Of a DNA stretch of 64,000 nucleotides, positions 1 to 64,000 are shown in pieces (positions within the stretch are counted from its first letter, which is position 1; each line of letters opens with the position of its first letter). A program made the translations under genes and the position numbers. The notes under the pieces are model-generated. The model had not been told where the DNA came from, did not search any database, and saw only the letters and a list, made by a program, of their open reading frames with translations. Source of the DNA: Martelella radicis (GTDB taxonomy: Bacteria; Pseudomonadota; Alphaproteobacteria; Rhizobiales; Rhizobiaceae); NCBI RefSeq assembly GCF_014196625.1, contig NZ_JACIDZ010000001.1, positions 620,001 through 684,000 on the forward strand, in the 5' to 3' direction.

Positions 1-2522
1 CCAAGATCAAGCCCGTCAGACGGCGTTGCGCTCCCGCTCCATGACACGTTTCCGGTTGAAAACGCCCTGCTGACGGAAACACTGTTCGAGCCGATCAGCC
101 CACCGAGCGAAACGCTTGCAGTCCCGTTCGTTCCAGTCACATTGCCAGTTGCATAGACGTCCGCGACCGAACCGCCGTTCGTATATCCGATCAGACCGCC
201 CGCCATTGTCTGCGCGCCGGGAACAACCACGACGTTACCTGTTGCATAGGATGACGAGAGCGTACCATCGAGCTGGGCGCCGACCAGCCCGCCCGCATAG
301 ATCAGGTCGGCCCGCCCCGTTATGTTTCCGCCGGCGGAGGACGTGCTGATAATTCCTGTGTGCAGCCCGACAAGGCCGCCAACGCGTGAAGAATTGTAAT
401 TGTTTTTCGCCTCCAGCGTAACATTGGCAATCGAATTGCTGATCGTGCCATTGTTCATGCCGGCCAGACCGCCGAGATTGGAGTAGATGGCGTCACCATA
501 GATGGATGCCGTTCCGGAAACGGTGACGCCTGTTATATCGCCTCTATCTTCATTGGTGCCGACAAGCAGTCCGGCGTAAGATCCGGTACTGTTGTCTGAT
601 CGCGCCGACACGCTGGCATTGACTAGGGAAAGATAGGAGATTGTGCCGGAATTCTGCCCGACAAGGCCGAAATTGCTGTCCGCGCCGGACGGAACCGCCA
701 GTGTAAAGTTGGAAATCGTATGACCGAAACCGTTCAGCTTGCCGGTCAACTGCGCGATCAGCGGCGCTGTATAGGTCGTTCCGGACAGGTCGATATCCTG
801 GACCAGATAATAGTCCTCTGCGGGTTCGGCATTGATTGCCTGCAGATCTGCAGCCGTGCGGATCAGGTGGTTCGAAGTGCGCTCGTTGACGGTAGCGCCG
901 GTCCCCGTCATGGTGATCACTGCACCAGGCGACATCGTCATATTATCCAGGAACAGCCCTGCATACTCCCCTGTTCCCGTGATCATGCCTGCGATATTCA
1001 CAGCACTCTCGGAAGAGATTTGAAAGACAGTATGTGTATCCCAGCTCAGGTTTCCGGCAATGGTTAGCGCGTTGTTCTCGTTATTAATGATGACGAGGCT
1101 GCCGGGATTATCGAGCTGGTTCAGATATTTGTTGACGACTGCCGTCGTCAGCAGGTGGGAGGCGCCTGCGGGCACGGTGTCGAGCAGAACGGACTGCGCG
1201 GTTGTGAAACTCATCAGCGAAGGAGCTTGAGAAGCGCCAAGATCAACCTCGCTTGCAAAGACCGGGCCGCGCGCTCCGGCGGCATAAAAACGGCCGCCGT
1301 TTCCATCACCCGCACCGCGAGCAGAGACCGTGCCGGAAAGCCCGACATAATCGTCTGACCACAACACGACCGTGCCGCCATTGCCGCCGTCAAGCGCGTC
1401 TGCCGTTATCATTGTGCCATCGGAGATCGTCAGTGTGGTTGCGCGCTGCAGGGCATTCGCATCGCTTTCATGACCGCCAAGACGAATGGTTCCGCCATTG
1501 CCGAACCCGGAGGCATCAAGAACAGCATCCTCGGCGGCAACCGTCGCGCCGGTGATTTCAATCACACCGCCTTCCTGCGTGGAGGGTGACGAGGTCGCCT
1601 TTTTCGCGCGCGTCGATACCTTGCCGCTGACCTGGACGCTGCCGCCCCTTCCGCCACCAAGCGTGATCTTGCCGTTGCGGCCGGACACCGAACGCGCCTC
1701 GGCAACGCCGGACATGTTGATCGCCTTTCGCGCCGCGTTCCGCGCGGTCGCCGCCCGCATGACGATCGTGCCGCCTTCGGTCGAGACCGTGCCGGAATTT
1801 TCGATCAGGGCTTCACCGTCGTCAACGAGCGAGGATGGCACGGAGACCTGCATGAAGCCGTCTCCCGACAGATCAAGCGTGATCGCTTCGCCCGCGCCGA
1901 GGCCTGCCTTGCCGAAGGGAACGGCGATCAGTCCATCATTGCGGACCTTGCCGCCGAGAAGCGCGGCATAACCGCCGTGGCCGACCGTAATCACCCCGCT
2001 GTTGGAAACAGTCGATGATGCGCCACTGCCGGAAAAGTTCAGGCTACCGCTCATGAAATCGCTGTCAGCGATGCCGAGCGTGGAGGCAACGAACCCGCCG
2101 CCGGTGCTCACCACTCCAGTCGGCGTGATCGCTATGCCGTTGGGATTGACCAGAAAGACCTCTCCATTGGCCGAAAGGGTCCCGGCTATGCTCGACGGCG
2201 TGCTGCCCGTCACCCGGTTCAATATGGCTGAACCTGAACCGGGCTGATGAAATTTGACGCTGTTGCCCGCGCCGATATTGAAACTGCCCCAGTTAACGAT
2301 CGCCCGGTCAGAGGTCTGCGTGATCGTCATGCTGTTGCCGCTTGAGGTGACGCCGACCTGGCCTGCAGCGACCCCGGCGCCGGAGGGCAAATCGTCTGCG
2401 GCAAGCGCCGGCACGGAAAAAAGGGCGGAGGAGACAAGCAACCAGGGCAATCGCGATCTGAGCGTATCCTTCGCTTCCAAAGATCGGTGGTTAGCCGGCG
2501 AATAGCCAAAAGATCGCATCAT
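1..2522 (-). CDS. Two-partner secretion exoprotein (TpsA adhesin), 3' end outside window
   Basis: The reading frame starts at ATG 2522 behind an AGGGGAG ribosome site and stays open for 840 codons to the left edge, so the C-terminus is missing. Residues 1-41 form a long signal peptide ending in PALA. The mature N-terminus is the filamentous-haemagglutinin TPS domain: NWGSFNIG near residue 77 and NPNGI near 126 are its hallmark motifs, read by the POTRA domains of the TpsB partner. The distal part visible near the edge has GLUG-type repeats (GGLIG-x-x-x-GG) that build a beta-helix. The product should be exported through the adjacent, divergent TpsB and act at the cell surface in adhesion or interbacterial contact. 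A TpsA with a toxic C-terminal module (CdiA-like) cannot be excluded because the end is not visible. Confidence 0.88.
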   Translation of the reverse strand, partial: MMRSFGYSPANHRSLEAKDTLRSRLPWLLVSSALFSVPALAADDLPSGAGVAAGQVGVTSSGNSMTITQTSDRAIVNWGSFNIGAGNSVKFHQPGSGSAILNRVTGSTPSSIAGTLSANGEVFLVNPNGIAITPTGVVSTGGGFVASTLGIADSDFMSGSLNFSGSGASSTVSNSGVITVGHGGYAALLGGKVRNDGLIAVPFGKAGLGAGEAITLDLSGDGFMQVSVPSSLVDDGEALIENSGTVSTEGGTIVMRAATARNAARKAINMSGVAEARSVSGRNGKITLGGGRGGSVQVSGKVSTRAKKATSSPSTQEGGVIEITGATVAAEDAVLDASGFGNGGTIRLGGHESDANALQRATTLTISDGTMITADALDGGNGGTVVLWSDDYVGLSGTVSARGAGDGNGGRFYAAGARGPVFASEVDLGASQAPSLMSFTTAQSVLLDTVPAGASHLLTTAVVNKYLNQLDNPGSLVIINNENNALTIAGNLSWDTHTVFQISSESAVNIAGMITGTGEYAGLFLDNMTMSPGAVITMTGTGATVNERTSNHLIRTAADLQAINAEPAEDYYLVQDIDLSGTTYTAPLIAQLTGKLNGFGHTISNFTLAVPSGADSNFGLVGQNSGTISYLSLVNASVSARSDNSTGSYAGLLVGTNEDRGDITGVTVSGTASIYGDAIYSNLGGLAGMNNGTISNSIANVTLEAKNNYNSSRVGGLVGLHTGIISTSSAGGNITGRADLIYAGGLVGAQLDGTLSSSYATGNVVVVPGAQTMAGGLIGYTNGGSVADVYATGNVTGTNGTASVSLGGLIGSNSVSVSRAFSTGNVSWSGSATPSDGLDL

Positions 2523-2923
2523 CGAAACTCCCCTCATGCCGTCCCGGCGCCCAACCGGTCGCAGACCGTGACAGTCGCGACATCATTTCGATTAGCTTCT
2601 GCCACCAGATTGATATTCGGCAATTTAAGCTGTGCAACGCGCCGTCGCCAGTTAAAAATCGTTAAGTAAAACTTACAATGTCCGAAATGACTGTCATGGC
2701 GCAGTATCGCCTTTTGGTTGTATTCGCGCAGGAGAACCTACGGCTTTCATTGGAGAACTTCGTGCGGCGGAACGAAGTCATACCGGCAAAAACGGCTATG
2801 AACGCAATATTCGCTCTTGTTGCATTGGTAAAATTTGGCTTAATTGGCAAAAAGCAAATGATGGCGCCCGCATGGCTGGATCGCCGCCAACGAGGGACGG
2901 CTTCCACCTATTTCACGCCGATC
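2523..2923. promoter_or_regulatory. Divergent promoter region between tpsA and tpsB
   Basis: About 400 bases separate the start codons of the adhesin and of its transporter. The part from roughly 2580 to 2870 is clearly more AT-rich than the genes on either side, as expected for a regulatory region. I see no convincing sigma-70 hexamers, operator palindrome or RNA gene. The transporter reading frame is open back to 2678, so part of this stretch could be coding if a start further upstream is used. Confidence 0.35.
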
Positions 2924-4675
2924 ATGACAGTAATGATGCCCCAAAATCCTTTGAGGACGATTCTCGCACTTCCCCTGGCAATCTTCTGCGCCGGCGCCTT
3001 CGCCGCCCCCGGTCTGGCCCAGACTGCCGGCCAGCTTGTCGCCCCGACCTATGCACCGTCCGTCACGCCGGCGCCGGGCGGCGGACTGAACCTTCCGGCC
3101 TCCACCGGTATCGAGGCGCCTGCGGGGGCGGAGGATCTTTACGTTACCCCTTCCGGTCTCGACGTTGAGGGTGGACTGCCTGCTCTTGCCGGCGAAACGG
3201 CGAAAATCGAAGCACAATTCACAGACAAGAGAGTGAGCGCAGCCGACCTGTTTGCGGCGGCCAAGGCGCTCGAGGCAGCCTATGCGCGCGCCGGTTACAT
3301 TCTCGTGCGCGTATCCCTTCCCCCACAGACCATTGAGGATGGCCAGGCGTTGCGGCTCGTCGTGACGGATGGCTATGTCGATCAGGTGACAAGTACGTCG
3401 CTTCCCTTGAATGTTCAAAAACGGGTGGGCCGGGTCACCGCGCCGCTTGTCGGCCGGAAGAGCCTCACGAAAGCAGAACTTGAACGCCGCCTTTTGCTGG
3501 CTGGCGACACGCCTGGCCTCGATATGAAATCCACGCTTTCGCCGGGCAAATTACCAGGCGCGACAACATTGACGCTTTCCGGGCGCTACAATCCGGTGAC
3601 GGGTTATTTTGGCGTCAACAATGACATGACAGAGGCGCTCGGCGACTACAGCATCAGTGCCGGCGTCAACTTCAATAACCTCCTCGGTCTCGGCGAGGTC
3701 GGCTATCTGCGTTTGGGCGGCTGGCCCGGCTTTGCCGACGACCACATCCTCGACGACTACCCGAAAAACCGCCAGCTCGTCGCCGGCTTCACCTTGCCGA
3801 TCGGCATCGAAGGCTACTGGCTGAACGTGGAGGGCGTGGACAGCAAGTCGCTTTCCGATAATGACCAGCCTTACGATACGCCCGACCATTTTCAGCGGCT
3901 TTCGATCAATCTCGGTTATGACTGGTTGCGCAGCCGTTCCGTCAACGCCACCACCATCGTCAGCTATGATCTCATCGACGAGGAACAGCGCTTTCAGTTG
4001 CCCGATTTCGATGTCGCGCTCAGCTCCGACCGTTTACGGGTACTGCGTCTGACCCAGACCCTTGATGCTCTGACCGAATACGGTGCACGTTTTTCCGGCA
4101 ATGCGACCTTTTCCGCGGGGCTGAATGCCTTCGGCGCGCGCGAAAGCAGTGACAACCTGCCGATGACGCGCGATGGCGCGCGACCGGATTTTCGCAAACT
4201 GGTTGCCGAGGGCAGTTATGCGCAGACCTTCAATGATCAGTTCGCGTTCTCGCTTTCGCTGATCGGACAGACCTCTTTCGGGGATGCTTTGCCCTCCTCG
4301 GAACAACTGAGCCTTGGCGGCGCGCGTTGGGTGTCCGCATTTGCCGCGGGAGAGCTGGAAGCCGACACCGGCGCCGGTTTGCGTGCCGAGGTCGCATTGC
4401 CCACAACATTTCGGCCTTTTGCCAGCAATCGAGGCGTTGCTTTTGCGGCCTCGCCATATCTTTTTGCCGCTGGAAGCGTAAGCCAGCTGGAAAACGCGAC
4501 CCTCCTGGAGGAACCGGTTATCCGCGCCGGCGCATTCGGGATCGGACTGAAACTTCTTGCCGCCGAAAATGACAGTCCCTATTCCGGCAATCTGACGATC
4601 GAGTATGCCCATGGCGGCAAGAGCAGCGGCGACGCCGCGAACCGGTTTAACGTCTCCTTCTTGTCCCGGTTTTAG
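2924..4675 (+). CDS. TpsB outer-membrane transporter, ShlB/FhaC/HecB family
   Basis: This is the pore partner of two-partner secretion. It should sit in the outer membrane as a 16-strand barrel with periplasmic POTRA domains and translocate the neighbouring TpsA. After a signal peptide ending GLAQ there is a proline- and glycine-rich linker, then a POTRA-2/ShlB-type stretch with the conserved pattern of an A-Y-x-x-A-G-Y-I-L-V-R-V strand. The C-terminal 350 residues alternate aromatic and polar residues as in beta strands, and the protein ends in phenylalanine (FLSRF), the normal outer-membrane signal. The frame is open from 2678. I place the start at the ATG cluster 2924-2936, just before the signal peptide, because no ribosome site supports the longer form. 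The exact codon is uncertain. Confidence 0.87.
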   Translation: MTVMMPQNPLRTILALPLAIFCAGAFAAPGLAQTAGQLVAPTYAPSVTPAPGGGLNLPASTGIEAPAGAEDLYVTPSGLDVEGGLPALAGETAKIEAQFTDKRVSAADLFAAAKALEAAYARAGYILVRVSLPPQTIEDGQALRLVVTDGYVDQVTSTSLPLNVQKRVGRVTAPLVGRKSLTKAELERRLLLAGDTPGLDMKSTLSPGKLPGATTLTLSGRYNPVTGYFGVNNDMTEALGDYSISAGVNFNNLLGLGEVGYLRLGGWPGFADDHILDDYPKNRQLVAGFTLPIGIEGYWLNVEGVDSKSLSDNDQPYDTPDHFQRLSINLGYDWLRSRSVNATTIVSYDLIDEEQRFQLPDFDVALSSDRLRVLRLTQTLDALTEYGARFSGNATFSAGLNAFGARESSDNLPMTRDGARPDFRKLVAEGSYAQTFNDQFAFSLSLIGQTSFGDALPSSEQLSLGGARWVSAFAAGELEADTGAGLRAEVALPTTFRPFASNRGVAFAASPYLFAAGSVSQLENATLLEEPVIRAGAFGIGLKLLAAENDSPYSGNLTIEYAHGGKSSGDAANRFNVSFLSRF

Positions 4676-4759
4676 GTTGGCGGCCCGTTCCTTCCCTGCA
4701 CGAAGTGCGAATGACCGTCGAGGGCGGGAAATGGTTTCGGCGCGATCGGTGATCAGCTT

Positions 4760-7700
4760 TCAAAAGCGCCAGCCGACACGCCCAGTGACCGTCTGGGCGA
4801 CGGTATCGCGATTGCCCTCAAGCTCATACTGGACGCGCATCTCAAAGCCGCCATCGGCAACATATTCGAAGCCGAGCGCGCCCTGGCCGACCCAGTCCTG
4901 GCCATCATAGATCGTGTTGAAGCTCGATCCACGGTTGGAAGACCCCCTGAACCGCGTATCCTGAGCGATGTCGCGGTCGTGCCACCAGCTCACACTGGCC
5001 TTGGCGAAGGGCCGAAGCGTGCCGCCGTCAAGATCGACGCGCGCACCCCACTCAAGCCCCGGACGGATGCCGATCGCCACATCGTCAACACTTCCCAGAT
5101 CTGCAGCATAGGCGCTGCCGCCCTTCTCCGAATAGCCAGGCACATGGGTGTAGATCGTATCGAAGTCGAGATGCGGTTTCAGATAGGAGCTGCCGAGATC
5201 GGCATAGTAGGCCGCCCTCAGACGGCCGACGAAGACATGAGCCTCGGGTTGCGAGGGAATGATATCTCCATTGCCTCCGACGATTGTCGGGCTGAGATAG
5301 CGCGTCTGGTCGATATCGCTGAAGATATAGCTGCCCGATGCGGCAAGTTCGAACGCACCGTCAATGCGCTTCTTGACGACGAGGCCAAGGCCGTAGTCGT
5401 CCGTGCTGGAGGAAAAGCTGCCATTCGAAGCATGTGTGCTGCTCTGCCCGAACACCGCGGACCCGCCCACGAACCAGTCGTTCTCGAGCGCCTTTTGGCC
5501 GCCGAAGCGCAAGGCGGTGGTATCTGTCTCATAGCCCGGCGCACCATTTGACGAAAACGTCCTGATGCTTCCACCCGTCACCTTGCCCCAGACACAGCTT
5601 TCCTCCGTGAGGAAGGCTGTTTCGCCGGTAAAGACCGGGCAGGAATGAAGGGAATCGGCAAGCCTGACGACCTTGCCGGATTGCTCGGCTGCGACCCGGA
5701 CCGCGCCCTGCGGCGAAAGCGAGGTCAGCATTTGCGCATAGCCTTCGGTATCGCCTGCCGCGACATTGGCGAGCGCCACCATGGAAGAGCCGAGATTGCC
5801 GATATCGCCGCTCTGCCATTCCTGCTGGTAGTAGGACGCAAGTGACTGCGCCGTGCCCGAAAGGCCAACCCCGGCGGGATCGAAATCGAGGCTTTCGGCA
5901 GCGAGCAGCGCGCTCGGCAGCCCCTGATAGGAGCCCGACGACAGCACGTAGTCGACGACGAAGCTGTCCGTGACGGAAAGTGCGGCAACAGACGGCGCAA
6001 CCGGTGTGCCGCTGACGCTGAAGATCGCGGCGCCGGGAAGCGGCTGCGACGGATCGCGGGTTTGCGGCAGGGCAACGACCGTAGGCGCAACCGTACCGGC
6101 AAGAGAGACCGCAGCCCCTTCCGTCTGCATCCGGATCCAGTCCATCTGCCCATCGGCAAGGTCCACATCGACCGAAAGCGTGCCGGAGGCCTGCTGGGTG
6201 AAGTTCGAGACATAGAAATTCGAGAACCCGACCGTTCCAGGCCCCGCAACATTGATCGTCCCGCTATTTACGAACGTATCGGCAGTGCTGTTCACACCGC
6301 TTCCCGTCGGCACGGGATTGGCGATATCGCCTTCTGTCTGGTTCGCCGCAAAGATTGTCTTCCAGAACTGGGTGCGGCCGTTGACCGGCGGTCCGCTCAC
6401 CGGATAGACGCTGTTGGCGTAGTCTGTGTCGTTGTCGATGACGATCCACTCGCCGGCATTCAGCGTTCCGGAATTCTCGAAGCGGTTCTGCCCGACACCG
6501 AGATCGACATTGCCGCTGACCGTGCCCGCATTGGAAAGCGTCGTCAGGTTCGCGCCGGAGGTCGAAACACTGCCATTCGCCTGCCATGCGAGCCCGGTAT
6601 ACGCAGCAGCGACGGCGAAACCGTTTTCGCCCGCTGAAACCGTACCGCCCTTGACATTGATCGTGTTCGCCATGCCGCCGGCAATGGCAATGCCCGCGCC
6701 TGCCGGGCCACTGCCGCCCGTCACATCGCCGTTGACCGTGACGGCAATCTTCGGAAGATCATCCGCAGAAACCGAAAGCGGACCGTTGCTGAGCGCCTCG
6801 GCATAAATGCCGACAGATCCCGTGCCGGTCGCCTTGACCGTTCCTTCAAGGTCGATCGTCACGTCGCCGGCAACAGCAGCCTCGCCATCGCCGGACGTTG
6901 CCAGAAGCGCATTGAATACGCTGAAGACGCCAGCATATGTCCCCGCGGAACCGCCGAGGCCGCCAGCAGACTGGGCGAAAATGCCATGGGCGCCGTAGCC
7001 GGTGGTGGTAATCGCTACCGGTCCGCCATTCGTCTTGATCACCACATCGCCGCCCGTGCCGCCTGCAGCGGGAGAACCATAGAGTTCGAGCGGCGAAACG
7101 ACCGTCGCAACCCCAGTATCGATTCCGCCGATATGCCCGCCACCGCCGCCGACAGACTGGGCCAGAACGCCAACGGCGCCGGTTCCGCCAGTCGTAATGT
7201 CGCCGCCGAGCGTCACCTTGACGTCACCGCCCGTACCGCCGTTTCCACCGCTCGGTCCATAGGTCAGGTCGCCGCCCGAAAGCGTCGCTCCGTGGCCGAT
7301 AGCACCGACACCGCCGCCGCCGCCAACGGACTGGGCGAAAATGCCGGAGGCTTCATCACCCTTCGTGATCAGCGTCCCCGTGTTCTCGATCGAGACCGAT
7401 CCGCCGTTGCCGCCGGATCCGCCCGAGCCGCCAAGGGTGACAGATACACCCGAAAAGACCTCGCCGCCCGCGCTGGCTCCGTCATTTTCAGGCGTTCCTG
7501 GCTGGGCGTAGAGCGGCCCTCCGGCATTTTCCGGCAGATCGCTTTCCACAAAGGCCTGACCATCGAGATAGGAATAGCCGCCGCCGCCGCCGATGGACTG
7601 GGCTGCGAGCGCATGGCTTTGCGTGCCGGATGTGGTGATGCTGCCCTTGTTGGTGATGGCGGCTTCGCCGCCGCTCCCGCTGGCTCCGCCATCGCCGCCA

Positions 7701-10700
7701 TTGCGGAACTCGAGCGCGTGGATCGGCAGCAGCGACTTTTCATCCGCAGCCACACCACCCAGGCCGCCGCCGCCGCCGATGGACTGGGCAAGAATACCGA
7801 AAGAGTGATTGCCCGCAGTGCCGATCGTGCCGGAGTTCGTTACCGAGGCTTTGCCGCCATCGCCGCCATCGCCGCCGCTTGCGCCGATGATCACAGTGCC
7901 CCCGGCCGATGAACCACCGCCGGATGCTGCGCCGCCCGCACCGCCGCCGCCGCCGACGGACTGGGCGAGAATACCTGCCGCAATCGCGCCCTTGGTTGTG
8001 ATCGCGCCATGGTTCTTCACAATCGTCGTGCCGCCTGCCCCGCCTTTTCCGGCGGAACCGCCGAGTGCGATATCAAAGGTGATCGTGCTGGACGGCCCCT
8101 TGACGGAACTGCGGCCCTTCCACCAGTTTTCGAGCCTGGTCCAGTATTTGATGATGCTCTTGGGCGCCTTGGCAATGTTCGCCGAGCCAAGCGAATTCGC
8201 GGCCGTGGCGCTGCCGCCGGTTCCGCCCCCGCCGCCGACCGATTGGGCGAGAATGCCCGTACTGCCATGCCCCTTGGTGGTGATCGAGGCCCCTTCCTCG
8301 CTCGTGACGGCCACAGCGCCGCCAGCGCCGCCATCACCGCCGGAACCGCCGAGGCTGAAGCTCACCTGCATCTTGGCCGCAGTCGCATTTGATGTCGCGC
8401 CTCCGCCGAGCCCCCCGCCACCGCCAACCGACTGCGCGAGAATACCCCGCGAGTTCGATCCGTCCGTGGAAATCGCGCCTGTGCTGGTGACGGTTACCGC
8501 TCCGCCTGCGCCGCCACCGCCGCCCCTGCCGCCGAGTGTCACGGCAGACGATGCGCTGGCCCCGGCCACGATCGTAACCCATTGCGGCGCGTAGGCCGCG
8601 CCCGCGCCACCCGTGCCACCACCGCCGCCGACAGACTGGGCGATGACCGCATCGGAGGAATTGCCGTGGGTCGTGATGGAACCATCATTGGTGAGCTTGA
8701 CCGCGCCACCTGCACCGCCGCCGCCCGCATTTCCGGCAAGGCTGACGCTGACTGCGCCGTTCTTGCCCTGAGCCGCATCGGTCGAGAGCGAACTGAGGAT
8801 CGTCGTTGCCGAGGTCGCCTGGGAGTTGCCGCCAAGACCGCCGCCACCGCCGATCGACTGCAAAAGCGCACCGTAGGACTGATCGCCGTGGGTCGTGACC
8901 TTGCCCTTGTTGGTGACGGTCACCGCACCGCCATCGCCACCACCGTCGCCTGTGCCGGCAACGGCAACGCTGGCGGAAATGGAGACCTTGTCGCTGAGGC
9001 CCGCCACCGGTGTTTCGGAAAACGCCGTTGCCGCTCCGCCGGAGCCGCCGCCACCGCCGACCGAGGCAGCATAGATACCGAGCGCATCATCATCATTGGT
9101 GATGATGGAGGCGAGATTGGTGACGTTGGTCGTACTGCCCGCTCCACCCTTGCCGCCATTGCCGCCGATCGAGACCGAAACGGCAAGGCTTACGCCCTGG
9201 ATCGGAATGCCGAAGGCTGCACCGGTTGCCCCGCCCCCATCACCACCGCCGCCGCCGACCGAAAGCGCGTTGATACCATAGGCACCCACCCCCCATGTCT
9301 CGATTGTTGAACTGGCGGCCTCGGCTGCGACAGCACTGTTCAGAACGGTCGGCGAGACCGTGACCGCCCCGCCATTACCGCCATCGCCGCCGCTGCCGCC
9401 GATCGTCACCGTCAAAAAGCCGTTTTCGGCGAAGGAGCCGCCGCCCGCACCGCCGCCGCCGCCAATCGACTGGGCGATGACGGCGTGCGCATTGCTGCCA
9501 TTGGTGGTGATGCTGCCAATGGGTGCGATCCGGACGGCGCCGCCCGCACCACCGCCGCTGCCGGCACCGCCACCGGCATAGAACGCACCGCCCGCGGAAC
9601 CGCCGCTGCCGGTAGTTCCGAGCTGGGAGCCGAGAACGAGCCCGCCGCCACCGCCGACGCTGAATCCTGCCAGCCCGATGGCGCCAGCACCATCGGTCGT
9701 CACCTTGCCCGTACTGGAGATCGTGACGGCGCCGCCATTGCCCGATCCGCCTGCATTGCCGCCGATCGAAACGAGCGCAGAGGACGATCCGCCATTGCCG
9801 CCGCCGCCGCCGACAGACTGCCCGAGGATTGCGAGCCCGCCTGCGCCGCTTGTCTTTATCGATGATCCTGACTTTGTCGTCACCGTGATGGCGCCGCCAG
9901 CGGCACCTGCGCCTCCGGTGCCCGCATCGGCATAAAAGGGATCGATCGAGCCTGCGCCGGCGCCGCCGGTACCGGCATAGGAATGCGCGACGATCCCGAG
10001 CGAGTCATCCCCTTCGGTAACGATCATGCCGGAAAGGGTGACCCCGATTGTTCCCCCCGCCCCGGACGCGCCGCCATCACCGCCATCGCCGAGGCTGCCG
10101 CCGGACCCGCCCGCGCCGCCCGCGCCGCCATTGGCAGAGGCGTAGAGGCCGGCGGCGCTTTTGCCGGTGGTCTTGAGGGAAATATTCTCGCCCAGATTGA
10201 TCGTGACAGATTGCGCCGCGCCGCCATTGCCGCCGTTCTGTTCCGTGCCGCCACGGCCACCATCACCGCCGGTGGCATCGACCCAGAGCGCCGGCGCGTT
10301 TTCGCCGGAGGTTTCGATATGGGCGGACCGGCCCGTAAACGTGATCGTGCCACCCGCACCGCCATTGCCTCCAACTGCCTCGGTACCGAACGGCTCACCC
10401 TCGTTCTGGCCCGCGCCGGCGTTTCCACCCGCAGCGGAGATATGCACCGCGCCGGCGTTAGCGCCTGCCGACGAGATTACCGGCTGCATCCCGCCCGCGC
10501 CGGCATCAAGCGTCAGTGACAATTTTCCGCCTGCGCCGCCGGCGCCGGAGCCATTGGGATCGTCCCAGAAAGCCCCTGTCGCGCCGCCATTGCCTCCCTG
10601 CCCGCCATTGCCGTTCACCGAAATCGCGGATGTTCCGCCGCCCGTTGCCGCAAGCGTGGCGCCTGAGGTGATCGTCGCGCTGCCGCCAGCGCCGCCCGGC

Positions 10701-11104
10701 GCACCTGAAACATCGGGCGTGTCGTCAAAACCGCCGGACATGCCGGCACCGCCACCCTTGCCGCCTGAGACATCCACCTGAACGGGCGCCGTGCCGGAGG
10801 GTTGGCTGTTGATCGTACCCGTAACATCGACGGTCACCACCGCACCGTTTCCGCCGGGAGGAAGCGGATCGGGCGGACTGCCGGAATAATCGGGATAGTT
10901 TGTGCCGCCGCCCTGGTAATTGAGCGGTGCGTTCGCGCCGTCATTGCTCACAGTGTCGGAAGACCAGGCCGGAGCCACGAGAAGCGGACTGAGGAGGGTT
11001 GAGGCGAGAAGAAGTCGCGAAAGGCGTGCGCTACCCTTTCTGGCTGGGCTCTTGTCAAAGCCGCTTCTCACGGGAGTTTCTACAGCGCGCGTCTTGGTCT
11101 TCAT
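4760..11104 (-). CDS. Giant glycine-rich autotransporter adhesin
   Basis: A 2114-residue surface protein. Residues about 20-50 are a basic then hydrophobic signal peptide (SRLLLASTLLSPLLVAPAWS). The passenger is dominated by a repeat of roughly 80-110 residues whose signature is [AQ]QS[VI]GGGGGxGG. I count fourteen clear copies and one degenerate copy (QSAGGLGG), separated by beta-rich T-x-G-x-x-[SA]-x-[GA]-I stretches, which suggests a long beta-helix. The last 280 residues form an autotransporter barrel (GKVTGGSIRTF onward) and end in the canonical GWRF. I chose ATG 11104 (MKTKTR) with an upstream GAGGGGAC; a start at 11125 is also open. The gene converges on tpsB with 84 bases between the stop codons. 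Low-complexity glycine tracts make exact repeat number prone to assembly error. Confidence 0.9.
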   Translation of the reverse strand: MKTKTRAVETPVRSGFDKSPARKGSARLSRLLLASTLLSPLLVAPAWSSDTVSNDGANAPLNYQGGGTNYPDYSGSPPDPLPPGGNGAVVTVDVTGTINSQPSGTAPVQVDVSGGKGGGAGMSGGFDDTPDVSGAPGGAGGSATITSGATLAATGGGTSAISVNGNGGQGGNGGATGAFWDDPNGSGAGGAGGKLSLTLDAGAGGMQPVISSAGANAGAVHISAAGGNAGAGQNEGEPFGTEAVGGNGGAGGTITFTGRSAHIETSGENAPALWVDATGGDGGRGGTEQNGGNGGAAQSVTINLGENISLKTTGKSAAGLYASANGGAGGAGGSGGSLGDGGDGGASGAGGTIGVTLSGMIVTEGDDSLGIVAHSYAGTGGAGAGSIDPFYADAGTGGAGAAGGAITVTTKSGSSIKTSGAGGLAILGQSVGGGGGNGGSSSALVSIGGNAGGSGNGGAVTISSTGKVTTDGAGAIGLAGFSVGGGGGLVLGSQLGTTGSGGSAGGAFYAGGGAGSGGGAGGAVRIAPIGSITTNGSNAHAVIAQSIGGGGGAGGGSFAENGFLTVTIGGSGGDGGNGGAVTVSPTVLNSAVAAEAASSTIETWGVGAYGINALSVGGGGGDGGGATGAAFGIPIQGVSLAVSVSIGGNGGKGGAGSTTNVTNLASIITNDDDALGIYAASVGGGGGSGGAATAFSETPVAGLSDKVSISASVAVAGTGDGGGDGGAVTVTNKGKVTTHGDQSYGALLQSIGGGGGLGGNSQATSATTILSSLSTDAAQGKNGAVSVSLAGNAGGGGAGGAVKLTNDGSITTHGNSSDAVIAQSVGGGGGTGGAGAAYAPQWVTIVAGASASSAVTLGGRGGGGGAGGAVTVTSTGAISTDGSNSRGILAQSVGGGGGLGGGATSNATAAKMQVSFSLGGSGGDGGAGGAVAVTSEEGASITTKGHGSTGILAQSVGGGGGTGGSATAANSLGSANIAKAPKSIIKYWTRLENWWKGRSSVKGPSSTITFDIALGGSAGKGGAGGTTIVKNHGAITTKGAIAAGILAQSVGGGGGAGGAASGGGSSAGGTVIIGASGGDGGDGGKASVTNSGTIGTAGNHSFGILAQSIGGGGGLGGVAADEKSLLPIHALEFRNGGDGGASGSGGEAAITNKGSITTSGTQSHALAAQSIGGGGGYSYLDGQAFVESDLPENAGGPLYAQPGTPENDGASAGGEVFSGVSVTLGGSGGSGGNGGSVSIENTGTLITKGDEASGIFAQSVGGGGGVGAIGHGATLSGGDLTYGPSGGNGGTGGDVKVTLGGDITTGGTGAVGVLAQSVGGGGGHIGGIDTGVATVVSPLELYGSPAAGGTGGDVVIKTNGGPVAITTTGYGAHGIFAQSAGGLGGSAGTYAGVFSVFNALLATSGDGEAAVAGDVTIDLEGTVKATGTGSVGIYAEALSNGPLSVSADDLPKIAVTVNGDVTGGSGPAGAGIAIAGGMANTINVKGGTVSAGENGFAVAAAYTGLAWQANGSVSTSGANLTTLSNAGTVSGNVDLGVGQNRFENSGTLNAGEWIVIDNDTDYANSVYPVSGPPVNGRTQFWKTIFAANQTEGDIANPVPTGSGVNSTADTFVNSGTINVAGPGTVGFSNFYVSNFTQQASGTLSVDVDLADGQMDWIRMQTEGAAVSLAGTVAPTVVALPQTRDPSQPLPGAAIFSVSGTPVAPSVAALSVTDSFVVDYVLSSGSYQGLPSALLAAESLDFDPAGVGLSGTAQSLASYYQQEWQSGDIGNLGSSMVALANVAAGDTEGYAQMLTSLSPQGAVRVAAEQSGKVVRLADSLHSCPVFTGETAFLTEESCVWGKVTGGSIRTFSSNGAPGYETDTTALRFGGQKALENDWFVGGSAVFGQSSTHASNGSFSSSTDDYGLGLVVKKRIDGAFELAASGSYIFSDIDQTRYLSPTIVGGNGDIIPSQPEAHVFVGRLRAAYYADLGSSYLKPHLDFDTIYTHVPGYSEKGGSAYAADLGSVDDVAIGIRPGLEWGARVDLDGGTLRPFAKASVSWWHDRDIAQDTRFRGSSNRGSSFNTIYDGQDWVGQGALGFEYVADGGFEMRVQYELEGNRDTVAQTVTGRVGWRF

Positions 11105-11281
11105 AATGTCTTGTCCCCTCGTCATGCCCCCATGACCAGGCAGCAGGATAGTTTAGGCATTTCCAGAAGACAATTGAACAAAGTCAACAATTTCAACACC
11201 CTATACGTGCACTCCTGCCAAAAATCGCGTCAGGAAAGAGGATGAAAAGCCCTGACGGCCGCCATCGATCCTGTTGCCGCA

Positions 11282-12196
11282 TCAGCCCGACGCAAGCGCA
11301 TTCCTGAATGCCGCGTGCAATCGACCTTGCAGAACGTGAAGAAACTGCCGTGTCGCAGCAGAGCGAAACGGGGTTGGCGGGAAGACAGCATAGATGCCGC
11401 CGGATATCAGCGTGAAATCGGGCAGGAGGCGGACCAGACTGCCATCGCGCAACGCATCGTTGACGAGAAAATCCGGCAGGATCGCAAAGCCGCCGCCGGC
11501 CATCGCGCACGCTTTGATCCCCATCGCCGTGTTGGCCCGGATCGCTGGGGTCAGCGCCACATTCCGCGCCGGTTCGCCCGCGCCCTGAAACAGCCAGCGG
11601 TCCGCATCGGTCAGGGCACGGTTGGCAATGAAGGGGAGCGCGATCAGGTCATCCGGCACGGACGGCCGGTCGAGGCTCTCCATCAATGTCGGCGCAGCGA
11701 CGGCGAATTGCTGAAAGTCCGCAAGCTTCCGCGCGATATTTGCCGAATCCTTGAGCCAGCCGACACGAAAGGCGATGTCGAACCGGTTCTCGACCGGGTC
11801 CAGACGGGCATCGGTGAAATTCAGATCAACACTGACCTGAGGATAGCGGCGGGCGAACGCGGCGGTCGCCTCGGATACAAAGGCAACGCCGAAATCCAGG
11901 GGCGCAGTCACGCGCAATTCACCGGTCGGAACCTCGTTGCCCTGCTGCGCGCCCCTGTATGCCTCCTCAATCTGCATCAGGGCGGCGCGGGCGCTCTCAT
12001 AAAAGGCCGCTCCCCGCTCCGTCAGCTTCAGGTGCCGCGAATTGCGGATCACCAGCGCGGTGCCAAGCTCGGCCTCGAGAAGCTGCAACTGCTTGCTGAC
12101 GACTGCCTTGGTGATGTTCAGCCGTTCGGCTGCGGCCGTGATCGTGCCAGCTTCCGCGATAGCGGTGAAATATTGCAGCCGGGTGAAATTCCGCAT
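11282..12196 (-). CDS. LysR-family transcriptional regulator
   Basis: A 304-residue LysR-type regulator. The N-terminal winged helix-turn-helix occupies residues 1-60 (MRNFTRLQYFTAIAEAGTIT, then A-A-E-R-L-N-I-T-K-A-V-V-S-K-Q-L). Residues 90-300 are the periplasmic-binding-like effector domain (GELRVTAPLDFG; C-terminal AGGGFAILPDF). The pattern is the CrgA/AaeR-like group that uses unknown small ligands. It is divergent from the dsbA-like operon with a 103-base gap that contains a LysR-type operator, so it very likely controls that operon and itself. The ligand cannot be read from sequence. Confidence 0.93.
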   Translation of the reverse strand: MRNFTRLQYFTAIAEAGTITAAAERLNITKAVVSKQLQLLEAELGTALVIRNSRHLKLTERGAAFYESARAALMQIEEAYRGAQQGNEVPTGELRVTAPLDFGVAFVSEATAAFARRYPQVSVDLNFTDARLDPVENRFDIAFRVGWLKDSANIARKLADFQQFAVAAPTLMESLDRPSVPDDLIALPFIANRALTDADRWLFQGAGEPARNVALTPAIRANTAMGIKACAMAGGGFAILPDFLVNDALRDGSLVRLLPDFTLISGGIYAVFPPTPFRSAATRQFLHVLQGRLHAAFRNALASG

Positions 12197-12206
12197 GATC
12201 GTATCC

Positions 12207-12229
12207 TTTCGACTGACACACAGTCAAAA
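12207..12229. promoter_or_regulatory. LysR-type operator (T-N11-A) between divergent genes
   Basis: The sequence TTTCGACTG-ACACA-CAGTCAAAA is an inverted repeat with 8 of 9 paired positions. Inside it TGAC-ACACA-GTCA fits the T-N11-A consensus for LysR regulators. It lies 10 bases from the LysR start codon and about 70 bases from the start of the DsbA-like gene, the usual position for autorepression plus divergent activation. Confidence 0.55.
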
Positions 12230-12299
12230 TATACGCCCTTTGGCAAACATTCGTCACCGCTTATCTGTACGCCACAAAGAAAACGCCGGAGACGACCGC

Positions 12300-12905
12300 A
12301 TGCCGCATTTTACCTATATCTACGATACCTATTGTGGCTGGTGCTACGGTGGCGAGCCCGTGATCACCGCCCTGGTCAACAGCGGCGCCGAGGTGAAGGT
12401 CCTTCACCGGCACCTGTTCCAGGGCGCCAACGCCCACCGGATGGGCGACGGCTTCGGCCGGATGGCAATGCAGTATGATCGCCGCATCGCATCACTTTCC
12501 GGCCAGGAATTCAGCGATGCCTATGCGCGGAACATTCTGCAAGCTCCGGACGAAGTGCTGGAGTCCGGCCTGACCGCAAAGGCGGCGGCACTGGTTCACG
12601 GTCGCGGCGCGAAGGCCGAAATGGCGCTCGCCGCCCGGCTGCAGCGGGAACGCTTCGTCAACGGCCGCTCGGCAGCCGACAAAGCCGTTATCGAGGCGGC
12701 TCTCGCGGAGGTGGGGGTAACCTCCGACCTGGACGGGGCAGAAGATCAGGCCCGCGCGATCTGTGAGGAGGCCGCATCACTTCTGGCGCGTTACGGCTTG
12801 TCGGGCGTACCCGCCCTGCTCCGTCATGATGCCAGCGGCACGCAGATCATCAATATCGGCGATTTCTATCAATCTCCCGAACGCATCGCAGCGCTTGCTG
12901 CCTGA
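12300..12905 (+). CDS. DsbA/FrnE-family thioredoxin-fold protein
   Basis: A 201-residue thioredoxin-fold protein with the active-site motif CGWC at residues 12-15 directly after the first beta strand (FTYIYDTY). The all-helical insertion and the cis-proline segment GVPALL near the C-terminus match the DsbA/FrnE group. No signal peptide is present, so it is cytoplasmic like FrnE and may act as a disulfide isomerase or glutathione-dependent reductase. Start ATG 12300 follows GGAG at good spacing. It is the first gene of a three-gene operon under the divergent LysR protein. Confidence 0.88.
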   Translation: MPHFTYIYDTYCGWCYGGEPVITALVNSGAEVKVLHRHLFQGANAHRMGDGFGRMAMQYDRRIASLSGQEFSDAYARNILQAPDEVLESGLTAKAAALVHGRGAKAEMALAARLQRERFVNGRSAADKAVIEAALAEVGVTSDLDGAEDQARAICEEAASLLARYGLSGVPALLRHDASGTQIINIGDFYQSPERIAALAA

Positions 12906-12920
12906 AATAAGGAAAAGACA

Positions 12921-13541
12921 ATGAAACTTCTCGTCATCGGCGCCACCGGCATGGTCGGCTCGCGCATTGTGAATGAAGCGCTCTCCCGCGGCCATGACGT
13001 GGTGGCCGCAACCCGCAATCCCGACAGGATCGAGGCTCGTGCGGGCCTCACCGCCGAAGCACTGGACGTTACGGAGGTCAAAAGGCTGAGCGAACTTGCG
13101 GCCGGCGTCGACACGGTGATCTCGGCCACCAGCCCGCGCAGCAGCGGCAAGCCGGAGGAAGAAGCCGTGTCCTACGCCACGGCCCTGGTTGCGGCGCTTG
13201 GCGAGACCCGCCTGGTCATGGTCGGCGGCGCAGGTTCTCTGAACCTGCCCGACGGCACACCGGTCGCCGATGTCGTGCCGGATGCCTATGCCGCCGAGGC
13301 CCGCGCCATGCGCTCTGCCTATAAACGCATCAAGGCCTCGGATCTCGACTATACGGTTCAGGCACCGGCGGGCGAGATCGCGCCCGGAGAACGGACCGGA
13401 AGTTTCCGCCTGCAAACGGATGTCCTGCTCTCCGACGCCGAAGGCAATAGCCGTATCAGCGCCGAGGACTACGCCGTCGCGCTGCTCGATGAGGTCGAAC
13501 ACCCGCAGTTCCGCCGCCAGCTCTTCACCGCTGCCTATTGA
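12921..13541 (+). CDS. NAD(P)-binding Rossmann-fold protein (atypical short-chain reductase/epimerase-like)
   Basis: A 206-residue protein with the dinucleotide-binding motif GATGMVGS at residues 8-15 and an R-N-P phosphate-recognition segment (ATRNPDR), typical of the NmrA-like/BVR-B-like 'NAD(P)H-binding' family. Its length equals the family norm. It likely binds NADP(H) and reduces or senses a small ligand. It begins 15 bases after the DsbA-like gene with an AAGGAAA ribosome site and is probably co-transcribed. No substrate can be assigned. Confidence 0.87.
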   Translation: MKLLVIGATGMVGSRIVNEALSRGHDVVAATRNPDRIEARAGLTAEALDVTEVKRLSELAAGVDTVISATSPRSSGKPEEEAVSYATALVAALGETRLVMVGGAGSLNLPDGTPVADVVPDAYAAEARAMRSAYKRIKASDLDYTVQAPAGEIAPGERTGSFRLQTDVLLSDAEGNSRISAEDYAVALLDEVEHPQFRRQLFTAAY

Positions 13542-13616
13542 AATCGGTCAGATCCTTGAGCGTGGCTTGCCTTTGACGTCCACGCTCTACATTTCACCAA
13601 GAAAGGGAGATGAAAC

Positions 13617-14510
13617 ATGATCACGCGCAGAGAGACTTTGAAATTATCACTGGCGGCATCGGCTCTCGCAATGGCCGGACGCCGTGCCTTTGCTGCCGGA
13701 GCGCCGCTCGACTGGCAGGTGTTTCAGGCCGGACAGGCAGGCTTTCGCCGCACACCGGTATTGGTGAGCGGCGCGACCGAAGCGATCCTGCTCGATGGCG
13801 GCTTCACCCTGTCGGATGGCCGCGCCCTCGCCCAGGCGATCAGAGATACCGGCAAGACGCTGACGACCATTTATGTCAGTTGCAGCGATCCCGATTATTA
13901 CTTCGGCCTGGGCCCCGTCGTTGAGGCTTTTCCGGAGGCAAAGGTGATCGCCAGGACGGTGACCGTCGAAGCCATCAACGGCAATGTGGAGAGCAAACTC
14001 GCAACATGGGGACCGATGCTCAAGGACAATGGTCCGCAGAGCCTCGCCGAGGTGGTCATCCCCACGCCGTCGGACCAGCCATCGCTCGAGCTGGAGGGGC
14101 AGACGATCGAAATCGCCGAGATTTCGGCAATGCATGACCGCCGCTATCTCTGGGTGCCGTCGCTCGAAGCTGTCTTTGGCGGCGTGCTGGTATTTTCCGG
14201 CGTCCATGTCTGGGTGGCGGATTCGGCTGCGCCAGAACAGCGCGCGGCCTGGGTTGCTGCGCTCGACGAAATCATTGCGCGTCAGCCTAAGATCGTCGTT
14301 CCCGGCCACAAGACGGAAGAGGCGCCCGGTGGCGTCGAGGCCGCGATCTTTACCCGCGACTACCTTCTGGCCTTCGATGAAGAGCTGGAGAAGGCCGCCG
14401 ATAGCGCCGCCCTGATTGCCGCCATGACAACGCGCTACCCGGATCTGGCAGATGCAAGCTCCCTCGAACTCGGCGCGAAGGTCGCGACCGGTGAAATGAA
14501 ATGGGGCTGA
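13617..14510 (+). CDS. Tat-exported metallo-beta-lactamase-fold protein with altered metal motif
   Basis: A 297-residue protein. The N-terminus has a twin-arginine signal (TRRETLK followed by a hydrophobic stretch and AFAAG), so it should be exported folded. The fold matches MBL hydrolases: ILLDGGF early strand, central metal-loop region, GVLVFSGVHVWVAD, and PGH near residue 239. The usual H-x-H-x-D-H is replaced by C-S-D-P-D-Y, which keeps only the aspartate. The same substitution is known in the Vmh-like subgroup, so this may be a distinct metal site or a non-hydrolytic protein. It is third in the LysR-linked operon and lies just before a terminator. Confidence 0.82.
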   Translation: MITRRETLKLSLAASALAMAGRRAFAAGAPLDWQVFQAGQAGFRRTPVLVSGATEAILLDGGFTLSDGRALAQAIRDTGKTLTTIYVSCSDPDYYFGLGPVVEAFPEAKVIARTVTVEAINGNVESKLATWGPMLKDNGPQSLAEVVIPTPSDQPSLELEGQTIEIAEISAMHDRRYLWVPSLEAVFGGVLVFSGVHVWVADSAAPEQRAAWVAALDEIIARQPKIVVPGHKTEEAPGGVEAAIFTRDYLLAFDEELEKAADSAALIAAMTTRYPDLADASSLELGAKVATGEMKWG

Positions 14511-14523
14511 CCTGAGGCGACCC

Positions 14524-14556
14524 CGGCCAGCCGGGATTCGGGCCGGCCGTTTTCTT
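14524..14556 (+). terminator. Intrinsic terminator of the LysR-linked operon
   Basis: CGGCC and GCC on the left pair with GGC and GGCCG on the right across one mismatch, and the hairpin is followed by TTTTCTTTC. It starts 14 bases after the MBL stop codon. Confidence 0.6.
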
Positions 14557-14605
14557 TCTGCCTTCGCTCGATACGCGCGCTTCCGTGAGAAACCCGGAAT
14601 GAGAA

Positions 14606-14645
14606 CAGCGGCCCCGCAGGAGGACAAGCGCCTGCGGGGCCGCTG
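14606..14645. repeat. Perfect 15-bp inverted repeat, function unknown
   Basis: The arm CAGCGGCCCCGCAGG (14606-14620) is perfectly repeated in inverse at 14631-14645 with a 10-base loop. No T-tract follows on either strand, so it is not a standard intrinsic terminator. It lies in the long intergenic region that follows the MBL gene. Confidence 0.5.
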
Positions 14646-14775
14646 CTGATTCCAGCCGCCGCGCCTAGCAGCACCGGTCAGGCTCGGCCCAACGCAGACC
14701 GACCTCCACCCCCGCTCGGGCGACACCCTCCTGCGGGTCTCAAGCCTGCGTTCAAAGTGACCGACTTTTGCTACG

Positions 14776-14792
14776 CCCCGTGGCGGGTTTTT
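14776..14792 (+). terminator. Weak terminator-like hairpin
   Basis: CCCG-TGG-CGGG is followed by TTTTT. The stem is only four to five pairs. The surrounding region 14557-15120 holds no gene that I can support. Confidence 0.3.
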
Positions 14793-15120
14793 ACGCCGCC
14801 GTTGACACTTATAGAAAGAATGACAGAATCGCCGTCTTCTCAGAGCGTGACTGTCTGCAATGCGCGCCCATTTCGGTCGGTCAGCTGCTCTCGGCCCGAT
14901 CCCTAAAGCAGCCGGCTTCGGTCTTCCAGGGCGTTTGGCGCGAACGTGCGCACAGAGTTAGCGGCCGAGGCTCCAAACGTCGGGTGGCTCACCTGGCCTT
15001 TTGATCAAGGGAAGCATCAGTCGTCGTTGCCCGATGACTTGGCACTATACATTTTGGGGGTCGGTTCATTTGCATCACCAGCTGTTAGTGGTTGACCTAC
15101 TATAAAATGAGGATCTGAGC

Positions 15121-15465
15121 ATGACCCAAAAGCCATTCTACGAAGATCCAGCCGGAAATCAGACGCCGGAAGAAATAGAAGCATTCCTTCGGTCAAGGGT
15201 CGTTGGTGATGAGGTTGCGATTCACAACCCCCAAGGCGGCCCAGGACTCTTGAGTATCGAGTTGGCTAGGGTTACAGAGGTTCGTCCGCGCGGGCGGCTT
15301 TGGACGGACAAATTCGCTTCTTTCGGAGACAATCGCTGGTTCATGAAATCCGGCAAGAATTGTGGCGCGCCAACTGGACAATCGCGGCTGGTTATGCCGA
15401 CAAAAGAGGTAAGGCGGTATGCAACAGAGCACCGGTTCGCTCTTGATTTCCGGCCATTTTCATAA
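15121..15465 (+). CDS. Hypothetical protein, 114 residues
   Basis: I do not recognise this family. The start ATG 15121 follows GAGGAT at suitable spacing. The sequence is soluble and balanced in charge, begins MTQKPFYEDPAGNQTPEEIEAF, and its middle resembles a small beta-barrel (DEVAIHNPQ, LLSIELARVTEVRPRG), ending with basic and aromatic residues. It stands alone between the LysR-linked operon and the recombinase, with no operon partner. A non-phage, possibly island-borne gene is the simplest reading. Confidence 0.6.
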   Translation: MTQKPFYEDPAGNQTPEEIEAFLRSRVVGDEVAIHNPQGGPGLLSIELARVTEVRPRGRLWTDKFASFGDNRWFMKSGKNCGAPTGQSRLVMPTKEVRRYATEHRFALDFRPFS

Positions 15466-16082
15466 GAGCTCGCTCAAGAGATTCCTGAGGATTCGGAGGG
15501 CGTGTTCAAGAGATCATCCTGATCTGGCGATATCCCGATATTGAGATCAGCCTGCTCTCTGGAAGAATTGTTGCTCGCAGCGTAAGCGCCGCCCCAACAG
15601 AATTGCTGCGAGACCTTCCGAGCGATTATTCTGGGAGCGTGGCACGCAGCAAGGACGAAAATCGACCATCTGAAGGATTCTGAATTGGGCACCGCTCGCG
15701 CTAGGATCGAAAGCCTGAAAATCGCGCGCTGCGGACATTGGGTTGGAGGACGTTGCTCGCATGTTGCCGCGAAGGGCCGGTTTGAGGAAGCTGCGGCGTA
15801 GCGGTGGCCAGCATTGTGAATGTCCGGAAAGGGCCGACTGCGGACTGGCGGCTTTCTTCGTTGAAAGAGATACAGCTGACTAAATTTCCGCGCGCAGGCC
15901 GGTAGCTGCCAGCGCCCGGACAGCGGCCAAGCCGCAGGTTCACCGCAATGCCAACGTCGAATTAGTTCTTAGTACCGATGGTCGTTGAAACGTCTGATTC
16001 GCGGCGAAAGCAGTGCGGCAGCAATCTGAGCACTGCAGAAGTCCATTGGGGTACGGCCCCGCCGAAACGGAGCCGCGTATTT
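15466..16082. other. Non-coding stretch, nothing recognised
   Basis: Only short frames without ribosome sites or coding character are present. The base composition is lower in GC than the neighbouring operons. It may be decayed sequence linked to the recombinase gene at its right side. Confidence 0.4.
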
Positions 16083-16715
16083 TTAGATCTCTGTGTGCTC
16101 TGCCAACTCGAGGGCATCCTCGATGTCCACACCAAGGTATCGAACCGTGTTTTCGATCTTGCTGTGACCGAGCAGAATCTGGACTGCACGAAGATTGCCG
16201 GTCGCCTTGTAGATCATCGCCGCTTTGGTTCGGCGGAGTGAATGAGTACCGTAGTCTTCCCGCCGTAAGCCGATTGCTGTCACCCATTCATCGACCAACC
16301 ATGCATATTGCCGGGTGCTCAAGTGACCGGCAGGATCGACCCGACTGGGGAAAGCGTAGTCGTTAACAGTTCCACCTCTTCGCTCCAACCAGGCGAGCAA
16401 GCTCGCTCTCACGTCCGCTGTGATCTCAAACTGAACCGGGCGACCCGTTTTCTGCTGAACCACCATGGCGCGGGTCCGGATCGACGGCCCCGAAACCAGC
16501 GTACCGATCTTGATCTTGACGAGATCACAGCCTCGAAGCTTGCTGTCTATGGCGAGATCAAACAGGGCGCGATCACGCATTCGCCCTTCGCGATCGAGAA
16601 AGAAGCGGATTGCCCAGATCTGGCGCTGCTTCAGGGGTTTCTTAACACCGACCATTCGTCCGGCGTTCCATGCAGGCCTGCCGCAAGCGGCAGGATCGTA
16701 CTTTGCGATACCCAT
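16083..16715 (-). CDS. Short tyrosine recombinase / integrase
   Basis: A 210-residue site-specific recombinase that carries the catalytic domain but lacks the usual N-terminal core-binding domain of phage integrases. The catalytic set is visible: Arg61 (KLRGCDL), Lys89, His158 and Arg161 (HSLRR), His184 (LLGHSK), and Tyr193 (VRYLGV). Start ATG 16715 follows GGAG with 7-base spacing. Such compact recombinases are widespread in rhizobia, often as remnants or as stand-alone island genes. It is not close to the prophage (10 kb away), so it probably served a different element. It is divergent from a 32-residue frame. Confidence 0.9.
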   Translation of the reverse strand: MGIAKYDPAACGRPAWNAGRMVGVKKPLKQRQIWAIRFFLDREGRMRDRALFDLAIDSKLRGCDLVKIKIGTLVSGPSIRTRAMVVQQKTGRPVQFEITADVRASLLAWLERRGGTVNDYAFPSRVDPAGHLSTRQYAWLVDEWVTAIGLRREDYGTHSLRRTKAAMIYKATGNLRAVQILLGHSKIENTVRYLGVDIEDALELAEHTEI

Positions 16716-16762
16716 GTCGATACTCCTTCGGCCACCATTGGCCGTCAGGAGGATAGGCGAAC

Positions 16763-16861
16763 ATGGCAAAGCCAAAGGACCCGAATGCGGAATGGCCGCG
16801 CATGATCGCCTTTTTGAAAGGCGGTATCTTGGGCGTGCTCAGCGCTACCCTGCTTCCGTAG
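16763..16861 (+). CDS. Possible 32-residue membrane-associated peptide
   Basis: A frame of 33 codons (MAKPKDPNAEWPRM start) begins behind a strong AGGAGG, ten bases upstream of the ATG. A charged N-terminus is followed by a hydrophobic stretch (MIAFLKGGILGVLSATLLP). It is divergent from the recombinase gene. The ribosome site is the main support; similarity is unknown and it may be a chance frame. Confidence 0.4.
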   Translation: MAKPKDPNAEWPRMIAFLKGGILGVLSATLLP

Positions 16862-16949
16862 CAAAGGCAAAGGAAGGCCTGCCCCAGGGAGCCATTGTGA
16901 AGTAGACTGGTCTTATGGTCTGCGTGCTTGGAGAGGGAGTGAGGCGGAT

Positions 16950-19370
16950 ATGGTATTTCGGATAAAGCGGATTGAGTGCTCTGCGCTGGCGGCGAGCATG
17001 ATTGCCGTCCTGCTTTATGCTGGCGTGACGCTGGCACAGATGCCTGGCGACGGGCTCGTTGAGCATGACACTCCTGCCGTTACTGAGGATGCCGTACCGT
17101 CCGTAGGAGAAGAAGAGGCTGAAACGGAGGAGGCGAAAGAGGCGCGGCCGCTCAGTCTTCTTGATCGGACCGAACAGCAGATTGTTGGCGGTGTCCTGCC
17201 GGAGAGCACACTGAAAACGCTACGTGCCTCGCTGGCGCGCCAACGTGCCGCAGCCTTTGAGGTGATCGAGAGCGGCAGCGTGATTGTCCGTTCACTTGAG
17301 GCGGAGCTTTCAGCCCTGGGGCCTGTCCCAGACGACGGCTCAACCGAACCTGCCGCTATCGCAGAAGAGCGGGCACAATTGCGCGAAGCGCTGGCCGTTG
17401 CCAGAACGCCGATCATCGACGCTCGACAGAACTTCGAACGTAGCGAGGTGCTGATCCATGAAGTGGACCGGATATTGCGGGAACGGGGTTTCAACTCGCT
17501 GCTCCAGCGCCTGCCCACACCACTCAACCCCTTGAACTGGAACACGAGCGTCAACGAATTGACGACCTTGGTTATCGCACAGTCGATGGCACTCAGCGAA
17601 GCCCTTGGCGACCGCGAGGAGCGGGTCCCCTTGCCGATTTTGATCGGATTGTTCCTGCTCGGACTGATCGTCACCTATCTCGTTCACCCCTATGCGGTGA
17701 AAAAGGCAACGCAGTTTCTGGAACGTGGTCACACGGGCGTGCTGAAAGCCGGCACGTTGACGACAATTCATATTATCCGGTTCGTTCTACCAATTGTCGG
17801 CGGACTCATCATTGCAAGCCCATTTGCCATCGTCGGGATGGAAATTTCGTCACCGACCACGACCCAGATCGCCCTGGCGGTGCCTGTTGTCATCGCCTTT
17901 TCCTTCTGGATTGGCCATGTCGCCTTTTCGCCGAACTATCCGCAGGCCGCAATCGTCAGGCGGCGCGATGAACTTGCGCGCCGAGGCCTATGGGTGACGC
18001 ATTCGCTTGGCTGGGCGATCGCTCTGGTTAGCGCCATCAACCTGCTGCAACTCACCGGCATATTATCGCCCACACTGGAGAGCCTTCTTCTGTCGCTCGC
18101 CGTTGTCTGGGCGGCAGCCTGCTTTTTCGGTCTTGCTCAGATCATCGGCACCACCAACGCCGAAGAGGCGACCACAGCAGAGATGCCGACCTATCAGCGA
18201 GCCGCACAGGCCGGCGCCTTTGCTATCCGTCTCATTGCCATCATCGCCGCAGTTTCGGTTGCCATCGGCTATGCAGGTATTGCTAGACATGCGGTGACAT
18301 CACTGGCGCTGACGCTGGCATTGCTGGTGATACTGGTGGCCATTCACCGGTTGGGCATGGGCATTCCGGCCCGCGTGCTGAAGCATGATCTTTCTGCGTC
18401 AGAAAAGGGTATGACCGCTCTCATCCCCGTGGTGCTGGCTTGCATTCTTGGCATCGTCGCCATACCGCTTCTGGCGATGACCTGGGGGGTACGCCAGACC
18501 GATATAGGCGAGCTTTGGATGCTGATCCTGACCGGGTTCGATGTCGGTGGCATCCGGCTTTCGCTGATGTCGCTCATCATGCTGATCGGCGTGTTCGCCA
18601 TCGGTGTCTTTGTCACGCACTGGGTGCAGATTGCGGTGCAGACAAGCGTGATGCCGCGCACGAATGCAGATGCCGGTGTGCGGGCGGCGGTTGTTACATT
18701 CGTCGGATATCTGGGAGTCTTTCTCTCGGCGCTGTTTGCCGCAGGCGCTGCCGGCTTCAACCTTTCCAATCTCGCCATTGTAGCCGGTGCGCTTTCGGTC
18801 GGCATCGGCTTCGGTTTGCAGGCGATTGTCGCCAATTTCCTGTCGGGAATCATTCTTCTGATCGAAAGGCCGATCAAGGAGGGAGACTGGGTGGAAGTCA
18901 GCGGCTATTCGGGGCTGGTCCAGAAGATTTCAGTCCGTTCGACGCGCCTGCAGACCTTTGACCGCCATGATGTCATCATTCCCAATTCCGACCTTATCGC
19001 CGGAACGGTGAAGAACATGACGCTCGGCACCAGGCTTGGCCGGGTCATCGTACCTGTCTCTGTGGCCTACGGAACGGACACGCAGAAGGTCAAGGCGCTG
19101 CTATTGGAGATGGCGGTCGACCATCCGCTTGTGCTGAGCTATCCCGAGCCGGTGGTTCTGTTCCGCTCCCTTGGAGAGAGCAGCCTCGATTTCGACATGC
19201 GCTTCTTCATCAATGATGTCTTTGACACGCTTGGCGTTCAGTCAGACATGCTTTTCACCATCACCGAGCGGTTCACGCAGGAAGGCATCAGCATTCCGTT
19301 CCCGCAGCGCGATGTCCACATCACAATGGATGAGGCGTTGCGCGACCAACTGCGCGGAGACAAGGAATAG
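16950..19370 (+). CDS. MscS-family mechanosensitive ion channel with DUF3772 domain
   Basis: An 806-residue inner-membrane channel of the large MscS/MscK type that relieves turgor on osmotic down-shock. Residues 1-30 are a signal peptide (ending TLAQ). Residues 60-190 form a periplasmic helical domain of the DUF3772 kind (SLLDRTEQQIVGG, ALGPVPDDG). About nine hydrophobic segments follow between residues 230 and 640. The MscS core is at 600-800: a glycine/alanine pore helix (LAIVAGALSVGIGFGLQAIVANFLSG), then the beta domain GDWVEVSGYSGLVQKISVRSTRL and VIIPNSDLI. The gene ends one base before the stop of the convergent hydrolase. Confidence 0.92.
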   Translation: MVFRIKRIECSALAASMIAVLLYAGVTLAQMPGDGLVEHDTPAVTEDAVPSVGEEEAETEEAKEARPLSLLDRTEQQIVGGVLPESTLKTLRASLARQRAAAFEVIESGSVIVRSLEAELSALGPVPDDGSTEPAAIAEERAQLREALAVARTPIIDARQNFERSEVLIHEVDRILRERGFNSLLQRLPTPLNPLNWNTSVNELTTLVIAQSMALSEALGDREERVPLPILIGLFLLGLIVTYLVHPYAVKKATQFLERGHTGVLKAGTLTTIHIIRFVLPIVGGLIIASPFAIVGMEISSPTTTQIALAVPVVIAFSFWIGHVAFSPNYPQAAIVRRRDELARRGLWVTHSLGWAIALVSAINLLQLTGILSPTLESLLLSLAVVWAAACFFGLAQIIGTTNAEEATTAEMPTYQRAAQAGAFAIRLIAIIAAVSVAIGYAGIARHAVTSLALTLALLVILVAIHRLGMGIPARVLKHDLSASEKGMTALIPVVLACILGIVAIPLLAMTWGVRQTDIGELWMLILTGFDVGGIRLSLMSLIMLIGVFAIGVFVTHWVQIAVQTSVMPRTNADAGVRAAVVTFVGYLGVFLSALFAAGAAGFNLSNLAIVAGALSVGIGFGLQAIVANFLSGIILLIERPIKEGDWVEVSGYSGLVQKISVRSTRLQTFDRHDVIIPNSDLIAGTVKNMTLGTRLGRVIVPVSVAYGTDTQKVKALLLEMAVDHPLVLSYPEPVVLFRSLGESSLDFDMRFFINDVFDTLGVQSDMLFTITERFTQEGISIPFPQRDVHITMDEALRDQLRGDKE

Positions 19371-19371
19371 A

Positions 19372-21762
19372 TCAATCCGCCCCGCGCTTGATCGTCAGCT
19401 GAAAGTCGGCTGAGCCCGTCTCCTTGGCCTGACCCAGAAGGAATACGCGGATTTCATATCGACCGTCCTGATCGAGCGTCCCCTTGTAGCCCTGCTCGCC
19501 GCCCCACGTGCTGAAGATCGCTTCGGGATTGCCATAGTGAAGCAGGTTGAAATTGGCAGAAGGCGTCGAAGCCTCGATGGCGATGTCGATCATATCACCC
19601 TTTGCGGCTTCGAAGACATAAGAACGCGCATCGCTTTTGACGATCCGGTCCTCGATCACCGCCGTTCCATCGGCACTGAAAGCGACAGGCTGAGGATCAA
19701 GGCCCAGTTGCTCGGGCGTCACAATACTGGCCTGGTCGTTCATGCCGTCATCGCCGTATTCCTGCCGGGCGTCAGTGCCCGCACCGACCCAACTGGCAAT
19801 GTGATAGTTTTTCGCCTTGGTTGCTTCGCTGCAGCTATTGTCGAAGCGGCGCGTCGGATCATTGAAAAAGGCAACGGCCATGTCGCCAACGCATTTCTGG
19901 AAGATGAGCGCGCCGTGGCCTGCTTCGTGAATCAGAAATGACTGGCCATTCGCCAACGGTTCCACCGCATCGGCGGCCCAGCTTTGCGCCGTCTGCACAT
20001 CCCAGGTGCTGCCAAAGGAGAGTGTGGGCACCTCGCTTGTGACCGGCTCGTGAAATCCGCTCTGCGGCAGCTTCTCGAAGAGATCGCAATTTGCATAGAG
20101 GCCGGCAGCAGTCGAAACTGCAACCCAGGTCAGCTCGGGATAGGCAAGATTGTCGATGACCTCCTGATAGCCGGCCGGGGAGTTATAGGGCATGTCCTCC
20201 TGACAGGCGTAAATCAGAAGGTCGACGCCGGTGATGAACTCACCAGTATATTTGAAGCTATCGGTCGAGATTGCTGCAAAGGTCGCTTCGACCTCGCTCT
20301 CCGACATCGCTGAAATCAATGCCTCCAGCCGTTCCAGCGTGGCGCCCTCGAAATAGCGCTCAACGAACGTACGCAGCAATTGCTTGTCTGGTGCCTCGGT
20401 TTGCAGGCTTACATAATCCGTTGCCATGGTGGAGATCAGCGCTCTGTCGCCCTTCACCATCGGTATGGTTGCCTCGGTTAACTCCTGATCGAAAAGGGCG
20501 GCCAACGGACCGTTGATTGTTTCATCATGCACGGAATCCTTCAGATCATGAATGATGTCCCGGAGCGCTCGGAGCGCGCGTTGCTGAATCACGATGTCTG
20601 ATACCGCGCTCTCGGCAAGCGCCTGCTGGCTGTCCGACAGCTTTTCTGCAGCAGCGGCGACATGGCCTTCACCTAGAACTGGCAGGACAAAGCCATTCTT
20701 GAACAGCAACTCGACGGTTGGCGTCGGGCCACCGTTATTCAGTTCATAAAAATAGGCCGGAAGATAGGGCGTGATGCTGGGCGTGCGATATGACTGATTT
20801 CGGGTGACGAGAGGCGCCATGATCTGGTCGACGTCGAGCTTGGTGTCATCGATGATGAGCTCGCCCGCCGCTGCTTTTCCAAGAACCTCGCCGATAACGC
20901 GATCAAGTTCAGGATAAGCCGCGTTGCAGGCCTCGTTCTCTGCACAGTCATTCGCCAGGCTGACCAAAGCCTCGTCGATTGGCGTCGCGATTGTATCGTA
21001 AAGCTTGACGACCGGCGAAGCGACACCATCGATCACGGCAGCACGCAGGCCCTCCGGTGCAGACCGCATCACTTCAAGCGTCAGCTTGGTGCCATAGGAG
21101 ATGCCGTAAAGATTATAGCTGTCATAGCCCAAAGTATTCAAAATGGCCGGAACATCCCGGGCATTCTGGACCGTATTGTATTTTGCAATATCGATCTCAG
21201 CCGCTTCCAGCTCGGAAAGACAGGCGGCCAATTGTTCATCCACTTCGCCGTCGGCCGCAGACATGATGTCCGGATCCACTTCACCATCCGGAGCAAGGGC
21301 AATATCGAGGAAGTTCTCGTTGATGGCATTGAAGCAGGTGACCGACTGGCTCGACAAACCCGCCGCCCGTTGGTCCCACATGACGACGTCACGGGTCTGG
21401 CGGAAGGGGTCGAACACCTGCGCCACGCCCTCAAGCGATTCCAGAGTGCCAGCTCCAGGTCCGCCGTGAAGATAGACCACCGGATCCGGTTCCGGGACGC
21501 TTGAGTGCGATTTCAGGACCGTAAAGAACAGACCGATGTGCTTGCCGTCCGGCGTATCATGATCTTCGGGAACGGAAACCAGACCGCAAACAATCGTCTT
21601 TCCCTCTATTTCCTCCATGCCGATCGGTCGAGGGCAAGCCTTGATCTGCACCGGAACCAGGGGATCGACACCGCCGCTCGCGACTGCGGGAAAAGCATCA
21701 TCTATCGCGCTCGGCGCAGAAAGAGCGGCGAGCAAAGCCGCCATTTGTGTGAAATCCAGCAT
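19372..21762 (-). CDS. Secreted TAP-like alpha/beta hydrolase (proline-iminopeptidase-like)
   Basis: A 796-residue alpha/beta hydrolase. The oxyanion motif HGGPGAG is at residues 99-105 and the nucleophile motif GISYG at 220-224 with Ser222. The catalytic histidine is probably in HEAGHGAL near residue 615, inside the TAP-like C-terminal part typical of SlpD/tripeptidyl aminopeptidases. The last 120 residues look like a beta-sandwich extension similar to pre-peptidase C-terminal domains (YVFEAAKGDMIDIAIEAS). The N-terminus is a weak signal peptide. It may cleave N-terminal peptides or esters outside the cytoplasm. No operon partner is evident; it converges on the MscS gene. Confidence 0.88.
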   Translation of the reverse strand: MLDFTQMAALLAALSAPSAIDDAFPAVASGGVDPLVPVQIKACPRPIGMEEIEGKTIVCGLVSVPEDHDTPDGKHIGLFFTVLKSHSSVPEPDPVVYLHGGPGAGTLESLEGVAQVFDPFRQTRDVVMWDQRAAGLSSQSVTCFNAINENFLDIALAPDGEVDPDIMSAADGEVDEQLAACLSELEAAEIDIAKYNTVQNARDVPAILNTLGYDSYNLYGISYGTKLTLEVMRSAPEGLRAAVIDGVASPVVKLYDTIATPIDEALVSLANDCAENEACNAAYPELDRVIGEVLGKAAAGELIIDDTKLDVDQIMAPLVTRNQSYRTPSITPYLPAYFYELNNGGPTPTVELLFKNGFVLPVLGEGHVAAAAEKLSDSQQALAESAVSDIVIQQRALRALRDIIHDLKDSVHDETINGPLAALFDQELTEATIPMVKGDRALISTMATDYVSLQTEAPDKQLLRTFVERYFEGATLERLEALISAMSESEVEATFAAISTDSFKYTGEFITGVDLLIYACQEDMPYNSPAGYQEVIDNLAYPELTWVAVSTAAGLYANCDLFEKLPQSGFHEPVTSEVPTLSFGSTWDVQTAQSWAADAVEPLANGQSFLIHEAGHGALIFQKCVGDMAVAFFNDPTRRFDNSCSEATKAKNYHIASWVGAGTDARQEYGDDGMNDQASIVTPEQLGLDPQPVAFSADGTAVIEDRIVKSDARSYVFEAAKGDMIDIAIEASTPSANFNLLHYGNPEAIFSTWGGEQGYKGTLDQDGRYEIRVFLLGQAKETGSADFQLTIKRGAD

Positions 21763-21900
21763 TGACCCCTCCAGGCTGCAGTAAGTAGCTTTTATTCTTG
21801 GTCAATCGGCGAATCTGCAGCTTGCCTGATTGAAGCTTTTGTAACCTTATCATCGGTTCGGCGTTTTCCTCTCAAGCTGAGAGTTTCACCTGGTCTTGCC

Positions 21901-22236
21901 TCAGAATCGCACCGTTCCGCTGCCGATTTCCAAGCCACCATAGGTGGCGCTTTTCGGTGCGCCGTCACCATCGTAAAGCACGGTCGCATTGCCGCCCTGA
22001 CCGCCTGTGCAGGACAGAGCACGAAGCTCGCTGCCGTTTGGTTCTGCATCGGTGTAGATCGCAGAGCAAAATGCGCCGTCCGCGGTTATGCCAAGGGCGT
22101 AGCTTCCATCCGCACGTTCCCTGATGAACCCGCTGGCCGTGCCCCCGCTGCTATTCGGGCCAATCCCGCTTGAACTATGCCCAGAGCAGGCGGTCGCGAA
22201 CAGCAATAGCGGTATCGTAAGTGCAGATCTTTTCAT
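21901..22236 (-). CDS. Small predicted lipoprotein, 111 residues
   Basis: The start MKRSALTIPLLL is followed by a hydrophobic segment and a lipobox-like LFATAC-S at residue about 17, so the mature protein should be lipid-anchored. The rest is glycine- and serine-rich with two cysteines that could form a disulfide (CSAIY, LSCTGG). The frame extends upstream to 22398, but the signal sequence fixes the start at 22236. I do not recognise the family; its role is unknown. Confidence 0.65.
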   Translation of the reverse strand: MKRSALTIPLLLFATACSGHSSSGIGPNSSGGTASGFIRERADGSYALGITADGAFCSAIYTDAEPNGSELRALSCTGGQGGNATVLYDGDGAPKSATYGGLEIGSGTVRF

Positions 22237-22398
22237 ACCGACACACCCCATCGGACTAGCTTTGATCTTCGGAAACCGAAAATGGATGCCATTAAAGCAG
22301 AACGAGAAGTAAGGTTCGCATGATATCCCGGTTACGCCAAGCAAAACATTGGTGAGTTCATTCTGGCCGATATGCCAGAAATGCTTCTCCCGATGCAT

Positions 22399-23030
22399 AT
22401 GTCGTATTCCAAGGCCCCGGGTACCGCCCCTCTCGCCGTACTATTGGATGCTATTTCTGTAGTTGGTGAGCGTAACACTCGCGGATCGACCAAAGGTTAG
22501 AAGCTGCCGACACTGTTGGAGAAATGCGACTAAACGCCAACGATGGCTTTCGACCAAAAGCTCAGAGACAGGAGCCGTTGCTTAGGTGGTAGAGGCTAAA
22601 ATAAACATCCTGGCGCATGCTGATGCTCACCGGAAGCATTGAAGATTGCTCAGCCAATGACAGCTTTCAGGAGCCGGTGAGGTCGCGCACTACGTCCGAC
22701 TTGGGGGCGCTAAGCTGTCGTTCCCAGATGCCGCGCCAGGAGAAATCCGGGCGCATATATGCGGTTGGGGGTGCGTTCAGGATGCTTTGCCCCCACGCTT
22801 TGGGCTTCCGCCTCTTCACGCAAGCCGGGGCAGGAGCCGAACTTTGATTCAAGTTCAAACATGACAGAATCCCCATCTTCATCGTGATCTGATCCGATAA
22901 AGCCACAAGTATCTGATTTAATTTGACTTTCAAAGAATATTTGCATTTTCCGAGAAATCGCTCGACTCGGGGGTGCACGAAAATGGCGATTTCGTGCATT
23001 CTTATGCTTCATTGTCATCAGATAATGAGA
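22399..23030. other. Intergenic stretch with one strong hairpin
   Basis: No gene is supported between the lipoprotein and the tRNA-like sequence. At 22974-22998 a 9-bp perfect inverted repeat (TGCACGAAA / TTTCGTGCA, 7-base loop) lies about 33 bases beyond the 3' end of the tRNA-like element on the minus strand. It has no T-tract, so a role in termination or processing is only possible. Confidence 0.4.
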
Positions 23031-23106
23031 TGGCGACCCCTGCAGGATTCGAACCTGCGACCGTCGGCTTAGAAGGCCACGACGAATCCCCTTAAGCACA
23101 GGGGCT
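23031..23106 (-). tRNA. tRNA-Arg(TCT)-like sequence with degenerate D-arm (possible pseudo-tRNA)
   Basis: The 76-base sequence including an encoded CCA follows canonical tRNA numbering without insertion. The anticodon loop CTTCTAA puts TCT at positions 34-36. The T-arm GCAGG-TTCGAAT-CCTGC is perfect. The acceptor stem (AGCCCCT with AGGGGTC) pairs at six of seven positions counting one G-T. In contrast the D-stem (GCTT with TCGT) hardly pairs, position 8 is G instead of T, and the anticodon stem has one mismatch. A14 and G18-G19 are kept. This may be a decaying tRNA-Arg gene or an attachment-site remnant formed by integration into such a gene. Confidence 0.5.
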
Positions 23107-23442
23107 CCGGACATTCTAGGTGTAAACCGCTCTCCGCAGAAACATTGGACTTTTTGTAGGTCCTGTAAACCAGATTGGCCAGAAATCCCCTAGCCTATTC
23201 GCGCGTCCGAACAGAGGGGAATTGCCGCAAAAGCGACCTGATGAAGGCGATCCGTTTCCACCCTGCCATGAAACGCGGAAGCTAGAAGGACGCGAAATCG
23301 CCTCTCGCCCCTCGCTTTGTCGGCCAGATGGCATTTTGGATTTGAAAACATCCGGTTCGGAGTGCTAACGGACTGCCAACCTTTTCCAAGCGGTTTCCTG
23401 CAGGTTTTCTCGCCGGTTTCCAGCACAGCAGAAGAGAATCCG

Positions 23443-24543
23443 ATGGCAGAACATGTCTCCGGCCTGGCCGAGCGGTCGGTTGCTGAACCCGGCTCGCCGA
23501 TGGTCAGCTTTGAAAATGTGACCAAGACCTTCAACAGCCGGGAAACCGGCAGGAAGGCTTTCAGGGCACTCGACAATATCAGCTACAGTGTCCCGCGCGG
23601 CGCAATCACCGGCATTATCGGGCGCTCTGGCGCGGGCAAGTCGACGCTTGTGCGCCTGGTCAACGGTCTCGAGCGCCCGAGTGAAGGCCGCGTCATCGTT
23701 GATGGCACGGATGTCGCTGCGCTTGACGAGGTGGCGCTTCGCTCCGTCCGGCGCTCGATCGGGATGATTTTCCAGCACTTCAACCTGCTGTCGTCGCGCA
23801 CGGTCTACGACAATGTCGCCATGCCGCTCGAGATTGCGGGCATGGCAAAGCAGGATATCAAGAAGCGGATCGAGCCGCTGATCGATCTCGTCGGCTTGTC
23901 GGAGCGCACGCGCCATTACCCGGCCCAGCTTTCCGGCGGACAGAAGCAGCGGGTCGGCATCGCCCGCGCGCTGGCCTCCGAGCCGAAGCTGCTTCTGTCG
24001 GACGAGGCAACATCGGCGCTCGACCCGGAAACGACCCAGCAAATTCTCGGCCTCCTGAAGACGATCAACCGCGATCTCGGCCTGACCGTGCTGCTGATCA
24101 CGCATGAAATGGAAGTGGTCAAGGCCGTCACCTCGCGGGTCGCGGTGATGGACAAGGGTCAGATCGTCGAGAGCGGCCGCACCTTCGATGTCTTCACCGC
24201 GCCTGAGAACGAGACCACCCGCTCGATGCTGGCGGCCCTGCCGGGCGGCAGCCTGCCGGACTGGATCGGCCGGCAGGTGATCGCCGACCCCAAGCCCGGC
24301 TGCAATGCGCTTCTCCGCCTGCGTTTCTTTGGCGAGACCGCTGACCAACCATTGGTCTCGCGGCTGATGACGGTGCTCGCAAGCCCGGTCAATATCATCG
24401 CCGGCACTGTCGACGAGATCGCGGGAGAACCCTATGGCACGCTCTATGTCGCCTATTCCGCAGATCCGGCGGTGATGCAGAAGGCGGATCAATTCTATGC
24501 CCAAACCGGTCTGAACGCGGAGGTCGTCGGCTATGTCGCCTGA
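23443..24543 (+). CDS. metN: Methionine ABC importer ATP-binding protein
   Basis: The 366-residue ATPase of the D/L-methionine importer MetNIQ. The nucleotide-binding domain shows Walker [10 protein letters not shown], the Q-loop, signature LSGGQKQR and Walker [13 protein letters not shown]. The C-terminal about 100 residues form the NIL (C2) domain that binds methionine and inhibits transport when the cell is replete (transinhibition). I place the start at ATG 23443; an internal start at 23500 ([11 protein letters not shown]) would give the length typical for the family. It overlaps metI by 11 bases. No SAM-responsive riboswitch is recognisable upstream. Confidence 0.93.
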
Positions 24544-25201
24544 TATGCTCATCTCTCTTCTGACCAAAGGTACGCTGCAGACACTGCACATGGTCATCGT
24601 CTCCGGCCTGATCGGAACCGCGCTCGGCCTGCCGATCGGCATTTTCCTTGCGACCAGCGGCAAGGGCGAGCTTCTGCAGGCGCCGATGCTCAACCGCATC
24701 GTCGGCCTGATCGTCAACGCGGCACGGTCTACCCCCTTCATCATCCTCGTGGTCGCGATCATTCCGTTCACGCGGCTGGTCGCGGGCACGTCGATCGGCA
24801 CCCAGGCCGCGATCGTGCCGCTGACGGTTGCCACCATCCCCTTCTTCGCGCGCCTTGTGGAAAGCGCGATCCGGGAGGTCGACAAGGGGCTGATCGAGGC
24901 CGCGCGCGCGATGGGCGCGACGCCGATGCAGATCGTCATCAAGGTGCTGCTGGCGGAATCAAAGCCCGCCATCACGCTCGCCTTCACGCTCACCATCGTC
25001 AGCCTGATCGGCTATTCCGCCATGGTCGGCGCCGTCGGCGGCGGTGGTCTTGGCGATCTCGGCATTCGCTATGGCTATCAGCGCTTCATGCCCGGCGTCA
25101 TGCTGGCGGTTGTCGTCGTGCTGATCGTGCTGGTGCAGGCCATCCAGAGTGCCGGCGACCGTCTGGCGCGCAGCTTCGACAAGAAGAACCGCAGCCAGTA
25201 A
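24533..25201 (+). CDS. metI: Methionine ABC importer permease
   Basis: A 222-residue inner-membrane permease with five predicted transmembrane helices. The EAA coupling loop that contacts MetN is visible as [10 protein letters not shown] near residue 122. Length and order equal the MetI family. It overlaps the end of metN, consistent with translational coupling, and is followed by an intercistronic hairpin before metQ. Confidence 0.94.
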
Positions 25202-25345
25202 GGCCATCGTCGGAGTGGCGTAGGATGTGAATTCCTCGGCCTTTGGATTGGCAAGAAATTGCGCCAAAGGCCCAACTTTGAAAACCGGATTTCTTCGAAA
25301 CCATCCGGCTGTTCGATAAATCAACAAAACCATCAGGAAACACAG

Positions 25346-25366
25346 CGCACCGGCGAAACCGGTGCG
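25346..25366 (+). promoter_or_regulatory. Intercistronic hairpin before metQ
   Basis: CGCACCGG-CGAAA-CCGGTGCG is a perfect 8-bp stem with a 5-base loop. It lies in the 186-base gap between metI and metQ, 21 bases before the metQ start codon. It has no T-tract. Hairpins in this position often stabilise the binding-protein transcript so that it is made in excess over the membrane proteins. Confidence 0.45.
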
Positions 25367-25387
25367 CCGGCGTCAAGGACAATAGAA

Positions 25388-26176
25388 ATGAAACTCGCAA
25401 CCCCATTTGCCGTACTCGCCATTGCATCCAGCCTTGCCGCCGGGACGGCCCTTGCGAAAGACACGATCACCGTCGGCGTCACGCCCGGCGCGCATGAGGA
25501 AATTCTCGAAGAGGTTCAGAAGCTTGCCAAGGAACAGGGCCTTGATGTCGAGATCGCAACCTTTAGCGATTACGTCGTGCCCAACCAGGCGCTGAATGAC
25601 GGCGACCTCGATCTCAACAGCTTCCAGCACGTGCCGTATCTCGACAACCAGGTTGCCGATCGTGGCTACGACCTGAAGGCCGTCGGCAAGACGATCATCA
25701 CGCCGATGGGCATTTATTCGAACAAGGTCGAAAGTGTCGATGACATTCCGGAAAACAGCCGCGTCGCGATCCCGAACGATCCGACCAATGGCGGCCGTGC
25801 GCTGCTCCTGCTGCAGGCCAAGGGCGTCATCAAGCTGGCCGATGGCGCCGGGCTGAAGGCTACGCCGCTGGATATCGTTGACAATCCCAAGAACATCGAC
25901 ATTCTAGAGCTGGATGCGGCACAGCTGCCGCGTGTTCTCAATGATGTTTCGGTCGCCGCCATCAACACTAATTATGCGCTTGATGCCGGCTTTAACCCGA
26001 TCGAGGACTCGATCGCTATCGAGAGCCCCGACAGCCCTTACGCCAACGTGATCGTCGCACGCACGGAGGATGCGGACGCCGACTGGGTCAAGCAGTTCGT
26101 CGAAATCTATCAATCCAATGAGATTCGCAGCTTCATCGAAAATACTTATGGTGGTGCGGTCGTCCCGGTCTTCTGA
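25388..26176 (+). CDS. metQ: Methionine-binding periplasmic protein
   Basis: A 262-residue substrate-binding protein of the NlpA/MetQ family. The signal peptide (MKLATPFAVLAIASSLAAGTALA) has no cysteine, so this is a soluble periplasmic form rather than a lipoprotein, as in other rhizobia. Hallmark motifs include VTPGAHEEILE, DLDLNSFQHVPYLD and NDPTNGGRALLLLQ. Start ATG 25388 follows AAGGACA. It delivers methionine to MetNI encoded just upstream. Confidence 0.94.
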   Translation: MKLATPFAVLAIASSLAAGTALAKDTITVGVTPGAHEEILEEVQKLAKEQGLDVEIATFSDYVVPNQALNDGDLDLNSFQHVPYLDNQVADRGYDLKAVGKTIITPMGIYSNKVESVDDIPENSRVAIPNDPTNGGRALLLLQAKGVIKLADGAGLKATPLDIVDNPKNIDILELDAAQLPRVLNDVSVAAINTNYALDAGFNPIEDSIAIESPDSPYANVIVARTEDADADWVKQFVEIYQSNEIRSFIENTYGGAVVPVF

Positions 26177-26265
26177 TCAGGCCCTCATGAACGGGAAACG
26201 TCTCTGCCATACTGCGGCCGACTTGTCGCGGTGAAGGGGGTTCCCTGCAGCAACGACCTTGTTTC

Positions 26266-26294
26266 GCCGAGGCAGCAATCATGTCTGCCTCGGC
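26266..26294. terminator. Strong hairpin between metQ and the adenine methylase
   Basis: GCCGAGGCAG and CTGCCTCGGC form a perfect 10-bp stem with a 9-base loop. The T-tract is missing: AAAGCTTTC follows on the plus strand and GAAAC on the minus strand. It lies between convergent genes and may stop transcription from both sides, or mark the prophage border. Neither role is proven. Confidence 0.4.
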
Positions 26295-26433
26295 AAAGCT
26301 TTCAGAGGTAGGTTCGTCTTTGACAAGGCCGCGTCCGTGGGGGCTCCGTCGACCCGCCGCAGTAGGGTCGTCGCGACACGCAGCTTGAGTTTTGGGTCTT
26401 CGATAGACCGGTGGCCTGACCATTGGTGAGGAT

Positions 26434-27267
26434 TTAGAACAGAGGAAGGTTTCGGTCTCCGCAAATATCCTTACCATCCAGTATAACGACCTCGCCCACG
26501 GCCTTCTGCTCACCGCTGCCGATCGTGTAGTCGAGCTTCAGATCGGCAACCCGAAAGTCCGAGAAGATATCGCGCACCTCCGGCCGGTCATTGAGCGAGA
26601 GGATGAACCGACCCTTGATTCCGACAAGCCGTTCCGCCATTTCGGCAAAGTCGGCGCGTCTGAAGCTATCCTTGCTGTAATCCGTCTCGCAGCCGTAATA
26701 GGGCGGGTCGAGGTAGAACAAGGCCCCTTCCCTGTCATAGCGATCGATGAAAGCGCGCCAGTCGAGGTTTTCGATGACGACACCGGAGAGGCGTTCGTGG
26801 ATCTCCTCGAGGATCGGCCCCAGCCGCGTCAGGTCGAAGCGGGCCGGCCCGTGGCGCTCGACGCCGAAACTGCGGCCCATGATCTTGCCGCCGAAGGCGA
26901 GGCGCTGGAGATAGAGAAAGCGGGCGGACCGCTCGAGGTCCGTGAGCGTTGCCGGATCCGTGGCGGCGAGCCGCTCGAACTCCCGCCTGGAGGTGAGTTG
27001 AAACTTCACCACTTCCATGAACTGCGGATAATGCCGCTGCAGGATCCGGAAGAGCGTGATCACGTCGCCGGAATAGTCATTGATGACCTCGCAGCGGGCA
27101 GCGAGCGAACGGCGGAAGAAGACGCCGCCCATGCCGACAAAAGGCTCGGCATAGAGATCGTGCGGTGTCTGTTCGATGATGGAGGAAACGCGCTTGGCGA
27201 GACGTTTCTTGCCGCCAAGATAGGCGGCCGGCGGCGACACGGGCCGCACCGAGATCATTCCTTGCAT
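26434..27267 (-). CDS. DNA adenine methylase (Dam-like, D12 class)
   Basis: An N6-adenine methyltransferase of about 277 residues. The SAM-binding motif FVGMGGVFF is near residue 43, the N-terminal Y-L-G-G-K-K-R element is upstream, and the catalytic DPPY is near residue 187 (YLDPPYYG). The order fits class D12 (Dam/M.EcoRV-like), which methylates GATC or similar sites. The frame opens at 27294; ATG 27267 or 27258 are more likely starts, but neither has a clear ribosome site. It lies beyond the late-operon terminator, so it has its own promoter. It may be a phage accessory gene that protects DNA or a host gene at the border. Confidence 0.85.
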   Translation of the reverse strand: MQGMISVRPVSPPAAYLGGKKRLAKRVSSIIEQTPHDLYAEPFVGMGGVFFRRSLAARCEVINDYSGDVITLFRILQRHYPQFMEVVKFQLTSRREFERLAATDPATLTDLERSARFLYLQRLAFGGKIMGRSFGVERHGPARFDLTRLGPILEEIHERLSGVVIENLDWRAFIDRYDREGALFYLDPPYYGCETDYSKDSFRRADFAEMAERLVGIKGRFILSLNDRPEVRDIFSDFRVADLKLDYTIGSGEQKAVGEVVILDGKDICGDRNLPLF

Positions 27268-27424
27268 TGTGGGATATGTCCGAATCTGCCACACACCGCA
27301 TCGCCTGCGCAGGCAACCGGGTGTGGTGAGGATTCGATGTGCTTACCGGACGGGACCAAGTTTGGCGACTGACCCGTCGTTTGCAGCCTTTGCGGGCTGC
27401 AGACCGCCCGGGATCCGGGCAGAG

Positions 27425-27457
27425 AAAAAGGCCGGTGAAGTGTTCGCTTCACCGGCC
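27425..27457 (-). terminator. Intrinsic terminator of the prophage late operon
   Basis: On the minus strand GGCCGGTGAAG and CTTCACCGGCC (11-bp perfect stem, 6-base loop) are followed by TTTTTCTC. It lies 90 bases past the last leftward gene at 27548. It is the strongest terminator in the window. Confidence 0.85.
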
Positions 27458-27547
27458 TCAATTATCCATAAATACGTTTGGCTTGGCTTTTCCACGACGG
27501 CCCTTCATCAAAGATAGACCGGCAGGAAGCTCCACCCGGATGTGAAG

Positions 27548-27775
27548 CTAATCAGCCAGATGGCAATCGGGAGAACGGTATTCGGAAGAGGTGTGTAAAG
27601 GCGCATTAATCACATATCTGCAGACGATCACACGCCCGTATCCGTCAATATAAGCAAACACGGCATATTCTCCGTCAGATCCCAGCGCGATGAGATTCTG
27701 GGCACTCGTCTGCGCAATGGCGGGTGAGCCAATTAGCAAGAGAGAAGACACCATTAATGCAAAGATCTTTTTCAC
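27548..27775 (-). CDS. Small secreted protein, 75 residues
   Basis: A clear signal peptide (MKKIFALMVSSLLLIGSPAIA) is followed by about 53 residues rich in aromatic and aliphatic residues with two cysteines (VIVCRYV, SPDCHL) that could pair. The family is not recognised. It is the last gene before the late-operon terminator but 85 bases away from the lysis genes, so it may be a lysogenic-conversion gene rather than a structural one. Confidence 0.6.
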   Translation of the reverse strand: MKKIFALMVSSLLLIGSPAIAQTSAQNLIALGSDGEYAVFAYIDGYGRVIVCRYVINAPLHTSSEYRSPDCHLAD

Positions 27776-27859
27776 CGAAGCAACCTCACCTTTAGACGAA
27801 ACCTATTTAATATCACATCGTTAGGCATTCTTGACTGTTGAATCAAGAAACTTCAGCAT

Positions 27860-28183
27860 CTACCCACCCTTCAGCGCCTTCAGCACCTGCATCAGCCCAT
27901 CGGAAAGCCACACGCCGAACCCGGTCCCGGCCATGGCGGCGCCGAGGATGTAGCCCCGACCGATCTGCTTGATCTTCTGGTATTCGGCGACGAACTCCTC
28001 GGTTTCGCCGAGACGTTTTGACAGAGCCTTGTTCTGCTCGAGCAGGCGTTCGTTCTGGTGCTCGACCGTATTCAGCCGGTCGTGGATTTCGTCATTGCCG
28101 CTGCGGTTTTCATCCACCTTGCGGATCAGGGCATCGAGCTTGCCCTGAACCTCTCCCAGATGACGCGCGAGATCGACCGTCAT
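27860..28183 (-). CDS. Phage lysis-region coiled-coil protein with one membrane segment
   Basis: A 107-residue protein. Residues 1-70 are a charged coiled coil (LGEVQGKLDALIRKVDENRSG, NEALLEQN-like heptads), and residues 78-98 are a hydrophobic segment (ILGAAMAGTGFGVWL). This layout is like small phage proteins next to GTA-type holins, where they may act as antiholin or spanin-like partners. It lies 12 bases downstream of the holin gene. Function is inferred from position only. Confidence 0.65.
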   Translation of the reverse strand: MTVDLARHLGEVQGKLDALIRKVDENRSGNDEIHDRLNTVEHQNERLLEQNKALSKRLGETEEFVAEYQKIKQIGRGYILGAAMAGTGFGVWLSDGLMQVLKALKGG

Positions 28184-28195
28184 GCCCTGCCCTCG

Positions 28196-28624
28196 TTACT
28201 TGATGATTGCGCGCAGCCCGGCAACGCCCGAACCGACATAGAAGACCCACTGGATCATGTTGCCCGCCCAGGCATCGAGCGGGGCGGGAAAGGCGGCGAT
28301 CGTCCAGGGCTGCGCATAGATGCAGTCCGGGCACCAGAGCATGTTGTAAAGGCAGATCGCTGCCCACCAGACGGCAAGCGGCACGAGGAAGAAGCCGGCA
28401 AACAGCCAGAACCACGGCACGGCGAACTTGGCCTTGTTGAGCGCCGCCATCTCGCGGGTTTCGGCAACCAACTGCCGAAGATATTCCGCTGTCAGTTCGG
28501 CCTTGATCTTCTCCCGGTCGTTTGCCTGTTCCGCCCGCTGTTCGATCAGGTCGGCGGCGCGGTCGATAAGGCCGCCCGCCCCCACCTTGGCGAGCCATGT
28601 CAGAAGTGCGGCAATCATACCCAC
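28196..28624 (-). CDS. Holin-like protein of the GTA 3-TM type
   Basis: A 142-residue membrane protein: an N-terminal amphipathic helix, a charged coiled-coil part (EQRAEQANDREKIKAELTAEYLRQLV), then hydrophobic segments at about residues 68-90 and 120-140 (FWLFAGFFLVPLAVWWAAICLY, IQWVFYVGSGVAGLRAI). The pattern resembles the three-helix holin family used for release of gene transfer agents. It overlaps the start of the upstream endolysin gene's end by ten bases, as expected for a lysis cassette, and should form the pores that let the endolysin reach the wall. Confidence 0.75.
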   Translation of the reverse strand: MGMIAALLTWLAKVGAGGLIDRAADLIEQRAEQANDREKIKAELTAEYLRQLVAETREMAALNKAKFAVPWFWLFAGFFLVPLAVWWAAICLYNMLWCPDCIYAQPWTIAAFPAPLDAWAGNMIQWVFYVGSGVAGLRAIIK

Positions 28625-29559
28625 ACCTCATGACCGGTGAGCGTGTTGATCCGACGCGCGATCACATCGCGGTAGCGCCATGCGAACCAGAGCGCTGCGG
28701 CAACGGCCACGCCGCCGACAATCCAGCCGACCGGCAGACCAGAAGCCCAGGCGAACGCGCCGGTTGCCGCAGCCGAGACCCCGGATTTTTGCGCGGCATC
28801 CCCAACGGCCTTCATGTCGCGGCGCAACTGGGCAATGGTCGCCGGGCCGATGATCCCGTCATTGACGAGATGCGGATGCGCCATCTGATAGGCAAGCACA
28901 GCCGCTTTCGTCTTCTCGCCGAACCAGCCATCGATCGCGCCCGGATCAAAGCCACGCTTGGAGAGCATCGTCTGGACATCGCGCACGACGGGATCACCTG
29001 TTTCAGGCACGGTGCCCGTGGCCTTGCGCGGAACACCTTCGGGCGCGGAAGCATCCACACCGGTGTAGACACCCTTTTCGAACAGCAGCGCCTCTTCCCT
29101 GCGGCGGCGCACCAGCCCGGGCAGGCGCTTTCCATTCGAGGTGTTGTAATGCGTGGCGAGGTAATCCGCCGCCGCCTTCAGCTTGCCGGCGCGCCAGAGC
29201 TTACCGAAGCGCCATGTGCTGACCACGCGGCCGCCGAGATTATAGGCAGCGCTGGTTGCGGCATCGAGCTGATACTGCGTGCGATCCGCCGGCGAGTTGG
29301 CGACGACCTCTTTCGCATAGCCCTGATTGAGGACGGCGCGGAAGATCCGGTCGCCATCTTCGACCAAGATTTTCGTCTTGCCGGGCACGATTTTGGTGAT
29401 CCCGATCTTTGCCAGCTCCAGCCGGCAATAGGGCGAGTTCATCGTGAAGCCGGCAAAGAGTGTCGGCGTGCCGGTCGGATCGATATAGGCAACGGTGGGC
29501 GCGCCCTCGTGACCGCGCACGAAGGCTGCCCCCGGTTCGGAGACCGTGGTGATTTCCAT
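28615..29559 (-). CDS. Endolysin: GH24-type lysozyme with peptidoglycan-binding domain and membrane helix
   Basis: A 314-residue muralytic enzyme. Residues 12-150 fit the T4-type lysozyme fold, with catalytic glutamate in RGHEG followed by Y-x-D-P-T-G-T-P-T-x-F-A-G-F-T. Residues 190-245 are a peptidoglycan-binding domain (VQTMLSKRGFDPGAIDGWFGEKT). A hydrophobic helix at about 275-293 (GWIVGGVAVAAALWFAW) ends the protein, so it may be membrane-tethered before release. No signal peptide. It precedes the holin gene in the late operon. Confidence 0.85.
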   Translation of the reverse strand: MEITTVSEPGAAFVRGHEGAPTVAYIDPTGTPTLFAGFTMNSPYCRLELAKIGITKIVPGKTKILVEDGDRIFRAVLNQGYAKEVVANSPADRTQYQLDAATSAAYNLGGRVVSTWRFGKLWRAGKLKAAADYLATHYNTSNGKRLPGLVRRRREEALLFEKGVYTGVDASAPEGVPRKATGTVPETGDPVVRDVQTMLSKRGFDPGAIDGWFGEKTKAAVLAYQMAHPHLVNDGIIGPATIAQLRRDMKAVGDAAQKSGVSAAATGAFAWASGLPVGWIVGGVAVAAALWFAWRYRDVIARRINTLTGHEVWV

Positions 29560-29620
29560 ATTCTAATTTCCCTTGAAGTTGGCGCCGGGCATTCCGGCAG
29601 TCGTTCAGGCCGGCAAGCGG

Positions 29621-29962
29621 TCAGGCAAACCTTTCGGCCGGCGTTGCCGGTTGCGGCGCGACCTCGAAGTCAACGAGCGCCGCCGGCAGCGCCGCGCCAT
29701 CGGTCATGCGGAGATTGACGTGGAAGCCCTCGACGGCTTCCATCAACGGATAGTCAAAGCCCTCGCCATCGGTCGCGGTCTCGCCGGTCGGCGCATAGAC
29801 CAGGCCGTCGCAAGCCGCCCCGACGGGTTTGAGCACCAGAAGAGCCTCCGGCAGGCCGGCGTCGAGATAGGCAAGTTTGCCGGCGGGAACTGTCACGCCC
29901 GCGGCCTCAAGCGCCAACAATGCCTCGGCGTGATCCGCGAATTTCAGGAAATGGTCACGCAT
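29621..29962 (-). CDS. Hypothetical phage protein downstream of fibre gene
   Basis: A 113-residue acidic protein (MRDHFLKFADHAEALLALEAAG start). The frame overlaps the end of the spike-fibre gene by eight bases, typical of translational coupling. Similar short proteins in Rhizobiales phages follow fibre genes and may be fibre assembly factors, but this is only inferred from place. Confidence 0.6.
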   Translation of the reverse strand: MRDHFLKFADHAEALLALEAAGVTVPAGKLAYLDAGLPEALLVLKPVGAACDGLVYAPTGETATDGEGFDYPLMEAVEGFHVNLRMTDGAALPAALVDFEVAPQPATPAERFA

Positions 29963-30833
29963 AGGCCACCGCCTTTGCCGCAAGGTCTTCGTCCGTCATC
30001 CGGAACGGCCAGATCACGATCTGATCGTACCAGCCGGGGGCAAAATTGCCGCTGTTGTCGCGCCCGAGGAACACATTGCCGGCGAATGCCGGTTGATGCG
30101 CGTCTCCTGCCGAGATGCCCGCAGCCGAAATCCGACGCCCCGAATCATCCCAGGCCACGCCGAGCCCGAGATCGGCCTGATCATCAACCCCAGAGGGAAT
30201 TGACAAGACAGGCCCCGCGCCATCCCACTGGGAGGGCTTCTTGCTCGTGTCCAGCCCCATTATCGTATGGCTCGTGCCCATCCATCGGCGGGTGAAGCTC
30301 GTTGCGAAGGGTTGGAAGGCCTGGGCCACGATCGTGACCGCATCGCGCCGGACCAGTTCGGCGACCGCATCGGTCAGCCGGGCGCTGTCGGCCGGACGCG
30401 TCACCGCGCTGCCGGCCGTCGGGATATAGGAGGAGGGATACGAACCGGCCTCGACCTGCGCATTGGCGACGCTGCCCGAAACCGTGGCGGTCAACGTCCC
30501 CGCAGTCGCGGCGAAGGTCAGCGACACCCGATCCGATGCCCCCGTGCCCACAAGCGCTCCAGAATAAGCCCCGGACAGCGTGACCGTCCCCGTGCCTTGG
30601 AAACTCAGCGTGTATGTTGCGGCCGAGACCGTGACGGATTGCGTCGACAGAGCCGGGGAATTGAGAATGAGGTTGGTCGCCGGCCCCTCAAGCAGCAATT
30701 GCCGCCGCCCGTTGGTGTAGTCGAAGCGCGGCAGGTTCGCCGCCGCCGTATGGATCAAGCCGTCGGCGCCGACATAGGTCGCAGCCCCCGGCCGGGTGAA
30801 GGTAATCATGTCGGCAAATGTCGCGTTGCGCAT
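29955..30833 (-). CDS. Phage spike/fibre protein with carbohydrate-binding-like domain
   Basis: A 292-residue virion-surface protein. The N-terminal half starts FTRPGAATYVGADGLIHTA and contains a beta-rich segment with the motif NLILNS...QSVTV...YTLSFQGTGTV followed by QVEAGSYPSSYIPT-x-G-x-x-x-TR. This is the typical 'head spike fiber'/carbohydrate-binding module seen in many Rhizobiales prophages. The C-terminal part is like a concanavalin-type sheet. Likely role: receptor binding to surface polysaccharide. Confidence 0.75.
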   Translation of the reverse strand: MRNATFADMITFTRPGAATYVGADGLIHTAAANLPRFDYTNGRRQLLLEGPATNLILNSPALSTQSVTVSAATYTLSFQGTGTVTLSGAYSGALVGTGASDRVSLTFAATAGTLTATVSGSVANAQVEAGSYPSSYIPTAGSAVTRPADSARLTDAVAELVRRDAVTIVAQAFQPFATSFTRRWMGTSHTIMGLDTSKKPSQWDGAGPVLSIPSGVDDQADLGLGVAWDDSGRRISAAGISAGDAHQPAFAGNVFLGRDNSGNFAPGWYDQIVIWPFRMTDEDLAAKAVAYA

Positions 30834-30835
30834 TG

Positions 30836-31102
30836 CTACCTCGCATATCGGTTAGAGGAAAAATCCAGAATGGCGGAAGGCGGCCGCGCGACGCCCTCGG
30901 CATCGCCTGCCGCATAGGCCGGCAGTTCCCACCACCCTTCGGGGATCGCATAGCGACTGCGGCCAAAATCCACGACGGCGGCGGGCCCGTGCATCAATCC
31001 CGTGCTGGCATCAATGGCCCGCCAGGCGGCGGATGCCCACCAGCGCCCGTGCCCCGGCGGTCGTATGGCCGCAAGGCTCAGTCCGGTTGTCAGTGAAGGC
31101 AT
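30836..31102 (-). CDS. Hypothetical phage tail-region protein, 88 residues
   Basis: A small proline- and tryptophan-rich protein (MPSLTTGLSLAAIRPPG; WWELPAYA). It ends three bases before the spike gene start. Its sequence part RYAIP-x-G-W-W-x-L-P suggests a structural fibre element. I do not recognise the family. Confidence 0.55.
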   Translation of the reverse strand: MPSLTTGLSLAAIRPPGHGRWWASAAWRAIDASTGLMHGPAAVVDFGRSRYAIPEGWWELPAYAAGDAEGVARPPSAILDFSSNRYAR

Positions 31103-31106
31103 GGGG

Positions 31107-31748
31107 CTACTCCGGCCAGTGTCTGTCGGCGGCAAAATCGGTCGGGATCGGTGATAGATCCTTCAGCGCCCGGGCAGCGAAGATATGCGCCTGTTTATGG
31201 GCAAGCGCCGCCTGGCCGAACGCATACATGGTCGCGGCATCCATTCTGTTTGTGCTGTTGTCGGCGGCAATCCAGACAAAGTCGCTGTCCCCGCCGTGCC
31301 AGCGATAGTCGTCGGCTTCAGCACCATTGATCATGGCGCCGAGAGCCGCTGTTGCCGCGCCGGCAATGTTCTCACGGTCTTCCGCTCGGGACTGGTAGAG
31401 AATGCCCCGGAACACGAAGCCCGCCGCGATCCGGCGGTCACGCTCGGCATCAATGGCAATCAGCATTGTCCGGATGTCGCGATCCCGGATGAACGCGTCC
31501 ACCGCTACTCGATGCGTATCGAGCATAGCGTGAAGATCATCCGGAGAAGGGAACTCAACATCGACATGCCATTCGAGGATCACAGCCGAGCCAAGTCGTC
31601 CTCCGGATCGCCGTTCCAGATGCCCGGCCAGAAAGTCACGGCCCGGTTTCAGATCCGGAAATTCGAGCGAAAGCAGATATTCCAACGCGTCACGGTCAAT
31701 ATCCGGATTAAGCGCATTGGAACTGTCAGGAGAGATCGTTTCTACCAT
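31107..31748 (-). CDS. DUF4376-like phage tail-fibre-region protein
   Basis: A 213-residue protein. The C-terminal half has the DUF4376 pattern: RDRRIAAGFVFRG-x-x-Y-Q-S, repeated alanine/asparagine spacing, then W-x-A-x-D-N-x-x-x-x-M-D-A-x-T-M-Y-A-F-G-Q-A and a final helix with K-x-H. Such proteins are linked to tail-fibre assembly in many phages. Start ATG 31748 overlaps the stop of the upstream fibre gene (TGATG). Confidence 0.75.
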   Translation of the reverse strand: MVETISPDSSNALNPDIDRDALEYLLSLEFPDLKPGRDFLAGHLERRSGGRLGSAVILEWHVDVEFPSPDDLHAMLDTHRVAVDAFIRDRDIRTMLIAIDAERDRRIAAGFVFRGILYQSRAEDRENIAGAATAALGAMINGAEADDYRWHGGDSDFVWIAADNSTNRMDAATMYAFGQAALAHKQAHIFAARALKDLSPIPTDFAADRHWPE

Positions 31749-32605
31749 CAGGAATTCCTCAGATATCTTGCGCGAAGCCTTACCCACTGGTTACCGCCAC
31801 TGAAGCATTGAAGCCCTGTCAGGGCCTGACTTCCGGCACAATCGACCGTGTAGTCGCCAAAACCGACATCGCAGCCGCCGATATCGTAAGTGCCGGAATC
31901 GTGCTGGATCCGCGCACCTTTCGGTGCCTTGTTGCCGGCATGCGCTGCAGCACGGTCTTCGATCCTGTTGCTGACGGCCTCAAAGGCATAAGGACTACCC
32001 CAGCTTTGCCAGCGACTACCGCTGACATTGCCATCCTGATGGACCGACCAGCCCGCCGCCGACGACAAGATGCCGTCACTGCGGAACGAATACTCCATGC
32101 CCCGCGACAAGATGAAGCCGTCGCCATTGTTGCGCTGGCCGATCTCGACATAACCATTGCCGCCATTATTCGACCGGAACTCGATCCGGGCATCGCTCTG
32201 GCCGCTCGCCTGGAACGACGCTAGCGTCGCGCCATCGAACAAGACCCTCACAAATCCCGTGATCGCTCCACCGCTTGTCGAAAATGCGCCCAGCTTGTCC
32301 CGGGCACTTTCATCCGTCTCGGCCGTCATCAGGTCATTGGTGAAGTCGGTTCCCCCGGCGCTCAGAAAGCCATGCCCGTCCGGATCCAGTTCCCCGATCG
32401 CGACATCGGCCGCCCCGTCGAAGACAAAGAGTTTCCATGGTTTCGAGGCCGTGCTGATCCACATCGTGCCGCTTGTCGCATAGGCTGGGCGCTCCACACC
32501 GCTATGCATGGACAGGCTCGCTGTCCGCCAGTTGCTGATATTGGCCGCAAGCTGCGCGCCATTGGTGACGGTCGGATCGATCGTCACGTTGTTATACTGC
32601 GTCAT
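31748..32605 (-). CDS. Phage tail fibre protein
   Basis: A 285-residue beta-rich protein. The N-terminus (NNVTIDPTVTNGAQLAANISNWR) and the central part with repeated GFVRVLFDGATLASF and RSNNGGNGYVEIGQRNNGDGF resemble distal tail-fibre shafts. The C-terminal 90 residues (IEDRAAAHAGNKAPKGARIQ; CDVGFGDYTVDC) may be a receptor-binding tip with cysteine pairs. It overlaps the J gene stop by four bases. Confidence 0.7.
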   Translation of the reverse strand: MTQYNNVTIDPTVTNGAQLAANISNWRTASLSMHSGVERPAYATSGTMWISTASKPWKLFVFDGAADVAIGELDPDGHGFLSAGGTDFTNDLMTAETDESARDKLGAFSTSGGAITGFVRVLFDGATLASFQASGQSDARIEFRSNNGGNGYVEIGQRNNGDGFILSRGMEYSFRSDGILSSAAGWSVHQDGNVSGSRWQSWGSPYAFEAVSNRIEDRAAAHAGNKAPKGARIQHDSGTYDIGGCDVGFGDYTVDCAGSQALTGLQCFSGGNQWVRLRARYLRNS

Positions 32606-35600
32606 GCATGTACCTTTCCGTAGCCGGCAGCCACATAGTCGAAAGAGCGCCCGACCGGCGTGCCGGACCGGTCTTTGAACACGATGTCAAAGCCGCTCTC
32701 ATCCTTGTTTGCGATCTCGTAAAAGTCGCCGAAGCGAAGCCCCTCAGCCGAGACAGAAAGCCCGGTCAGACCGAAGTAAGGCGGATCAAAGTCGATCCTC
32801 CTCCCGCCGGTGGGCACGGCGAGATTGTTGCCGCTCAGGATCCGGTCGGGCATATCGACCGTCAGTTCCGCCCGCGCGACGATCGGCGTGATGTTGTCGT
32901 CGACCGAAGACAGCATCAGCCGCATCTGATAGGCCCTGGCCGCCACATCGCCGGTCGCGGCTTCCCGCCAGTCCGACCAGACAATACCGACGCTTTCCGG
33001 ATCATCATCGGTGGTGCGCATCTCCATGACCACATTCCACTTCGACGCATCCGCGCCGACAATGCCGTCCAGCGCACTCAGCACCGGCCATTTGGCCATC
33101 GTGTCATCGAGATCCTGCCCATAGACGGAAAGCACTGGCGTGACCCTGGACGTAAAGACCGAGCCGAGATCGATCGTGCGCGAAGAGACGTAAGTGCCGG
33201 ACGGGGTGAGCCCGCCCTCTTCTGTTTCCGCAAGTCGCAGGCCCGGCTCCCCCACACGGCAGCCGTCAAAGGTGCCGGACCAGGCCGGCTGTTCGACAAA
33301 GCGTTCCACTGCATTCATCGGCGTGGCGCCGACCGTGGTCTGGATGATGGTCGCAAGCGGACTTTCAACGCCCTGCCGCGTCACCGCCTTGATCAGGTAG
33401 GTCCCCGGCCGCGTCGGGATCTGCACGCTGGTCGCATCCACATGATCGAGCTGGGCGCCGGATGAGCGCCAGGACACGCCCGTCAGTTCTGGCGAATAGC
33501 GGATCACGTAGTGCGACAGGTTCAGTGCCTTCACCGGCGCCCACGTGAGCGTGGCAACATCGCCGATCACCGCGATATTGAACCGCTCGACATTGGCAGG
33601 CGGCGACAGCAGGCTTGACAGATAAACACCATCGAGCGTTGCCCAGGGCGAGCGCTGATTGAGAGCGGCAAAGACCGAGCGGACTCGGAAACTGTAGATC
33701 CCCGGATCGAGATCCTGCAGGTCGATCGAAACGCTTTCCGTTGTTCCGACATTCAGCCAGATCCCGCCCGGCCCCTGATACTGAACCTCATAGAGCGTTC
33801 CCCTTGTATCATTCGGCGCGCTCCAGCCGATGGTGACGGCACCACGCGCGGAAACGCCACCGGCAAGATAGAGATATTCGGCGACCGTCATACCGGAGGG
33901 GGCCAGAAGCGGCCCGGTCGGATAGGTCGAGAAGGATGGCGGTTCGAGCTCCAGCCCTTTCTCGACGCGATCCCATTTGGTCGCGTCATAGATCAGCGCC
34001 GAGACATCGAACTGATGCTTGTCGTTTTCCGTGATCGACAGCACCCGGAACGGACGCGGCGCCGCATCCGATCCGGTCAGGATCCACATCGCGCCGGTAA
34101 CCGGTCGATCCGGCAGGGCCGAGGACAGGACAAGCGTTTCTACTTCCCCTGCCCCGTTCACGACGACCCGATCGGCAAGCGTGCCATCGGGCATGGCCAC
34201 GGTCAGCGTGTAGGCATCGCCGTCTGCCAATGTCACCGGCGCATCAAGCGTTACCGACGCCAGATCTTCGGACACCGCCTTCACCCGGCCGCCATAGCGC
34301 ACGCCGGCATAGGAGGGATCGGCGACCAGCACCAAATCGCCCGGCGCGACATCGGCATGATCGAGCCCGGCCCGATAGGTCACGACCTCGGTCGAATTCT
34401 GTTCCGTATCGAGCAGCCATGCTCCATAGCGATGCGCCTGCCCACGCGAGCAGCAGCCGATCGCCTGGATCTCGGTCTGGCGCGATCCGTAGCGGGCCAC
34501 CGCCTCAGCATCCTCGACCACTTCGATGGCGGGCATATAATTGTTGGCCGGATCGAACCAGCGGACCAGCACTTGCGTGTGGCGGGCCGAGAGCGCCGAT
34601 CCCTGATAGCTGAACGTGCCGTCGACCACATTGGCCGGCGTCACCAGTTTGACGGGATCGGCAGGCTTGTCGCAAACCGCCGTGACTGCCCCCGTGCCCC
34701 AATAGACCATCCCCCGGAACACGCCGGCAAAGGCCGTCAGCACATTGATCGCCTCATCGCGCGAGGTGATGGCGCCGTTGAAGGTATAGCGCGGTTCCTT
34801 GCCCCCGAACCCATCATCAACCGCTTCATCGCAATAGCGCGCGATCTCGTAAAACGCCCATTTGGACACCTGCCCGACATCGACATATTGGCCGAGGCCA
34901 TAGCGGTCATTGACCACAAGGTCGTAAAAGATCCAGGCCGGGTTATCGGTGACAGCGCGTTTGAACGTCCCATCCCAGACACCCGCATAGCTTCGCGTTT
35001 CCGGATCATAGTTCGACGGGACAGCGATCTCGATCCCGGCCCAGTCGACCGAAACCGTCGGAATGGCGCCGCCGCCGAACTCGGCCGCATCGAGCGTCAC
35101 ACCCATCACCGCACTGTCGGGATAGGTCAGCCGGTAGTCTTCGATCACCGTATAGGAGGACCAATAGGTCTGGTTGTTCGAGGTCGTGCCGTTTGCATCC
35201 TCGGAGAGCCGCCGCACGCGGATATACCATGGCCCGGTTCCCTCAAGCGGGATCCGGTAGGCCCGGACATAGGGCGAGGTGCATTTGCCCGAGATCGTAT
35301 CGCTGCGGACTTCTTGCCATGTGCCATCCTCGGTGCGGCGATCGATGGCGATATCGACGGCATTCTCCTTGACATTGCCATTGTCGGGATCGGTGAAGAT
35401 CAGCTGCGGCACCTGAATGGAGACGCGCACCGCCGTTGCCGCGAGATTGGTGATCGCCCGCGTTGCCGACAGATCCTTCTTGATCTCGACACCGACGCCC
35501 TGTTCGTTCTCGACGGCCGGAAAGCCGGACAGGGCCGCCTGATCGGGAAAGCCATTGCGGGTCTCGAACGAGCCGCCCTCGAAGTTGAACGTGCCGTCGC

Positions 35601-35799
35601 TATTCTGGACCGGCACATCATCGAAGAAGATCGACTTCGCCCCATCCTTAAGCCCGCCAGTGACGCCTTCGCTCACCAGGAACAGAAGACGCAGCGTCTG
35701 TTTCGAGCGCAGCGTGTTCGCCGCCTCGCTGTAGCCGCCCGAGCCGCCGCTCTTGCCGCCCTTGCCGCCGCCACGGCCGGAGATGCGCAAATCATGCAT
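32602..35799 (-). CDS. J: Tail tip attachment (host specificity) protein, lambda J-like
   Basis: A 1065-residue central tail-tip protein. The N-terminus (glycine-rich GGGKGGKSGG followed by EAANTLRSKQTLRLLFLVSEG) is typical of J proteins, followed by hub domains, and by two fibronectin type III-like domains around residues 650-840 (GWSAPNDTRGTLYEVQYQG; WAPVKALNLSHYVIRYSPE). J forms the tail hub below the tape measure and binds the receptor. It follows I with an 18-base gap and starts the fibre-lysis part of the operon. Confidence 0.92.
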   Translation of the reverse strand: MHDLRISGRGGGKGGKSGGSGGYSEAANTLRSKQTLRLLFLVSEGVTGGLKDGAKSIFFDDVPVQNSDGTFNFEGGSFETRNGFPDQAALSGFPAVENEQGVGVEIKKDLSATRAITNLAATAVRVSIQVPQLIFTDPDNGNVKENAVDIAIDRRTEDGTWQEVRSDTISGKCTSPYVRAYRIPLEGTGPWYIRVRRLSEDANGTTSNNQTYWSSYTVIEDYRLTYPDSAVMGVTLDAAEFGGGAIPTVSVDWAGIEIAVPSNYDPETRSYAGVWDGTFKRAVTDNPAWIFYDLVVNDRYGLGQYVDVGQVSKWAFYEIARYCDEAVDDGFGGKEPRYTFNGAITSRDEAINVLTAFAGVFRGMVYWGTGAVTAVCDKPADPVKLVTPANVVDGTFSYQGSALSARHTQVLVRWFDPANNYMPAIEVVEDAEAVARYGSRQTEIQAIGCCSRGQAHRYGAWLLDTEQNSTEVVTYRAGLDHADVAPGDLVLVADPSYAGVRYGGRVKAVSEDLASVTLDAPVTLADGDAYTLTVAMPDGTLADRVVVNGAGEVETLVLSSALPDRPVTGAMWILTGSDAAPRPFRVLSITENDKHQFDVSALIYDATKWDRVEKGLELEPPSFSTYPTGPLLAPSGMTVAEYLYLAGGVSARGAVTIGWSAPNDTRGTLYEVQYQGPGGIWLNVGTTESVSIDLQDLDPGIYSFRVRSVFAALNQRSPWATLDGVYLSSLLSPPANVERFNIAVIGDVATLTWAPVKALNLSHYVIRYSPELTGVSWRSSGAQLDHVDATSVQIPTRPGTYLIKAVTRQGVESPLATIIQTTVGATPMNAVERFVEQPAWSGTFDGCRVGEPGLRLAETEEGGLTPSGTYVSSRTIDLGSVFTSRVTPVLSVYGQDLDDTMAKWPVLSALDGIVGADASKWNVVMEMRTTDDDPESVGIVWSDWREAATGDVAARAYQMRLMLSSVDDNITPIVARAELTVDMPDRILSGNNLAVPTGGRRIDFDPPYFGLTGLSVSAEGLRFGDFYEIANKDESGFDIVFKDRSGTPVGRSFDYVAAGYGKVHA

Positions 35800-35817
35800 G
35801 AGATTGTATCCGGTAAC

Positions 35818-36414
35818 TCAAATGGCCACGTCTTCGGTGGAAAGCCCGGCGGCGATCAGCACCGGCTTGACGCGGAAACCGCGCCCATAGACCAGCGGCA
35901 CGGGACCGCCTTCGGTCGTGACATTGGCGCCACCGCTGAAGAGGTAGGAGGACTGGTCCTCGCCATTGTTGCTATTGATCTTCGGCGCAGGCGACAGCAT
36001 CTGCCCGAGCCCGCCCATGGCAAGCGCCACGCCAAGACCCTTCATCGCCCCGCCGATCGTCGAGCCGCCAATACCGATGCCGGTGATCGCGCCCGGAAAC
36101 ATGAAGGCCGCCCCGATCAGGAAGACGCCGGCGATGATCTTGCCAAGCCCGCGATTGCCCGCGCCGGCGATGACCGGAACGATATGGAGATCCGCATCCC
36201 CGAGCTGAAAGTCGAGATCATCCGGCCCGAGCGCCATACCGGTTTCCGGATCCCCGCGCAGGACACGAAAGTTCCGGTCAGCCGCATATTGGCGGAAGCC
36301 CGGCACGACGGCGGCGAGCGCCTGGCCCGCCTCGCCGGCGCTGGCGACGTCGAGCTGGTAGACGGGCGCGAACTTCCGGGCGAGATCGCCGTGGAGGTGA
36401 ATGGTTCTCTTCAT
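35818..36414 (-). CDS. I: Tail assembly protein, lambda I-like
   Basis: A 198-residue protein. Residues 1-70 form a ubiquitin-like fold (LHGDLARKF, YQLDVASAGEAGQALA). Residues 80-150 include a glycine-rich hydrophobic stretch (IAGAGNRGLGKIIAGVFLIGAAFMFPG). The C-terminus (YGRGFRVKPVLIAAGLS) is the conserved part of the I family. It is needed for tail-tip assembly and is lost from the virion. In lambda it follows K directly; here the hicAB-higA cassette separates it from K. Confidence 0.88.
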   Translation of the reverse strand: MKRTIHLHGDLARKFAPVYQLDVASAGEAGQALAAVVPGFRQYAADRNFRVLRGDPETGMALGPDDLDFQLGDADLHIVPVIAGAGNRGLGKIIAGVFLIGAAFMFPGAITGIGIGGSTIGGAMKGLGVALAMGGLGQMLSPAPKINSNNGEDQSSYLFSGGANVTTEGGPVPLVYGRGFRVKPVLIAAGLSTEDVAI

Positions 36415-36423
36415 CGGTCACGC

Positions 36424-36489
36424 TATACGTATTCTTATGCGTATAATTGCTTGAAAGCCGACAGCTTAAGGCGTATATATATGCGCATA
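36424..36489 (+). promoter_or_regulatory. hicAB promoter with palindromic operators
   Basis: A sigma-70 promoter fits well: TTGAAA (36451-36456), 17-base spacer, TATATA (36474-36479). Two palindromes flank it: TATACG-N10-CGTATA (36424-36445) and TATGCGCATA (36480-36489), the latter at the expected transcription start. They share the half-site TATGCG/CGTATA and are good candidates for HicB binding. ATG of hicA is 17 bases after the second palindrome. Confidence 0.6.
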
Positions 36490-36505
36490 GAGAGGGAATG
36501 AGTTG

Positions 36506-36688
36506 ATGGACACCAACAGTCGAAAGATCATCAAACACTTGGAGAATGATGGCTTCGAACTGGTCAAGGTGACGGGGTCGCACCACAAGTTCAAAAAGGA
36601 CGACAAGACCGTCACCGTCCCTCATCCCAAGAAAGACTTGCCGATTGGCACAGTGCGCAACATCTACAAGCAAGCCGGTTGGCTGTAA
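36506..36688 (+). CDS. hicA: HicA-family mRNA interferase toxin
   Basis: A 60-residue toxin with the double-stranded-RNA-binding-like fold. The catalytic histidine is in GSHHKF (residues 24-29), and the C-terminal VPHPKKDLPIGTVRNIYKQAG is the family hallmark. HicA cleaves mRNA and blocks translation when HicB is lost. Start ATG 36506 follows GAGGGA. The gene is oriented against the phage late operon and sits between tail genes I and K, so it is an acquired cassette that may stabilise the prophage or act in defence. Confidence 0.95.
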   Translation: MDTNSRKIIKHLENDGFELVKVTGSHHKFKKDDKTVTVPHPKKDLPIGTVRNIYKQAGWL

Positions 36689-36703
36689 GGAAAGGAAAGC
36701 GCC

Positions 36704-37096
36704 ATGCATTACTACATTGCAGTGGTTCATCAGGAAGGCGACAGCGCTTTTGGTGTGCACTTTCCGGATGTTCCCGGCTGCTTCTCGGCCGCCGACGACA
36801 TGAATGATCTTCTGGCCAATGCAAGCGAAGCGCTTGCGCTCCACCTGGAAGGCGAGGATCTGCCCGAGGCGCGCTCACTCGACGCCGTTCGCGCTGATAG
36901 CGACGTGGCACGTGATCTGGCCGAGGGCGCCTTTCTGCTTGCCGTGCCCTTCATCCAATTGAGCGGCAGAACCACCAAGGCCAACATCACTATGGATGCA
37001 GGCCTCCTGAGCGCGGTCGATCAGTATGCAAAAGCGCACGGTCTGACACGATCCGCGTTCCTGGCCGATCTGGCACGCCGCGAAATCGCAAGCTGA
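36704..37096 (+). CDS. hicB: HicB-family antitoxin
   Basis: A 130-residue antitoxin. The N-terminal RNase-H-like fold (YIAVVHQEGDSAFGVHFPDVPGCFSA) neutralises HicA, and the C-terminal ribbon-helix-helix (RTTKANITMDAGLLSAVDQYA) binds DNA and represses the promoter. It begins 15 bases after hicA and is co-transcribed with it. Confidence 0.95.
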   Translation: MHYYIAVVHQEGDSAFGVHFPDVPGCFSAADDMNDLLANASEALALHLEGEDLPEARSLDAVRADSDVARDLAEGAFLLAVPFIQLSGRTTKANITMDAGLLSAVDQYAKAHGLTRSAFLADLARREIAS

Positions 37097-37325
37097 CTAA
37101 TCCCGGTACCACACCCAACGAGAAACAGATCTGCCCCACTTCGACTTGGTCACTCGTGCTCTATCTGCTCGAACACCAGCATTTGGCATAGCAGAACTGG
37201 TACGATAGCGACCGTCGCCAGGTCGCTTGACTCCACCAATATTCAGATTAATCTTGCGTTAATATGAAAGCACTGACGAACTTAAATTATTGGTCCACTT
37301 TCGTAATGGTTGGGGGAGCAAGACT

Positions 37326-37682
37326 TTGGACAGTACGTTACCTGCGGTTCATCCCGGCGAAATCCTTCGCGAAGAATACCTCGTTCCGCTCGAGATTGAT
37401 CCAAGCCAACTCGCCAGCGCCCTGAAAGTCTCATCCGAAGATATCGATCTGCTTGTGAAGGAGGTCTCTCCGATTTCTGCAGAGCTTGCGCTCAAGCTTG
37501 CAAAATACTTTCGCACGAGTCCTGAGTTCTGGATGCACGCACAAGCCAGCTACGATCTTCATATGACCGTAGGTAAGCTTCGCGATCAGCTTAAAACGAT
37601 ATCTGAATTCGAGAACTTAGCCGATGTAGCGAACGCAATGGGTAACTCGTCTCAACCACGGCCCGATGGGTTCGCGTCGTGA
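37326..37682 (+). CDS. HigA-like antitoxin (HTH addiction-module type), no visible toxin
   Basis: A 118-residue Xre-family helix-turn-helix protein: VHPGEILREEYLVPLEID then the HTH (SQLASALKVSSEDIDLLV) and LALKLAKYFRTSPEFWMHAQASYDL, the standard HigA pattern. I choose TTG 37326 because GGGGGAG lies 7 bases upstream; TTG 37290 is also open. The HigB-type toxin that normally precedes higA is absent from the 229 bases upstream. The last 66 bases overlap the 3' end of the oppositely oriented K gene, so the C-terminus after residue about 97 is probably fused tail-gene sequence. It may be a solitary regulator. Confidence 0.75.
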   Translation: MDSTLPAVHPGEILREEYLVPLEIDPSQLASALKVSSEDIDLLVKEVSPISAELALKLAKYFRTSPEFWMHAQASYDLHMTVGKLRDQLKTISEFENLADVANAMGNSSQPRPDGFAS

Positions 37683-38312
37683 CAGCCGTCCATCGAGGTG
37701 ATGCAGGCAAAGGCCATCCGCGAGCAGAATGCCGGAATGGCACGGCACCTTCGACACCAGCCGCATGAAGAACACATCGCCCGGCCGGACTTCCGACCCA
37801 TCGACCGCCCGGAAGCCTGCCTCTTCGAAGTGATCGGCAAGCAGGTTCTCGCCGTCTTCCCACCAGCTTTTCGAGCGAGCGAAGTCTGGAAGGCGGATGC
37901 CGCGTTCCTGCCAGCACCAGCTGCGCACTAGCCCGTAGCAATCGAACACACCCGGCACGAAGGACCGGCCCGTCAGCGGTGCATCCAGGCAGTGATCGCC
38001 CCACCAGAGAATGGGCGTCGTCACCTCGCCGTCGCAACTCACAATCCCGAACGGGATATGCGCCGCGATCTGACTGTCCATATCGGCTTTTGACGGCCAG
38101 TGTGGATGCGCTTTGGCATTGTGGCTGTGAATGACCGCTTCCGGCTGGAACTTCAGCCAGGTTTCCGCCGGCATCTCGAAGCCGTTCTCACGATCGGCCG
38201 CGATGTTTTCGACGCGGATATAGCGACCGCCAGACACCACGCCGCAGGCCTCTTCCGGCCATGCGGCAAGCGCATGCGCCCGGGCTTCCCGAGCGACATC
38301 ATCACCAAACAT
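37617..38312 (-). CDS. K: Tail tip peptidase, lambda K-like (JAB metalloprotease plus NlpC/P60)
   Basis: A 231-residue two-domain protein. Residues 1-105 carry a JAMM metalloprotease motif: Glu20/21 (PEEACG), H62-S-H64 and S74-x-x-D77. Residues 110-231 are an NlpC/P60 peptidase with catalytic Cys125 (FDCYGL) and His in PCHSGI. K is part of the tail tip complex and may cut the cell wall during DNA injection. Its 3' end overlaps the convergent higA-like gene by 66 bases. Confidence 0.9.
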   Translation of the reverse strand: MFGDDVAREARAHALAAWPEEACGVVSGGRYIRVENIAADRENGFEMPAETWLKFQPEAVIHSHNAKAHPHWPSKADMDSQIAAHIPFGIVSCDGEVTTPILWWGDHCLDAPLTGRSFVPGVFDCYGLVRSWCWQERGIRLPDFARSKSWWEDGENLLADHFEEAGFRAVDGSEVRPGDVFFMRLVSKVPCHSGILLADGLCLHHLDGRLSRREPIGPWLRRVTHCVRYIG

Positions 38313-38325
38313 GATTGCTTATCCT

Positions 38326-39081
38326 TCAGGTGTTTGCCCGACCGACGCCGGGAAAGGCCCGGGTCGGCAGATCGCCATGGCCGAAGCGCTTGACGCAGCC
38401 CGATTGCAGAAGCTTGCTGCAGCGATCCTCCGACGCCGAAACCGCATTGCCTTTCGCATCAAAACAGGCGGAGCCCGCATAGGGGCATGTGGCCCTGGAA
38501 TAGTCGAACGAACCGGTTTCCGGATCGAAGCGCCGATAGGTATGCGTGCAGGCGCTCTGGATGACCTGCCGGCCGGGGAGCTTTCGACCCTGTTGATCAA
38601 TCGCGGCGGCCAAGGTCCACTCGATATAGACCCGGTTTTGGTTGGTCTTCTGCTCGATCCGATAGACATCGACCGGAAAATGCGCGTCCGGATCCGCATC
38701 TTCCATACCGTCGAGAAAGCGTCGAAAGGTGCGGATGCGCCGGAAGGTCGCGCCCACCAGGTCGCCGAATTCGTTGACCACGGCCGACAACACGCCGGAG
38801 ACATTCGCGACCTTCAGCGTCGGGCGCGGCATCGTGCCCTGCGAGGACATCTCCCAGCCATCGGTCTCGATCGGCGTCGGCGCATAGACATTGCCGCAGA
38901 AGGACACCGGCGCTTCCTCGAAGGCCGATGACGTGAAGCGATAGATGCCGCCGCCGATGACGGAGGCATCAAGTTCATAGAGGTGGATGATATCATCGCT
39001 CACCAGCCCCTGCGCTGTCTGCGACAGGCCGTTTCCCGCCTGCTCGACAACCAGCATCGTGCCATAATGCGATCCCGTCAT
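38326..39081 (-). CDS. L: Minor tail protein, lambda L-like (Fe-S cluster type)
   Basis: A 251-residue tail-tip protein. The N-terminal part (DDIIHLYELDAS, YRFTS) is the conserved beta barrel of L. Five cysteines lie in the C-terminal half (178, 199, 206, 221, 229; for example TCPYAGSAC); four of them should bind the [4Fe-4S] cluster known for lambda gpL. It overlaps the upstream gene by four bases. Confidence 0.88.
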   Translation of the reverse strand: MTGSHYGTMLVVEQAGNGLSQTAQGLVSDDIIHLYELDASVIGGGIYRFTSSAFEEAPVSFCGNVYAPTPIETDGWEMSSQGTMPRPTLKVANVSGVLSAVVNEFGDLVGATFRRIRTFRRFLDGMEDADPDAHFPVDVYRIEQKTNQNRVYIEWTLAAAIDQQGRKLPGRQVIQSACTHTYRRFDPETGSFDYSRATCPYAGSACFDAKGNAVSASEDRCSKLLQSGCVKRFGHGDLPTRAFPGVGRANT

Positions 39082-39446
39082 TTGACCAGCGCCACGATCT
39101 CGGAAGCTGTCGTGCCCGTCGCCAGCACCTTGTGGGCGGCGACCGGCAGAAGCGTGCCGCTCTGGCAGTGATAGACGGCCACGCCACCGCCCGCCTCGAT
39201 CGCGACCGCACCGCCAAAGCCGACAAAGAGCGTCAGGACATCCTCCAGCACCGCATCATCGGATGGCGTCACCGCCTTGTGTCGGCGGGCCGGGGTGACG
39301 ATCTCCACCGCTTCGCGGACCGCTTCCACCAGCGCTGCCGCTTCGGCTGAGAAGCCATGGCGCGGACTGATTGACCCGTCCGGATTGGTCTCGGCGGCAA
39401 TCGGACGCTGGACACCCGTGGCGTCATAGACTTTCAGCTCCGTCAT
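39078..39446 (-). CDS. Spike-base-like phage protein (first copy)
   Basis: A 122-residue protein. The C-terminal 70 residues show the RCAP_rcc01079-type 'spike base' pattern: V-T-P-S-D-D, TLFVGFGGAVAIEAGG, SGTLLPVAAHKVLATGTTASEIVALV. A second gene with the same pattern lies at 42785-43036. It sits between M and L, where lambda has no gene, so it likely belongs to the tail tip or a decoration of it. Exact function unknown. Confidence 0.65.
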   Translation of the reverse strand: MTELKVYDATGVQRPIAAETNPDGSISPRHGFSAEAAALVEAVREAVEIVTPARRHKAVTPSDDAVLEDVLTLFVGFGGAVAIEAGGGVAVYHCQSGTLLPVAAHKVLATGTTASEIVALVK

Positions 39447-39790
39447 AGGTCGAAGACCCTTTCAATGGTCGCGTTGATCGTGTCATGGGCGCCGCCTGCC
39501 CCGGTTCTTGTCCAGGATTTGCAGCGATAAAGCCTTGCCTCCTTGTCGCGCGGCAGCTTCCATTCAAAAGCATGGAAACCGCGAAGCGACAGGAAGAAGC
39601 TTTCGATCCGATCGGCCTCGTCCAGCGTCAGGCCGGGCCACGTCGCATTGAAACTCACACCCGTTGTGTTAAGCCCGTCACCGCTGCGTTGACTGTAACC
39701 GTCGCCGAAGCGGCTCTCCAGCGTGCGCAGCTCGACCGACTTGGTGCTGGTGATCGCCGGGCATGCCGGCGGCTCGAACTTCTCGGCCAT
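39443..39790 (-). CDS. M: Minor tail protein, lambda M-like
   Basis: A 115-residue tail-tip protein of the Phage_min_tail family: RFGDGYSQRSGDGLN, F-N-A-T-W-x-G-L-T-x-x-E-A, and FFLSLRGFHAFEWKLP are its typical motifs. It caps the tape measure at the tail tip. Start ATG overlaps the tape-measure end by one base. Confidence 0.9.
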   Translation of the reverse strand: MAEKFEPPACPAITSTKSVELRTLESRFGDGYSQRSGDGLNTTGVSFNATWPGLTLDEADRIESFFLSLRGFHAFEWKLPRDKEARLYRCKSWTRTGAGGAHDTINATIERVFDL

Positions 39791-41709
39791 CAGAACGGCC
39801 CTCCTGCAAGCATGCCCCGCGCCCGGGCGTTTTCCTGAAGACGCCTGTCGACGACGGCGTCGATCTGTTTGCGGAATTCCTTCCCCATCGCCACGGCATC
39901 CTTCGGATCCGTGCTCTCCGGAACCGACACATTGATATCGCCAATGCTGACCGAGCTGATCATCGATCCCGAAGACAACGTTGAGCTGACCGCTCCAAGC
40001 CGGTGATTGGGAATGATCTCGCCGCCGCGCGGCAGTTTCAAAATCTCCGGCCCGCGCTCGCCAACCAGCGCCATGCCGCCCTGGGTGAAGTTCGTGCCCG
40101 TGGCATGGGTCGGCAGGAAGCCACTAAGCAGCCCGCCACCCAACAAACCGCCAAGCGGTCCGTCGCCGAAGAGCGCCGCCTGCGCTGCCGCCTCGATCAG
40201 CTTGTTGATCATGCTGTCGAGGGCGGCATTGCCGGTCTCGATTGCCGGTATCAGCGCCAGGAAGCTGTCGCGGGCCGTATCGCGGAAGAATTCGGCCGTA
40301 TCGGCGGCGGCTTCCTGCTTGTACCTCTGTTCCTCGATCGCAAATGTCAGCTCCCGGATCGAGGCTTTTTCAGCGTCGGTCGCGGCCGTGCCGGCACGGC
40401 GGAGATTTTCGAAGACCTTCTTCTGGTCCGCCGTCATCTCGGTCATCCGCAGTTCGTCCTGCAGCGCCTGAATGAGTTTTTCGACAGCCTCGCGTTCGCG
40501 ATCGACCGCAGTGGAAGCCGAGCCACCGCCGCCGGATTTGCCGTTGCTTCGCCGCGATGTCTTGGCCGCAAGCCGGGCCTCGGCCTGGGCCCGCACCATT
40601 TCCTTTGTCGGCGCGCCGCCCGCGTCCTCATAGAGCTTGCGGACGGTGGCCATTTCCTTTTCCAGCGCGAGCTGGTCCGAGGTCAGGTCGTTCTGCCGCT
40701 CCAGTTCCGCCGTCACCTCGCGGTTGGCGGCCATTTTCTGCTCATAGATTTCGCGGCCGGCATTATAGTCCGCGTAGTCGGCAGCCATGTCATAGCCGGT
40801 TGTCACATCGACGGGAGGGAGCGCTATTGTCCCATCGGCCATGGCGCCCATTTTGGCGCCGGCCTCGGCGGCACGCAGCCCCACCCGCGCATTCTGGATG
40901 GCTGTGCTCAGGTCCTGCATCTTGCCGATCAGGCCGCTGATCAGCCCGCCGATATCGACCAGCGCCCCTTTGACATTGGTGCCGATGATCAGCGCCATGG
41001 TTTCCCATTCGGCGTTGATGTCTTCCGCCTGTTGCAGAAGCTCGTCATCCATCACCGCGCCCATGTCCCGGGCCTCTTCCCGGGCATCCGCAATGCTCTG
41101 GCCGGTATCGTCCATAAGCCCAGCAAAATCCTCCGCAGCCGTGCCGCCGAAGATCTCGTCCAGAACCCGGATCTGCGCTGCCCTGTCGAGCTCGCGGATC
41201 TTGCCGATCAGCGTTTCGAACATCGCCGCCGGGTCTTCCAGCATGCGGGTGAGCTGCCGGGCGGAAAGGCCGAGACGCAGAAAAGACTCGGCAGCAGACC
41301 CACCACCAGTCTTGACGAATTCATCGGCGCGAAGCTGCATCTCTTTCAGGCCATCGGTCAAAGCGTTGAGCTCGATACGATTCTTGACCGCCGCATAGCG
41401 CAGTTCCTGGAACGCCTCGAAATCGACGCCGGCGGTCTTTGCCGCCTTGCCGAGATCCGCCACGGCGTCGACGGCCTTCTGCGTTTCGCTGACGATCACG
41501 CCGAGACCGAGGGAGGCGGCAAGGCCCGCCGGGCCGCCGCGCAATGCCCCGAAGATGCCATCCAGTCCTCCAATCTTCTTTTTGATCGAAAGGAACGAGC
41601 TTGCCGTGTCGTTGGCAGCGGTGCGCGCCTGCATCCGGACCCGGGTCATCGCGGTTCTGAATTCGCGATCATCGGCGCCGATCGTGACAGGAATATCCGG
41701 TCTGCTCAT
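39790..41709 (-). CDS. H: Tail tape measure protein (lambda H-like)
   Basis: A 639-residue protein that sets tail length and forms the injection channel. It is helical and coiled-coil rich (residues 100-450), with a hydrophobic glycine-rich segment at about 505-560 (AALFGDGPLGGLLGGGLLSGFLP) and the C-terminal VGERGPEILKLPRGGEIIPN element typical of tape measures. At 639 residues it suggests a tail of about 95 nm if the usual 1.5 angstrom per residue holds. Start ATG 41709 overlaps the stop of the GT frameshift product (ATGA). Confidence 0.93.
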   Translation of the reverse strand: MSRPDIPVTIGADDREFRTAMTRVRMQARTAANDTASSFLSIKKKIGGLDGIFGALRGGPAGLAASLGLGVIVSETQKAVDAVADLGKAAKTAGVDFEAFQELRYAAVKNRIELNALTDGLKEMQLRADEFVKTGGGSAAESFLRLGLSARQLTRMLEDPAAMFETLIGKIRELDRAAQIRVLDEIFGGTAAEDFAGLMDDTGQSIADAREEARDMGAVMDDELLQQAEDINAEWETMALIIGTNVKGALVDIGGLISGLIGKMQDLSTAIQNARVGLRAAEAGAKMGAMADGTIALPPVDVTTGYDMAADYADYNAGREIYEQKMAANREVTAELERQNDLTSDQLALEKEMATVRKLYEDAGGAPTKEMVRAQAEARLAAKTSRRSNGKSGGGGSASTAVDREREAVEKLIQALQDELRMTEMTADQKKVFENLRRAGTAATDAEKASIRELTFAIEEQRYKQEAAADTAEFFRDTARDSFLALIPAIETGNAALDSMINKLIEAAAQAALFGDGPLGGLLGGGLLSGFLPTHATGTNFTQGGMALVGERGPEILKLPRGGEIIPNHRLGAVSSTLSSGSMISSVSIGDINVSVPESTDPKDAVAMGKEFRKQIDAVVDRRLQENARARGMLAGGPF

Positions 41710-42340
41710 CTTCGCTCAGCCTTCTGACGAATGGATTTTTGGGGACCGTGATCCGCGACAATCTCGCGGATGCGGGTGCGGCTGACGGGTGAAGTCTGCG
41801 GGGACCGGCCCGTTACGCCGGCGATGGTCATGACAAGCTCGGAGGGCGTCGCCGCCCAGAAGGTGGCCGGCGTCCAGTGGATCCGCTCGGCGGAAACGGC
41901 AAGCTCGAACAGCGTCCTGACGTGATCGGCAATCAGGACGTCGTCCGAGGCTTTTTTCCGGTGACAGCCGCCTCCACGTCTTCCAGAGGCGAGGAGGTTT
42001 CGCGCAGCGCATTGCCGGCCTCGATATGAGCGGTCAGCGCCTGTTCGATGCCGATGCGCCAGCTTGCCTGGTCGGCAGCCGAGATGTTCTTGCCCGACAA
42101 CACCCGGGCGGCAAGCGCGGCCCTGCCCTCGTCATCATCAGCAACGGCAAGGCAGCGGATCGCGCAGGAGACCGCGAAGGGTTCGAAACCGAGCAGGCGC
42201 TGATAGATCTCGTCCATCGTGCGCGCGCCGATGGCCTGCGACAGGTGCATCAGCCCGGCAAAGGTGACGGCGACAACGAAGCTCTCGCTACCGATCGTCA
42301 CCGCCGCCTCGCCGCGCAGCTCATTGGCGAAGGCCATCAT
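41706..42340 (-). CDS. Tail assembly chaperone GT, made by -1 frameshift
   Basis: The zero frame (42340-41933) encodes the 135-residue G-type chaperone. At 41957-41951 the sequence A-AAA-AAG is in the correct phase for -1 slippage. After slippage the frame continues at GCC (41951) for 81 codons and stops with TGA at 41706-41708, overlapping the tape-measure ATG. The extension contains WTPATFWAATPSELVMT and a basic C-terminus, the pattern of the T-like/GTA TAC-6 family. No start codon with a ribosome site precedes the T part, so a frameshift is the natural way to make it. GT would bind the tape measure through T and recruit tube subunits through G. Confidence 0.78.
41933..42340 (-). CDS. Tail assembly chaperone G (GTA gp10-like)
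   Basis: The unshifted product is a 135-residue protein of the GTA-gp10/TAC family (FANELRGEAAVTIGSESFVVAVTFAGLMHLSQAIG). It should coat the tape measure before tube polymerisation. It starts at ATG 42340 (or 42337), overlapping the stop of the tail tube gene as TGATG. It ends nine codons after the slippery site. Confidence 0.85.
   Translation of the reverse strand: MMAFANELRGEAAVTIGSESFVVAVTFAGLMHLSQAIGARTMDEIYQRLLGFEPFAVSCAIRCLAVADDDEGRAALAARVLSGKNISAADQASWRIGIEQALTAHIEAGNALRETSSPLEDVEAAVTGKKPRTTS
41951..41957 (-). promoter_or_regulatory. Programmed -1 ribosomal frameshift site A-AAA-AAG
   Basis: On the minus strand the codons are GGA AAA AAG, so the heptamer A-AAA-AAG is in the X-XXY-YYZ phase. 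This is the same heptamer used in dnaX and one of the most efficient in bacteria. It lies at the G/T junction. A downstream GC-rich stem could stimulate it, but I could not assign one clearly. Confidence 0.75.
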
Positions 42341-42756
42341 CAGGCAGCCGCCGCAAAGGCGACATCGCCATCGAAGACGCCGGAGAGATCGCAGGTCAGC
42401 TCGCCAGTCTTGTCGCCCTGGAAGTTCGCTGCGAGCACCCTCATAGAACCTTCAAACGTTCCAACGCTTGGAACGCTCACCTGATATTCAGCGCGCGCCT
42501 GGGCAAGAACGTCCTGCAGCACAAGCGCCTGCGTTGCCGAACTCACATAGGCGCCCGATCCCGACCAGCGCACGGACTGGACGCCGCCGATCGAGGAATA
42601 GTGCAGCACCCCGCCCGGATTGTCGCAGTCCGGCTTCGTCGTATCCACTTCCTCATTGTTGATGTTAAGCGAACGCTGCTCGACAACGCAGACGATCTCA
42701 AATTCTTCCGTCGCGTCGTTCCGGCGCTTGATGATCAGTTCGCGGCCCAGTGCCAT
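42340..42756 (-). CDS. Major tail tube protein (lambda V position)
   Basis: A 138-residue protein that matches phage/GTA tail tube subunits (TP901-1/TTP family): MALGRELIIKRRNDATEEF start, an internal N-N-E-E-V-D-T-T-K-P-D-C-D motif, a beta-rich centre (GVQSVRWSGSGAYVS), and a final DLSGVFDGDV. It builds the tail tube. Its stop overlaps the G chaperone start. Confidence 0.82.
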   Translation of the reverse strand: MALGRELIIKRRNDATEEFEIVCVVEQRSLNINNEEVDTTKPDCDNPGGVLHYSSIGGVQSVRWSGSGAYVSSATQALVLQDVLAQARAEYQVSVPSVGTFEGSMRVLAANFQGDKTGELTCDLSGVFDGDVAFAAAA

Positions 42757-42784
42757 GGCAAATTCCTTTCAGGAAGAAAAGCGC

Positions 42785-43036
42785 TCACCAGAGCGCAACG
42801 ATGTTTCCGGCCGTGGTGCCGGTCTCTTTGACGCGGACGTAAACGCCCAGCACATAACCGATGGGATGGTTCTTCAGCGTCACTTCCGTGCCGCCCAGGG
42901 TCACGCCGCAAATGTCGCCCTCCGCGCCCAGATAGAGCGTCGAGGCCTGCGGCAGATCGGCATGGTCATCCGGCACGACAGGCGCGCCGAACCAGAAGGG
43001 CTGGTCGAGACCGCCCTCTTTGGAGGTGGGAATCAT
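42785..43036 (-). CDS. Spike-base-like phage protein (second copy)
   Basis: An 83-residue protein of the RCAP_rcc01079 spike-base type: DDHADLPQASTLYLGAEGDICGVTLGG, V-x-L-K-N-x-P-x-G-Y-V-L, VKETGTTAGNIVALW. Start ATG 43036 follows AAGGAG at 8 bases; a start at 43045 is less likely. It shares the ATGTTA-x-x-IVAL ending with the gene at 39078. It precedes the tube gene. In GTAs such proteins form the base of head spikes or fibres. Confidence 0.72.
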   Translation of the reverse strand: MIPTSKEGGLDQPFWFGAPVVPDDHADLPQASTLYLGAEGDICGVTLGGTEVTLKNHPIGYVLGVYVRVKETGTTAGNIVALW

Positions 43037-43426
43037 AAGAAACACTCCTTCTTCGTTGGCTTTCAGAGCCCCGAAAAACTTGACGTACCGAGAAGCGATT
43101 GGACGCGGTCAGAGACCGGGAATGGAGAACGCAAGACAATTCGACGCACTCGCCGCGATCAAGCCGACTTGACTCGCGATCGGTTCGGGGACACACATGC
43201 CCCATGAACAACACGCGTCTCCATCTTTGCACTCAGCGGGTTCGCCTCATCGTAGGCAAATAACCCCCGACCCGGTCGCGTCGCGCCCCGGTCGTGGGGC
43301 ATAGGCAGTTTGCCACTGGGCGTTCATTTCGACCCACATTCAGCGACACAAGATCACAAACCGCAGAGACAACACTCGCACTCGCGAGGTTCATTATTGC
43401 TGGCTCGCTCAGCACGGAGATGCACT
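43037..43426. other. Intergenic region before rnk
   Basis: About 390 bases between the divergent spike-base and rnk genes hold no supported gene. They must contain the rnk promoter; I find no clear hexamers or palindrome. It is the left border of the second cargo cassette. Confidence 0.35.
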
Positions 43427-43846
43427 ATGCCCGCCAACCAGAAGAGAAACCGCAAGCCGGCGATCGTATTAACGAAAACCGATCACAAGCGCCTGTCGCT
43501 TCTTGCCGAACGATTCGCCGACCAAAATGCAGAACTTGCTGATTTCCTTCTCAGTGAACTCGAGCGCGCCCGCATTGTTGAAGATGGGCGCATCGCAGCA
43601 GACGTGGTGCGAATGGACTCGTCCATTCGCTTCACGACGGATCTCAATGAAGACAGGCACGTCACGCTTGTTTACCCCGGAAAGGCCAATATCGCCGAAG
43701 GCAAAATCTCTGTTCTTACTCCAATAGGCTCCGCGCTGATCGGGCTCAAAGTCGGACAATCAATCGACTGGACGACGCGAGACGGCCGGGTTTGCCGGCT
43801 GACCGTAGAATCAGTCAGCCATATGCAGGACCAGACCGCCCTCTGA
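43427..43846 (+). CDS. rnk: Rnk-like nucleoside diphosphate kinase regulator (GreA/GreB C-terminal fold)
   Basis: A 139-residue protein: an N-terminal coiled coil (LTKTDHKRLSLLAERFADQNAELADFL), and an FKBP-like C-terminal domain (VTLVYPGKANIAEGKISVLTPIGSALIGLKVGQSIDW). Rnk proteins bind RNA polymerase like Gre factors. Start ATG 43427 follows CGGAG. It is the first of three rightward cargo genes inserted in the late region. It may tune host or phage transcription; that is an inference. Confidence 0.88.
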   Translation: MPANQKRNRKPAIVLTKTDHKRLSLLAERFADQNAELADFLLSELERARIVEDGRIAADVVRMDSSIRFTTDLNEDRHVTLVYPGKANIAEGKISVLTPIGSALIGLKVGQSIDWTTRDGRVCRLTVESVSHMQDQTAL

Positions 43847-43969
43847 GCAACTCAGTCTCAGGATGGGCTGCACCTTGCCGTCCCGCGAGGACGCGTCTCA
43901 CCAGAGGCGAACGGTCTGCTCCCTTGATCCCCACTCATTGACGCTCTTTCGAGCAAGGACAGAAATCCA

Positions 43970-44866
43970 GTGACTACCAAGCTTCATCTCGATCAGCCAC
44001 GCAGCCGTGCGGAATTTACACAAGGCCTGATATGGGTCGCACTGAGCATGGCCGCCTTTATCGGAATGTCTGTCGGATCCCGCGAACTCGCGACGTCGCT
44101 CTCCATACGGCAGGTCCTGTTCTTCCGGGCTCTCGTCGGCTTGGGGATCATCATCGTCCTGGCAAGACAATTCCTGCCCGAATTAAGACAGGCAAAAATG
44201 GTCCGGCTACATATTGTGCGGAACGTCGTCCATTTCACAGGACAGTATTTCTGGACAATCGGCGTTGTGCTCCTGCCGCTGGCATCGGTCTTTGCGCTGG
44301 AATTTACGATGCCCATATGGGTTGCTTTCTTTGCCTGGCTATTCCTCAAGGAGAGGCTGACACGGCCGCGCATACTGGCCACGTTGGGCGGTTTCATTGG
44401 CGTACTGGTGATTGCTCGGCCCGGCCTTGGAATGATCGATCCGGCAGCCGGTCTCGTGCTGCTGGCCGCAGCATTCTACGCTTTGGCTCTCATCTGCGTG
44501 AAAGAGCTGACGCGCGAGTGCTCTCCCGGTGTGATTGTCGTATGGATGATTCTTATCCAGCTGCCGCTGGGTTTTATTGCCGCTCTGACAGACTGGCATC
44601 CAGTCAGTGTAGCCGATGTGCCATGGATGCTGCTTGCTGGTGTCGGTGCGCTCAGCGCTCATTTCTGCCAGGCGCAAGCGCTCAAAAGGCTCGAAGCATC
44701 CGTTGTAATTCCGATCGACTTTCTTCGCGTGCCGCTCGCGGCAATCGTTGGTTACTACGCTTACGGCGAAGCCATCGACCTTTGGGTATTCCTGGGCGGG
44801 GCGATAATTCTTCTCTCCAACTATCAGGCCGTACTCAGGGAGCGCAGCAGATATAGCAAGCCGTAG
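43970..44866 (+). CDS. DMT-superfamily transporter (EamA domain)
   Basis: A 298-residue inner-membrane protein with ten predicted helices in two EamA repeats (GLIWVALSMAAFIGMSVGSRELA; VIPIDFLRVPLAAIVGYYAYGE). GTG 43970 is preceded by AAGGAC and gives the normal family length. DMT proteins export metabolites or drugs; the substrate is unknown. It is the second gene of the rnk cassette. Confidence 0.9.
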   Translation: MTTKLHLDQPRSRAEFTQGLIWVALSMAAFIGMSVGSRELATSLSIRQVLFFRALVGLGIIIVLARQFLPELRQAKMVRLHIVRNVVHFTGQYFWTIGVVLLPLASVFALEFTMPIWVAFFAWLFLKERLTRPRILATLGGFIGVLVIARPGLGMIDPAAGLVLLAAAFYALALICVKELTRECSPGVIVVWMILIQLPLGFIAALTDWHPVSVADVPWMLLAGVGALSAHFCQAQALKRLEASVVIPIDFLRVPLAAIVGYYAYGEAIDLWVFLGGAIILLSNYQAVLRERSRYSKP

Positions 44867-44971
44867 TCCATGCGCATGATCGGCAATATGGCCGACTTCC
44901 GGGTTCTTGGCTCGACAAGCTTTCAGAGGCTATGCTTCGATTTGACGATCAGCAAAGGGCATTGAAAGACC

Positions 44972-45541
44972 GTGGACGCATATGGACATCTGAGAATCCT
45001 CGTCAGCCTCATTCTGGGGCTGGCAATCACGCGCGTCTTGTCAGGATTGGCCCGCCGGCTCCAGGAGCCCATTAAGACCGATCGCCGGCATGCGCAGATC
45101 ATCTGGTCGTTCGTTCTCCTCTTGAGCGCTGTTCACTTCTGGTGGTGGGAGTTTGCGCTTCGCTTCATCGATCACTGGAACTTCTGGATCTATGTCTTCA
45201 TTCTTTCGTATGCCTCGCTGTTCTTCCTGATGTCGACATTGCTTTACCCCGACCACATTCATGAACATGCGGACCGCGAAGATTTCTTCATTCGAAGGCG
45301 ACACGCGTTTTTCGCTCTCTTCGCGATCTCGTTCGCGTTCGATCTGATCGATACGTTAATCAAAGGGCGAGATCACCTTGCAGCGCTTGGCATCTGGTAC
45401 GGCGTTCGCCTCCTCGCCGGGGCTGCAATAGCGTTAATTGCGATGAAAACAGAAGATAGTCGCAAGCTCACGTGGCTAGGTCTGATTTGGCTTGCAGGCA
45501 GCATCGTCTGGATAACGACCCTTTACGGTGGCCTGGACTGA
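44972..45541 (+). CDS. Hypothetical integral membrane protein, 189 residues
   Basis: Six hydrophobic segments alternate with short loops, starting YGHLRILVSLILGLAITRVLSGLAR, then IIWSFVLLLSAVHFWWWEF and three pairs further on. It starts at GTG 44972. The family resembles rhizobial proteins without known role. It is the last cassette gene and ends 11 bases before the stop of the opposing U gene. Confidence 0.75.
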   Translation: MDAYGHLRILVSLILGLAITRVLSGLARRLQEPIKTDRRHAQIIWSFVLLLSAVHFWWWEFALRFIDHWNFWIYVFILSYASLFFLMSTLLYPDHIHEHADREDFFIRRRHAFFALFAISFAFDLIDTLIKGRDHLAALGIWYGVRLLAGAAIALIAMKTEDSRKLTWLGLIWLAGSIVWITTLYGGLD

Positions 45542-45551
45542 GAAACGCGCT

Positions 45552-46016
45552 TCAAAGCGCGCCAGCCCCCGGATCCCCCGCCACGATCTTGTACTCCGCC
45601 ACAAAGGTCAGGGCCCCGACCCCAAGCGCGATCCCGGTTGCCCGATCAATGAAACTTCGGCTTTCCGAAAGCGTCAGTTCGATCACCAGCCCGTCGAGCT
45701 TGATCGCCTGCCCGAGCGCGGTCTCGACCAGAACGGCAATACGGTCAAATTCGATATCCGGCTCCTCGGCCTTGAAATGCGCGATCACGTCGATCGGCAG
45801 ACGTCGGTCATAACCGACCTCCCCGTTCGGTCCAGCGCAGGGCCGGACTTCCGCCGTTTCCTGATGCTCGGCCCAGGTGATGGTCAGCGCCGGCAGCAGG
45901 CTTTCGCGAATGGCGCTGGTGCGCGCCCGTTTCACCTTGCCCTCGCCGGCAAACTCCGGAATGGCGGAAAGCCGGGCGAGGATCGCATCGAAGATTTGCG
46001 TTCGGAGATGCGGCAT
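45552..46016 (-). CDS. Tail terminator-like protein (lambda U position)
   Basis: A 154-residue protein (MPHLRTQIFDAILARLSAIPEF) with a beta-rich centre (LTITWAEHQETAEVRP; RLPIDVIAHFKA) and a long final strand region. Length, place after FII and the fold pattern fit the tail terminator U family, which closes the tail tube at the head side. A lambda Z-like role is an alternative. Confidence 0.72.
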   Translation of the reverse strand: MPHLRTQIFDAILARLSAIPEFAGEGKVKRARTSAIRESLLPALTITWAEHQETAEVRPCAGPNGEVGYDRRLPIDVIAHFKAEEPDIEFDRIAVLVETALGQAIKLDGLVIELTLSESRSFIDRATGIALGVGALTFVAEYKIVAGDPGAGAL

Positions 46017-46351
46017 CAGATATCACCTCGCAGCCAGATTTTTAGCATGGCGCGGCCGTCATCGGTGACGTTGCGGATGCCGTAGGTCGTGCCGTCGATC
46101 GTGACGCTGTCGCGCTCGCCTTCGAGCTCATCAAGCCCGGCCGCTGGCACCGAAAGCACATGGGTGATCGCCTCGACATCCTGCCGGCCGAATTCATCGG
46201 CAAGCTCGAGCTCGCGCTTCTGCCGCAGAATGCCGCGCACCGGATCCGCTAGCACGGCGCCGGCAATGGTGAAGCGGCAATCGACATTGCCGAACGTGCC
46301 GGCGAAGGCCTCGCCCATGCCGGCAAAGATCGCCGGCCGCTCGATCTTCAT
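46016..46351 (-). CDS. Head-tail joining protein, lambda FII-like
   Basis: A 111-residue protein (MKIERPAIFAGMGEAFAGTFGNVDC) similar to FII proteins in length and beta-strand layout (DCRFTIAGAVLADPVRGIL; SVTIDGTTYGIRNVTDDGRAM). Start ATG 46351 overlaps the stop of the coiled-coil FI-like gene (ATGA). It binds the head connector before the tail attaches. Confidence 0.78.
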   Translation of the reverse strand: MKIERPAIFAGMGEAFAGTFGNVDCRFTIAGAVLADPVRGILRQKRELELADEFGRQDVEAITHVLSVPAAGLDELEGERDSVTIDGTTYGIRNVTDDGRAMLKIWLRGDI

Positions 46352-46758
46352 GTCTTGTCCTTCGCCGTGTCGTCGTCGGCCGCCGCCTGAAGCTTCTTCA
46401 GTTCGTCGGCCAGCGTGGCATTGTCCTCGGAAAGCTGATCGCGTTCTTCGGTGACGGCCTCCAGCTTTTCGGTCAGTTCGGCGAGGTCCTCGCCGCCATC
46501 GGTCTTCGCAGCCAGCGCATCGCGTTCTTTGGTCAGGGCCGCAACACGATCGGCGAGAGCATCCCGCTCTTCCGTCAGCGCGGTGATGCGTTTGTCGACT
46601 GCCGTGTCGGCCTCTTTGCGCCATTTGCCAAACACGCTCTCAAGATTGTCGGCATCGGCCTCGCTCAGACCGTTCTTCGAGACCGGCACATCCTCGCCGG
46701 GCGCATAGGTCTTGCCGCCGATTTTCACCGTTGTATTGAACTTTCTCGTTGTAGCCAT
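46348..46758 (-). CDS. FI-like phage packaging accessory protein with coiled coil
   Basis: A 136-residue protein. Residues 1-50 are a small domain (FNTTVKIGGKTYAPGEDVPVS; GLSEADADNLESVFGKW) also found at the N-terminus of FI-like proteins. Residues 55-130 are a long coiled coil with heptads of L-T-x-E-R-D-A-L. The place between capsid and FII equals that of lambda FI, which speeds DNA packaging. Confidence 0.7.
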   Translation of the reverse strand: MATTRKFNTTVKIGGKTYAPGEDVPVSKNGLSEADADNLESVFGKWRKEADTAVDKRITALTEERDALADRVAALTKERDALAAKTDGGEDLAELTEKLEAVTEERDQLSEDNATLADELKKLQAAADDDTAKDKT

Positions 46759-46816
46759 TGTTTTTGCTCCATAATTTTCTGACTGAGGTGGGCGGCTTTA
46801 CGCCGCCCGGTCCTGA

Positions 46817-47848
46817 TCAGCGCACGAGCGCAAACAGGCTGGCATTCGGTTCTGGTGCGATCGGCAGAGGTGCTGCCTGCGTCTGCAGGATGGTGCGCGA
46901 GGGGTTTTTCTCCCGCCACATGTCGGGGAAGCGCTCCATCGGCACCAGCGCCTGGTCATCGAGAATGGCGCCATAGCCAAAGTGGCCCATGAAGCCCTGC
47001 GGATCGAGAATGCCCACACCATAGCTCGGCCAGAAATTGCGCTTGACGCCGCCGGCGGTATAGCCCTGCGAATACTGCAGAAAGGTGATCTCGCCGATCT
47101 GGCCGAGCACCGCCGAATATTTGCCTTCGGCGCCCGTCGAGACCGGGCCGAACTCCATGGAGCCGGAGGCCTGCCGGCGATTGTCGAGAAGCTTCTGGAA
47201 GCGCTCGGACCGCTTCAGCAACGTTGCCGCCCCCGGGCCAAGCGTCACCTCGCGCGCGGTAAAGCCATCGGTGATCGCCAGAAGGTCGATCCAGTCCTCG
47301 ATATCGTCATACGGGTCGACGCCGCTTTCGCCCCAGCGGGCAGCGCCCGAAAGCGCGATGGTCAGTTCTGCGGCGCGCTGATAGTTGACCGTCTGGGTCG
47401 GATAGTTCTCACCCTCGACAATCACCCGGCCCGTGCGCAGGACTTCCGAACACATCAATTCCTCGCGCCGTGTGATGCGCATGTCCTGATCATCGAGGAT
47501 CTGGGCGATATTGTAGGCATAGCGCTGCTCAGGCGAGACCGCGCCGGAAAGCTGTTCGCCGGGCATGCGGATGAGATTGCCGGACGGGCGAAGCGTGTTC
47601 TGCGGCTTCACATAGGCCGGTTTCAGGCTGGTCGCCGTAAAGCCGCGATTGGCCGCATCCTTGCCCGGCACGTCCGGATGGACGAAGGGGGCAAGCTCGC
47701 GATCGGGCAGGATCCGATCGAAGACGATCTCCTCCTGTTCGGAGAGAACCGTGGTGGAGAAGTAGCGGTTGCGCAGAAAGGCTTCCGGCCGGTCGCGCGG
47801 CGGCAGAACCGTCACCAGTTCCGCCGTATTGAGAAGAAGGTCGCTCAT
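46817..47848 (-). CDS. E: Major capsid protein E
   Basis: A 343-residue protein of the lambda gpE family: FLRNRYFSTTVLSEQEEIVFDRI, PFVHPDVPGKDAANRGFTATSLKP, and GQIGEITFLQYSQGY are typical. It assembles the HK97-fold procapsid with the decoration protein D encoded just upstream. Length fits the family. Confidence 0.94.
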   Translation of the reverse strand: MSDLLLNTAELVTVLPPRDRPEAFLRNRYFSTTVLSEQEEIVFDRILPDRELAPFVHPDVPGKDAANRGFTATSLKPAYVKPQNTLRPSGNLIRMPGEQLSGAVSPEQRYAYNIAQILDDQDMRITRREELMCSEVLRTGRVIVEGENYPTQTVNYQRAAELTIALSGAARWGESGVDPYDDIEDWIDLLAITDGFTAREVTLGPGAATLLKRSERFQKLLDNRRQASGSMEFGPVSTGAEGKYSAVLGQIGEITFLQYSQGYTAGGVKRNFWPSYGVGILDPQGFMGHFGYGAILDDQALVPMERFPDMWREKNPSRTILQTQAAPLPIAPEPNASLFALVR

Positions 47849-47889
47849 GGCATTGATTTCCTGTTTGTTTCAGGGATGACGGGAAGGGC

Positions 47890-48246
47890 TCAGTCGAGCC
47901 TGCGCACGAAGAGGGCGGCCCCCTTGCGGCGGAAGGCCTGGTCGACGCTTGCCGCATCATGCCCGGCGCCAAGGCTGAGCTTTGCGGCATCGACAGCCGC
48001 GCCAAAATAGGCCTGCGCCTCGACATCGCCGCCCGACGCATCGACATCGAAAGCAAGAATGCAGGCGGGCTCTTCCGAGCCATCATTGGCGGCAGCGAGC
48101 GACAGCACATGCTTGCTGTTCGCCGTGATCTCGCCAAGCACCGCGCCGCGCTTCAGGTCCTGGCCGCCCGCGATGGTGACGGTGCGGGTGACGACCGGAA
48201 CGTCGCCGACGATCAGGTCATTGGGGGCAAAGCTTGCCGTTTCCAT
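47890..48246 (-). CDS. D: Head decoration protein D
   Basis: A 118-residue protein with the gpD pattern (ETASFAPNDLIVGDVPVVTRTVTIAGGQDLKRGAVLG; ACILAFDVDASGGDVEAQAYF). Start ATG 48246 follows GGAG at 9 bases. D trimers clamp the expanded capsid. It starts 4 bases after the scaffold stop. Confidence 0.92.
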   Translation of the reverse strand: METASFAPNDLIVGDVPVVTRTVTIAGGQDLKRGAVLGEITANSKHVLSLAAANDGSEEPACILAFDVDASGGDVEAQAYFGAAVDAAKLSLGAGHDAASVDQAFRRKGAALFVRRLD

Positions 48247-48250
48247 GGTC

Positions 48251-48811
48251 TCACTCTCCGGTGTTACGGCGGCCATGCCGCGCATTGATGGCGCCGCCGA
48301 CAGCTGCCAGCAGCGATTTGCGTTCAGACTGCGCAGAAGGTGCGCCGCCGGCGCCCAGCTTCGGGGTCTTGCCCGCCATGCGACCGGCAAGGCGATTGCC
48401 GTCCGTTGAAGCCGAGGGCGTCGAGGCATTGAGGATCGCGCTCGCCTCTTTCGCCGAATAGGCCGTCGAGAACGCGAGATGACCGGCAAGCTCGGCATTG
48501 GCCGAGGCCTTCGGATGCATCAGGATCGCCTGGATCCGGGAGCGTTCATCGGCGCGGGCCGAGGCGGTCGCCGAGACAGGTTTTTCGTCTTCTCCCTCGG
48601 GATCGTCGCTTTTGGGATTATCACCGGGCGCGCCCTTGCCTTCGGCGTCCGGATCGGGATCATCCGCCTCGGCCTCGGGGTCCTTTTTCCCGTTTTCGAG
48701 TTCGTCTTCCGGGTTTTCCTTTTCCGGATCGTCTTCCATCCGGTTTCCGGCCCTGCCGCCGCGCATGGCAGCGAGCACGCTTGCGGACAGGCCGCGCGTG
48801 ACATTCGACAT
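48251..48811 (-). CDS. Scaffold-like protein (Nu3 position)
   Basis: A 186-residue protein. Residues 25-95 are extremely acidic and proline-rich (EDDPEKENPEDELENGKKDP), typical of scaffolds; the C-terminal helical part (RSRIQAILMHPKASANAELAGHLAFSTAYSA) matches the segment found at the C-terminal end of capsid protease-scaffold fusions. Start ATG 48811 follows AGGAAA. In lambda Nu3 lies inside C; here it is a separate gene after the protease. Confidence 0.8.
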   Translation of the reverse strand: MSNVTRGLSASVLAAMRGGRAGNRMEDDPEKENPEDELENGKKDPEAEADDPDPDAEGKGAPGDNPKSDDPEGEDEKPVSATASARADERSRIQAILMHPKASANAELAGHLAFSTAYSAKEASAILNASTPSASTDGNRLAGRMAGKTPKLGAGGAPSAQSERKSLLAAVGGAINARHGRRNTGE

Positions 48812-48836
48812 ATCGATTTCCTTTTGGTTGATCGTT

Positions 48837-49721
48837 TCAGGCCGCTCGGCCCAGTTCAGCCCCGAAGGCAGCAAGCACCTGCGAGGGACGCGCCACGGCA
48901 TCGGCAAGACCTGCCGACACTGCCTTTGCACCGCGATAGACGCCCGCCTCCGTGGCAAGCGCCTGCTCTTTCGAAAGCCGCTCGGCACGGAACCGGGCAA
49001 CCGTCTCTGCGAATTCGACACGCAGCTCTTCCAGCTCGGAAAGCTCACGCGCCAGCACATCCTCGGGGATGGCCTCGTAGGGGTTGAGATCGGCCTTGTG
49101 CGCACCAGCCTTCAGGATGGTGACGTTCAGCCCCTCCTTCTTCAGCCAGCCGCTGACATCGACATGAACCGAGACGACGCCGATGGAGCCGCAAAGCCCG
49201 GTCGATGGCAGCACGATCTGCCGAGCCGCCGAGGCCAGAAGGTAACCGGCCGAACAGGCGTGATCCGTCAGCACCGCGATCGTCGGCTTGACCTGCGACA
49301 GCTCGAAGAGCTTCTCCGCGCAATCGAAGGCGCCGGTCACCTCGCCGCCGAAACTGTCGACCTCGATGACGACGGCCCGGATACTGTCATCCGCCCGGCA
49401 GTCATCGGCCAGGATACCGATGCCCTCATAGGAGGTCATGCCGCAGGATTTACCGATCCAGCGCCCCTTGTTGACCAGCGAGCCTTCGATCTCGATCAGA
49501 CCGATGCCCTCCATCGGGCGATCGACACCGCGATAGGTCTTCTCGCCCCACATGTCGGTGTCATCGCGTAGCTTCTCGCCAATCAGGCCCATCTGCCCGC
49601 CATCTGCTTCCGGAAGACCGAGGACGCGCGGAGCAAAGGCCCGGGCGATCGTGTCGGCCTTGGCCGGCTGCAGCATCAGCGGCGTGTTGAACATGCGACT
49701 GGCGATTTCGGGATAGTTCAT
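48837..49721 (-). CDS. C: Capsid maturation protease, S49 family (lambda C-like)
   Basis: A 294-residue serine protease. The N-terminus has the PRVLGLPEADGG region, then the SppA core: VVIEVDSFGGEVTGAF, nucleophile Ser157 in HACSAGYLLASAA, and STGLCGSIGVVSVHVD. It should cleave scaffold and portal during head maturation. Start overlaps the portal stop by four bases. Confidence 0.92.
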   Translation of the reverse strand: MNYPEIASRMFNTPLMLQPAKADTIARAFAPRVLGLPEADGGQMGLIGEKLRDDTDMWGEKTYRGVDRPMEGIGLIEIEGSLVNKGRWIGKSCGMTSYEGIGILADDCRADDSIRAVVIEVDSFGGEVTGAFDCAEKLFELSQVKPTIAVLTDHACSAGYLLASAARQIVLPSTGLCGSIGVVSVHVDVSGWLKKEGLNVTILKAGAHKADLNPYEAIPEDVLARELSELEELRVEFAETVARFRAERLSKEQALATEAGVYRGAKAVSAGLADAVARPSQVLAAFGAELGRAA

Positions 49722-51478
49722 CGTGGCTGCCTTCCGATCTGTGGAATGCCGAGTGGATGGCGCCGGGCGGAGCGATTGCCGCCCCGCCCGTTGACGCCTT
49801 CCTCGATCTCCGTGTCCTGGTCGGCCTCATCCAATTGCGGACCGCCATCGGAGCCGGTCGTGCCGTTTTCCATTTCCGCCGGATGCTTCAGGCCAAGGCT
49901 GCGATAATAGCGGGCCTCGCGGGCCAGCTGGTCGGCATCCATCTTCCAGTCCCGGCCCTGTTCGGCCGACTCCTGCTGCAGCGTCGTCAGCTTCCGATCG
50001 AGCCGTTCGCCGGCGGCCTGCGCTTCCCTGAGCGGATCGATCCAGCCGCGTCCCGGTCCGATCCAGTCGGCATGACACCACGCGGCCGGGTTTTCCTCAA
50101 ATGGGACCGCGCCTGCCGGCAGTTCGATAAGCCCCTTGTCGAAGATCTCCTCCAACCATGCCCGATAGATCGGCGCCATGAACTGGGCCGCAAAACTGCT
50201 CTTCTTGGCCGTAAAGCCGCGCCAGATTTCCAGAAGTGCCGCCCTTGCCGAGGAATAGTTCACCTGGCTCCAGTCCATGGTAAGCTGCTCGTAGGTCAGC
50301 CCCACGGCCGAGGCGATCTTGCGGAGCGCCGCATTGACGAACACCTCGAAGTTCGCGTTCGGATGCTCTGGTTTGGTCAGATTGGCCTTCTCGCCCGGCA
50401 ACAACGTGTTGACACGAACACCCGGCAAGCTGATCGGGGCGGCACCATAATAAGCCTTCTGGGCTTCCGACATCTCGCCATAGATCCTGCCCAGCGCACC
50501 CTCGCCGCCATCGGCATCGAGTGCTGCCATCATCTCTTCCGGATCAAACGGGGTTTCGATGAAGGCGGCCATGATCGCATTCAGCATCGCCGCCTGACTT
50601 TCAAAATCCTCGTAATCCGTCGATTGCTTGATGGAGCGCATGATCGGCGCCCAGTCGGAAGCCCCCCGCGTCATGCCAGGCCGTTTCGGGTCAAAAGCAT
50701 GAACCACGACCGGACGGCCCCATTCGGTCGACCGGCTGACATATTCCCAGGACCAGAGTTTGGTATTGCCGGCATAGACATCGCCGGGATGGCTCTTGCG
50801 GAAGTGATAGCCGACCGGTGCGCCATAACCGTCAATGGCCACGCCATCGCGCAGATACTCGCCGTCGAGCATGCCCTTCGGATTAGAGCACCGGGCCGGA
50901 TCGATCATATGCACCGCCGTGGAAAACAGCGGCGCATCCTCTTGCCAGACGATGACGGCAAAGTTCTCGCCTTCCGGGCCGAAGCGATTGCGCGCGGCAA
51001 GGCCGAGGATCCCGGCCATGTTCTTCGTCCGCTCGGCGTCACACCACATGTCGACGTCCTGCGTATAGTCCCGCCAAAGCCCCTCGATCTGCGTGGCGAT
51101 CGCCTCGGCCTGATCGAAGGTGAGGTTCAGCGTCGTGTGGTTCGGCCGGGCAGCAAGCTTCCAGCCCGCCCCGATGATGTTGTCGACAAGCCGCGACGTG
51201 CCGGCCGCACCCCAACCGTCATTTCGCGCCACATCGTTGAGCCGATCAACCAGCGTCGAGCGCGAGAAGGAAAGCGCCGACTGACCGGAATAGTTGCCGG
51301 CCTTCCATCCGGCAAAGCTCGGATGATCATAGGAGGCGCCCTGATAGGCTGCCCGCGTCACCGCCTCGCCCGACACGGTCGCGGCCATTTGCCGGTTGCG
51401 GGCGGCCTGCAGGCGAGCGGCATTGCGCACATCGGCGGCAAGCGGCCGGCTGTCCGGTCCAAGGATTTCCACTGTCAT
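49718..51478 (-). CDS. B: Portal protein (lambda B-like)
   Basis: A 586-residue protein of the Phage_portal_2 family: RLNDVARNDGWGAAGTSRLVDNIIGAGWKL, GMTRGASDWAPIMRSIKQ-x-x-D-Y-E, and the VGLTYEQLTMDWSQVNYSSARAALLE helix that lines the channel are characteristic. Twelve copies would form the DNA gate at one capsid vertex. It overlaps W at ATGA. Confidence 0.94.
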   Translation of the reverse strand: MTVEILGPDSRPLAADVRNAARLQAARNRQMAATVSGEAVTRAAYQGASYDHPSFAGWKAGNYSGQSALSFSRSTLVDRLNDVARNDGWGAAGTSRLVDNIIGAGWKLAARPNHTTLNLTFDQAEAIATQIEGLWRDYTQDVDMWCDAERTKNMAGILGLAARNRFGPEGENFAVIVWQEDAPLFSTAVHMIDPARCSNPKGMLDGEYLRDGVAIDGYGAPVGYHFRKSHPGDVYAGNTKLWSWEYVSRSTEWGRPVVVHAFDPKRPGMTRGASDWAPIMRSIKQSTDYEDFESQAAMLNAIMAAFIETPFDPEEMMAALDADGGEGALGRIYGEMSEAQKAYYGAAPISLPGVRVNTLLPGEKANLTKPEHPNANFEVFVNAALRKIASAVGLTYEQLTMDWSQVNYSSARAALLEIWRGFTAKKSSFAAQFMAPIYRAWLEEIFDKGLIELPAGAVPFEENPAAWCHADWIGPGRGWIDPLREAQAAGERLDRKLTTLQQESAEQGRDWKMDADQLAREARYYRSLGLKHPAEMENGTTGSDGGPQLDEADQDTEIEEGVNGRGGNRSARRHPLGIPQIGRQPR

Positions 51479-51708
51479 CCGAAGATCACTCCCCGCCCGC
51501 GCGGCCGCGATGACCGGCGAAAGCCCAGTCTTGTTTCGAGGTCGCGGATATAGGCGCGCAGCGATGACCGATCAGCTCCCGAGTAAGTGACGCTCTCGCC
51601 GTCATAGGACAGCGTCACCGCGCTCTGGCCGATCTCCAGCCTGTGAAGCGCAAGCTTCGCATCGCCGAGCCGGGTCTCCAGCGTCAGCCGTTCGTCTGTC
51701 GAAGGCAT
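51475..51708 (-). CDS. W: Head-tail connector W
   Basis: A 77-residue protein of the gpW family (LETRLGDAKLALHRLEIGQSAVTLSYDGESVTYSGADRSSLRAYI). It binds the portal after packaging. Start ATG 51708; the frame is open further upstream inside terminase but without support. Lies between terminase and portal as in lambda. Confidence 0.9.
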   Translation of the reverse strand: MPSTDERLTLETRLGDAKLALHRLEIGQSAVTLSYDGESVTYSGADRSSLRAYIRDLETRLGFRRSSRPRGRGVIFG

Positions 51709-51724
51709 GATATCTGTCCTCTTG

Positions 51725-53800
51725 TTATCCCGGTCGAGTACGTTGCGCGGCCCGCTCGGCCCGGCGCATCGCTGCCGCAACGCGGTCGGAAACGGGCGCG
51801 TCCGGTGAAGGCGTTGGCTTTTCTTCCGGTGTCTTGCCCGGATCACTGACAGCCTTCACTGCAACAGCAAGGCTGCCGATCAGGTCTTCCAGATCGCCCT
51901 GTTCTTCCGGTTCCTGCCGGGCAAGCTCTTCTGCCCGCGCATCCCATTCCTCATCCGTCCAGTAAGGCACGTTGAGCCGGATGGCGGCTGCCCGGGACTG
52001 GTTGAGCATGTCGAGCACTTCGTTGCGCTGCCCATCGGGCAGTTTCCACACCCAGCGCGGATAGCCGTTGCGGTCCTTTTCCTTGATCCGGACCTCGGAT
52101 GTGGCCTGCTGATAGAAATTGTCCCCGAGACCGATGGCAAAGCTGATGAAGCCCGGCTGTTCGGGATCATCCTTCCGGAAGTCACGGTAGAGCCCCATCT
52201 TCATCACCGAAGCATTGAAGTTGAAGAACCGCGTCGACCATTTCTGTTTCTTCGGCCGGCCGCGCTTGTCGTATTCGCGCACCTGACTGAGGAGCGGCGC
52301 GGCATCACGATTGTCGCCGCGCACCATGATCACTTTCGAGCGCGGATGACGCCGGGCCCAGAACCAGACATCTTCGGTATAGGCATTGCCGTCGATCGCG
52401 ACCCGGTCGACATCGCGCATCCGCCCGTTCTCATCCGGCCAGCGTTTGGCAATCAGCCGGTCAAGCGCCTCCATGACCTGATGTTCCGAGATATGGCCAG
52501 AATGCTCGCGATAGCCCGGCAGGTGGCTACCCGCCCGGTTGTCGATCACGCCGTAATCGATGACCGCGCTCATCTTGTTGCGGCCCCAGCCGCGAAGCAG
52601 CCATTCGACGCGATCGCCCTGGACGTCGATGCCGATCGTCAGCGCCAGCATGTCGCCGGGCACAACGCCGCGCCGGAAGCCGGTTTCCTCGGCCCGGTCG
52701 CGCAGGTCCTCCCAGGCAATCGCCTTGTTGTCGGCCTCATAGGCAAGCCCAAGCGTATCGTTGAAGAACACCTGCTCGGCGCCAGCGCCCTTTTCCTTGT
52801 CGTCAGCGCCACCCGACTGGACCTTCAGCCAGGCCCGGGCAATCGCCTCCCAGCTTTCCAGCGGCGAATACGGCACCCAGACATGGAACGAACGGTGATA
52901 ACGCGCACGCTCCGGATATTTGGCCACCCATTCCGCACCGTTCTCCGGATCGACCATCCACTGGCGATGATGCTCGTGGATCTCGCACCCGCAATGGACG
53001 CAGACGAAGTGCGCCAGTTCGGGATACTGCGGATCGATGTGATCGCGCATGTTCTCCCATTCGAGCGGCTGCAGCTCATGGCAATGCGGGCACGGCACAT
53101 GATAGCGTTCCTGCGTGCCGGCGAGATAATTGGCGGTAATCCGGCAGCCCGGTGCAATCAGCGGCGTCGAGATCTTGAAGACCTTGCGGTTGAAGAAGGC
53201 CTTCGAGCGACTGTCGGCCTGGCTTTCCGGGTCCCCCGCCTCGTTATAGACCCATTTGGCCAGGTCATCCTGCACCTGGGCGCGCGGTGAGATCATCGAA
53301 AGACCGGCCGCCGAATTGGCGCCGGCCGCCTGCACCGCGCCGCGCCCGTCGACGCGCTCTTTGTAAAGGATCGAATTGCCGCCATCACGACCGGCTTCGG
53401 GAAACAGCACCCGCACAGAAACCGTTTCGCGCAGCAGCGGCATCAGCTTTGTCTTCGACCAGCGCGAGGCGTTTTCCTCGGTCGGATGGACATAGAGGAA
53501 ATCGCAGGGGTCTAGGTCAAGCGTGCCCAGCAGGAAGATATTCGCCAGCACCGTACCGCCGACCTGCGCCGACTTCGAAAGCGTGACGATAGAACAGGGA
53601 TCGTCCGGCGACAGCGCCCGCAGGATCTCGGAGAAGAACGGGAACATGTCTTCCCGGTACGGTCCCGGAAAGGCCGAGATGCGCTCGGAGAACACGATAT
53701 TGCTCTTGGCCCAGCCAAGGTAGTCGACCGGTGGCGGTGGTTCGCAGGCGTTTGCCAAAGCCTCGAACATCAGCCGCTCCGGATTGAACAGCATAGTCAT
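51725..53800 (-). CDS. A: Terminase large subunit (lambda A-like)
   Basis: A 691-residue packaging motor and cos nuclease. The Walker A variant SKSAQVGGT is at residues 75-83, and zinc-binding CPHC and CVHCGC pairs are near 230-260. The nuclease part lies after residue 400 (IGIDVQGDRVEWLLRGWG; VAIDGNAYTEDVWFW). The family uses cos sites, so the prophage is probably a cos-type packager. It overlaps the small subunit by four bases. Confidence 0.95.
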   Translation of the reverse strand: MTMLFNPERLMFEALANACEPPPPVDYLGWAKSNIVFSERISAFPGPYREDMFPFFSEILRALSPDDPCSIVTLSKSAQVGGTVLANIFLLGTLDLDPCDFLYVHPTEENASRWSKTKLMPLLRETVSVRVLFPEAGRDGGNSILYKERVDGRGAVQAAGANSAAGLSMISPRAQVQDDLAKWVYNEAGDPESQADSRSKAFFNRKVFKISTPLIAPGCRITANYLAGTQERYHVPCPHCHELQPLEWENMRDHIDPQYPELAHFVCVHCGCEIHEHHRQWMVDPENGAEWVAKYPERARYHRSFHVWVPYSPLESWEAIARAWLKVQSGGADDKEKGAGAEQVFFNDTLGLAYEADNKAIAWEDLRDRAEETGFRRGVVPGDMLALTIGIDVQGDRVEWLLRGWGRNKMSAVIDYGVIDNRAGSHLPGYREHSGHISEHQVMEALDRLIAKRWPDENGRMRDVDRVAIDGNAYTEDVWFWARRHPRSKVIMVRGDNRDAAPLLSQVREYDKRGRPKKQKWSTRFFNFNASVMKMGLYRDFRKDDPEQPGFISFAIGLGDNFYQQATSEVRIKEKDRNGYPRWVWKLPDGQRNEVLDMLNQSRAAAIRLNVPYWTDEEWDARAEELARQEPEEQGDLEDLIGSLAVAVKAVSDPGKTPEEKPTPSPDAPVSDRVAAAMRRAERAAQRTRPG

Positions 53801-54459
53801 TCGGCGCCCGCCTCTTCCTCGATCATCTCCGGCGTCGCATCACGATCCTCGCGAAAGACCGCTGAGGCTTTCACCCGGATCTCGCGCCACTTGCGCGTCA
53901 GCGCCTTCTGGATATCGCGCTGGGGCACGTTGAAGGCTTCGGCAACGGCTGTTGCCAGATCAGGCAATCCCTGCTCCATCACCTTGAAGGCTTCCGACGA
54001 GGCCCGGCCGATCTCGCGGCGCACATCCTCGGTGCGGGTATAGATCCCGGCCTCGGCCTTTTCCTGCCGCTCCATCTGTGCGGTCTTGTATCGCTGCTGC
54101 TGCAGCCGCTCGCGGGCGAGCTGCTCGGCAAGGTCTTCCTCCTCAGGATCGTCTGCAGGCGAGCGCAGCGGCAATTCCGCCGCCGCGCTCGCCCGGCGCT
54201 CGGCACGCGGGAAATCAGCCTGTTTTTTGCATGTTGCTGTAGGGGCTTTTCCGTTGGCGCCGTACCCTTGGGAGGGATCGATGGTGAGGCCGAGCTGGCC
54301 GATGGCGACATCGGGGCGAATGCGGGCAAAACGCCCCTCGCCCGTAATCGCCTTGCCATGGATCTGACCGGCGCTCAGATATTGCGAGACGCGGCCCGCA
54401 GATACCGAGATCAGGGCCGCAAACTCGGCCTTGCTCATGCTGTCCGGCATGGTTTCCAT
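53797..54459 (-). CDS. Terminase small subunit (Nu1-like)
   Basis: A roughly 220-residue protein. Residues 10-55 form a winged helix-turn-helix (MSKAEFAALISVSAGRVSQYLSAGQI), then an acidic linker (DDPEEEDLAEQLA) and a long helix (RLQQQRYKTAQMERQEKAEAG; GRASSEAFKVMEQGLPDLATAVAEAF), as in Nu1-like/DUF1441-type subunits. It binds cos DNA and the large subunit. I favour ATG 54459 with AGGTGA upstream; GTG 54474 is possible. Confidence 0.85.
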   Translation of the reverse strand: METMPDSMSKAEFAALISVSAGRVSQYLSAGQIHGKAITGEGRFARIRPDVAIGQLGLTIDPSQGYGANGKAPTATCKKQADFPRAERRASAAAELPLRSPADDPEEEDLAEQLARERLQQQRYKTAQMERQEKAEAGIYTRTEDVRREIGRASSEAFKVMEQGLPDLATAVAEAFNVPQRDIQKALTRKWREIRVKASAVFREDRDATPEMIEEEAGAE

Positions 54460-54486
54460 GGTGGCTAAACTCACCTCTGACTTTAA

Positions 54487-54509
54487 TTTAGGCTTGGACT
54501 TTAGGCTTG
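54487..54509. repeat. Tandem 10-bp direct repeats upstream of the terminase genes
   Basis: TTTAGGCTTG occurs at 54487-54496 and 54500-54509 with a period of 13, followed by a diverged copy (GTTTCGGGCT). The place just before the small subunit gene is where cos and its Nu1-binding R sites lie in lambda. This is a candidate cos region; no cleavage site was identified. Confidence 0.4.
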
Positions 54510-54606
54510 AGTTTCGGGCTCAGACTGACGAACCCGCGCGGTGCCAAATACCCGCGTGGCAAAGGGCCCCAGGAAGGACCCGTCGCGATATCGAATGGCG
54601 TTGAGG

Positions 54607-55347
54607 TCAGGTCTTCGGGAAGACCTTTTTGAAAGCCCGGCGGAATGTCCGGTCCTTCTTCTGCCGCACCAGGTCGGCGACGATCTCATTCAACTTCAGG
54701 CGTTCCGAATAGGACGTCATCCGAACGAACAGGATCACCGGATAGAATTCGCGTTCCGTGCGCCCGGAAAACCAGACGCCCGGGAACAGGTCCGACCGTC
54801 CTTGCGGCACGAAGAACTGGTTCGGCTTTGCCCGGCGCTTGCGCCGTTTCGAGCCGCTGGCAACCCGCGTTGCCCCTGCCCCGCGATAGTCGATCCGAAG
54901 ATCCCGCATCACGCGGTTCAAAAAACCTTGCGTCATGTTGCCATAGCGGTCGAGTGGTGTTCGATCCGCCGGCACGGCCACCTGATTGCGCGCCATCAGC
55001 CCCCGGCCGATCAGCTGTTCCTCGAAGGATTTGTGCCGGCGCATGCCGCCATGGATCTCCGAGCCGAGATAGGCCGCAGCCGGCAGCCCGCCCTTGCGCC
55101 CCGATCCGCCGACCACAACAGCCGACACCGGATTGCGCTCGCTCGCCTTGTCATAGACGATCCCGCGAATAGCCCGTGCTGTCGGCCGGTCGAACACGAT
55201 CTTCATCTTCGCCCGCACATCCCGCATACCGTCATAGGCCAGCCAGTTCAGCGCCAGCGCCTCCGCCTTCGGCAGGTCACGGCGTTGCGCGGACGTCAGC
55301 TTGGCCTCGAAGCGCGTCAGGTCGATGTCGATATGGGAGGAGAGCAT
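54607..55347 (-). CDS. Hypothetical phage protein, possibly Z-like minor tail protein
   Basis: A 246-residue basic protein (MLSSHIDIDLTRFEAKLTSAQRRDLPKAEALALNWLAYDGM). The pattern of an A-x-x-x-x-N-W/R-x-A start, a basic centre (GSKRRKRRAKPNQFF) and a final helix loosely fits lambda gpZ-type tail terminator-binding proteins. In lambda Z lies between FII and U; here it is upstream of the terminase. It starts at ATG 55347 right after the first terminator copy. The match is weak. Confidence 0.6.
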   Translation of the reverse strand: MLSSHIDIDLTRFEAKLTSAQRRDLPKAEALALNWLAYDGMRDVRAKMKIVFDRPTARAIRGIVYDKASERNPVSAVVVGGSGRKGGLPAAAYLGSEIHGGMRRHKSFEEQLIGRGLMARNQVAVPADRTPLDRYGNMTQGFLNRVMRDLRIDYRGAGATRVASGSKRRKRRAKPNQFFVPQGRSDLFPGVWFSGRTEREFYPVILFVRMTSYSERLKLNEIVADLVRQKKDRTFRRAFKKVFPKT

Positions 55348-55348
55348 G

Positions 55349-55389
55349 GGCGAATTTCCCTCTTGCCCTAAACGCAAAAAGGCGGACCG
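55349..55389. repeat. 41-bp direct repeat, copy 1 (flanks HPP cassette)
   Basis: Differs from the copy at 56796-56836 in 2 of 41 positions. It includes the ribosome site region of the Z-like gene, the A-tract CGCAAAAAGG and the left arm of a terminator. Confidence 0.9.
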
Positions 55390-55404
55390 TTTTCGCGACC
55401 CGCC
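55376..55404 (-). terminator. Intrinsic terminator, copy 1
   Basis: On the minus strand GGCGGGTCG pairs with CGGTCCGCC (two G-T pairs) and is followed by TTTTTGCG. It lies directly before the Z-like gene at the head of the late operon, so late expression should need antitermination. Confidence 0.72.
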
Positions 55405-55603
55405 CCAATATCGGCTTCCGGGCACCACTCGATGGAGGGCAAGTAATTTCTAACTTTCCGCTTTAGCGCGCAAAATCGGGAACTTGCCGAACTACAAGTT
55501 TCTGTTCGATAAGCCAGCTCCCAGGTCCTCTTGCGCTTCTCGCGATCAAGATGGCCTCCAAGAACCAATATTCCGTGATTGTGGCAAATCGGGAGCGTCC
55601 TAC

Positions 55604-56752
55604 TTGCAGTTCATTCGTTCGTTCGGGCCTGTCATAGCTCCAGCTTCCTGGAAAGAAGCCCTTCGCGCTGGAATCGGCGCTTTCATCGGTCTGGGTCTTG
55701 TCGGGCTATTTGTCTTGTCGCCAGTTATTGATTTGACGACTGGGCTCTACCTGGTCGCTCCCTTTGGCGCGACATCTGTCCTGCTATTCGCAGTCCCGAA
55801 CAGCCCGTTGGCACAGCCATGGTCTGCAATCATGGGAAATACGATCGCGGCCGTTATCGGCGTAATCGTTGGTATGCTTGTCCCGAACCCGGCAGTGGGG
55901 GTCGCCCTTGCAGTTGGCCTTTCAATCATTGTGACCATGTTCTGCCGCGCAGTGCATCCGCCAGCAGGCGCTGTCGCAATGACGGCAGTACTAAACGCGG
56001 ACGCCGTCGAACAACTGGGATTTTGGTTCGCCCTCACTCCAGTCGCCCTCGGAACGGCTGCGCTCGTCTGTGCAGCATCCGCCTATGCCCATTTCACCGG
56101 GCGACACTACCCTTTTCGTCAGTTCAACGATCAAAGCAAACACCGGACTGGTGATCATAACCCATCCGAACGGTTGGGACTCTCAGAAAGCGAACTGGCA
56201 CAAATCTTGGAGCGATACCGCCAGTCTTTCAACCTCGGCGTTGAAGATCTTGCACGATTGATCGGGGCTGCCGAGCTTCAGGCCTCCACCCACACAACAG
56301 CGCCGTTTCAATCATCAGACGTGATGTCTCGTGACCTGATTACGGTCGGCCCTGACGCCAAGCTGGATGAGGTCGCCGACCTCTTCGAACACCACAAGTT
56401 TACGTCTTTGCCTGTCGTGAGCGAAAACAAGGAATTCCTCGGTGTGATTTTTCAGATACACTTGATCAAACGCGCGAGCAAAACGGCATTGAACGGTCAA
56501 AACAGTTTCATGAAGAGCTTCCGCCAGATGCTTGGACGAAACACCGAGGAGGACATGTTGGCTCGAGACGTCATGGCCACAGCAGGGCCACACGCCTCGT
56601 CCGATACACCGATTGCTGCGCTACTTCCGATGATGGCAGACGGTGAAGTCGATGCCGTACCCATTCTTGATGGAAACAGAATCGTTGGTATCGTCACCCG
56701 GACAGATTTGATTGCGGCCATGGCGAGAAACGCGGTACGGCATCAGAACTAA
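55604..56752 (+). CDS. HPP-family membrane protein with two CBS domains
   Basis: A 382-residue protein. Five to six membrane helices (residues 15-165) contain the family motif AVHPPAGAVA. Two CBS domains follow (VMSRDLITVGPDAKLDEVADLF; VMATAGPHASSDTPIAALLPM), likely binding adenine nucleotides. The fold family includes nitrite-transport-like proteins in plastids. TTG 55604 with GGGAG at 8 bases is the best start; TTG 55484 is open. It is a rightward cargo gene flanked by a 41-bp direct repeat, thus a recently inserted cassette. Confidence 0.85.
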   Translation: MQFIRSFGPVIAPASWKEALRAGIGAFIGLGLVGLFVLSPVIDLTTGLYLVAPFGATSVLLFAVPNSPLAQPWSAIMGNTIAAVIGVIVGMLVPNPAVGVALAVGLSIIVTMFCRAVHPPAGAVAMTAVLNADAVEQLGFWFALTPVALGTAALVCAASAYAHFTGRHYPFRQFNDQSKHRTGDHNPSERLGLSESELAQILERYRQSFNLGVEDLARLIGAAELQASTHTTAPFQSSDVMSRDLITVGPDAKLDEVADLFEHHKFTSLPVVSENKEFLGVIFQIHLIKRASKTALNGQNSFMKSFRQMLGRNTEEDMLARDVMATAGPHASSDTPIAALLPMMADGEVDAVPILDGNRIVGIVTRTDLIAAMARNAVRHQN

Positions 56753-56795
56753 GGTATAGAGGCGTCATGCACATTTCGGCGTAAGCGACGTGCTT

Positions 56796-56836
56796 GGCGA
56801 AATTCCCTTTTGCCCTAAACGCAAAAAGGCGGACCG
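56796..56836. repeat. 41-bp direct repeat, copy 2 (flanks HPP cassette)
   Basis: 39 of 41 bases equal copy 1 at 55349-55389, with 1447 bases between the starts. The identity stops exactly after GGACCG, inside the terminator stem. Confidence 0.9.
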
Positions 56837-56851
56837 CCTATACGATCCGCC
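56823..56851 (-). terminator. Intrinsic terminator, copy 2
   Basis: On the minus strand GGCGGATCG pairs with CGGTCCGCC (one G-T pair) and is followed by TTTTTGCG. It lies 166 bases downstream of the NusG-like gene in the leftward direction. Confidence 0.75.
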
Positions 56852-57016
56852 AGAAAGGAACAGCACCCGTCCCTAAAAATGATTTCAACTTCTGAAGAAG
56901 GCATAGCTTGCGCACTGGCCCTCAATCGCATCTGCCGATCGGCTGTCGTGAGGGCGGGGTTCGGGCGCGAGAGCGAAGGTCACTGAGAACCGAATCAACC
57001 AATGACTCTATAAAAT

Positions 57017-57652
57017 TCATAACTTTTCGAGAATTGCAAGAGGCAAATTTACAGGCGTTTTCTGTCCGAACATATCCACCTCGACCACCACGTCGCCCTT
57101 GCCCCTGTTGTTGGGAGTGACCACGTCGGCTTCAAGTCCCGCAAACATACCCTCGCCGATGCGCACCCGCTCCCCGGCAACAACAACGATCTTCGGGACC
57201 CGCTCCCAATCGAACCGGCCATCGCCGGCTTTCTGCATGATCCGGACAACCCGGTCGTTTTCCAGCGCGAACGGGCTGAGCCATCCGCCGAGCATTCCAC
57301 GCACATGCTCGAAGCCCAGCAGCGCGCTGACCGCCGTTTCCGACATAGCAAACCGCACCAGCACATAGCCGGCCATCAGGGGGATATCCTGCGGTGGCAG
57401 AACCTTGTGCCGGCGTCGCCGCTTCGGCCCTTTTCGCGTCGGAGACAACGCCTCGGCGCCGCACTCCGTCAGCGCATCGCAAACGGCTTGCTCCCGTCCG
57501 GTCATCACCTGCAGCACATACCAGGGCGCTTCCTTCGCCGCCTCGTCGGCCAGCGCCGACCGGCCGGAGAGACGGATCAACCGAAGCCGATCCTCGAGTT
57601 TCAGGCCGTAGGCCAGATCGACAGAGGTTCCGATCTTCCGATATTCCGTCAT
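57017..57652 (-). CDS. NusG/RfaH-family antitermination protein
   Basis: A 211-residue NusG paralogue. Residues 48-145 are the NGN domain (APWYVLQVMTGREQAVCDALTECGAEALSPT; IPLMAGYVLVRFAM; VRGMLGGWLSPFAL), which binds RNA polymerase. Residues 158-211 are the KOW domain (VVVAGERVRIGEGMFAGLEADVVTPNNRGKGDVVVEVDMFG). A basic loop GPKRRRRHKVLPPQDI replaces part of the NGN insert. It lies just before two intrinsic terminators and the late operon, so it probably takes the role of lambda Q or N. Start ATG 57652 overlaps the upstream stop. Confidence 0.88.
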   Translation of the reverse strand: MTEYRKIGTSVDLAYGLKLEDRLRLIRLSGRSALADEAAKEAPWYVLQVMTGREQAVCDALTECGAEALSPTRKGPKRRRRHKVLPPQDIPLMAGYVLVRFAMSETAVSALLGFEHVRGMLGGWLSPFALENDRVVRIMQKAGDGRFDWERVPKIVVVAGERVRIGEGMFAGLEADVVTPNNRGKGDVVVEVDMFGQKTPVNLPLAILEKL

Positions 57653-58380
57653 TGAGCCGCCTCCACCTGTTTCGCCCTGTCCAGTCTGCCGAAGAACCTC
57701 TCCAGCGCCTCGCCCGGTGTTCCGGCCCCAAGAGGCGGGAAATAGACCCATTCCACCCGCCCCATCTCCGGCAGAAACGGCCAGCCGCGCGCCGCATGCT
57801 CAGCCTCCCAAGCCGCCCACTGATCGCCGCCCACCCGCACCGCCTCGAAGTCAGCACCAAGCAGCGCGATCTCGCCGGAAACCCGCATGCCTTTGCCGGG
57901 GAAACGGACCGCCTGATCGTTCATGGCGTTGACGGACGTCCAGCCCATCTTGGCCATGCGTTCACGCCAAAGCGCCTTGCGGTCTGCCCGCCCTTCAGCG
58001 ATCTCCATTTCCTGAAACCGCGTCAGCGCCGGCAGCCGTGCGCACGGTTCGCCAAGCCGGGCAAAGCGTTCCGCCATCCAAGCCTTGCCGAAGGTCGCAG
58101 CAATCACCGAACCGCCCGCGCCCTCCATGCCCTCCGGAACAGCCGTCCAGCGCTTTTCCCGCAGATAGGTGCTGGCCGCGAACTTCACCGTCCGACCGTT
58201 CATCGCCTCGAACGCCAGAAAGCCCGGAAGCATGGAATCGGCAGCCTGCCGCTCTTCCGGCTGCAGCGCCTGCCATTCGGTAAACGCCCGTTCGTCGCTG
58301 TCGTCACCAAAGGTCGGCCACTGCCGATAGAACTTCAGGAAGGCCCGACGCACGGCCTTGCGGTTCTCAGCCTCAGTCAT
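57649..58380 (-). CDS. Hypothetical phage protein, 243 residues
   Basis: I do not recognise a known domain. The protein has a helical N-terminal half (MTEAENRKAVRRAFLKFYRQWPTF, EWQALQPEERQAADSML) with the A-x-T-Y-L-R-E-K-R-W element found in many phage proteins near replication genes, and an aromatic C-terminal half (WEAEHAARGWPFLP; VEWVYFPP). It overlaps NusG and the next upstream gene by few bases, so all are one operon. Confidence 0.7.
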   Translation of the reverse strand: MTEAENRKAVRRAFLKFYRQWPTFGDDSDERAFTEWQALQPEERQAADSMLPGFLAFEAMNGRTVKFAASTYLREKRWTAVPEGMEGAGGSVIAATFGKAWMAERFARLGEPCARLPALTRFQEMEIAEGRADRKALWRERMAKMGWTSVNAMNDQAVRFPGKGMRVSGEIALLGADFEAVRVGGDQWAAWEAEHAARGWPFLPEMGRVEWVYFPPLGAGTPGEALERFFGRLDRAKQVEAAQ

Positions 58381-58870
58381 CCTCGCTCTCCTCCACCTTC
58401 TGGGCCTTGGTCGCAGTGCCGATCATCTCTCGCACGGCTCTTGCCCTGCGTCGGCGGCGCTCGCGCTCTTCCGGGGTCAGGTCCCGCCGCGCCCGTTCCG
58501 CCTCCCGTTCTTTCGCCGCCTCCGCCTGTTCGTGTTCGATCCTGAGCAAATCCCGGTCATGCTTCGCCGCCGCATCGACAAGAGCCGAAAGCTCGGCAGG
58601 CTTGGGCAGAAACGACTGGAATTTCGGATAGCGGCCGAGCCGCAGGTTCTCGAACACCCGGCGAAGCGCGCCGATCGGCTTGCCCCTCATCGCCTCGGCA
58701 TAGAACTGCCCGGCCTTGTCGGCGTTGACGCTGTCGGGGATGGCAAAGCCACGGTCCATCAGCGCATCGAGCATGATATCGGATTGCCGTTCGTTCGCCG
58801 GTTCAAGAGCCTTGCGCAACCTTCCAATCTCCCCGGCTGATGTCGATAATTTTACGATCTTCGCTGCCAT
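58373..58870 (-). CDS. Hypothetical phage replication-region protein
   Basis: A 165-residue helical protein. The middle segment (A-x-x-Y-A-E-A-M-R-G-K-P-I-G-A-L-R-R-V, then KFQSFLPKPAELSALVDAA) resembles a common alphaproteobacterial phage family next to DUF1376 genes. The C-terminus is a charged coiled coil (EREAERARRDLTPEERERRRRRARA). It begins inside the end of the DUF1376 gene (68-base overlap). Possible helicase-loader role is speculation. Confidence 0.65.
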   Translation of the reverse strand: MAAKIVKLSTSAGEIGRLRKALEPANERQSDIMLDALMDRGFAIPDSVNADKAGQFYAEAMRGKPIGALRRVFENLRLGRYPKFQSFLPKPAELSALVDAAAKHDRDLLRIEHEQAEAAKEREAERARRDLTPEERERRRRRARAVREMIGTATKAQKVEESEDD

Positions 58871-59636
58871 CGTCCTGTCCCATCCGTTTGCGCAAACTGT
58901 CCCGAGCGCGCTGATTGTGATCCCTGATTTCGTCGCCACGTGATGGCTTTGCCGGCGATGCCCGAGGAGCGCCCTGCTGCCGCTCCTGCACCCAGCCGGG
59001 CTCGAAACCCTGCCAGCCGCGACCGATCATGGTTTCCGCCGCAGCGTCCGGATCCGGCATCAGCGCAAACCGCCGTGCGAGCAGTTCGGCAGCCCGGACG
59101 GTCAGCTTCTTGCGAAGCGCTTTGCGATGTTCGATGACGGCATCGGCAACCTCCGGCGACAGCACATCGCAGAGAACCGATTTGGGCGATTTCTTTGGTG
59201 TTCCTTTAGGAACACTTTCTTTCTTAACTCTGGCTTCTGGCTTTAGCATTGCAGCTGCATTGCAAGTGCTATGCACCTGCATGCTCGCCTCATTGTTTTC
59301 ATTGCTTTTTTTCCAGCGTTTTTTCGCGGCCTGTTTTTTGTCTTCCGAACTTTTTTCGCGAAATTGAAATTCTTTTTCCACGCGACGGTTCCAGAGACCG
59401 CCTCCGGAGCGGATGATTTTGCCGTCATCCAGGAACACATCGAGGTATTGGGAAAACACCTTTTTCGTGCAGCCGCACTGCCGCGCCAGTCGCTCGTGGT
59501 TCTCGGTCAGCGGCTCTCCGCGCTCATACATCAGCGCCAGCAGCGTGAAGTACACGCCCATTTCCGCCGCCTTCATGCCGCGCGTGGCAGAAAGCCAGTC
59601 AGACATGTAAAAGCGGACATACGGCATCTCGCTCAT
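58803..59636 (-). CDS. DUF1376 phage replication protein
   Basis: A 277-residue protein. Residues 1-85 are the DUF1376 domain (YVRFYMSDWLSATRGMKAAEMGVYFTLLALMYERGEPL; LARQCGCTKKVFSQYLD), a winged-helix type module that initiates or loads replication in phages. A low-complexity basic linker follows (KKQAAKKRWKKSNENNE). The centre of the gene, about 59200-59360, is clearly AT-richer and may hold an origin, as in lambda O. Start ATG 59636 overlaps the methylase stop. Confidence 0.85.
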   Translation of the reverse strand: MSEMPYVRFYMSDWLSATRGMKAAEMGVYFTLLALMYERGEPLTENHERLARQCGCTKKVFSQYLDVFLDDGKIIRSGGGLWNRRVEKEFQFREKSSEDKKQAAKKRWKKSNENNEASMQVHSTCNAAAMLKPEARVKKESVPKGTPKKSPKSVLCDVLSPEVADAVIEHRKALRKKLTVRAAELLARRFALMPDPDAAAETMIGRGWQGFEPGWVQERQQGAPRASPAKPSRGDEIRDHNQRARDSLRKRMGQDDGSEDRKIIDISRGDWKVAQGS

Positions 59637-60373
59637 GACGCCACCTCCAATACATCGTTGAGGGCAGCGGCAGCCGACAAGGCCGCCCCGCCCCATTGGT
59701 CGGCCATTGCGCTGGCAATGCCCGGATATGTTCGTGATCTCAGCCGCCAGCGGTCGGGCCCCGGCGAGGCCCGATGCACGATCGACCATTTCTTGTGTTC
59801 GTCCGTGCCCGGTTTCGGCGGCTCCAGCCGGTCGGTTTCGGTCAGGGGCGGCAGTCCACGCAGATAGAATGAGGTTGCCTTGAACGCCCGGTTGCCAAAC
59901 CACCACGGCTGCACGGTCTGCGCCGGCTTCTGATAGTTGACGATCCGCTCTTTGGCGTGCCGGTGCATCACCGGGTTCTCGATTGCCACCCGATCGACCG
60001 GCGCATTCCAGCAGGCGGAAAACAGCGCCGCGCCTTCATCCAGCAGCCGCCACATGATGGTCCGGCGCTCGGCAACGGAAAGAACAGGCCAGGCCTGCTT
60101 CTCGGCAAGGGTCGCCTCGTTCGGCGCATTCTTCGGCGGGCCGGAAAGCCAGCGCACGCCGCTGTTGCAAAGCCGCGTGCACGGCGGATGCATCACGGCC
60201 AGCAAATCCCAACCGTCATCGAGAATATCGCGGATATCGCAGACGATATGCCGGTTGCTTCCATCTTCGGCCGGCAGAACATCGCATGACCAGACGTCAT
60301 GCCCGCGTGCGGCAAAGGCGCGACGCACCACGCCGGAAGTCTCGCAGCCGACAAGAACGCGCAGCTCGGTCAT
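59633..60373 (-). CDS. C5-cytosine methyltransferase-like protein
   Basis: A 246-residue protein. SAM-binding motif I is VLVGCETSGVVRRAF, acid motif II is WSCDVLPAE, catalytic motif IV is HPPCTRLCNSG with Cys65, and motif VI is IENPV near 131. The C-terminal target-recognition region is reduced, as in several phage orphan methylases. It may protect phage DNA from host restriction. It is one of two methylases on the prophage. Confidence 0.8.
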   Translation of the reverse strand: MTELRVLVGCETSGVVRRAFAARGHDVWSCDVLPAEDGSNRHIVCDIRDILDDGWDLLAVMHPPCTRLCNSGVRWLSGPPKNAPNEATLAEKQAWPVLSVAERRTIMWRLLDEGAALFSACWNAPVDRVAIENPVMHRHAKERIVNYQKPAQTVQPWWFGNRAFKATSFYLRGLPPLTETDRLEPPKPGTDEHKKWSIVHRASPGPDRWRLRSRTYPGIASAMADQWGGAALSAAAALNDVLEVAS

Positions 60374-60651
60374 CCCGTCGCCCTCCTGTGCGCCCGCCAG
60401 GGCGGCAGCTCCTGCAACAGCTCATAGATGCCCTCGGCAATCGCCGCGCATTTGCGCTTTTGCGGCCACGAAAGTTCGCCGGCGCCATTGGCGTCCGACA
60501 TGCGCCGTTGCGCCATGGCATAGGCACGGGCATCGTCAGCCGAGATCCGCTCATTGCCGCAGCACACCGGGCAGCGGCGGCGGTCACCGGCCAGATAGCC
60601 ATGCCCTGCACAATGCGGGCAAAGAATTCGGGTAATCCTCACCGCGCTCAC
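60370..60651 (-). CDS. Small zinc-finger phage protein with DnaJ-type CxxCxG pairs
   Basis: A 93-residue protein with CPHCAGHGY and CPVCCGNER near the N-terminus, two CxxCxG motifs that can bind zinc, then a helical part (SWPQKRKCAAIAEGIYELLQELPPW). GTG 60651 follows GGAG and overlaps the previous stop as GTGA. Role unknown; similar small fingers bind DNA or act as adaptors. Confidence 0.7.
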   Translation of the reverse strand: MSAVRITRILCPHCAGHGYLAGDRRRCPVCCGNERISADDARAYAMAQRRMSDANGAGELSWPQKRKCAAIAEGIYELLQELPPWRAHRRATG

Positions 60652-61217
60652 AGCCTGCACTCCCGAACGATCCGGTTCTGCTGAACGCCGATTTCTTCGG
60701 CACGGCGCTGCAGATCGAGCGCGGTATTGTGCAGCCGCTTGCCCTCCGCCTTGTGAGCCGCCAACTCGGAGCGAAACTTTTCGTAGTCGGCCTTCCATTC
60801 CGAGTGGACGCGCCGGTATTCGGCAAGCTTCGGATTCTCGTTGGCCGGCCCGAACATGAAATCGCGCACCTCCGCCACCCATGCGCGCGGCACACCCAGA
60901 TCCTGCGCCACGAGTTCATCCGTCCACGGTGCGATATAGCCCTCGTCGTCGTAGACATCGGCAATCTTGTCGGCGACGATGCGCCGGTCCTCGCGCTGCA
61001 TTTGCGGCGGCGGTTCTGCCCGCTTGGCCGCCGTCGTTGCCGTTTTCGTCTTTCGTGTCGCCATCGCTTCAGTGCCTTCCTTCGTTTTCGGGTGGACGCA
61101 GGCAAACGGCCTGTCATCGTAGTCGTTGCCGCCGCAGCGGCTGCAAAAGGTAAAGCCCCACACAAAGGAGATATCGCAGGGGCTCGTGTCTTGCGGGCTT
61201 TGCGTTTCGCCGGTCAT
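60648..61217 (-). CDS. Hypothetical phage protein with small Cys cluster
   Basis: A 189-residue protein. The N-terminal 45 residues have FTFCSRCGGNDYDDRPFACVHP, a possible zinc knuckle. The rest is charged and helical with coiled-coil (HSEWKADYEKFRSELAAHKAEGKRLHNTALDLQRRAEEI). Start ATG 61217 is behind GGGGAGG; an internal ATG 61067 (MATRKTKT) with GAAGGAAGG might be a second start. Family not recognised. Confidence 0.65.
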   Translation of the reverse strand: MTGETQSPQDTSPCDISFVWGFTFCSRCGGNDYDDRPFACVHPKTKEGTEAMATRKTKTATTAAKRAEPPPQMQREDRRIVADKIADVYDDEGYIAPWTDELVAQDLGVPRAWVAEVRDFMFGPANENPKLAEYRRVHSEWKADYEKFRSELAAHKAEGKRLHNTALDLQRRAEEIGVQQNRIVRECRL

Positions 61218-61218
61218 C

Positions 61219-61704
61219 TCAGCCCTCCCCTTCGCAGCCATGCGCCTTGCTCTCCACGGCGTGGGCAACCCGCATGAAGTTCGCGTATTTTTCGAGGATT
61301 TCGGCCGCTTCGCGCGGGTCGACCTTGCCGTCGGCAACGGCCTGGATCATGGATTGCGACAGCGCGTGGAAAGCGTCCTGAAATGCCCCAATATCGGCGA
61401 TACCCAGCCCGCCGCCGGCGCTGTCGGCCCCGTCATCGCGCACGAGCCGATAGCCGAGGATCCGTGCCATCTCGCCGACGATCACCGGCGCGCCGGCCTC
61501 CATGTCGGCCTCGACGGCAATGTCGATCGCCATCACATGCTGGGTCTTCCGGCTGGGGTCATGGGTCCAGCATTTCGAAAGCTGTCCCTGCGTCACCCTG
61601 GTCACATATTGAAACCGCTCCGGTCCGCCGCCCTGCACGACCGAACGGCGGGAAGCCTCGCGCAGGCCATCGACAGCCTTCTGCGCCAGCAAACGCTCCA
61701 TCAC
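61219..61704 (-). CDS. CII-like phage regulatory protein
   Basis: A 161-residue protein: an N-terminal helical region with the pattern Q-G-G-G-P-E-R-F-x-x-V-T-R-V-T-Q-G-Q-L-S-K-C-W, similar to the Phage_CP76/CII family, then PVIVGEMARILGYRL and a final helical part. It is the first leftward gene after the Cro-like gene, as cII is in lambda. This supports a role in the lysis-lysogeny choice; DNA binding is not proven. Confidence 0.65.
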   Translation of the reverse strand: MMERLLAQKAVDGLREASRRSVVQGGGPERFQYVTRVTQGQLSKCWTHDPSRKTQHVMAIDIAVEADMEAGAPVIVGEMARILGYRLVRDDGADSAGGGLGIADIGAFQDAFHALSQSMIQAVADGKVDPREAAEILEKYANFMRVAHAVESKAHGCEGEG

Positions 61705-61873
61705 TGCACCTCGTTTTTAGAATGATTTCGGGGGAAGCATTCACGGCGGCCGACCGATCGCGGTGCTATGCCAGAGAAGTCGAGAACAGAGACCAGATCG
61801 GAAATAGCCGACGGTGAAACGAGTAAGAGAGAACCCGAGTGCTTCGCCTGAATTGATAGCTGTTTGCGGGGTG

Positions 61874-62086
61874 TTAGCATTCGTCCTCCTCCATAGGAGG
61901 AGCGCCGAAGATATCCGGCCGCAAATGGTGGCGCGATATTCCGACGATGCGTTCGAGTTCGAGAACACGGCCAACAGGCACGCGTTTCCACTGAGAAACC
62001 GCCTGAGGCGAAACGCCACCTATCGCCTTTGCCAAGGCTACCGGCCCGCCTGCCTTCTGCTTCGCGAGTTTACAAAAATGCTCCAT
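61874..62086 (-). CDS. Cro-like repressor (YdaS/Cro HTH)
   Basis: A 70-residue helix-turn-helix protein: MEHFCKLAKQKAGGPVALAKAI then GVSPQAVSQWKR, which is the recognition helix, and VPVGRVLELERIVGISRHHLRPDIF. It faces the cI-like gene with an 83-base shared control region, exactly the lambda cro-cI layout. It should repress the repressor promoter and open the lytic path. Confidence 0.85.
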   Translation of the reverse strand: MEHFCKLAKQKAGGPVALAKAIGGVSPQAVSQWKRVPVGRVLELERIVGISRHHLRPDIFGAPPMEEDEC

Positions 62087-62105
62087 ACGGCATTTGTAAG
62101 CATTT

Positions 62106-62153
62106 CTTGCATTTATATGCAAGCATATCTTTCGATGAAAGATAAGCTTTCAT
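62106..62153. promoter_or_regulatory. Immunity-region operators between cro and cI
   Basis: Three inverted repeats are packed here: CTTGCAT-TTAT-ATGCAAG (62106-62123), TATCTTTC-GAT-GAAAGATA (62126-62144), and ATGAAAG-ATAAG-CTTTCAT (62135-62153). The last repeat returns with the same half-sites and spacing at 63067-63085. A CATAAT box at 62157-62162 lies 8 bases before the cI start codon, and TATAAA on the minus strand may serve cro. Confidence 0.68.
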
Positions 62154-62169
62154 CGGTCATAATTCTCCC

Positions 62170-62961
62170 ATGATGACCAAACGGAAAATCGACAAAGCTC
62201 GCGGCGAGCGCATTCGGCACGTCCGATCTGAGATCCTGAAGATCGGTTCTCAGGAACAGTTCGCAAAGCTCTTGAGCCAACACGGGACACCAGTCACGCG
62301 TGGCGCTGTTGGCAATTGGGAAACCGGAAAAGAAGTCGGCATCGAGAACCTCAGCCGGATATGCAAAGTGGCTCAAGTGAACCTCGATTGGCTCGCATAT
62401 AATCGGGGCCAGCCGAAGGGATTGGCGATTGCTTCATTCGATCCGGACAGCCCAGACGATGATCCTTTCGAAGCAGGTTATACCCGTGAGCACTGGCAAG
62501 GGTCGCAAGAGGGCGCCATCCCCGAGATCGATGGCAAACTTGGTGCCGGTCAAGGGCAAGTCGGCGAAGTAATAAACCTTCCGGTCGGAAAGAACGCTAT
62601 TTCCGGTCACGCAGTGAAAGCTGAATGGATACTACCGATCGAATACCTGAGAAATGAAGCCAAGGCCTCACCCGCAAAGACGATCGTCATGGAAGTTGTC
62701 GGTGATTCAATGTCACCAACCTACCAGCCCGGGGATCGTGTTCTCGTGGACCTCTCGCAAGACACCATGACTTCCGACACTGTCTACGCCATATCCGACG
62801 GAGAATCGGAGCCGCAGATCAAGAGACTGCAGCGTGTGCCGTTTAGCTCACCTACAGAGGTGATCATTATCTCTGACAACGAAAACCTTCAGGATTTCAC
62901 TGTCGAACTGAATCGCTTGAAGATACTTGGCCGCATTTGCGGCGTGATCGCTCGCCGATAA
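62170..62961 (+). CDS. CI-like prophage repressor (HTH plus S24 LexA-type peptidase)
   Basis: A 263-residue repressor. Residues 10-70 hold the helix-turn-helix (QEQFAKLLSQHGTPVTRGAVGNWETGK). Residues 150-263 form the S24 peptidase with Ser180 in VVGDSMSPTY and the catalytic Lys218 (IKRLQRV), so RecA-stimulated self-cleavage and SOS induction are likely. A possible cleavage site is the Ala-Gly in GKLGAGQ near residue 125. No ribosome site precedes ATG 62170, so the transcript may be leaderless, as for lambda cI. Confidence 0.93.
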   Translation: MMTKRKIDKARGERIRHVRSEILKIGSQEQFAKLLSQHGTPVTRGAVGNWETGKEVGIENLSRICKVAQVNLDWLAYNRGQPKGLAIASFDPDSPDDDPFEAGYTREHWQGSQEGAIPEIDGKLGAGQGQVGEVINLPVGKNAISGHAVKAEWILPIEYLRNEAKASPAKTIVMEVVGDSMSPTYQPGDRVLVDLSQDTMTSDTVYAISDGESEPQIKRLQRVPFSSPTEVIIISDNENLQDFTVELNRLKILGRICGVIARR

Positions 62962-63065
62962 ACTGACTTGCCTCAACAACCTGCACGAAAACAGCGCCGA
63001 CTAGCGCCGGCGCGGAGCTGGCCGCGCGCTCGAATGACAGCATTGCTTTCATTAATGCGTGATGA

Positions 63066-63086
63066 TATGAAAGCATATCTTTCATA
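63066..63086. promoter_or_regulatory. Second CI/Cro-type operator over a promoter
   Basis: TATGAAAG-CATAT-CTTTCATA is an 8-bp perfect inverted repeat. The core ATGAAAG-N5-CTTTCAT equals the operator at 62135-62153. TTGCTT (63043-63048) and TATGAA (63066-63071) with a 17-base spacer form a possible promoter that the operator covers. Confidence 0.62.
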
Positions 63087-63107
63087 CATCGTGCTCTGAG
63101 GTAGCTT

Positions 63108-63251
63108 ATGTCCATCGACCACATCATCGGGTTCTTTTGCGGAACCTGCATTGCGATCACAGCCTACTCTTTGATTGGAGGTATCGCGATGCGTCGCTCC
63201 CTCAAGCGAACAGAAGCAATCCTCTCCAACGAGAGGCCCAGAATCCGATGA
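63108..63251 (+). CDS. Small membrane protein, 47 residues
   Basis: The frame begins at ATG 63108 behind GAGG and has one hydrophobic helix (GFFCGTCIAITAYSLIGGIAM) followed by a basic tail (RRSLKRTEAIL). Its stop overlaps the next start (ATGA). It is the first gene under the second operator. No family recognised. Confidence 0.6.
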   Translation: MSIDHIIGFFCGTCIAITAYSLIGGIAMRRSLKRTEAILSNERPRIR

Positions 63252-63790
63252 GACAAGCTTCTGCCAAAGATCGCCTCAGCCGCATTCGCGAACTGGTCGC
63301 GAGCGCAGTCCCGATCGCCCATGTATCTTCTGATATCGAAGGTCTCCGCCTGGCGTCAGACAGCATGGAACCAGCCGAACCCGAAATCATCGGGACGATC
63401 CCGCAAGCGTGCCCGGTCTCAAACCGCGAACTATTGCTCAAGCATGTCGAGATACCGGCCGATCTGATCCGAATGATCGACGCAGCGGCCAAGCTCGACC
63501 GAAGACGTCGGACCGAAATCGAACGCCTGCAGATGGAACTGGAAGCGAGAGGCGGCAGGCCGGCGAAGAACTATGCCGCCGAATGCGCTATGAAATGCAG
63601 CGAGCCGGCCTTCAAGGCATTCATGGAAGCCCGGCACGCCCTCGCCCGACCGCTGACAGACGATCGCGTCGCCGCTCGCGTGCGATCGGTCCTCGCCATT
63701 TCAAGCCGAACCGAACTGAACACAAGCAACGAAGCCGCCGCGCGCTGGCGCGAAATGGTCAAAGACTTTGACGCATGGAGGAAAAGATAG
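63248..63790 (+). CDS. Hypothetical prophage protein, 180 residues
   Basis: A charged helical protein (MRQASAKDRLSRIRELVASAV). The second half includes LDRRRRTEIERLQMELEARGGRPAKNYAAECAMKCSEPAFKAFME and VRSVLAISSRTELN. The repeated R-V-R-S-x-L-x-I-x-S-R-x-E-L resembles phage proteins close to the integrase in Rhizobiales, with unknown role. It is coupled to the upstream membrane protein gene and followed 2 bases later by the next gene. Confidence 0.65.
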   Translation: MRQASAKDRLSRIRELVASAVPIAHVSSDIEGLRLASDSMEPAEPEIIGTIPQACPVSNRELLLKHVEIPADLIRMIDAAAKLDRRRRTEIERLQMELEARGGRPAKNYAAECAMKCSEPAFKAFMEARHALARPLTDDRVAARVRSVLAISSRTELNTSNEAAARWREMVKDFDAWRKR

Positions 63791-63792
63791 CC

Positions 63793-64000
63793 ATGGGACG
63801 CCGAACCATTCCATTCACACTGGACGCCGTTAAGCGCGCCATCATGGCCGTCAAAGCCGCCGGCATTGATGTCCGCACCGTCAGCGTTCGCCCCGATGGC
63901 ACGGTTGTCATCAACGGAGATAACGGGAATAATTCGGAAGACGATCTTGTCGACCGGTCTCAACCGGAAAACCTGAATAGTCTGGATGACTATTTCGCGT
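63793..64000 (+). CDS. Hypothetical prophage protein, cut by right edge
   Basis: The frame starts at ATG 63793 and is open to the edge (69 codons). The beginning PFTLDAVKRAIMAVKAAGIDVRTVSVRPDGTVVINGD is typical of short proteins that precede the integrase gene in rhizobial prophages. An integrase is therefore expected just outside the window. Confidence 0.6.
   Translation, partial: MGRRTIPFTLDAVKRAIMAVKAAGIDVRTVSVRPDGTVVINGDNGNNSEDDLVDRSQPENLNSLDDYFA

Follow-up and report, generated by a model that had tools for sequence, protein, structure and literature searches.

The window, a 64,000-nucleotide stretch of the Martelella radicis genome, carries a prophage in which two tail chaperones, G and T, are very probably joined by a lambda-type programmed -1 ribosomal frameshift. 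A G/GT frameshift is of a kind already known, and the window adds a further case. More interesting than the window case itself is a correction that concerns GTAs, in which, judging from their junction sequences, frameshifting looks common too.

Organization of the G and T reading frames

The overlapping G and T frames sit on the minus strand between the tail tube gene and the tape-measure gene, as placed by the list of open reading frames and by profile searches, and the G/G-T pair completes the tail module of the window prophage. The features of the region are as follows.

42340..42756, minus strand: tail tube protein gene, 138 aa (PF06199, 54.5 bits, cut-off 23.8)
41933..42340, minus strand: G-type tail assembly chaperone ORF, 135 aa, stop TGA at 41935-41933 (ORF list; phrog_13724, 144 bits)
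41971..41975, minus strand: GGAGG, Shine-Dalgarno-like, possible stimulator (putative function), ending 13 nt upstream of the heptamer
41951..41957, minus strand: slippery heptamer A AAA AAG, X XXY YYZ in the phase of G, at the same position in 68 of 71 distinct junctions
41904..41949, minus strand: predicted mRNA hairpin, inner arms 41940-41932 and 41921-41913, folding z -2.87 in the window
41706..41951, minus strand: T-type extension in the -1 frame, 81 codons plus TGA at 41708-41706 (PF09550; dN/dS)
39790..41709, minus strand: tape-measure protein gene, 639 aa (phrog_10574, tail length tape measure, 365 bits)

G ends in ...GTC ACC GGA AAA AAG CCT CGG ACG ACG TCC TGA, where GGAAAAAAG occupies 41959-41951 of the minus strand and contains the heptamer at 41957-41951. 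The A AAA AAG is placed 22 nt ahead of the G stop, in a phase that suits tandem -1 slippage. The last upstream stop in the T frame lies at 42134-42132, and from 42131 the frame is open to the TGA at 41708-41706, which overlaps the tape-measure ATG at 41709 (shared ATGA). The motif WTPATFWAATPSEL was found in the T frame, and the first T-frame ATG (41831) is downstream of the conserved FWAATPSEL of T. The coordinates, slippery phase, 81-codon -1 frame and TGA/ATG overlap given in the original prediction, which had been made from these letters, were thus all confirmed. In 15 chosen ORFs of the prophage (15,606 nt), in-phase XXXAAAZ or XXXTTTZ occurs twice, once as the A AAA AAG described here and once in another gene, so that the site is more than a chance match.

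In the mechanism that we propose, most ribosomes would translate G and stop at its TGA. On some ribosomes, the Lys-tRNAs on AAA in the P site and AAG in the A site would move back by one base, a step to which the hairpin ahead and possibly the GGAGG behind would contribute. Slipped ribosomes would continue for 81 codons and yield a G-T fusion in smaller amounts. If the parallel with lambda holds, G would coat the tape-measure protein, the T domain would recruit the tail tube protein, and G and G-T would depart before the tail is finished. We infer the occurrence and efficiency of slippage, the roles of hairpin and GGAGG, and the assembly function of G and G-T from these features.

Conservation of the slippery heptamer

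Phage-type relatives were picked by similarity of the G protein, the heptamer not being a criterion. The set comprises 104 loci (the window, L001-L023 and L043-L122), several of which are the same contig twice; the relatives came from genome contigs (7 loci), viral contigs (13, then 80 of 87), one phage record and two plasmid records. Loci L024-L042 were excluded from the phage-type counts (among them L030-L032 were inspected and L033-L040 listed), as were the relatives from a T scan, 10 of which were inspected singly. Of the 104 loci, 101 have a heptamer whose distance from the G stop is exactly -22. T was detected in 103 of the 104, and in all 103 it is in the -1 frame. When reduced to 71 distinct 90-nt junctions, the heptamers are GGGAAAG (54), AAAAAAG (10), AAAAAAA (3) and GGGAAAC (1), while three junctions have no canonical heptamer there. 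Single loci depart from this pattern: L098 has GGGGAAG at the slip position, yet its T stays open; L110, the contig of L198, has a stop codon within the heptamer; in L121 T was not found, and L206, from the same contig, has an N inside G and GGGAAAG further on. L165 has an imperfect A6 site only. Outside the counted set, the slip position holds G GGA AAT in a genome of the same family (L031), and GGGAAAC lies upstream of the G stop in L032, which is more distant.

The original prediction of a programmed -1 frameshift that joins G- and T-type chaperones is therefore supported by the heptamer kept in close relatives, as well as by the match of T to TAC_6 given below. A separate ribosome-binding site and start for T in close relatives with no conserved heptamer, which that prediction had named as speaking against itself, did not occur. 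The letters of the slip site can change (GGGAAAG, GGGAAAC, GGGAAAT, AAAAAAG, AAAAAAA) while its place and phase are fixed. Because the Martelella-type G is one residue longer, with GKK where other relatives have GK, the slip site of this type seems to have been rebuilt in place from different letters.

Synonymous sites were analysed in sequences taken regardless of heptamer, with L110 and L121 excluded. In both groups no nine-codon window of G is more conserved at synonymous sites than the one that runs from the slip region to the G stop, which ranks first of 125 in 13 Martelella-type sequences and first of 124 in 63 Sinorhizobium-type sequences. Three-codon windows are less clear: the slip region ranks second in both types, behind a maximum elsewhere in G (-91) in the Martelella type and behind the post-slip overlap in the Sinorhizobium type. 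The synonymous constraint consequently spans slip site and overlap together, and may reflect dual coding as much as slipping. Past the G stop, 150 nt of T in 13 sequences have 27, 12 and 42 variable sites at codon positions 1, 2 and 3. The median dN/dS of T is 0.16 (68 pairs) and 0.08 (258 pairs); pairs needed 8 or more differences to be counted, and the GGGAAAG group was represented by its first 25 loci. By these measures T is under purifying selection.

Candidate stimulatory elements and host tRNA

Most of the AAAAAAG sequences have a stem of up to 14 pairs that starts a few nt past the heptamer; the stem in the window is interrupted and starts 1 nt past it. Tested against synonymous recoding of T, the predicted hairpin has z < -1.65 in 8 of the 10 distinct AAAAAAG sequences, the mean of the ten being -3.25. 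By the same folding test a strong hairpin was not found in the other two (L011 and L012), in any of the three AAAAAAA sequences or in 60 of 61 GGGAAAG sequences. Across 13 sequences the stem pairs in 90.7% of cells, and no compensatory double change was found in it. Since there is no two-sided covariation, support for the hairpin comes from folding energy.

The efficiency of slippage may also depend on the tRNAs of the host. Both anticodons UUU and CUU are present in tRNA-Lys genes of the host (among 30 of 45 tRNA loci). E. coli is not known to have a tRNA-Lys with anticodon CUU, and A AAA AAG should slip less where this tRNA is present. Since the host has it, A AAA AAG may slip less here than in E. 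coli.

Alternative explanations

T could be a separate protein: ribosomes might reinitiate at the CTG (41936), which shares bases with the G stop (CTGA), or, in the relatives, begin inside T. We regard this as improbable. CTGAT is found at the G stop in 70 of the 71 distinct junctions (that of L121 is not a true junction), and in Sinorhizobium phage phi2LM21 T is annotated as gene p43, starting at that CTG. However, CTGAT is largely forced by the G stop and the invariant Leu-Ile of T, and in the window there is no Shine-Dalgarno-like sequence ahead of the CTG and no ATG, GTG or TTG for T between its last upstream stop and the conserved motif. Among the phage-type relatives, the stretch that begins 120 nt ahead of the G stop and ends about 14 nt past it contains no T start except a GTG in L110.

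Starts further inside T are more frequent. S. medicae pMl3 has an annotated 65-aa CDS (L023:1906-2100) that starts at an ATG inside T; among the Sinorhizobium-type loci 55 of 68 have an ATG 50 nt past the G stop, and among the Martelella-type loci 18 of 34 have a GTG 38 nt past the G stop, both before the FW motif of T. In a count over 102 loci (L110 and L121 excluded), possible starts inside T before FW were present in 76, but their places differ and they are absent in 26, the window included. In L071 the T match begins late, and the starts are listed further in. Starts inside T would also drop the invariant Leu-Ile-x-Asp, and a separate start for T would leave unexplained an in-phase heptamer whose letters change.

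A change of frame through transcriptional slippage on the run of six or seven A's, rather than by ribosomes, is still less probable. The Martelella-type relatives do have such runs, but six A's are short for transcriptional slippage, and GGGAAAG, which contains no long homopolymer, is at the same position in 54 of the 71 distinct junctions. Least likely of all is that the A run was misread or misassembled, or that the gene is decayed and its T unexpressed: homopolymers are error-prone and some copies are damaged (the stop in the heptamer of L110, the N in G on the contig of L121), but the same frame arrangement is found in 68 of the 71 distinct sequences with four different heptamers, and T is under purifying selection.

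Protein families and comparison with known systems

The curated cut-offs used were 23.4 bits for PF09550 Phage_TAC_6, 56.1 for TIGR02216 and 27.8 for PF11836 Phage_TAC_11 (GTA gp10). An alignment of the extension to the TAC-6 and TIGR02216 profiles had been proposed as a check: the T extension scores 31.7 bits against PF09550, above the cut-off, while its 17.8 bits against the NCBIfam TIGR02216 are below that of this family. G scores 17.3 bits against PF11836, again below the cut-off. We also compared profiles with each other using hhalign. The T profile matches ten GTA T proteins with 97.9% probability (E 5.6e-13), by which T is homologous to the GTA T family and thus to the T of RcGTA g10/g10.1. 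The G profile matches ten GTA G proteins with 85.5% over 41 columns (E 5.7e-6), so that G probably belongs to the GTA G family. An AlphaFold model of G has a pLDDT of 83; it gave no significant fold match in the PDB, HK97 tail assembly chaperone 2ob9 being third with E 2.1. The model of T is poor (pLDDT 72, pTM 0.47).

The tail tip of the prophage is lambda-like, with a minor tail protein L (TIGR01600), an M-family protein (PF05939) and a J-like protein. A GTA tail cluster (TIGR02217, TIGR02218, megatron) was not found among the window prophage tail genes scanned; a separate GTA cluster lies in the same genome at G000:C4 (L293). Judged by these profiles, the prophage tail apart from T and G is not GTA-type.

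The frameshift of lambda G and G-T was reportedly described by Xu, Hendrix and Duda in 2004, and GGGAAAG is lambda's own slippery heptamer. The window resembles lambda in the place of the genes before the tape measure, the -1 shift near the end of G, the T part in the -1 frame and the proposed low level of G-T, and its relatives have GGGAAAG in most distinct junctions. It differs in having A AAA AAG, a strong predicted downstream hairpin, an upstream GGAGG and a T of the TAC_6 family. In its heptamer, GGAGG and predicted hairpin it resembles the cassettes of E. coli dnaX and IS3-type elements, in which A AAA AAG is preceded at about 10 nt by a Shine-Dalgarno-like element and followed within a few nt by a hairpin. 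However, dnaX and IS3-type cassettes serve another gene and purpose, and with tRNA-Lys CUU in the window's host the efficiency should differ. For lambda, PMC5009743 gives a product ratio of 30:1 and states that T binds the tube protein.

Frameshifts in tail chaperones are also known from other phages of alphaproteobacteria. According to PMC3556154, Caulobacter phage phiCbK gp93/gp94 uses AAAAAAC and phage Colossus GGGAAAC. PhiCbK, as described there, likewise has a -1 frameshift in the chaperone before the tape measure of an alphaproteobacterial siphophage; its heptamers are other than that of the window, and the likeness is one of mechanism and position. Most described Rhodobacter capsulatus phages have the usual chaperone frameshift (PMC8601537).

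Candidate frameshift sites in GTA-type loci

In order to compare the window with GTAs, 177 TAC_6 loci were taken from genomes of its class (Alphaproteobacteria). The loci were read as 30 from 37 genomes, 30 from 31, 30 from 34 and 5 from 5, with overlaps between the sets, and as a further 89 new loci from 156 genomes, best scores first (29 + 60). Removal of 17 loci in which T is not in the -1 frame or G was undetected, and of one duplicate junction, left 159 distinct junctions. A start for T was counted no more than 6 nt into the T domain. By this count 67 junctions have a start for T before the domain, many of them as ATGA or GTGA on the G stop, and 92 do not. The statement in the original prediction that GTA relatives have two separate genes here thus holds for the 67 and fails for the other 92, most of which have a slippery heptamer.

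An in-phase XXXYYYZ heptamer was found in the G/T overlap of 84 of the 92 no-start loci and of 10 of the 67 start loci, a comparison that scans a longer overlap in the no-start loci (75 versus 32 nt) and in which p-values are too small because the loci include related species and are not independent. Phase is a fairer control: off-phase heptamers are found in 10 and 8 of the 92 no-start loci, compared with the 84 in phase. The 84 heptamers are CCCTTTN (64), GGGAAAG (10), AAAAAAC or AAACCCT (8) and others (2). The CCCTTTN junctions span at least seven families (f2, f11, f20, f34, f56, f61 and f177). Half of the CCCTTTN no-start loci (32 of 64) have a GGAGG whose end lies 4-18 nt upstream of the heptamer, while 300 shuffles gave a mean of 5.1 and a maximum of 10. 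In-phase CCCTTTN was also seen elsewhere in 22 loci. In 5 of them it lies at -6 or -9, which is the same spot with the domain match beginning later; 2 possess a start, and 2 carry CCCTTTN at -3 as well.

We considered whether CCC TTT is mere coding for Pro-Phe and rejected this, as Pro-Phe at the beginning of the T domain is CCC TTT in 47 of 54 cases where G overlaps and in 9 of 29 after the G stop. A start inside the T domain was likewise rejected. Possible starts there are not confined to the no-start loci (74 of 92), since 63 of the 68 start-type loci have them too, and the W that the use of such a start would remove is kept in all 92 no-start loci; for both reasons we take the codon as a residue of the family and not as a start. 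A heptamer is missing from eight of the 92 no-start loci; one of them is the GTA of the host itself (L024), where T likewise has no start before its domain. Downstream structure at the GTA-type junctions is not marked (mean z -0.61, 40 loci).

GTA context was checked in five neighbourhoods. Four have an intact cluster with distal tail protein, hub and megatron over the cut-off, namely L290, L291 and L294 (CCCTTTN type) and the host's own L293; in L292 the cluster is partly deleted. Some of the other loci may be prophages.

RcGTA g10/g10.1 therefore resembles the window in homologous T, probably homologous G and, in many GTA-type loci, the lack of a start before T together with an in-phase CCCTTTN, GGGAAAG or AAAAAAC/AAACCCT; it differs in that other GTA-type loci have a separate start for T and in that the tail tip of the window prophage is lambda-type. 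We consider it likely, on the pattern of starts and heptamers, that RcGTA-type GTAs of at least four alphaproteobacterial orders make g10/g10.1 as a G/G-T pair through a -1 frameshift, mostly on C CCU UUN with an internal Shine-Dalgarno sequence, that lineages alternate this with a separate start, and that g10.1, which is commonly regarded as a small gene of its own, is there the T domain of the fusion. No description of a g10/g10.1 frameshift was found in the accessible parts of the open-access literature, a scope outside which subscription papers mostly fall, and there may be an earlier description in the subscription literature. For a hydrolase, a +1 shift has been proposed in work on a Wolbachia GTA (PMC10299305), and a codon-usage study of GTAs sets g10.1 aside as shorter than 300 nt (PMC9765227).

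If this reading is true, gene callers and GTA surveys may miss or mis-start g10.1, and the lambda G:GT logic would be retained in GTA tail assembly. Related clusters that use a start codon or a frameshift could tell whether the fusion or only the ratio of products matters. Both solutions are present in family f61, with 20 loci that have a start and 8 with CCCTTT and no start.

Junctions of the tail-chaperone frames in GTA-type loci

In the GTA-type loci (TAC_6 loci from genomes of the same class, five of whose neighbourhoods, L290-L294, were checked as GTA clusters), two short motifs were found at junctions where no start precedes T, the second chaperone frame. AAACCCT lies in slippery phase near the stop of G, the first frame, in L135, L151, L370, L383, L388, L396, L402 and L409, and in four of these eight it overlaps AAAAAAC; AAACCCT is a possible additional slip sequence in these loci. 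GGGAAAG stands directly 5′ of a TAA or TAG stop in L359, L367, L376, L382, L389, L398, L406 and L130.

The host's own RcGTA-type cluster was also examined.

G000:C4:37389-37942, G/T junction of the host's RcGTA-type cluster (L024, L026, L293)

Relative to G, the T domain here lies in the -1 frame. No start precedes it, and no slippery heptamer is present. Separately, in a relative, L165 (2441-2560), the sole site is imperfect, GAG CAA AAA AGC. Since its run of six A residues is in another phase, a frame change there would call for slippage of a single tRNA or for some other mechanism.

Another GTA cluster, L292 (G535:C9:766000-782000), contains a single ORF in which the beginning of the hub gene runs into the last part of the megatron gene, and which looks as if it were the product of an in-frame deletion.

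Other genes in the window

36503-37093, +, HicA toxin/HicB antitoxin pair (PF07927, PF15919)
43310-44863, +, GreA/Rnk-like protein and EamA-family transporter
39081-39446, -, 62-bit match (cut-off 28) with the model 'spike base protein, RCAP_Rcc01079 family'

The HicA/HicB pair is surrounded by tail genes on the opposite strand, and the GreA/Rnk-like and transporter genes likewise lie within the structural region on the strand opposite to it. The spike base match is flanked by the M-family and L tail genes.
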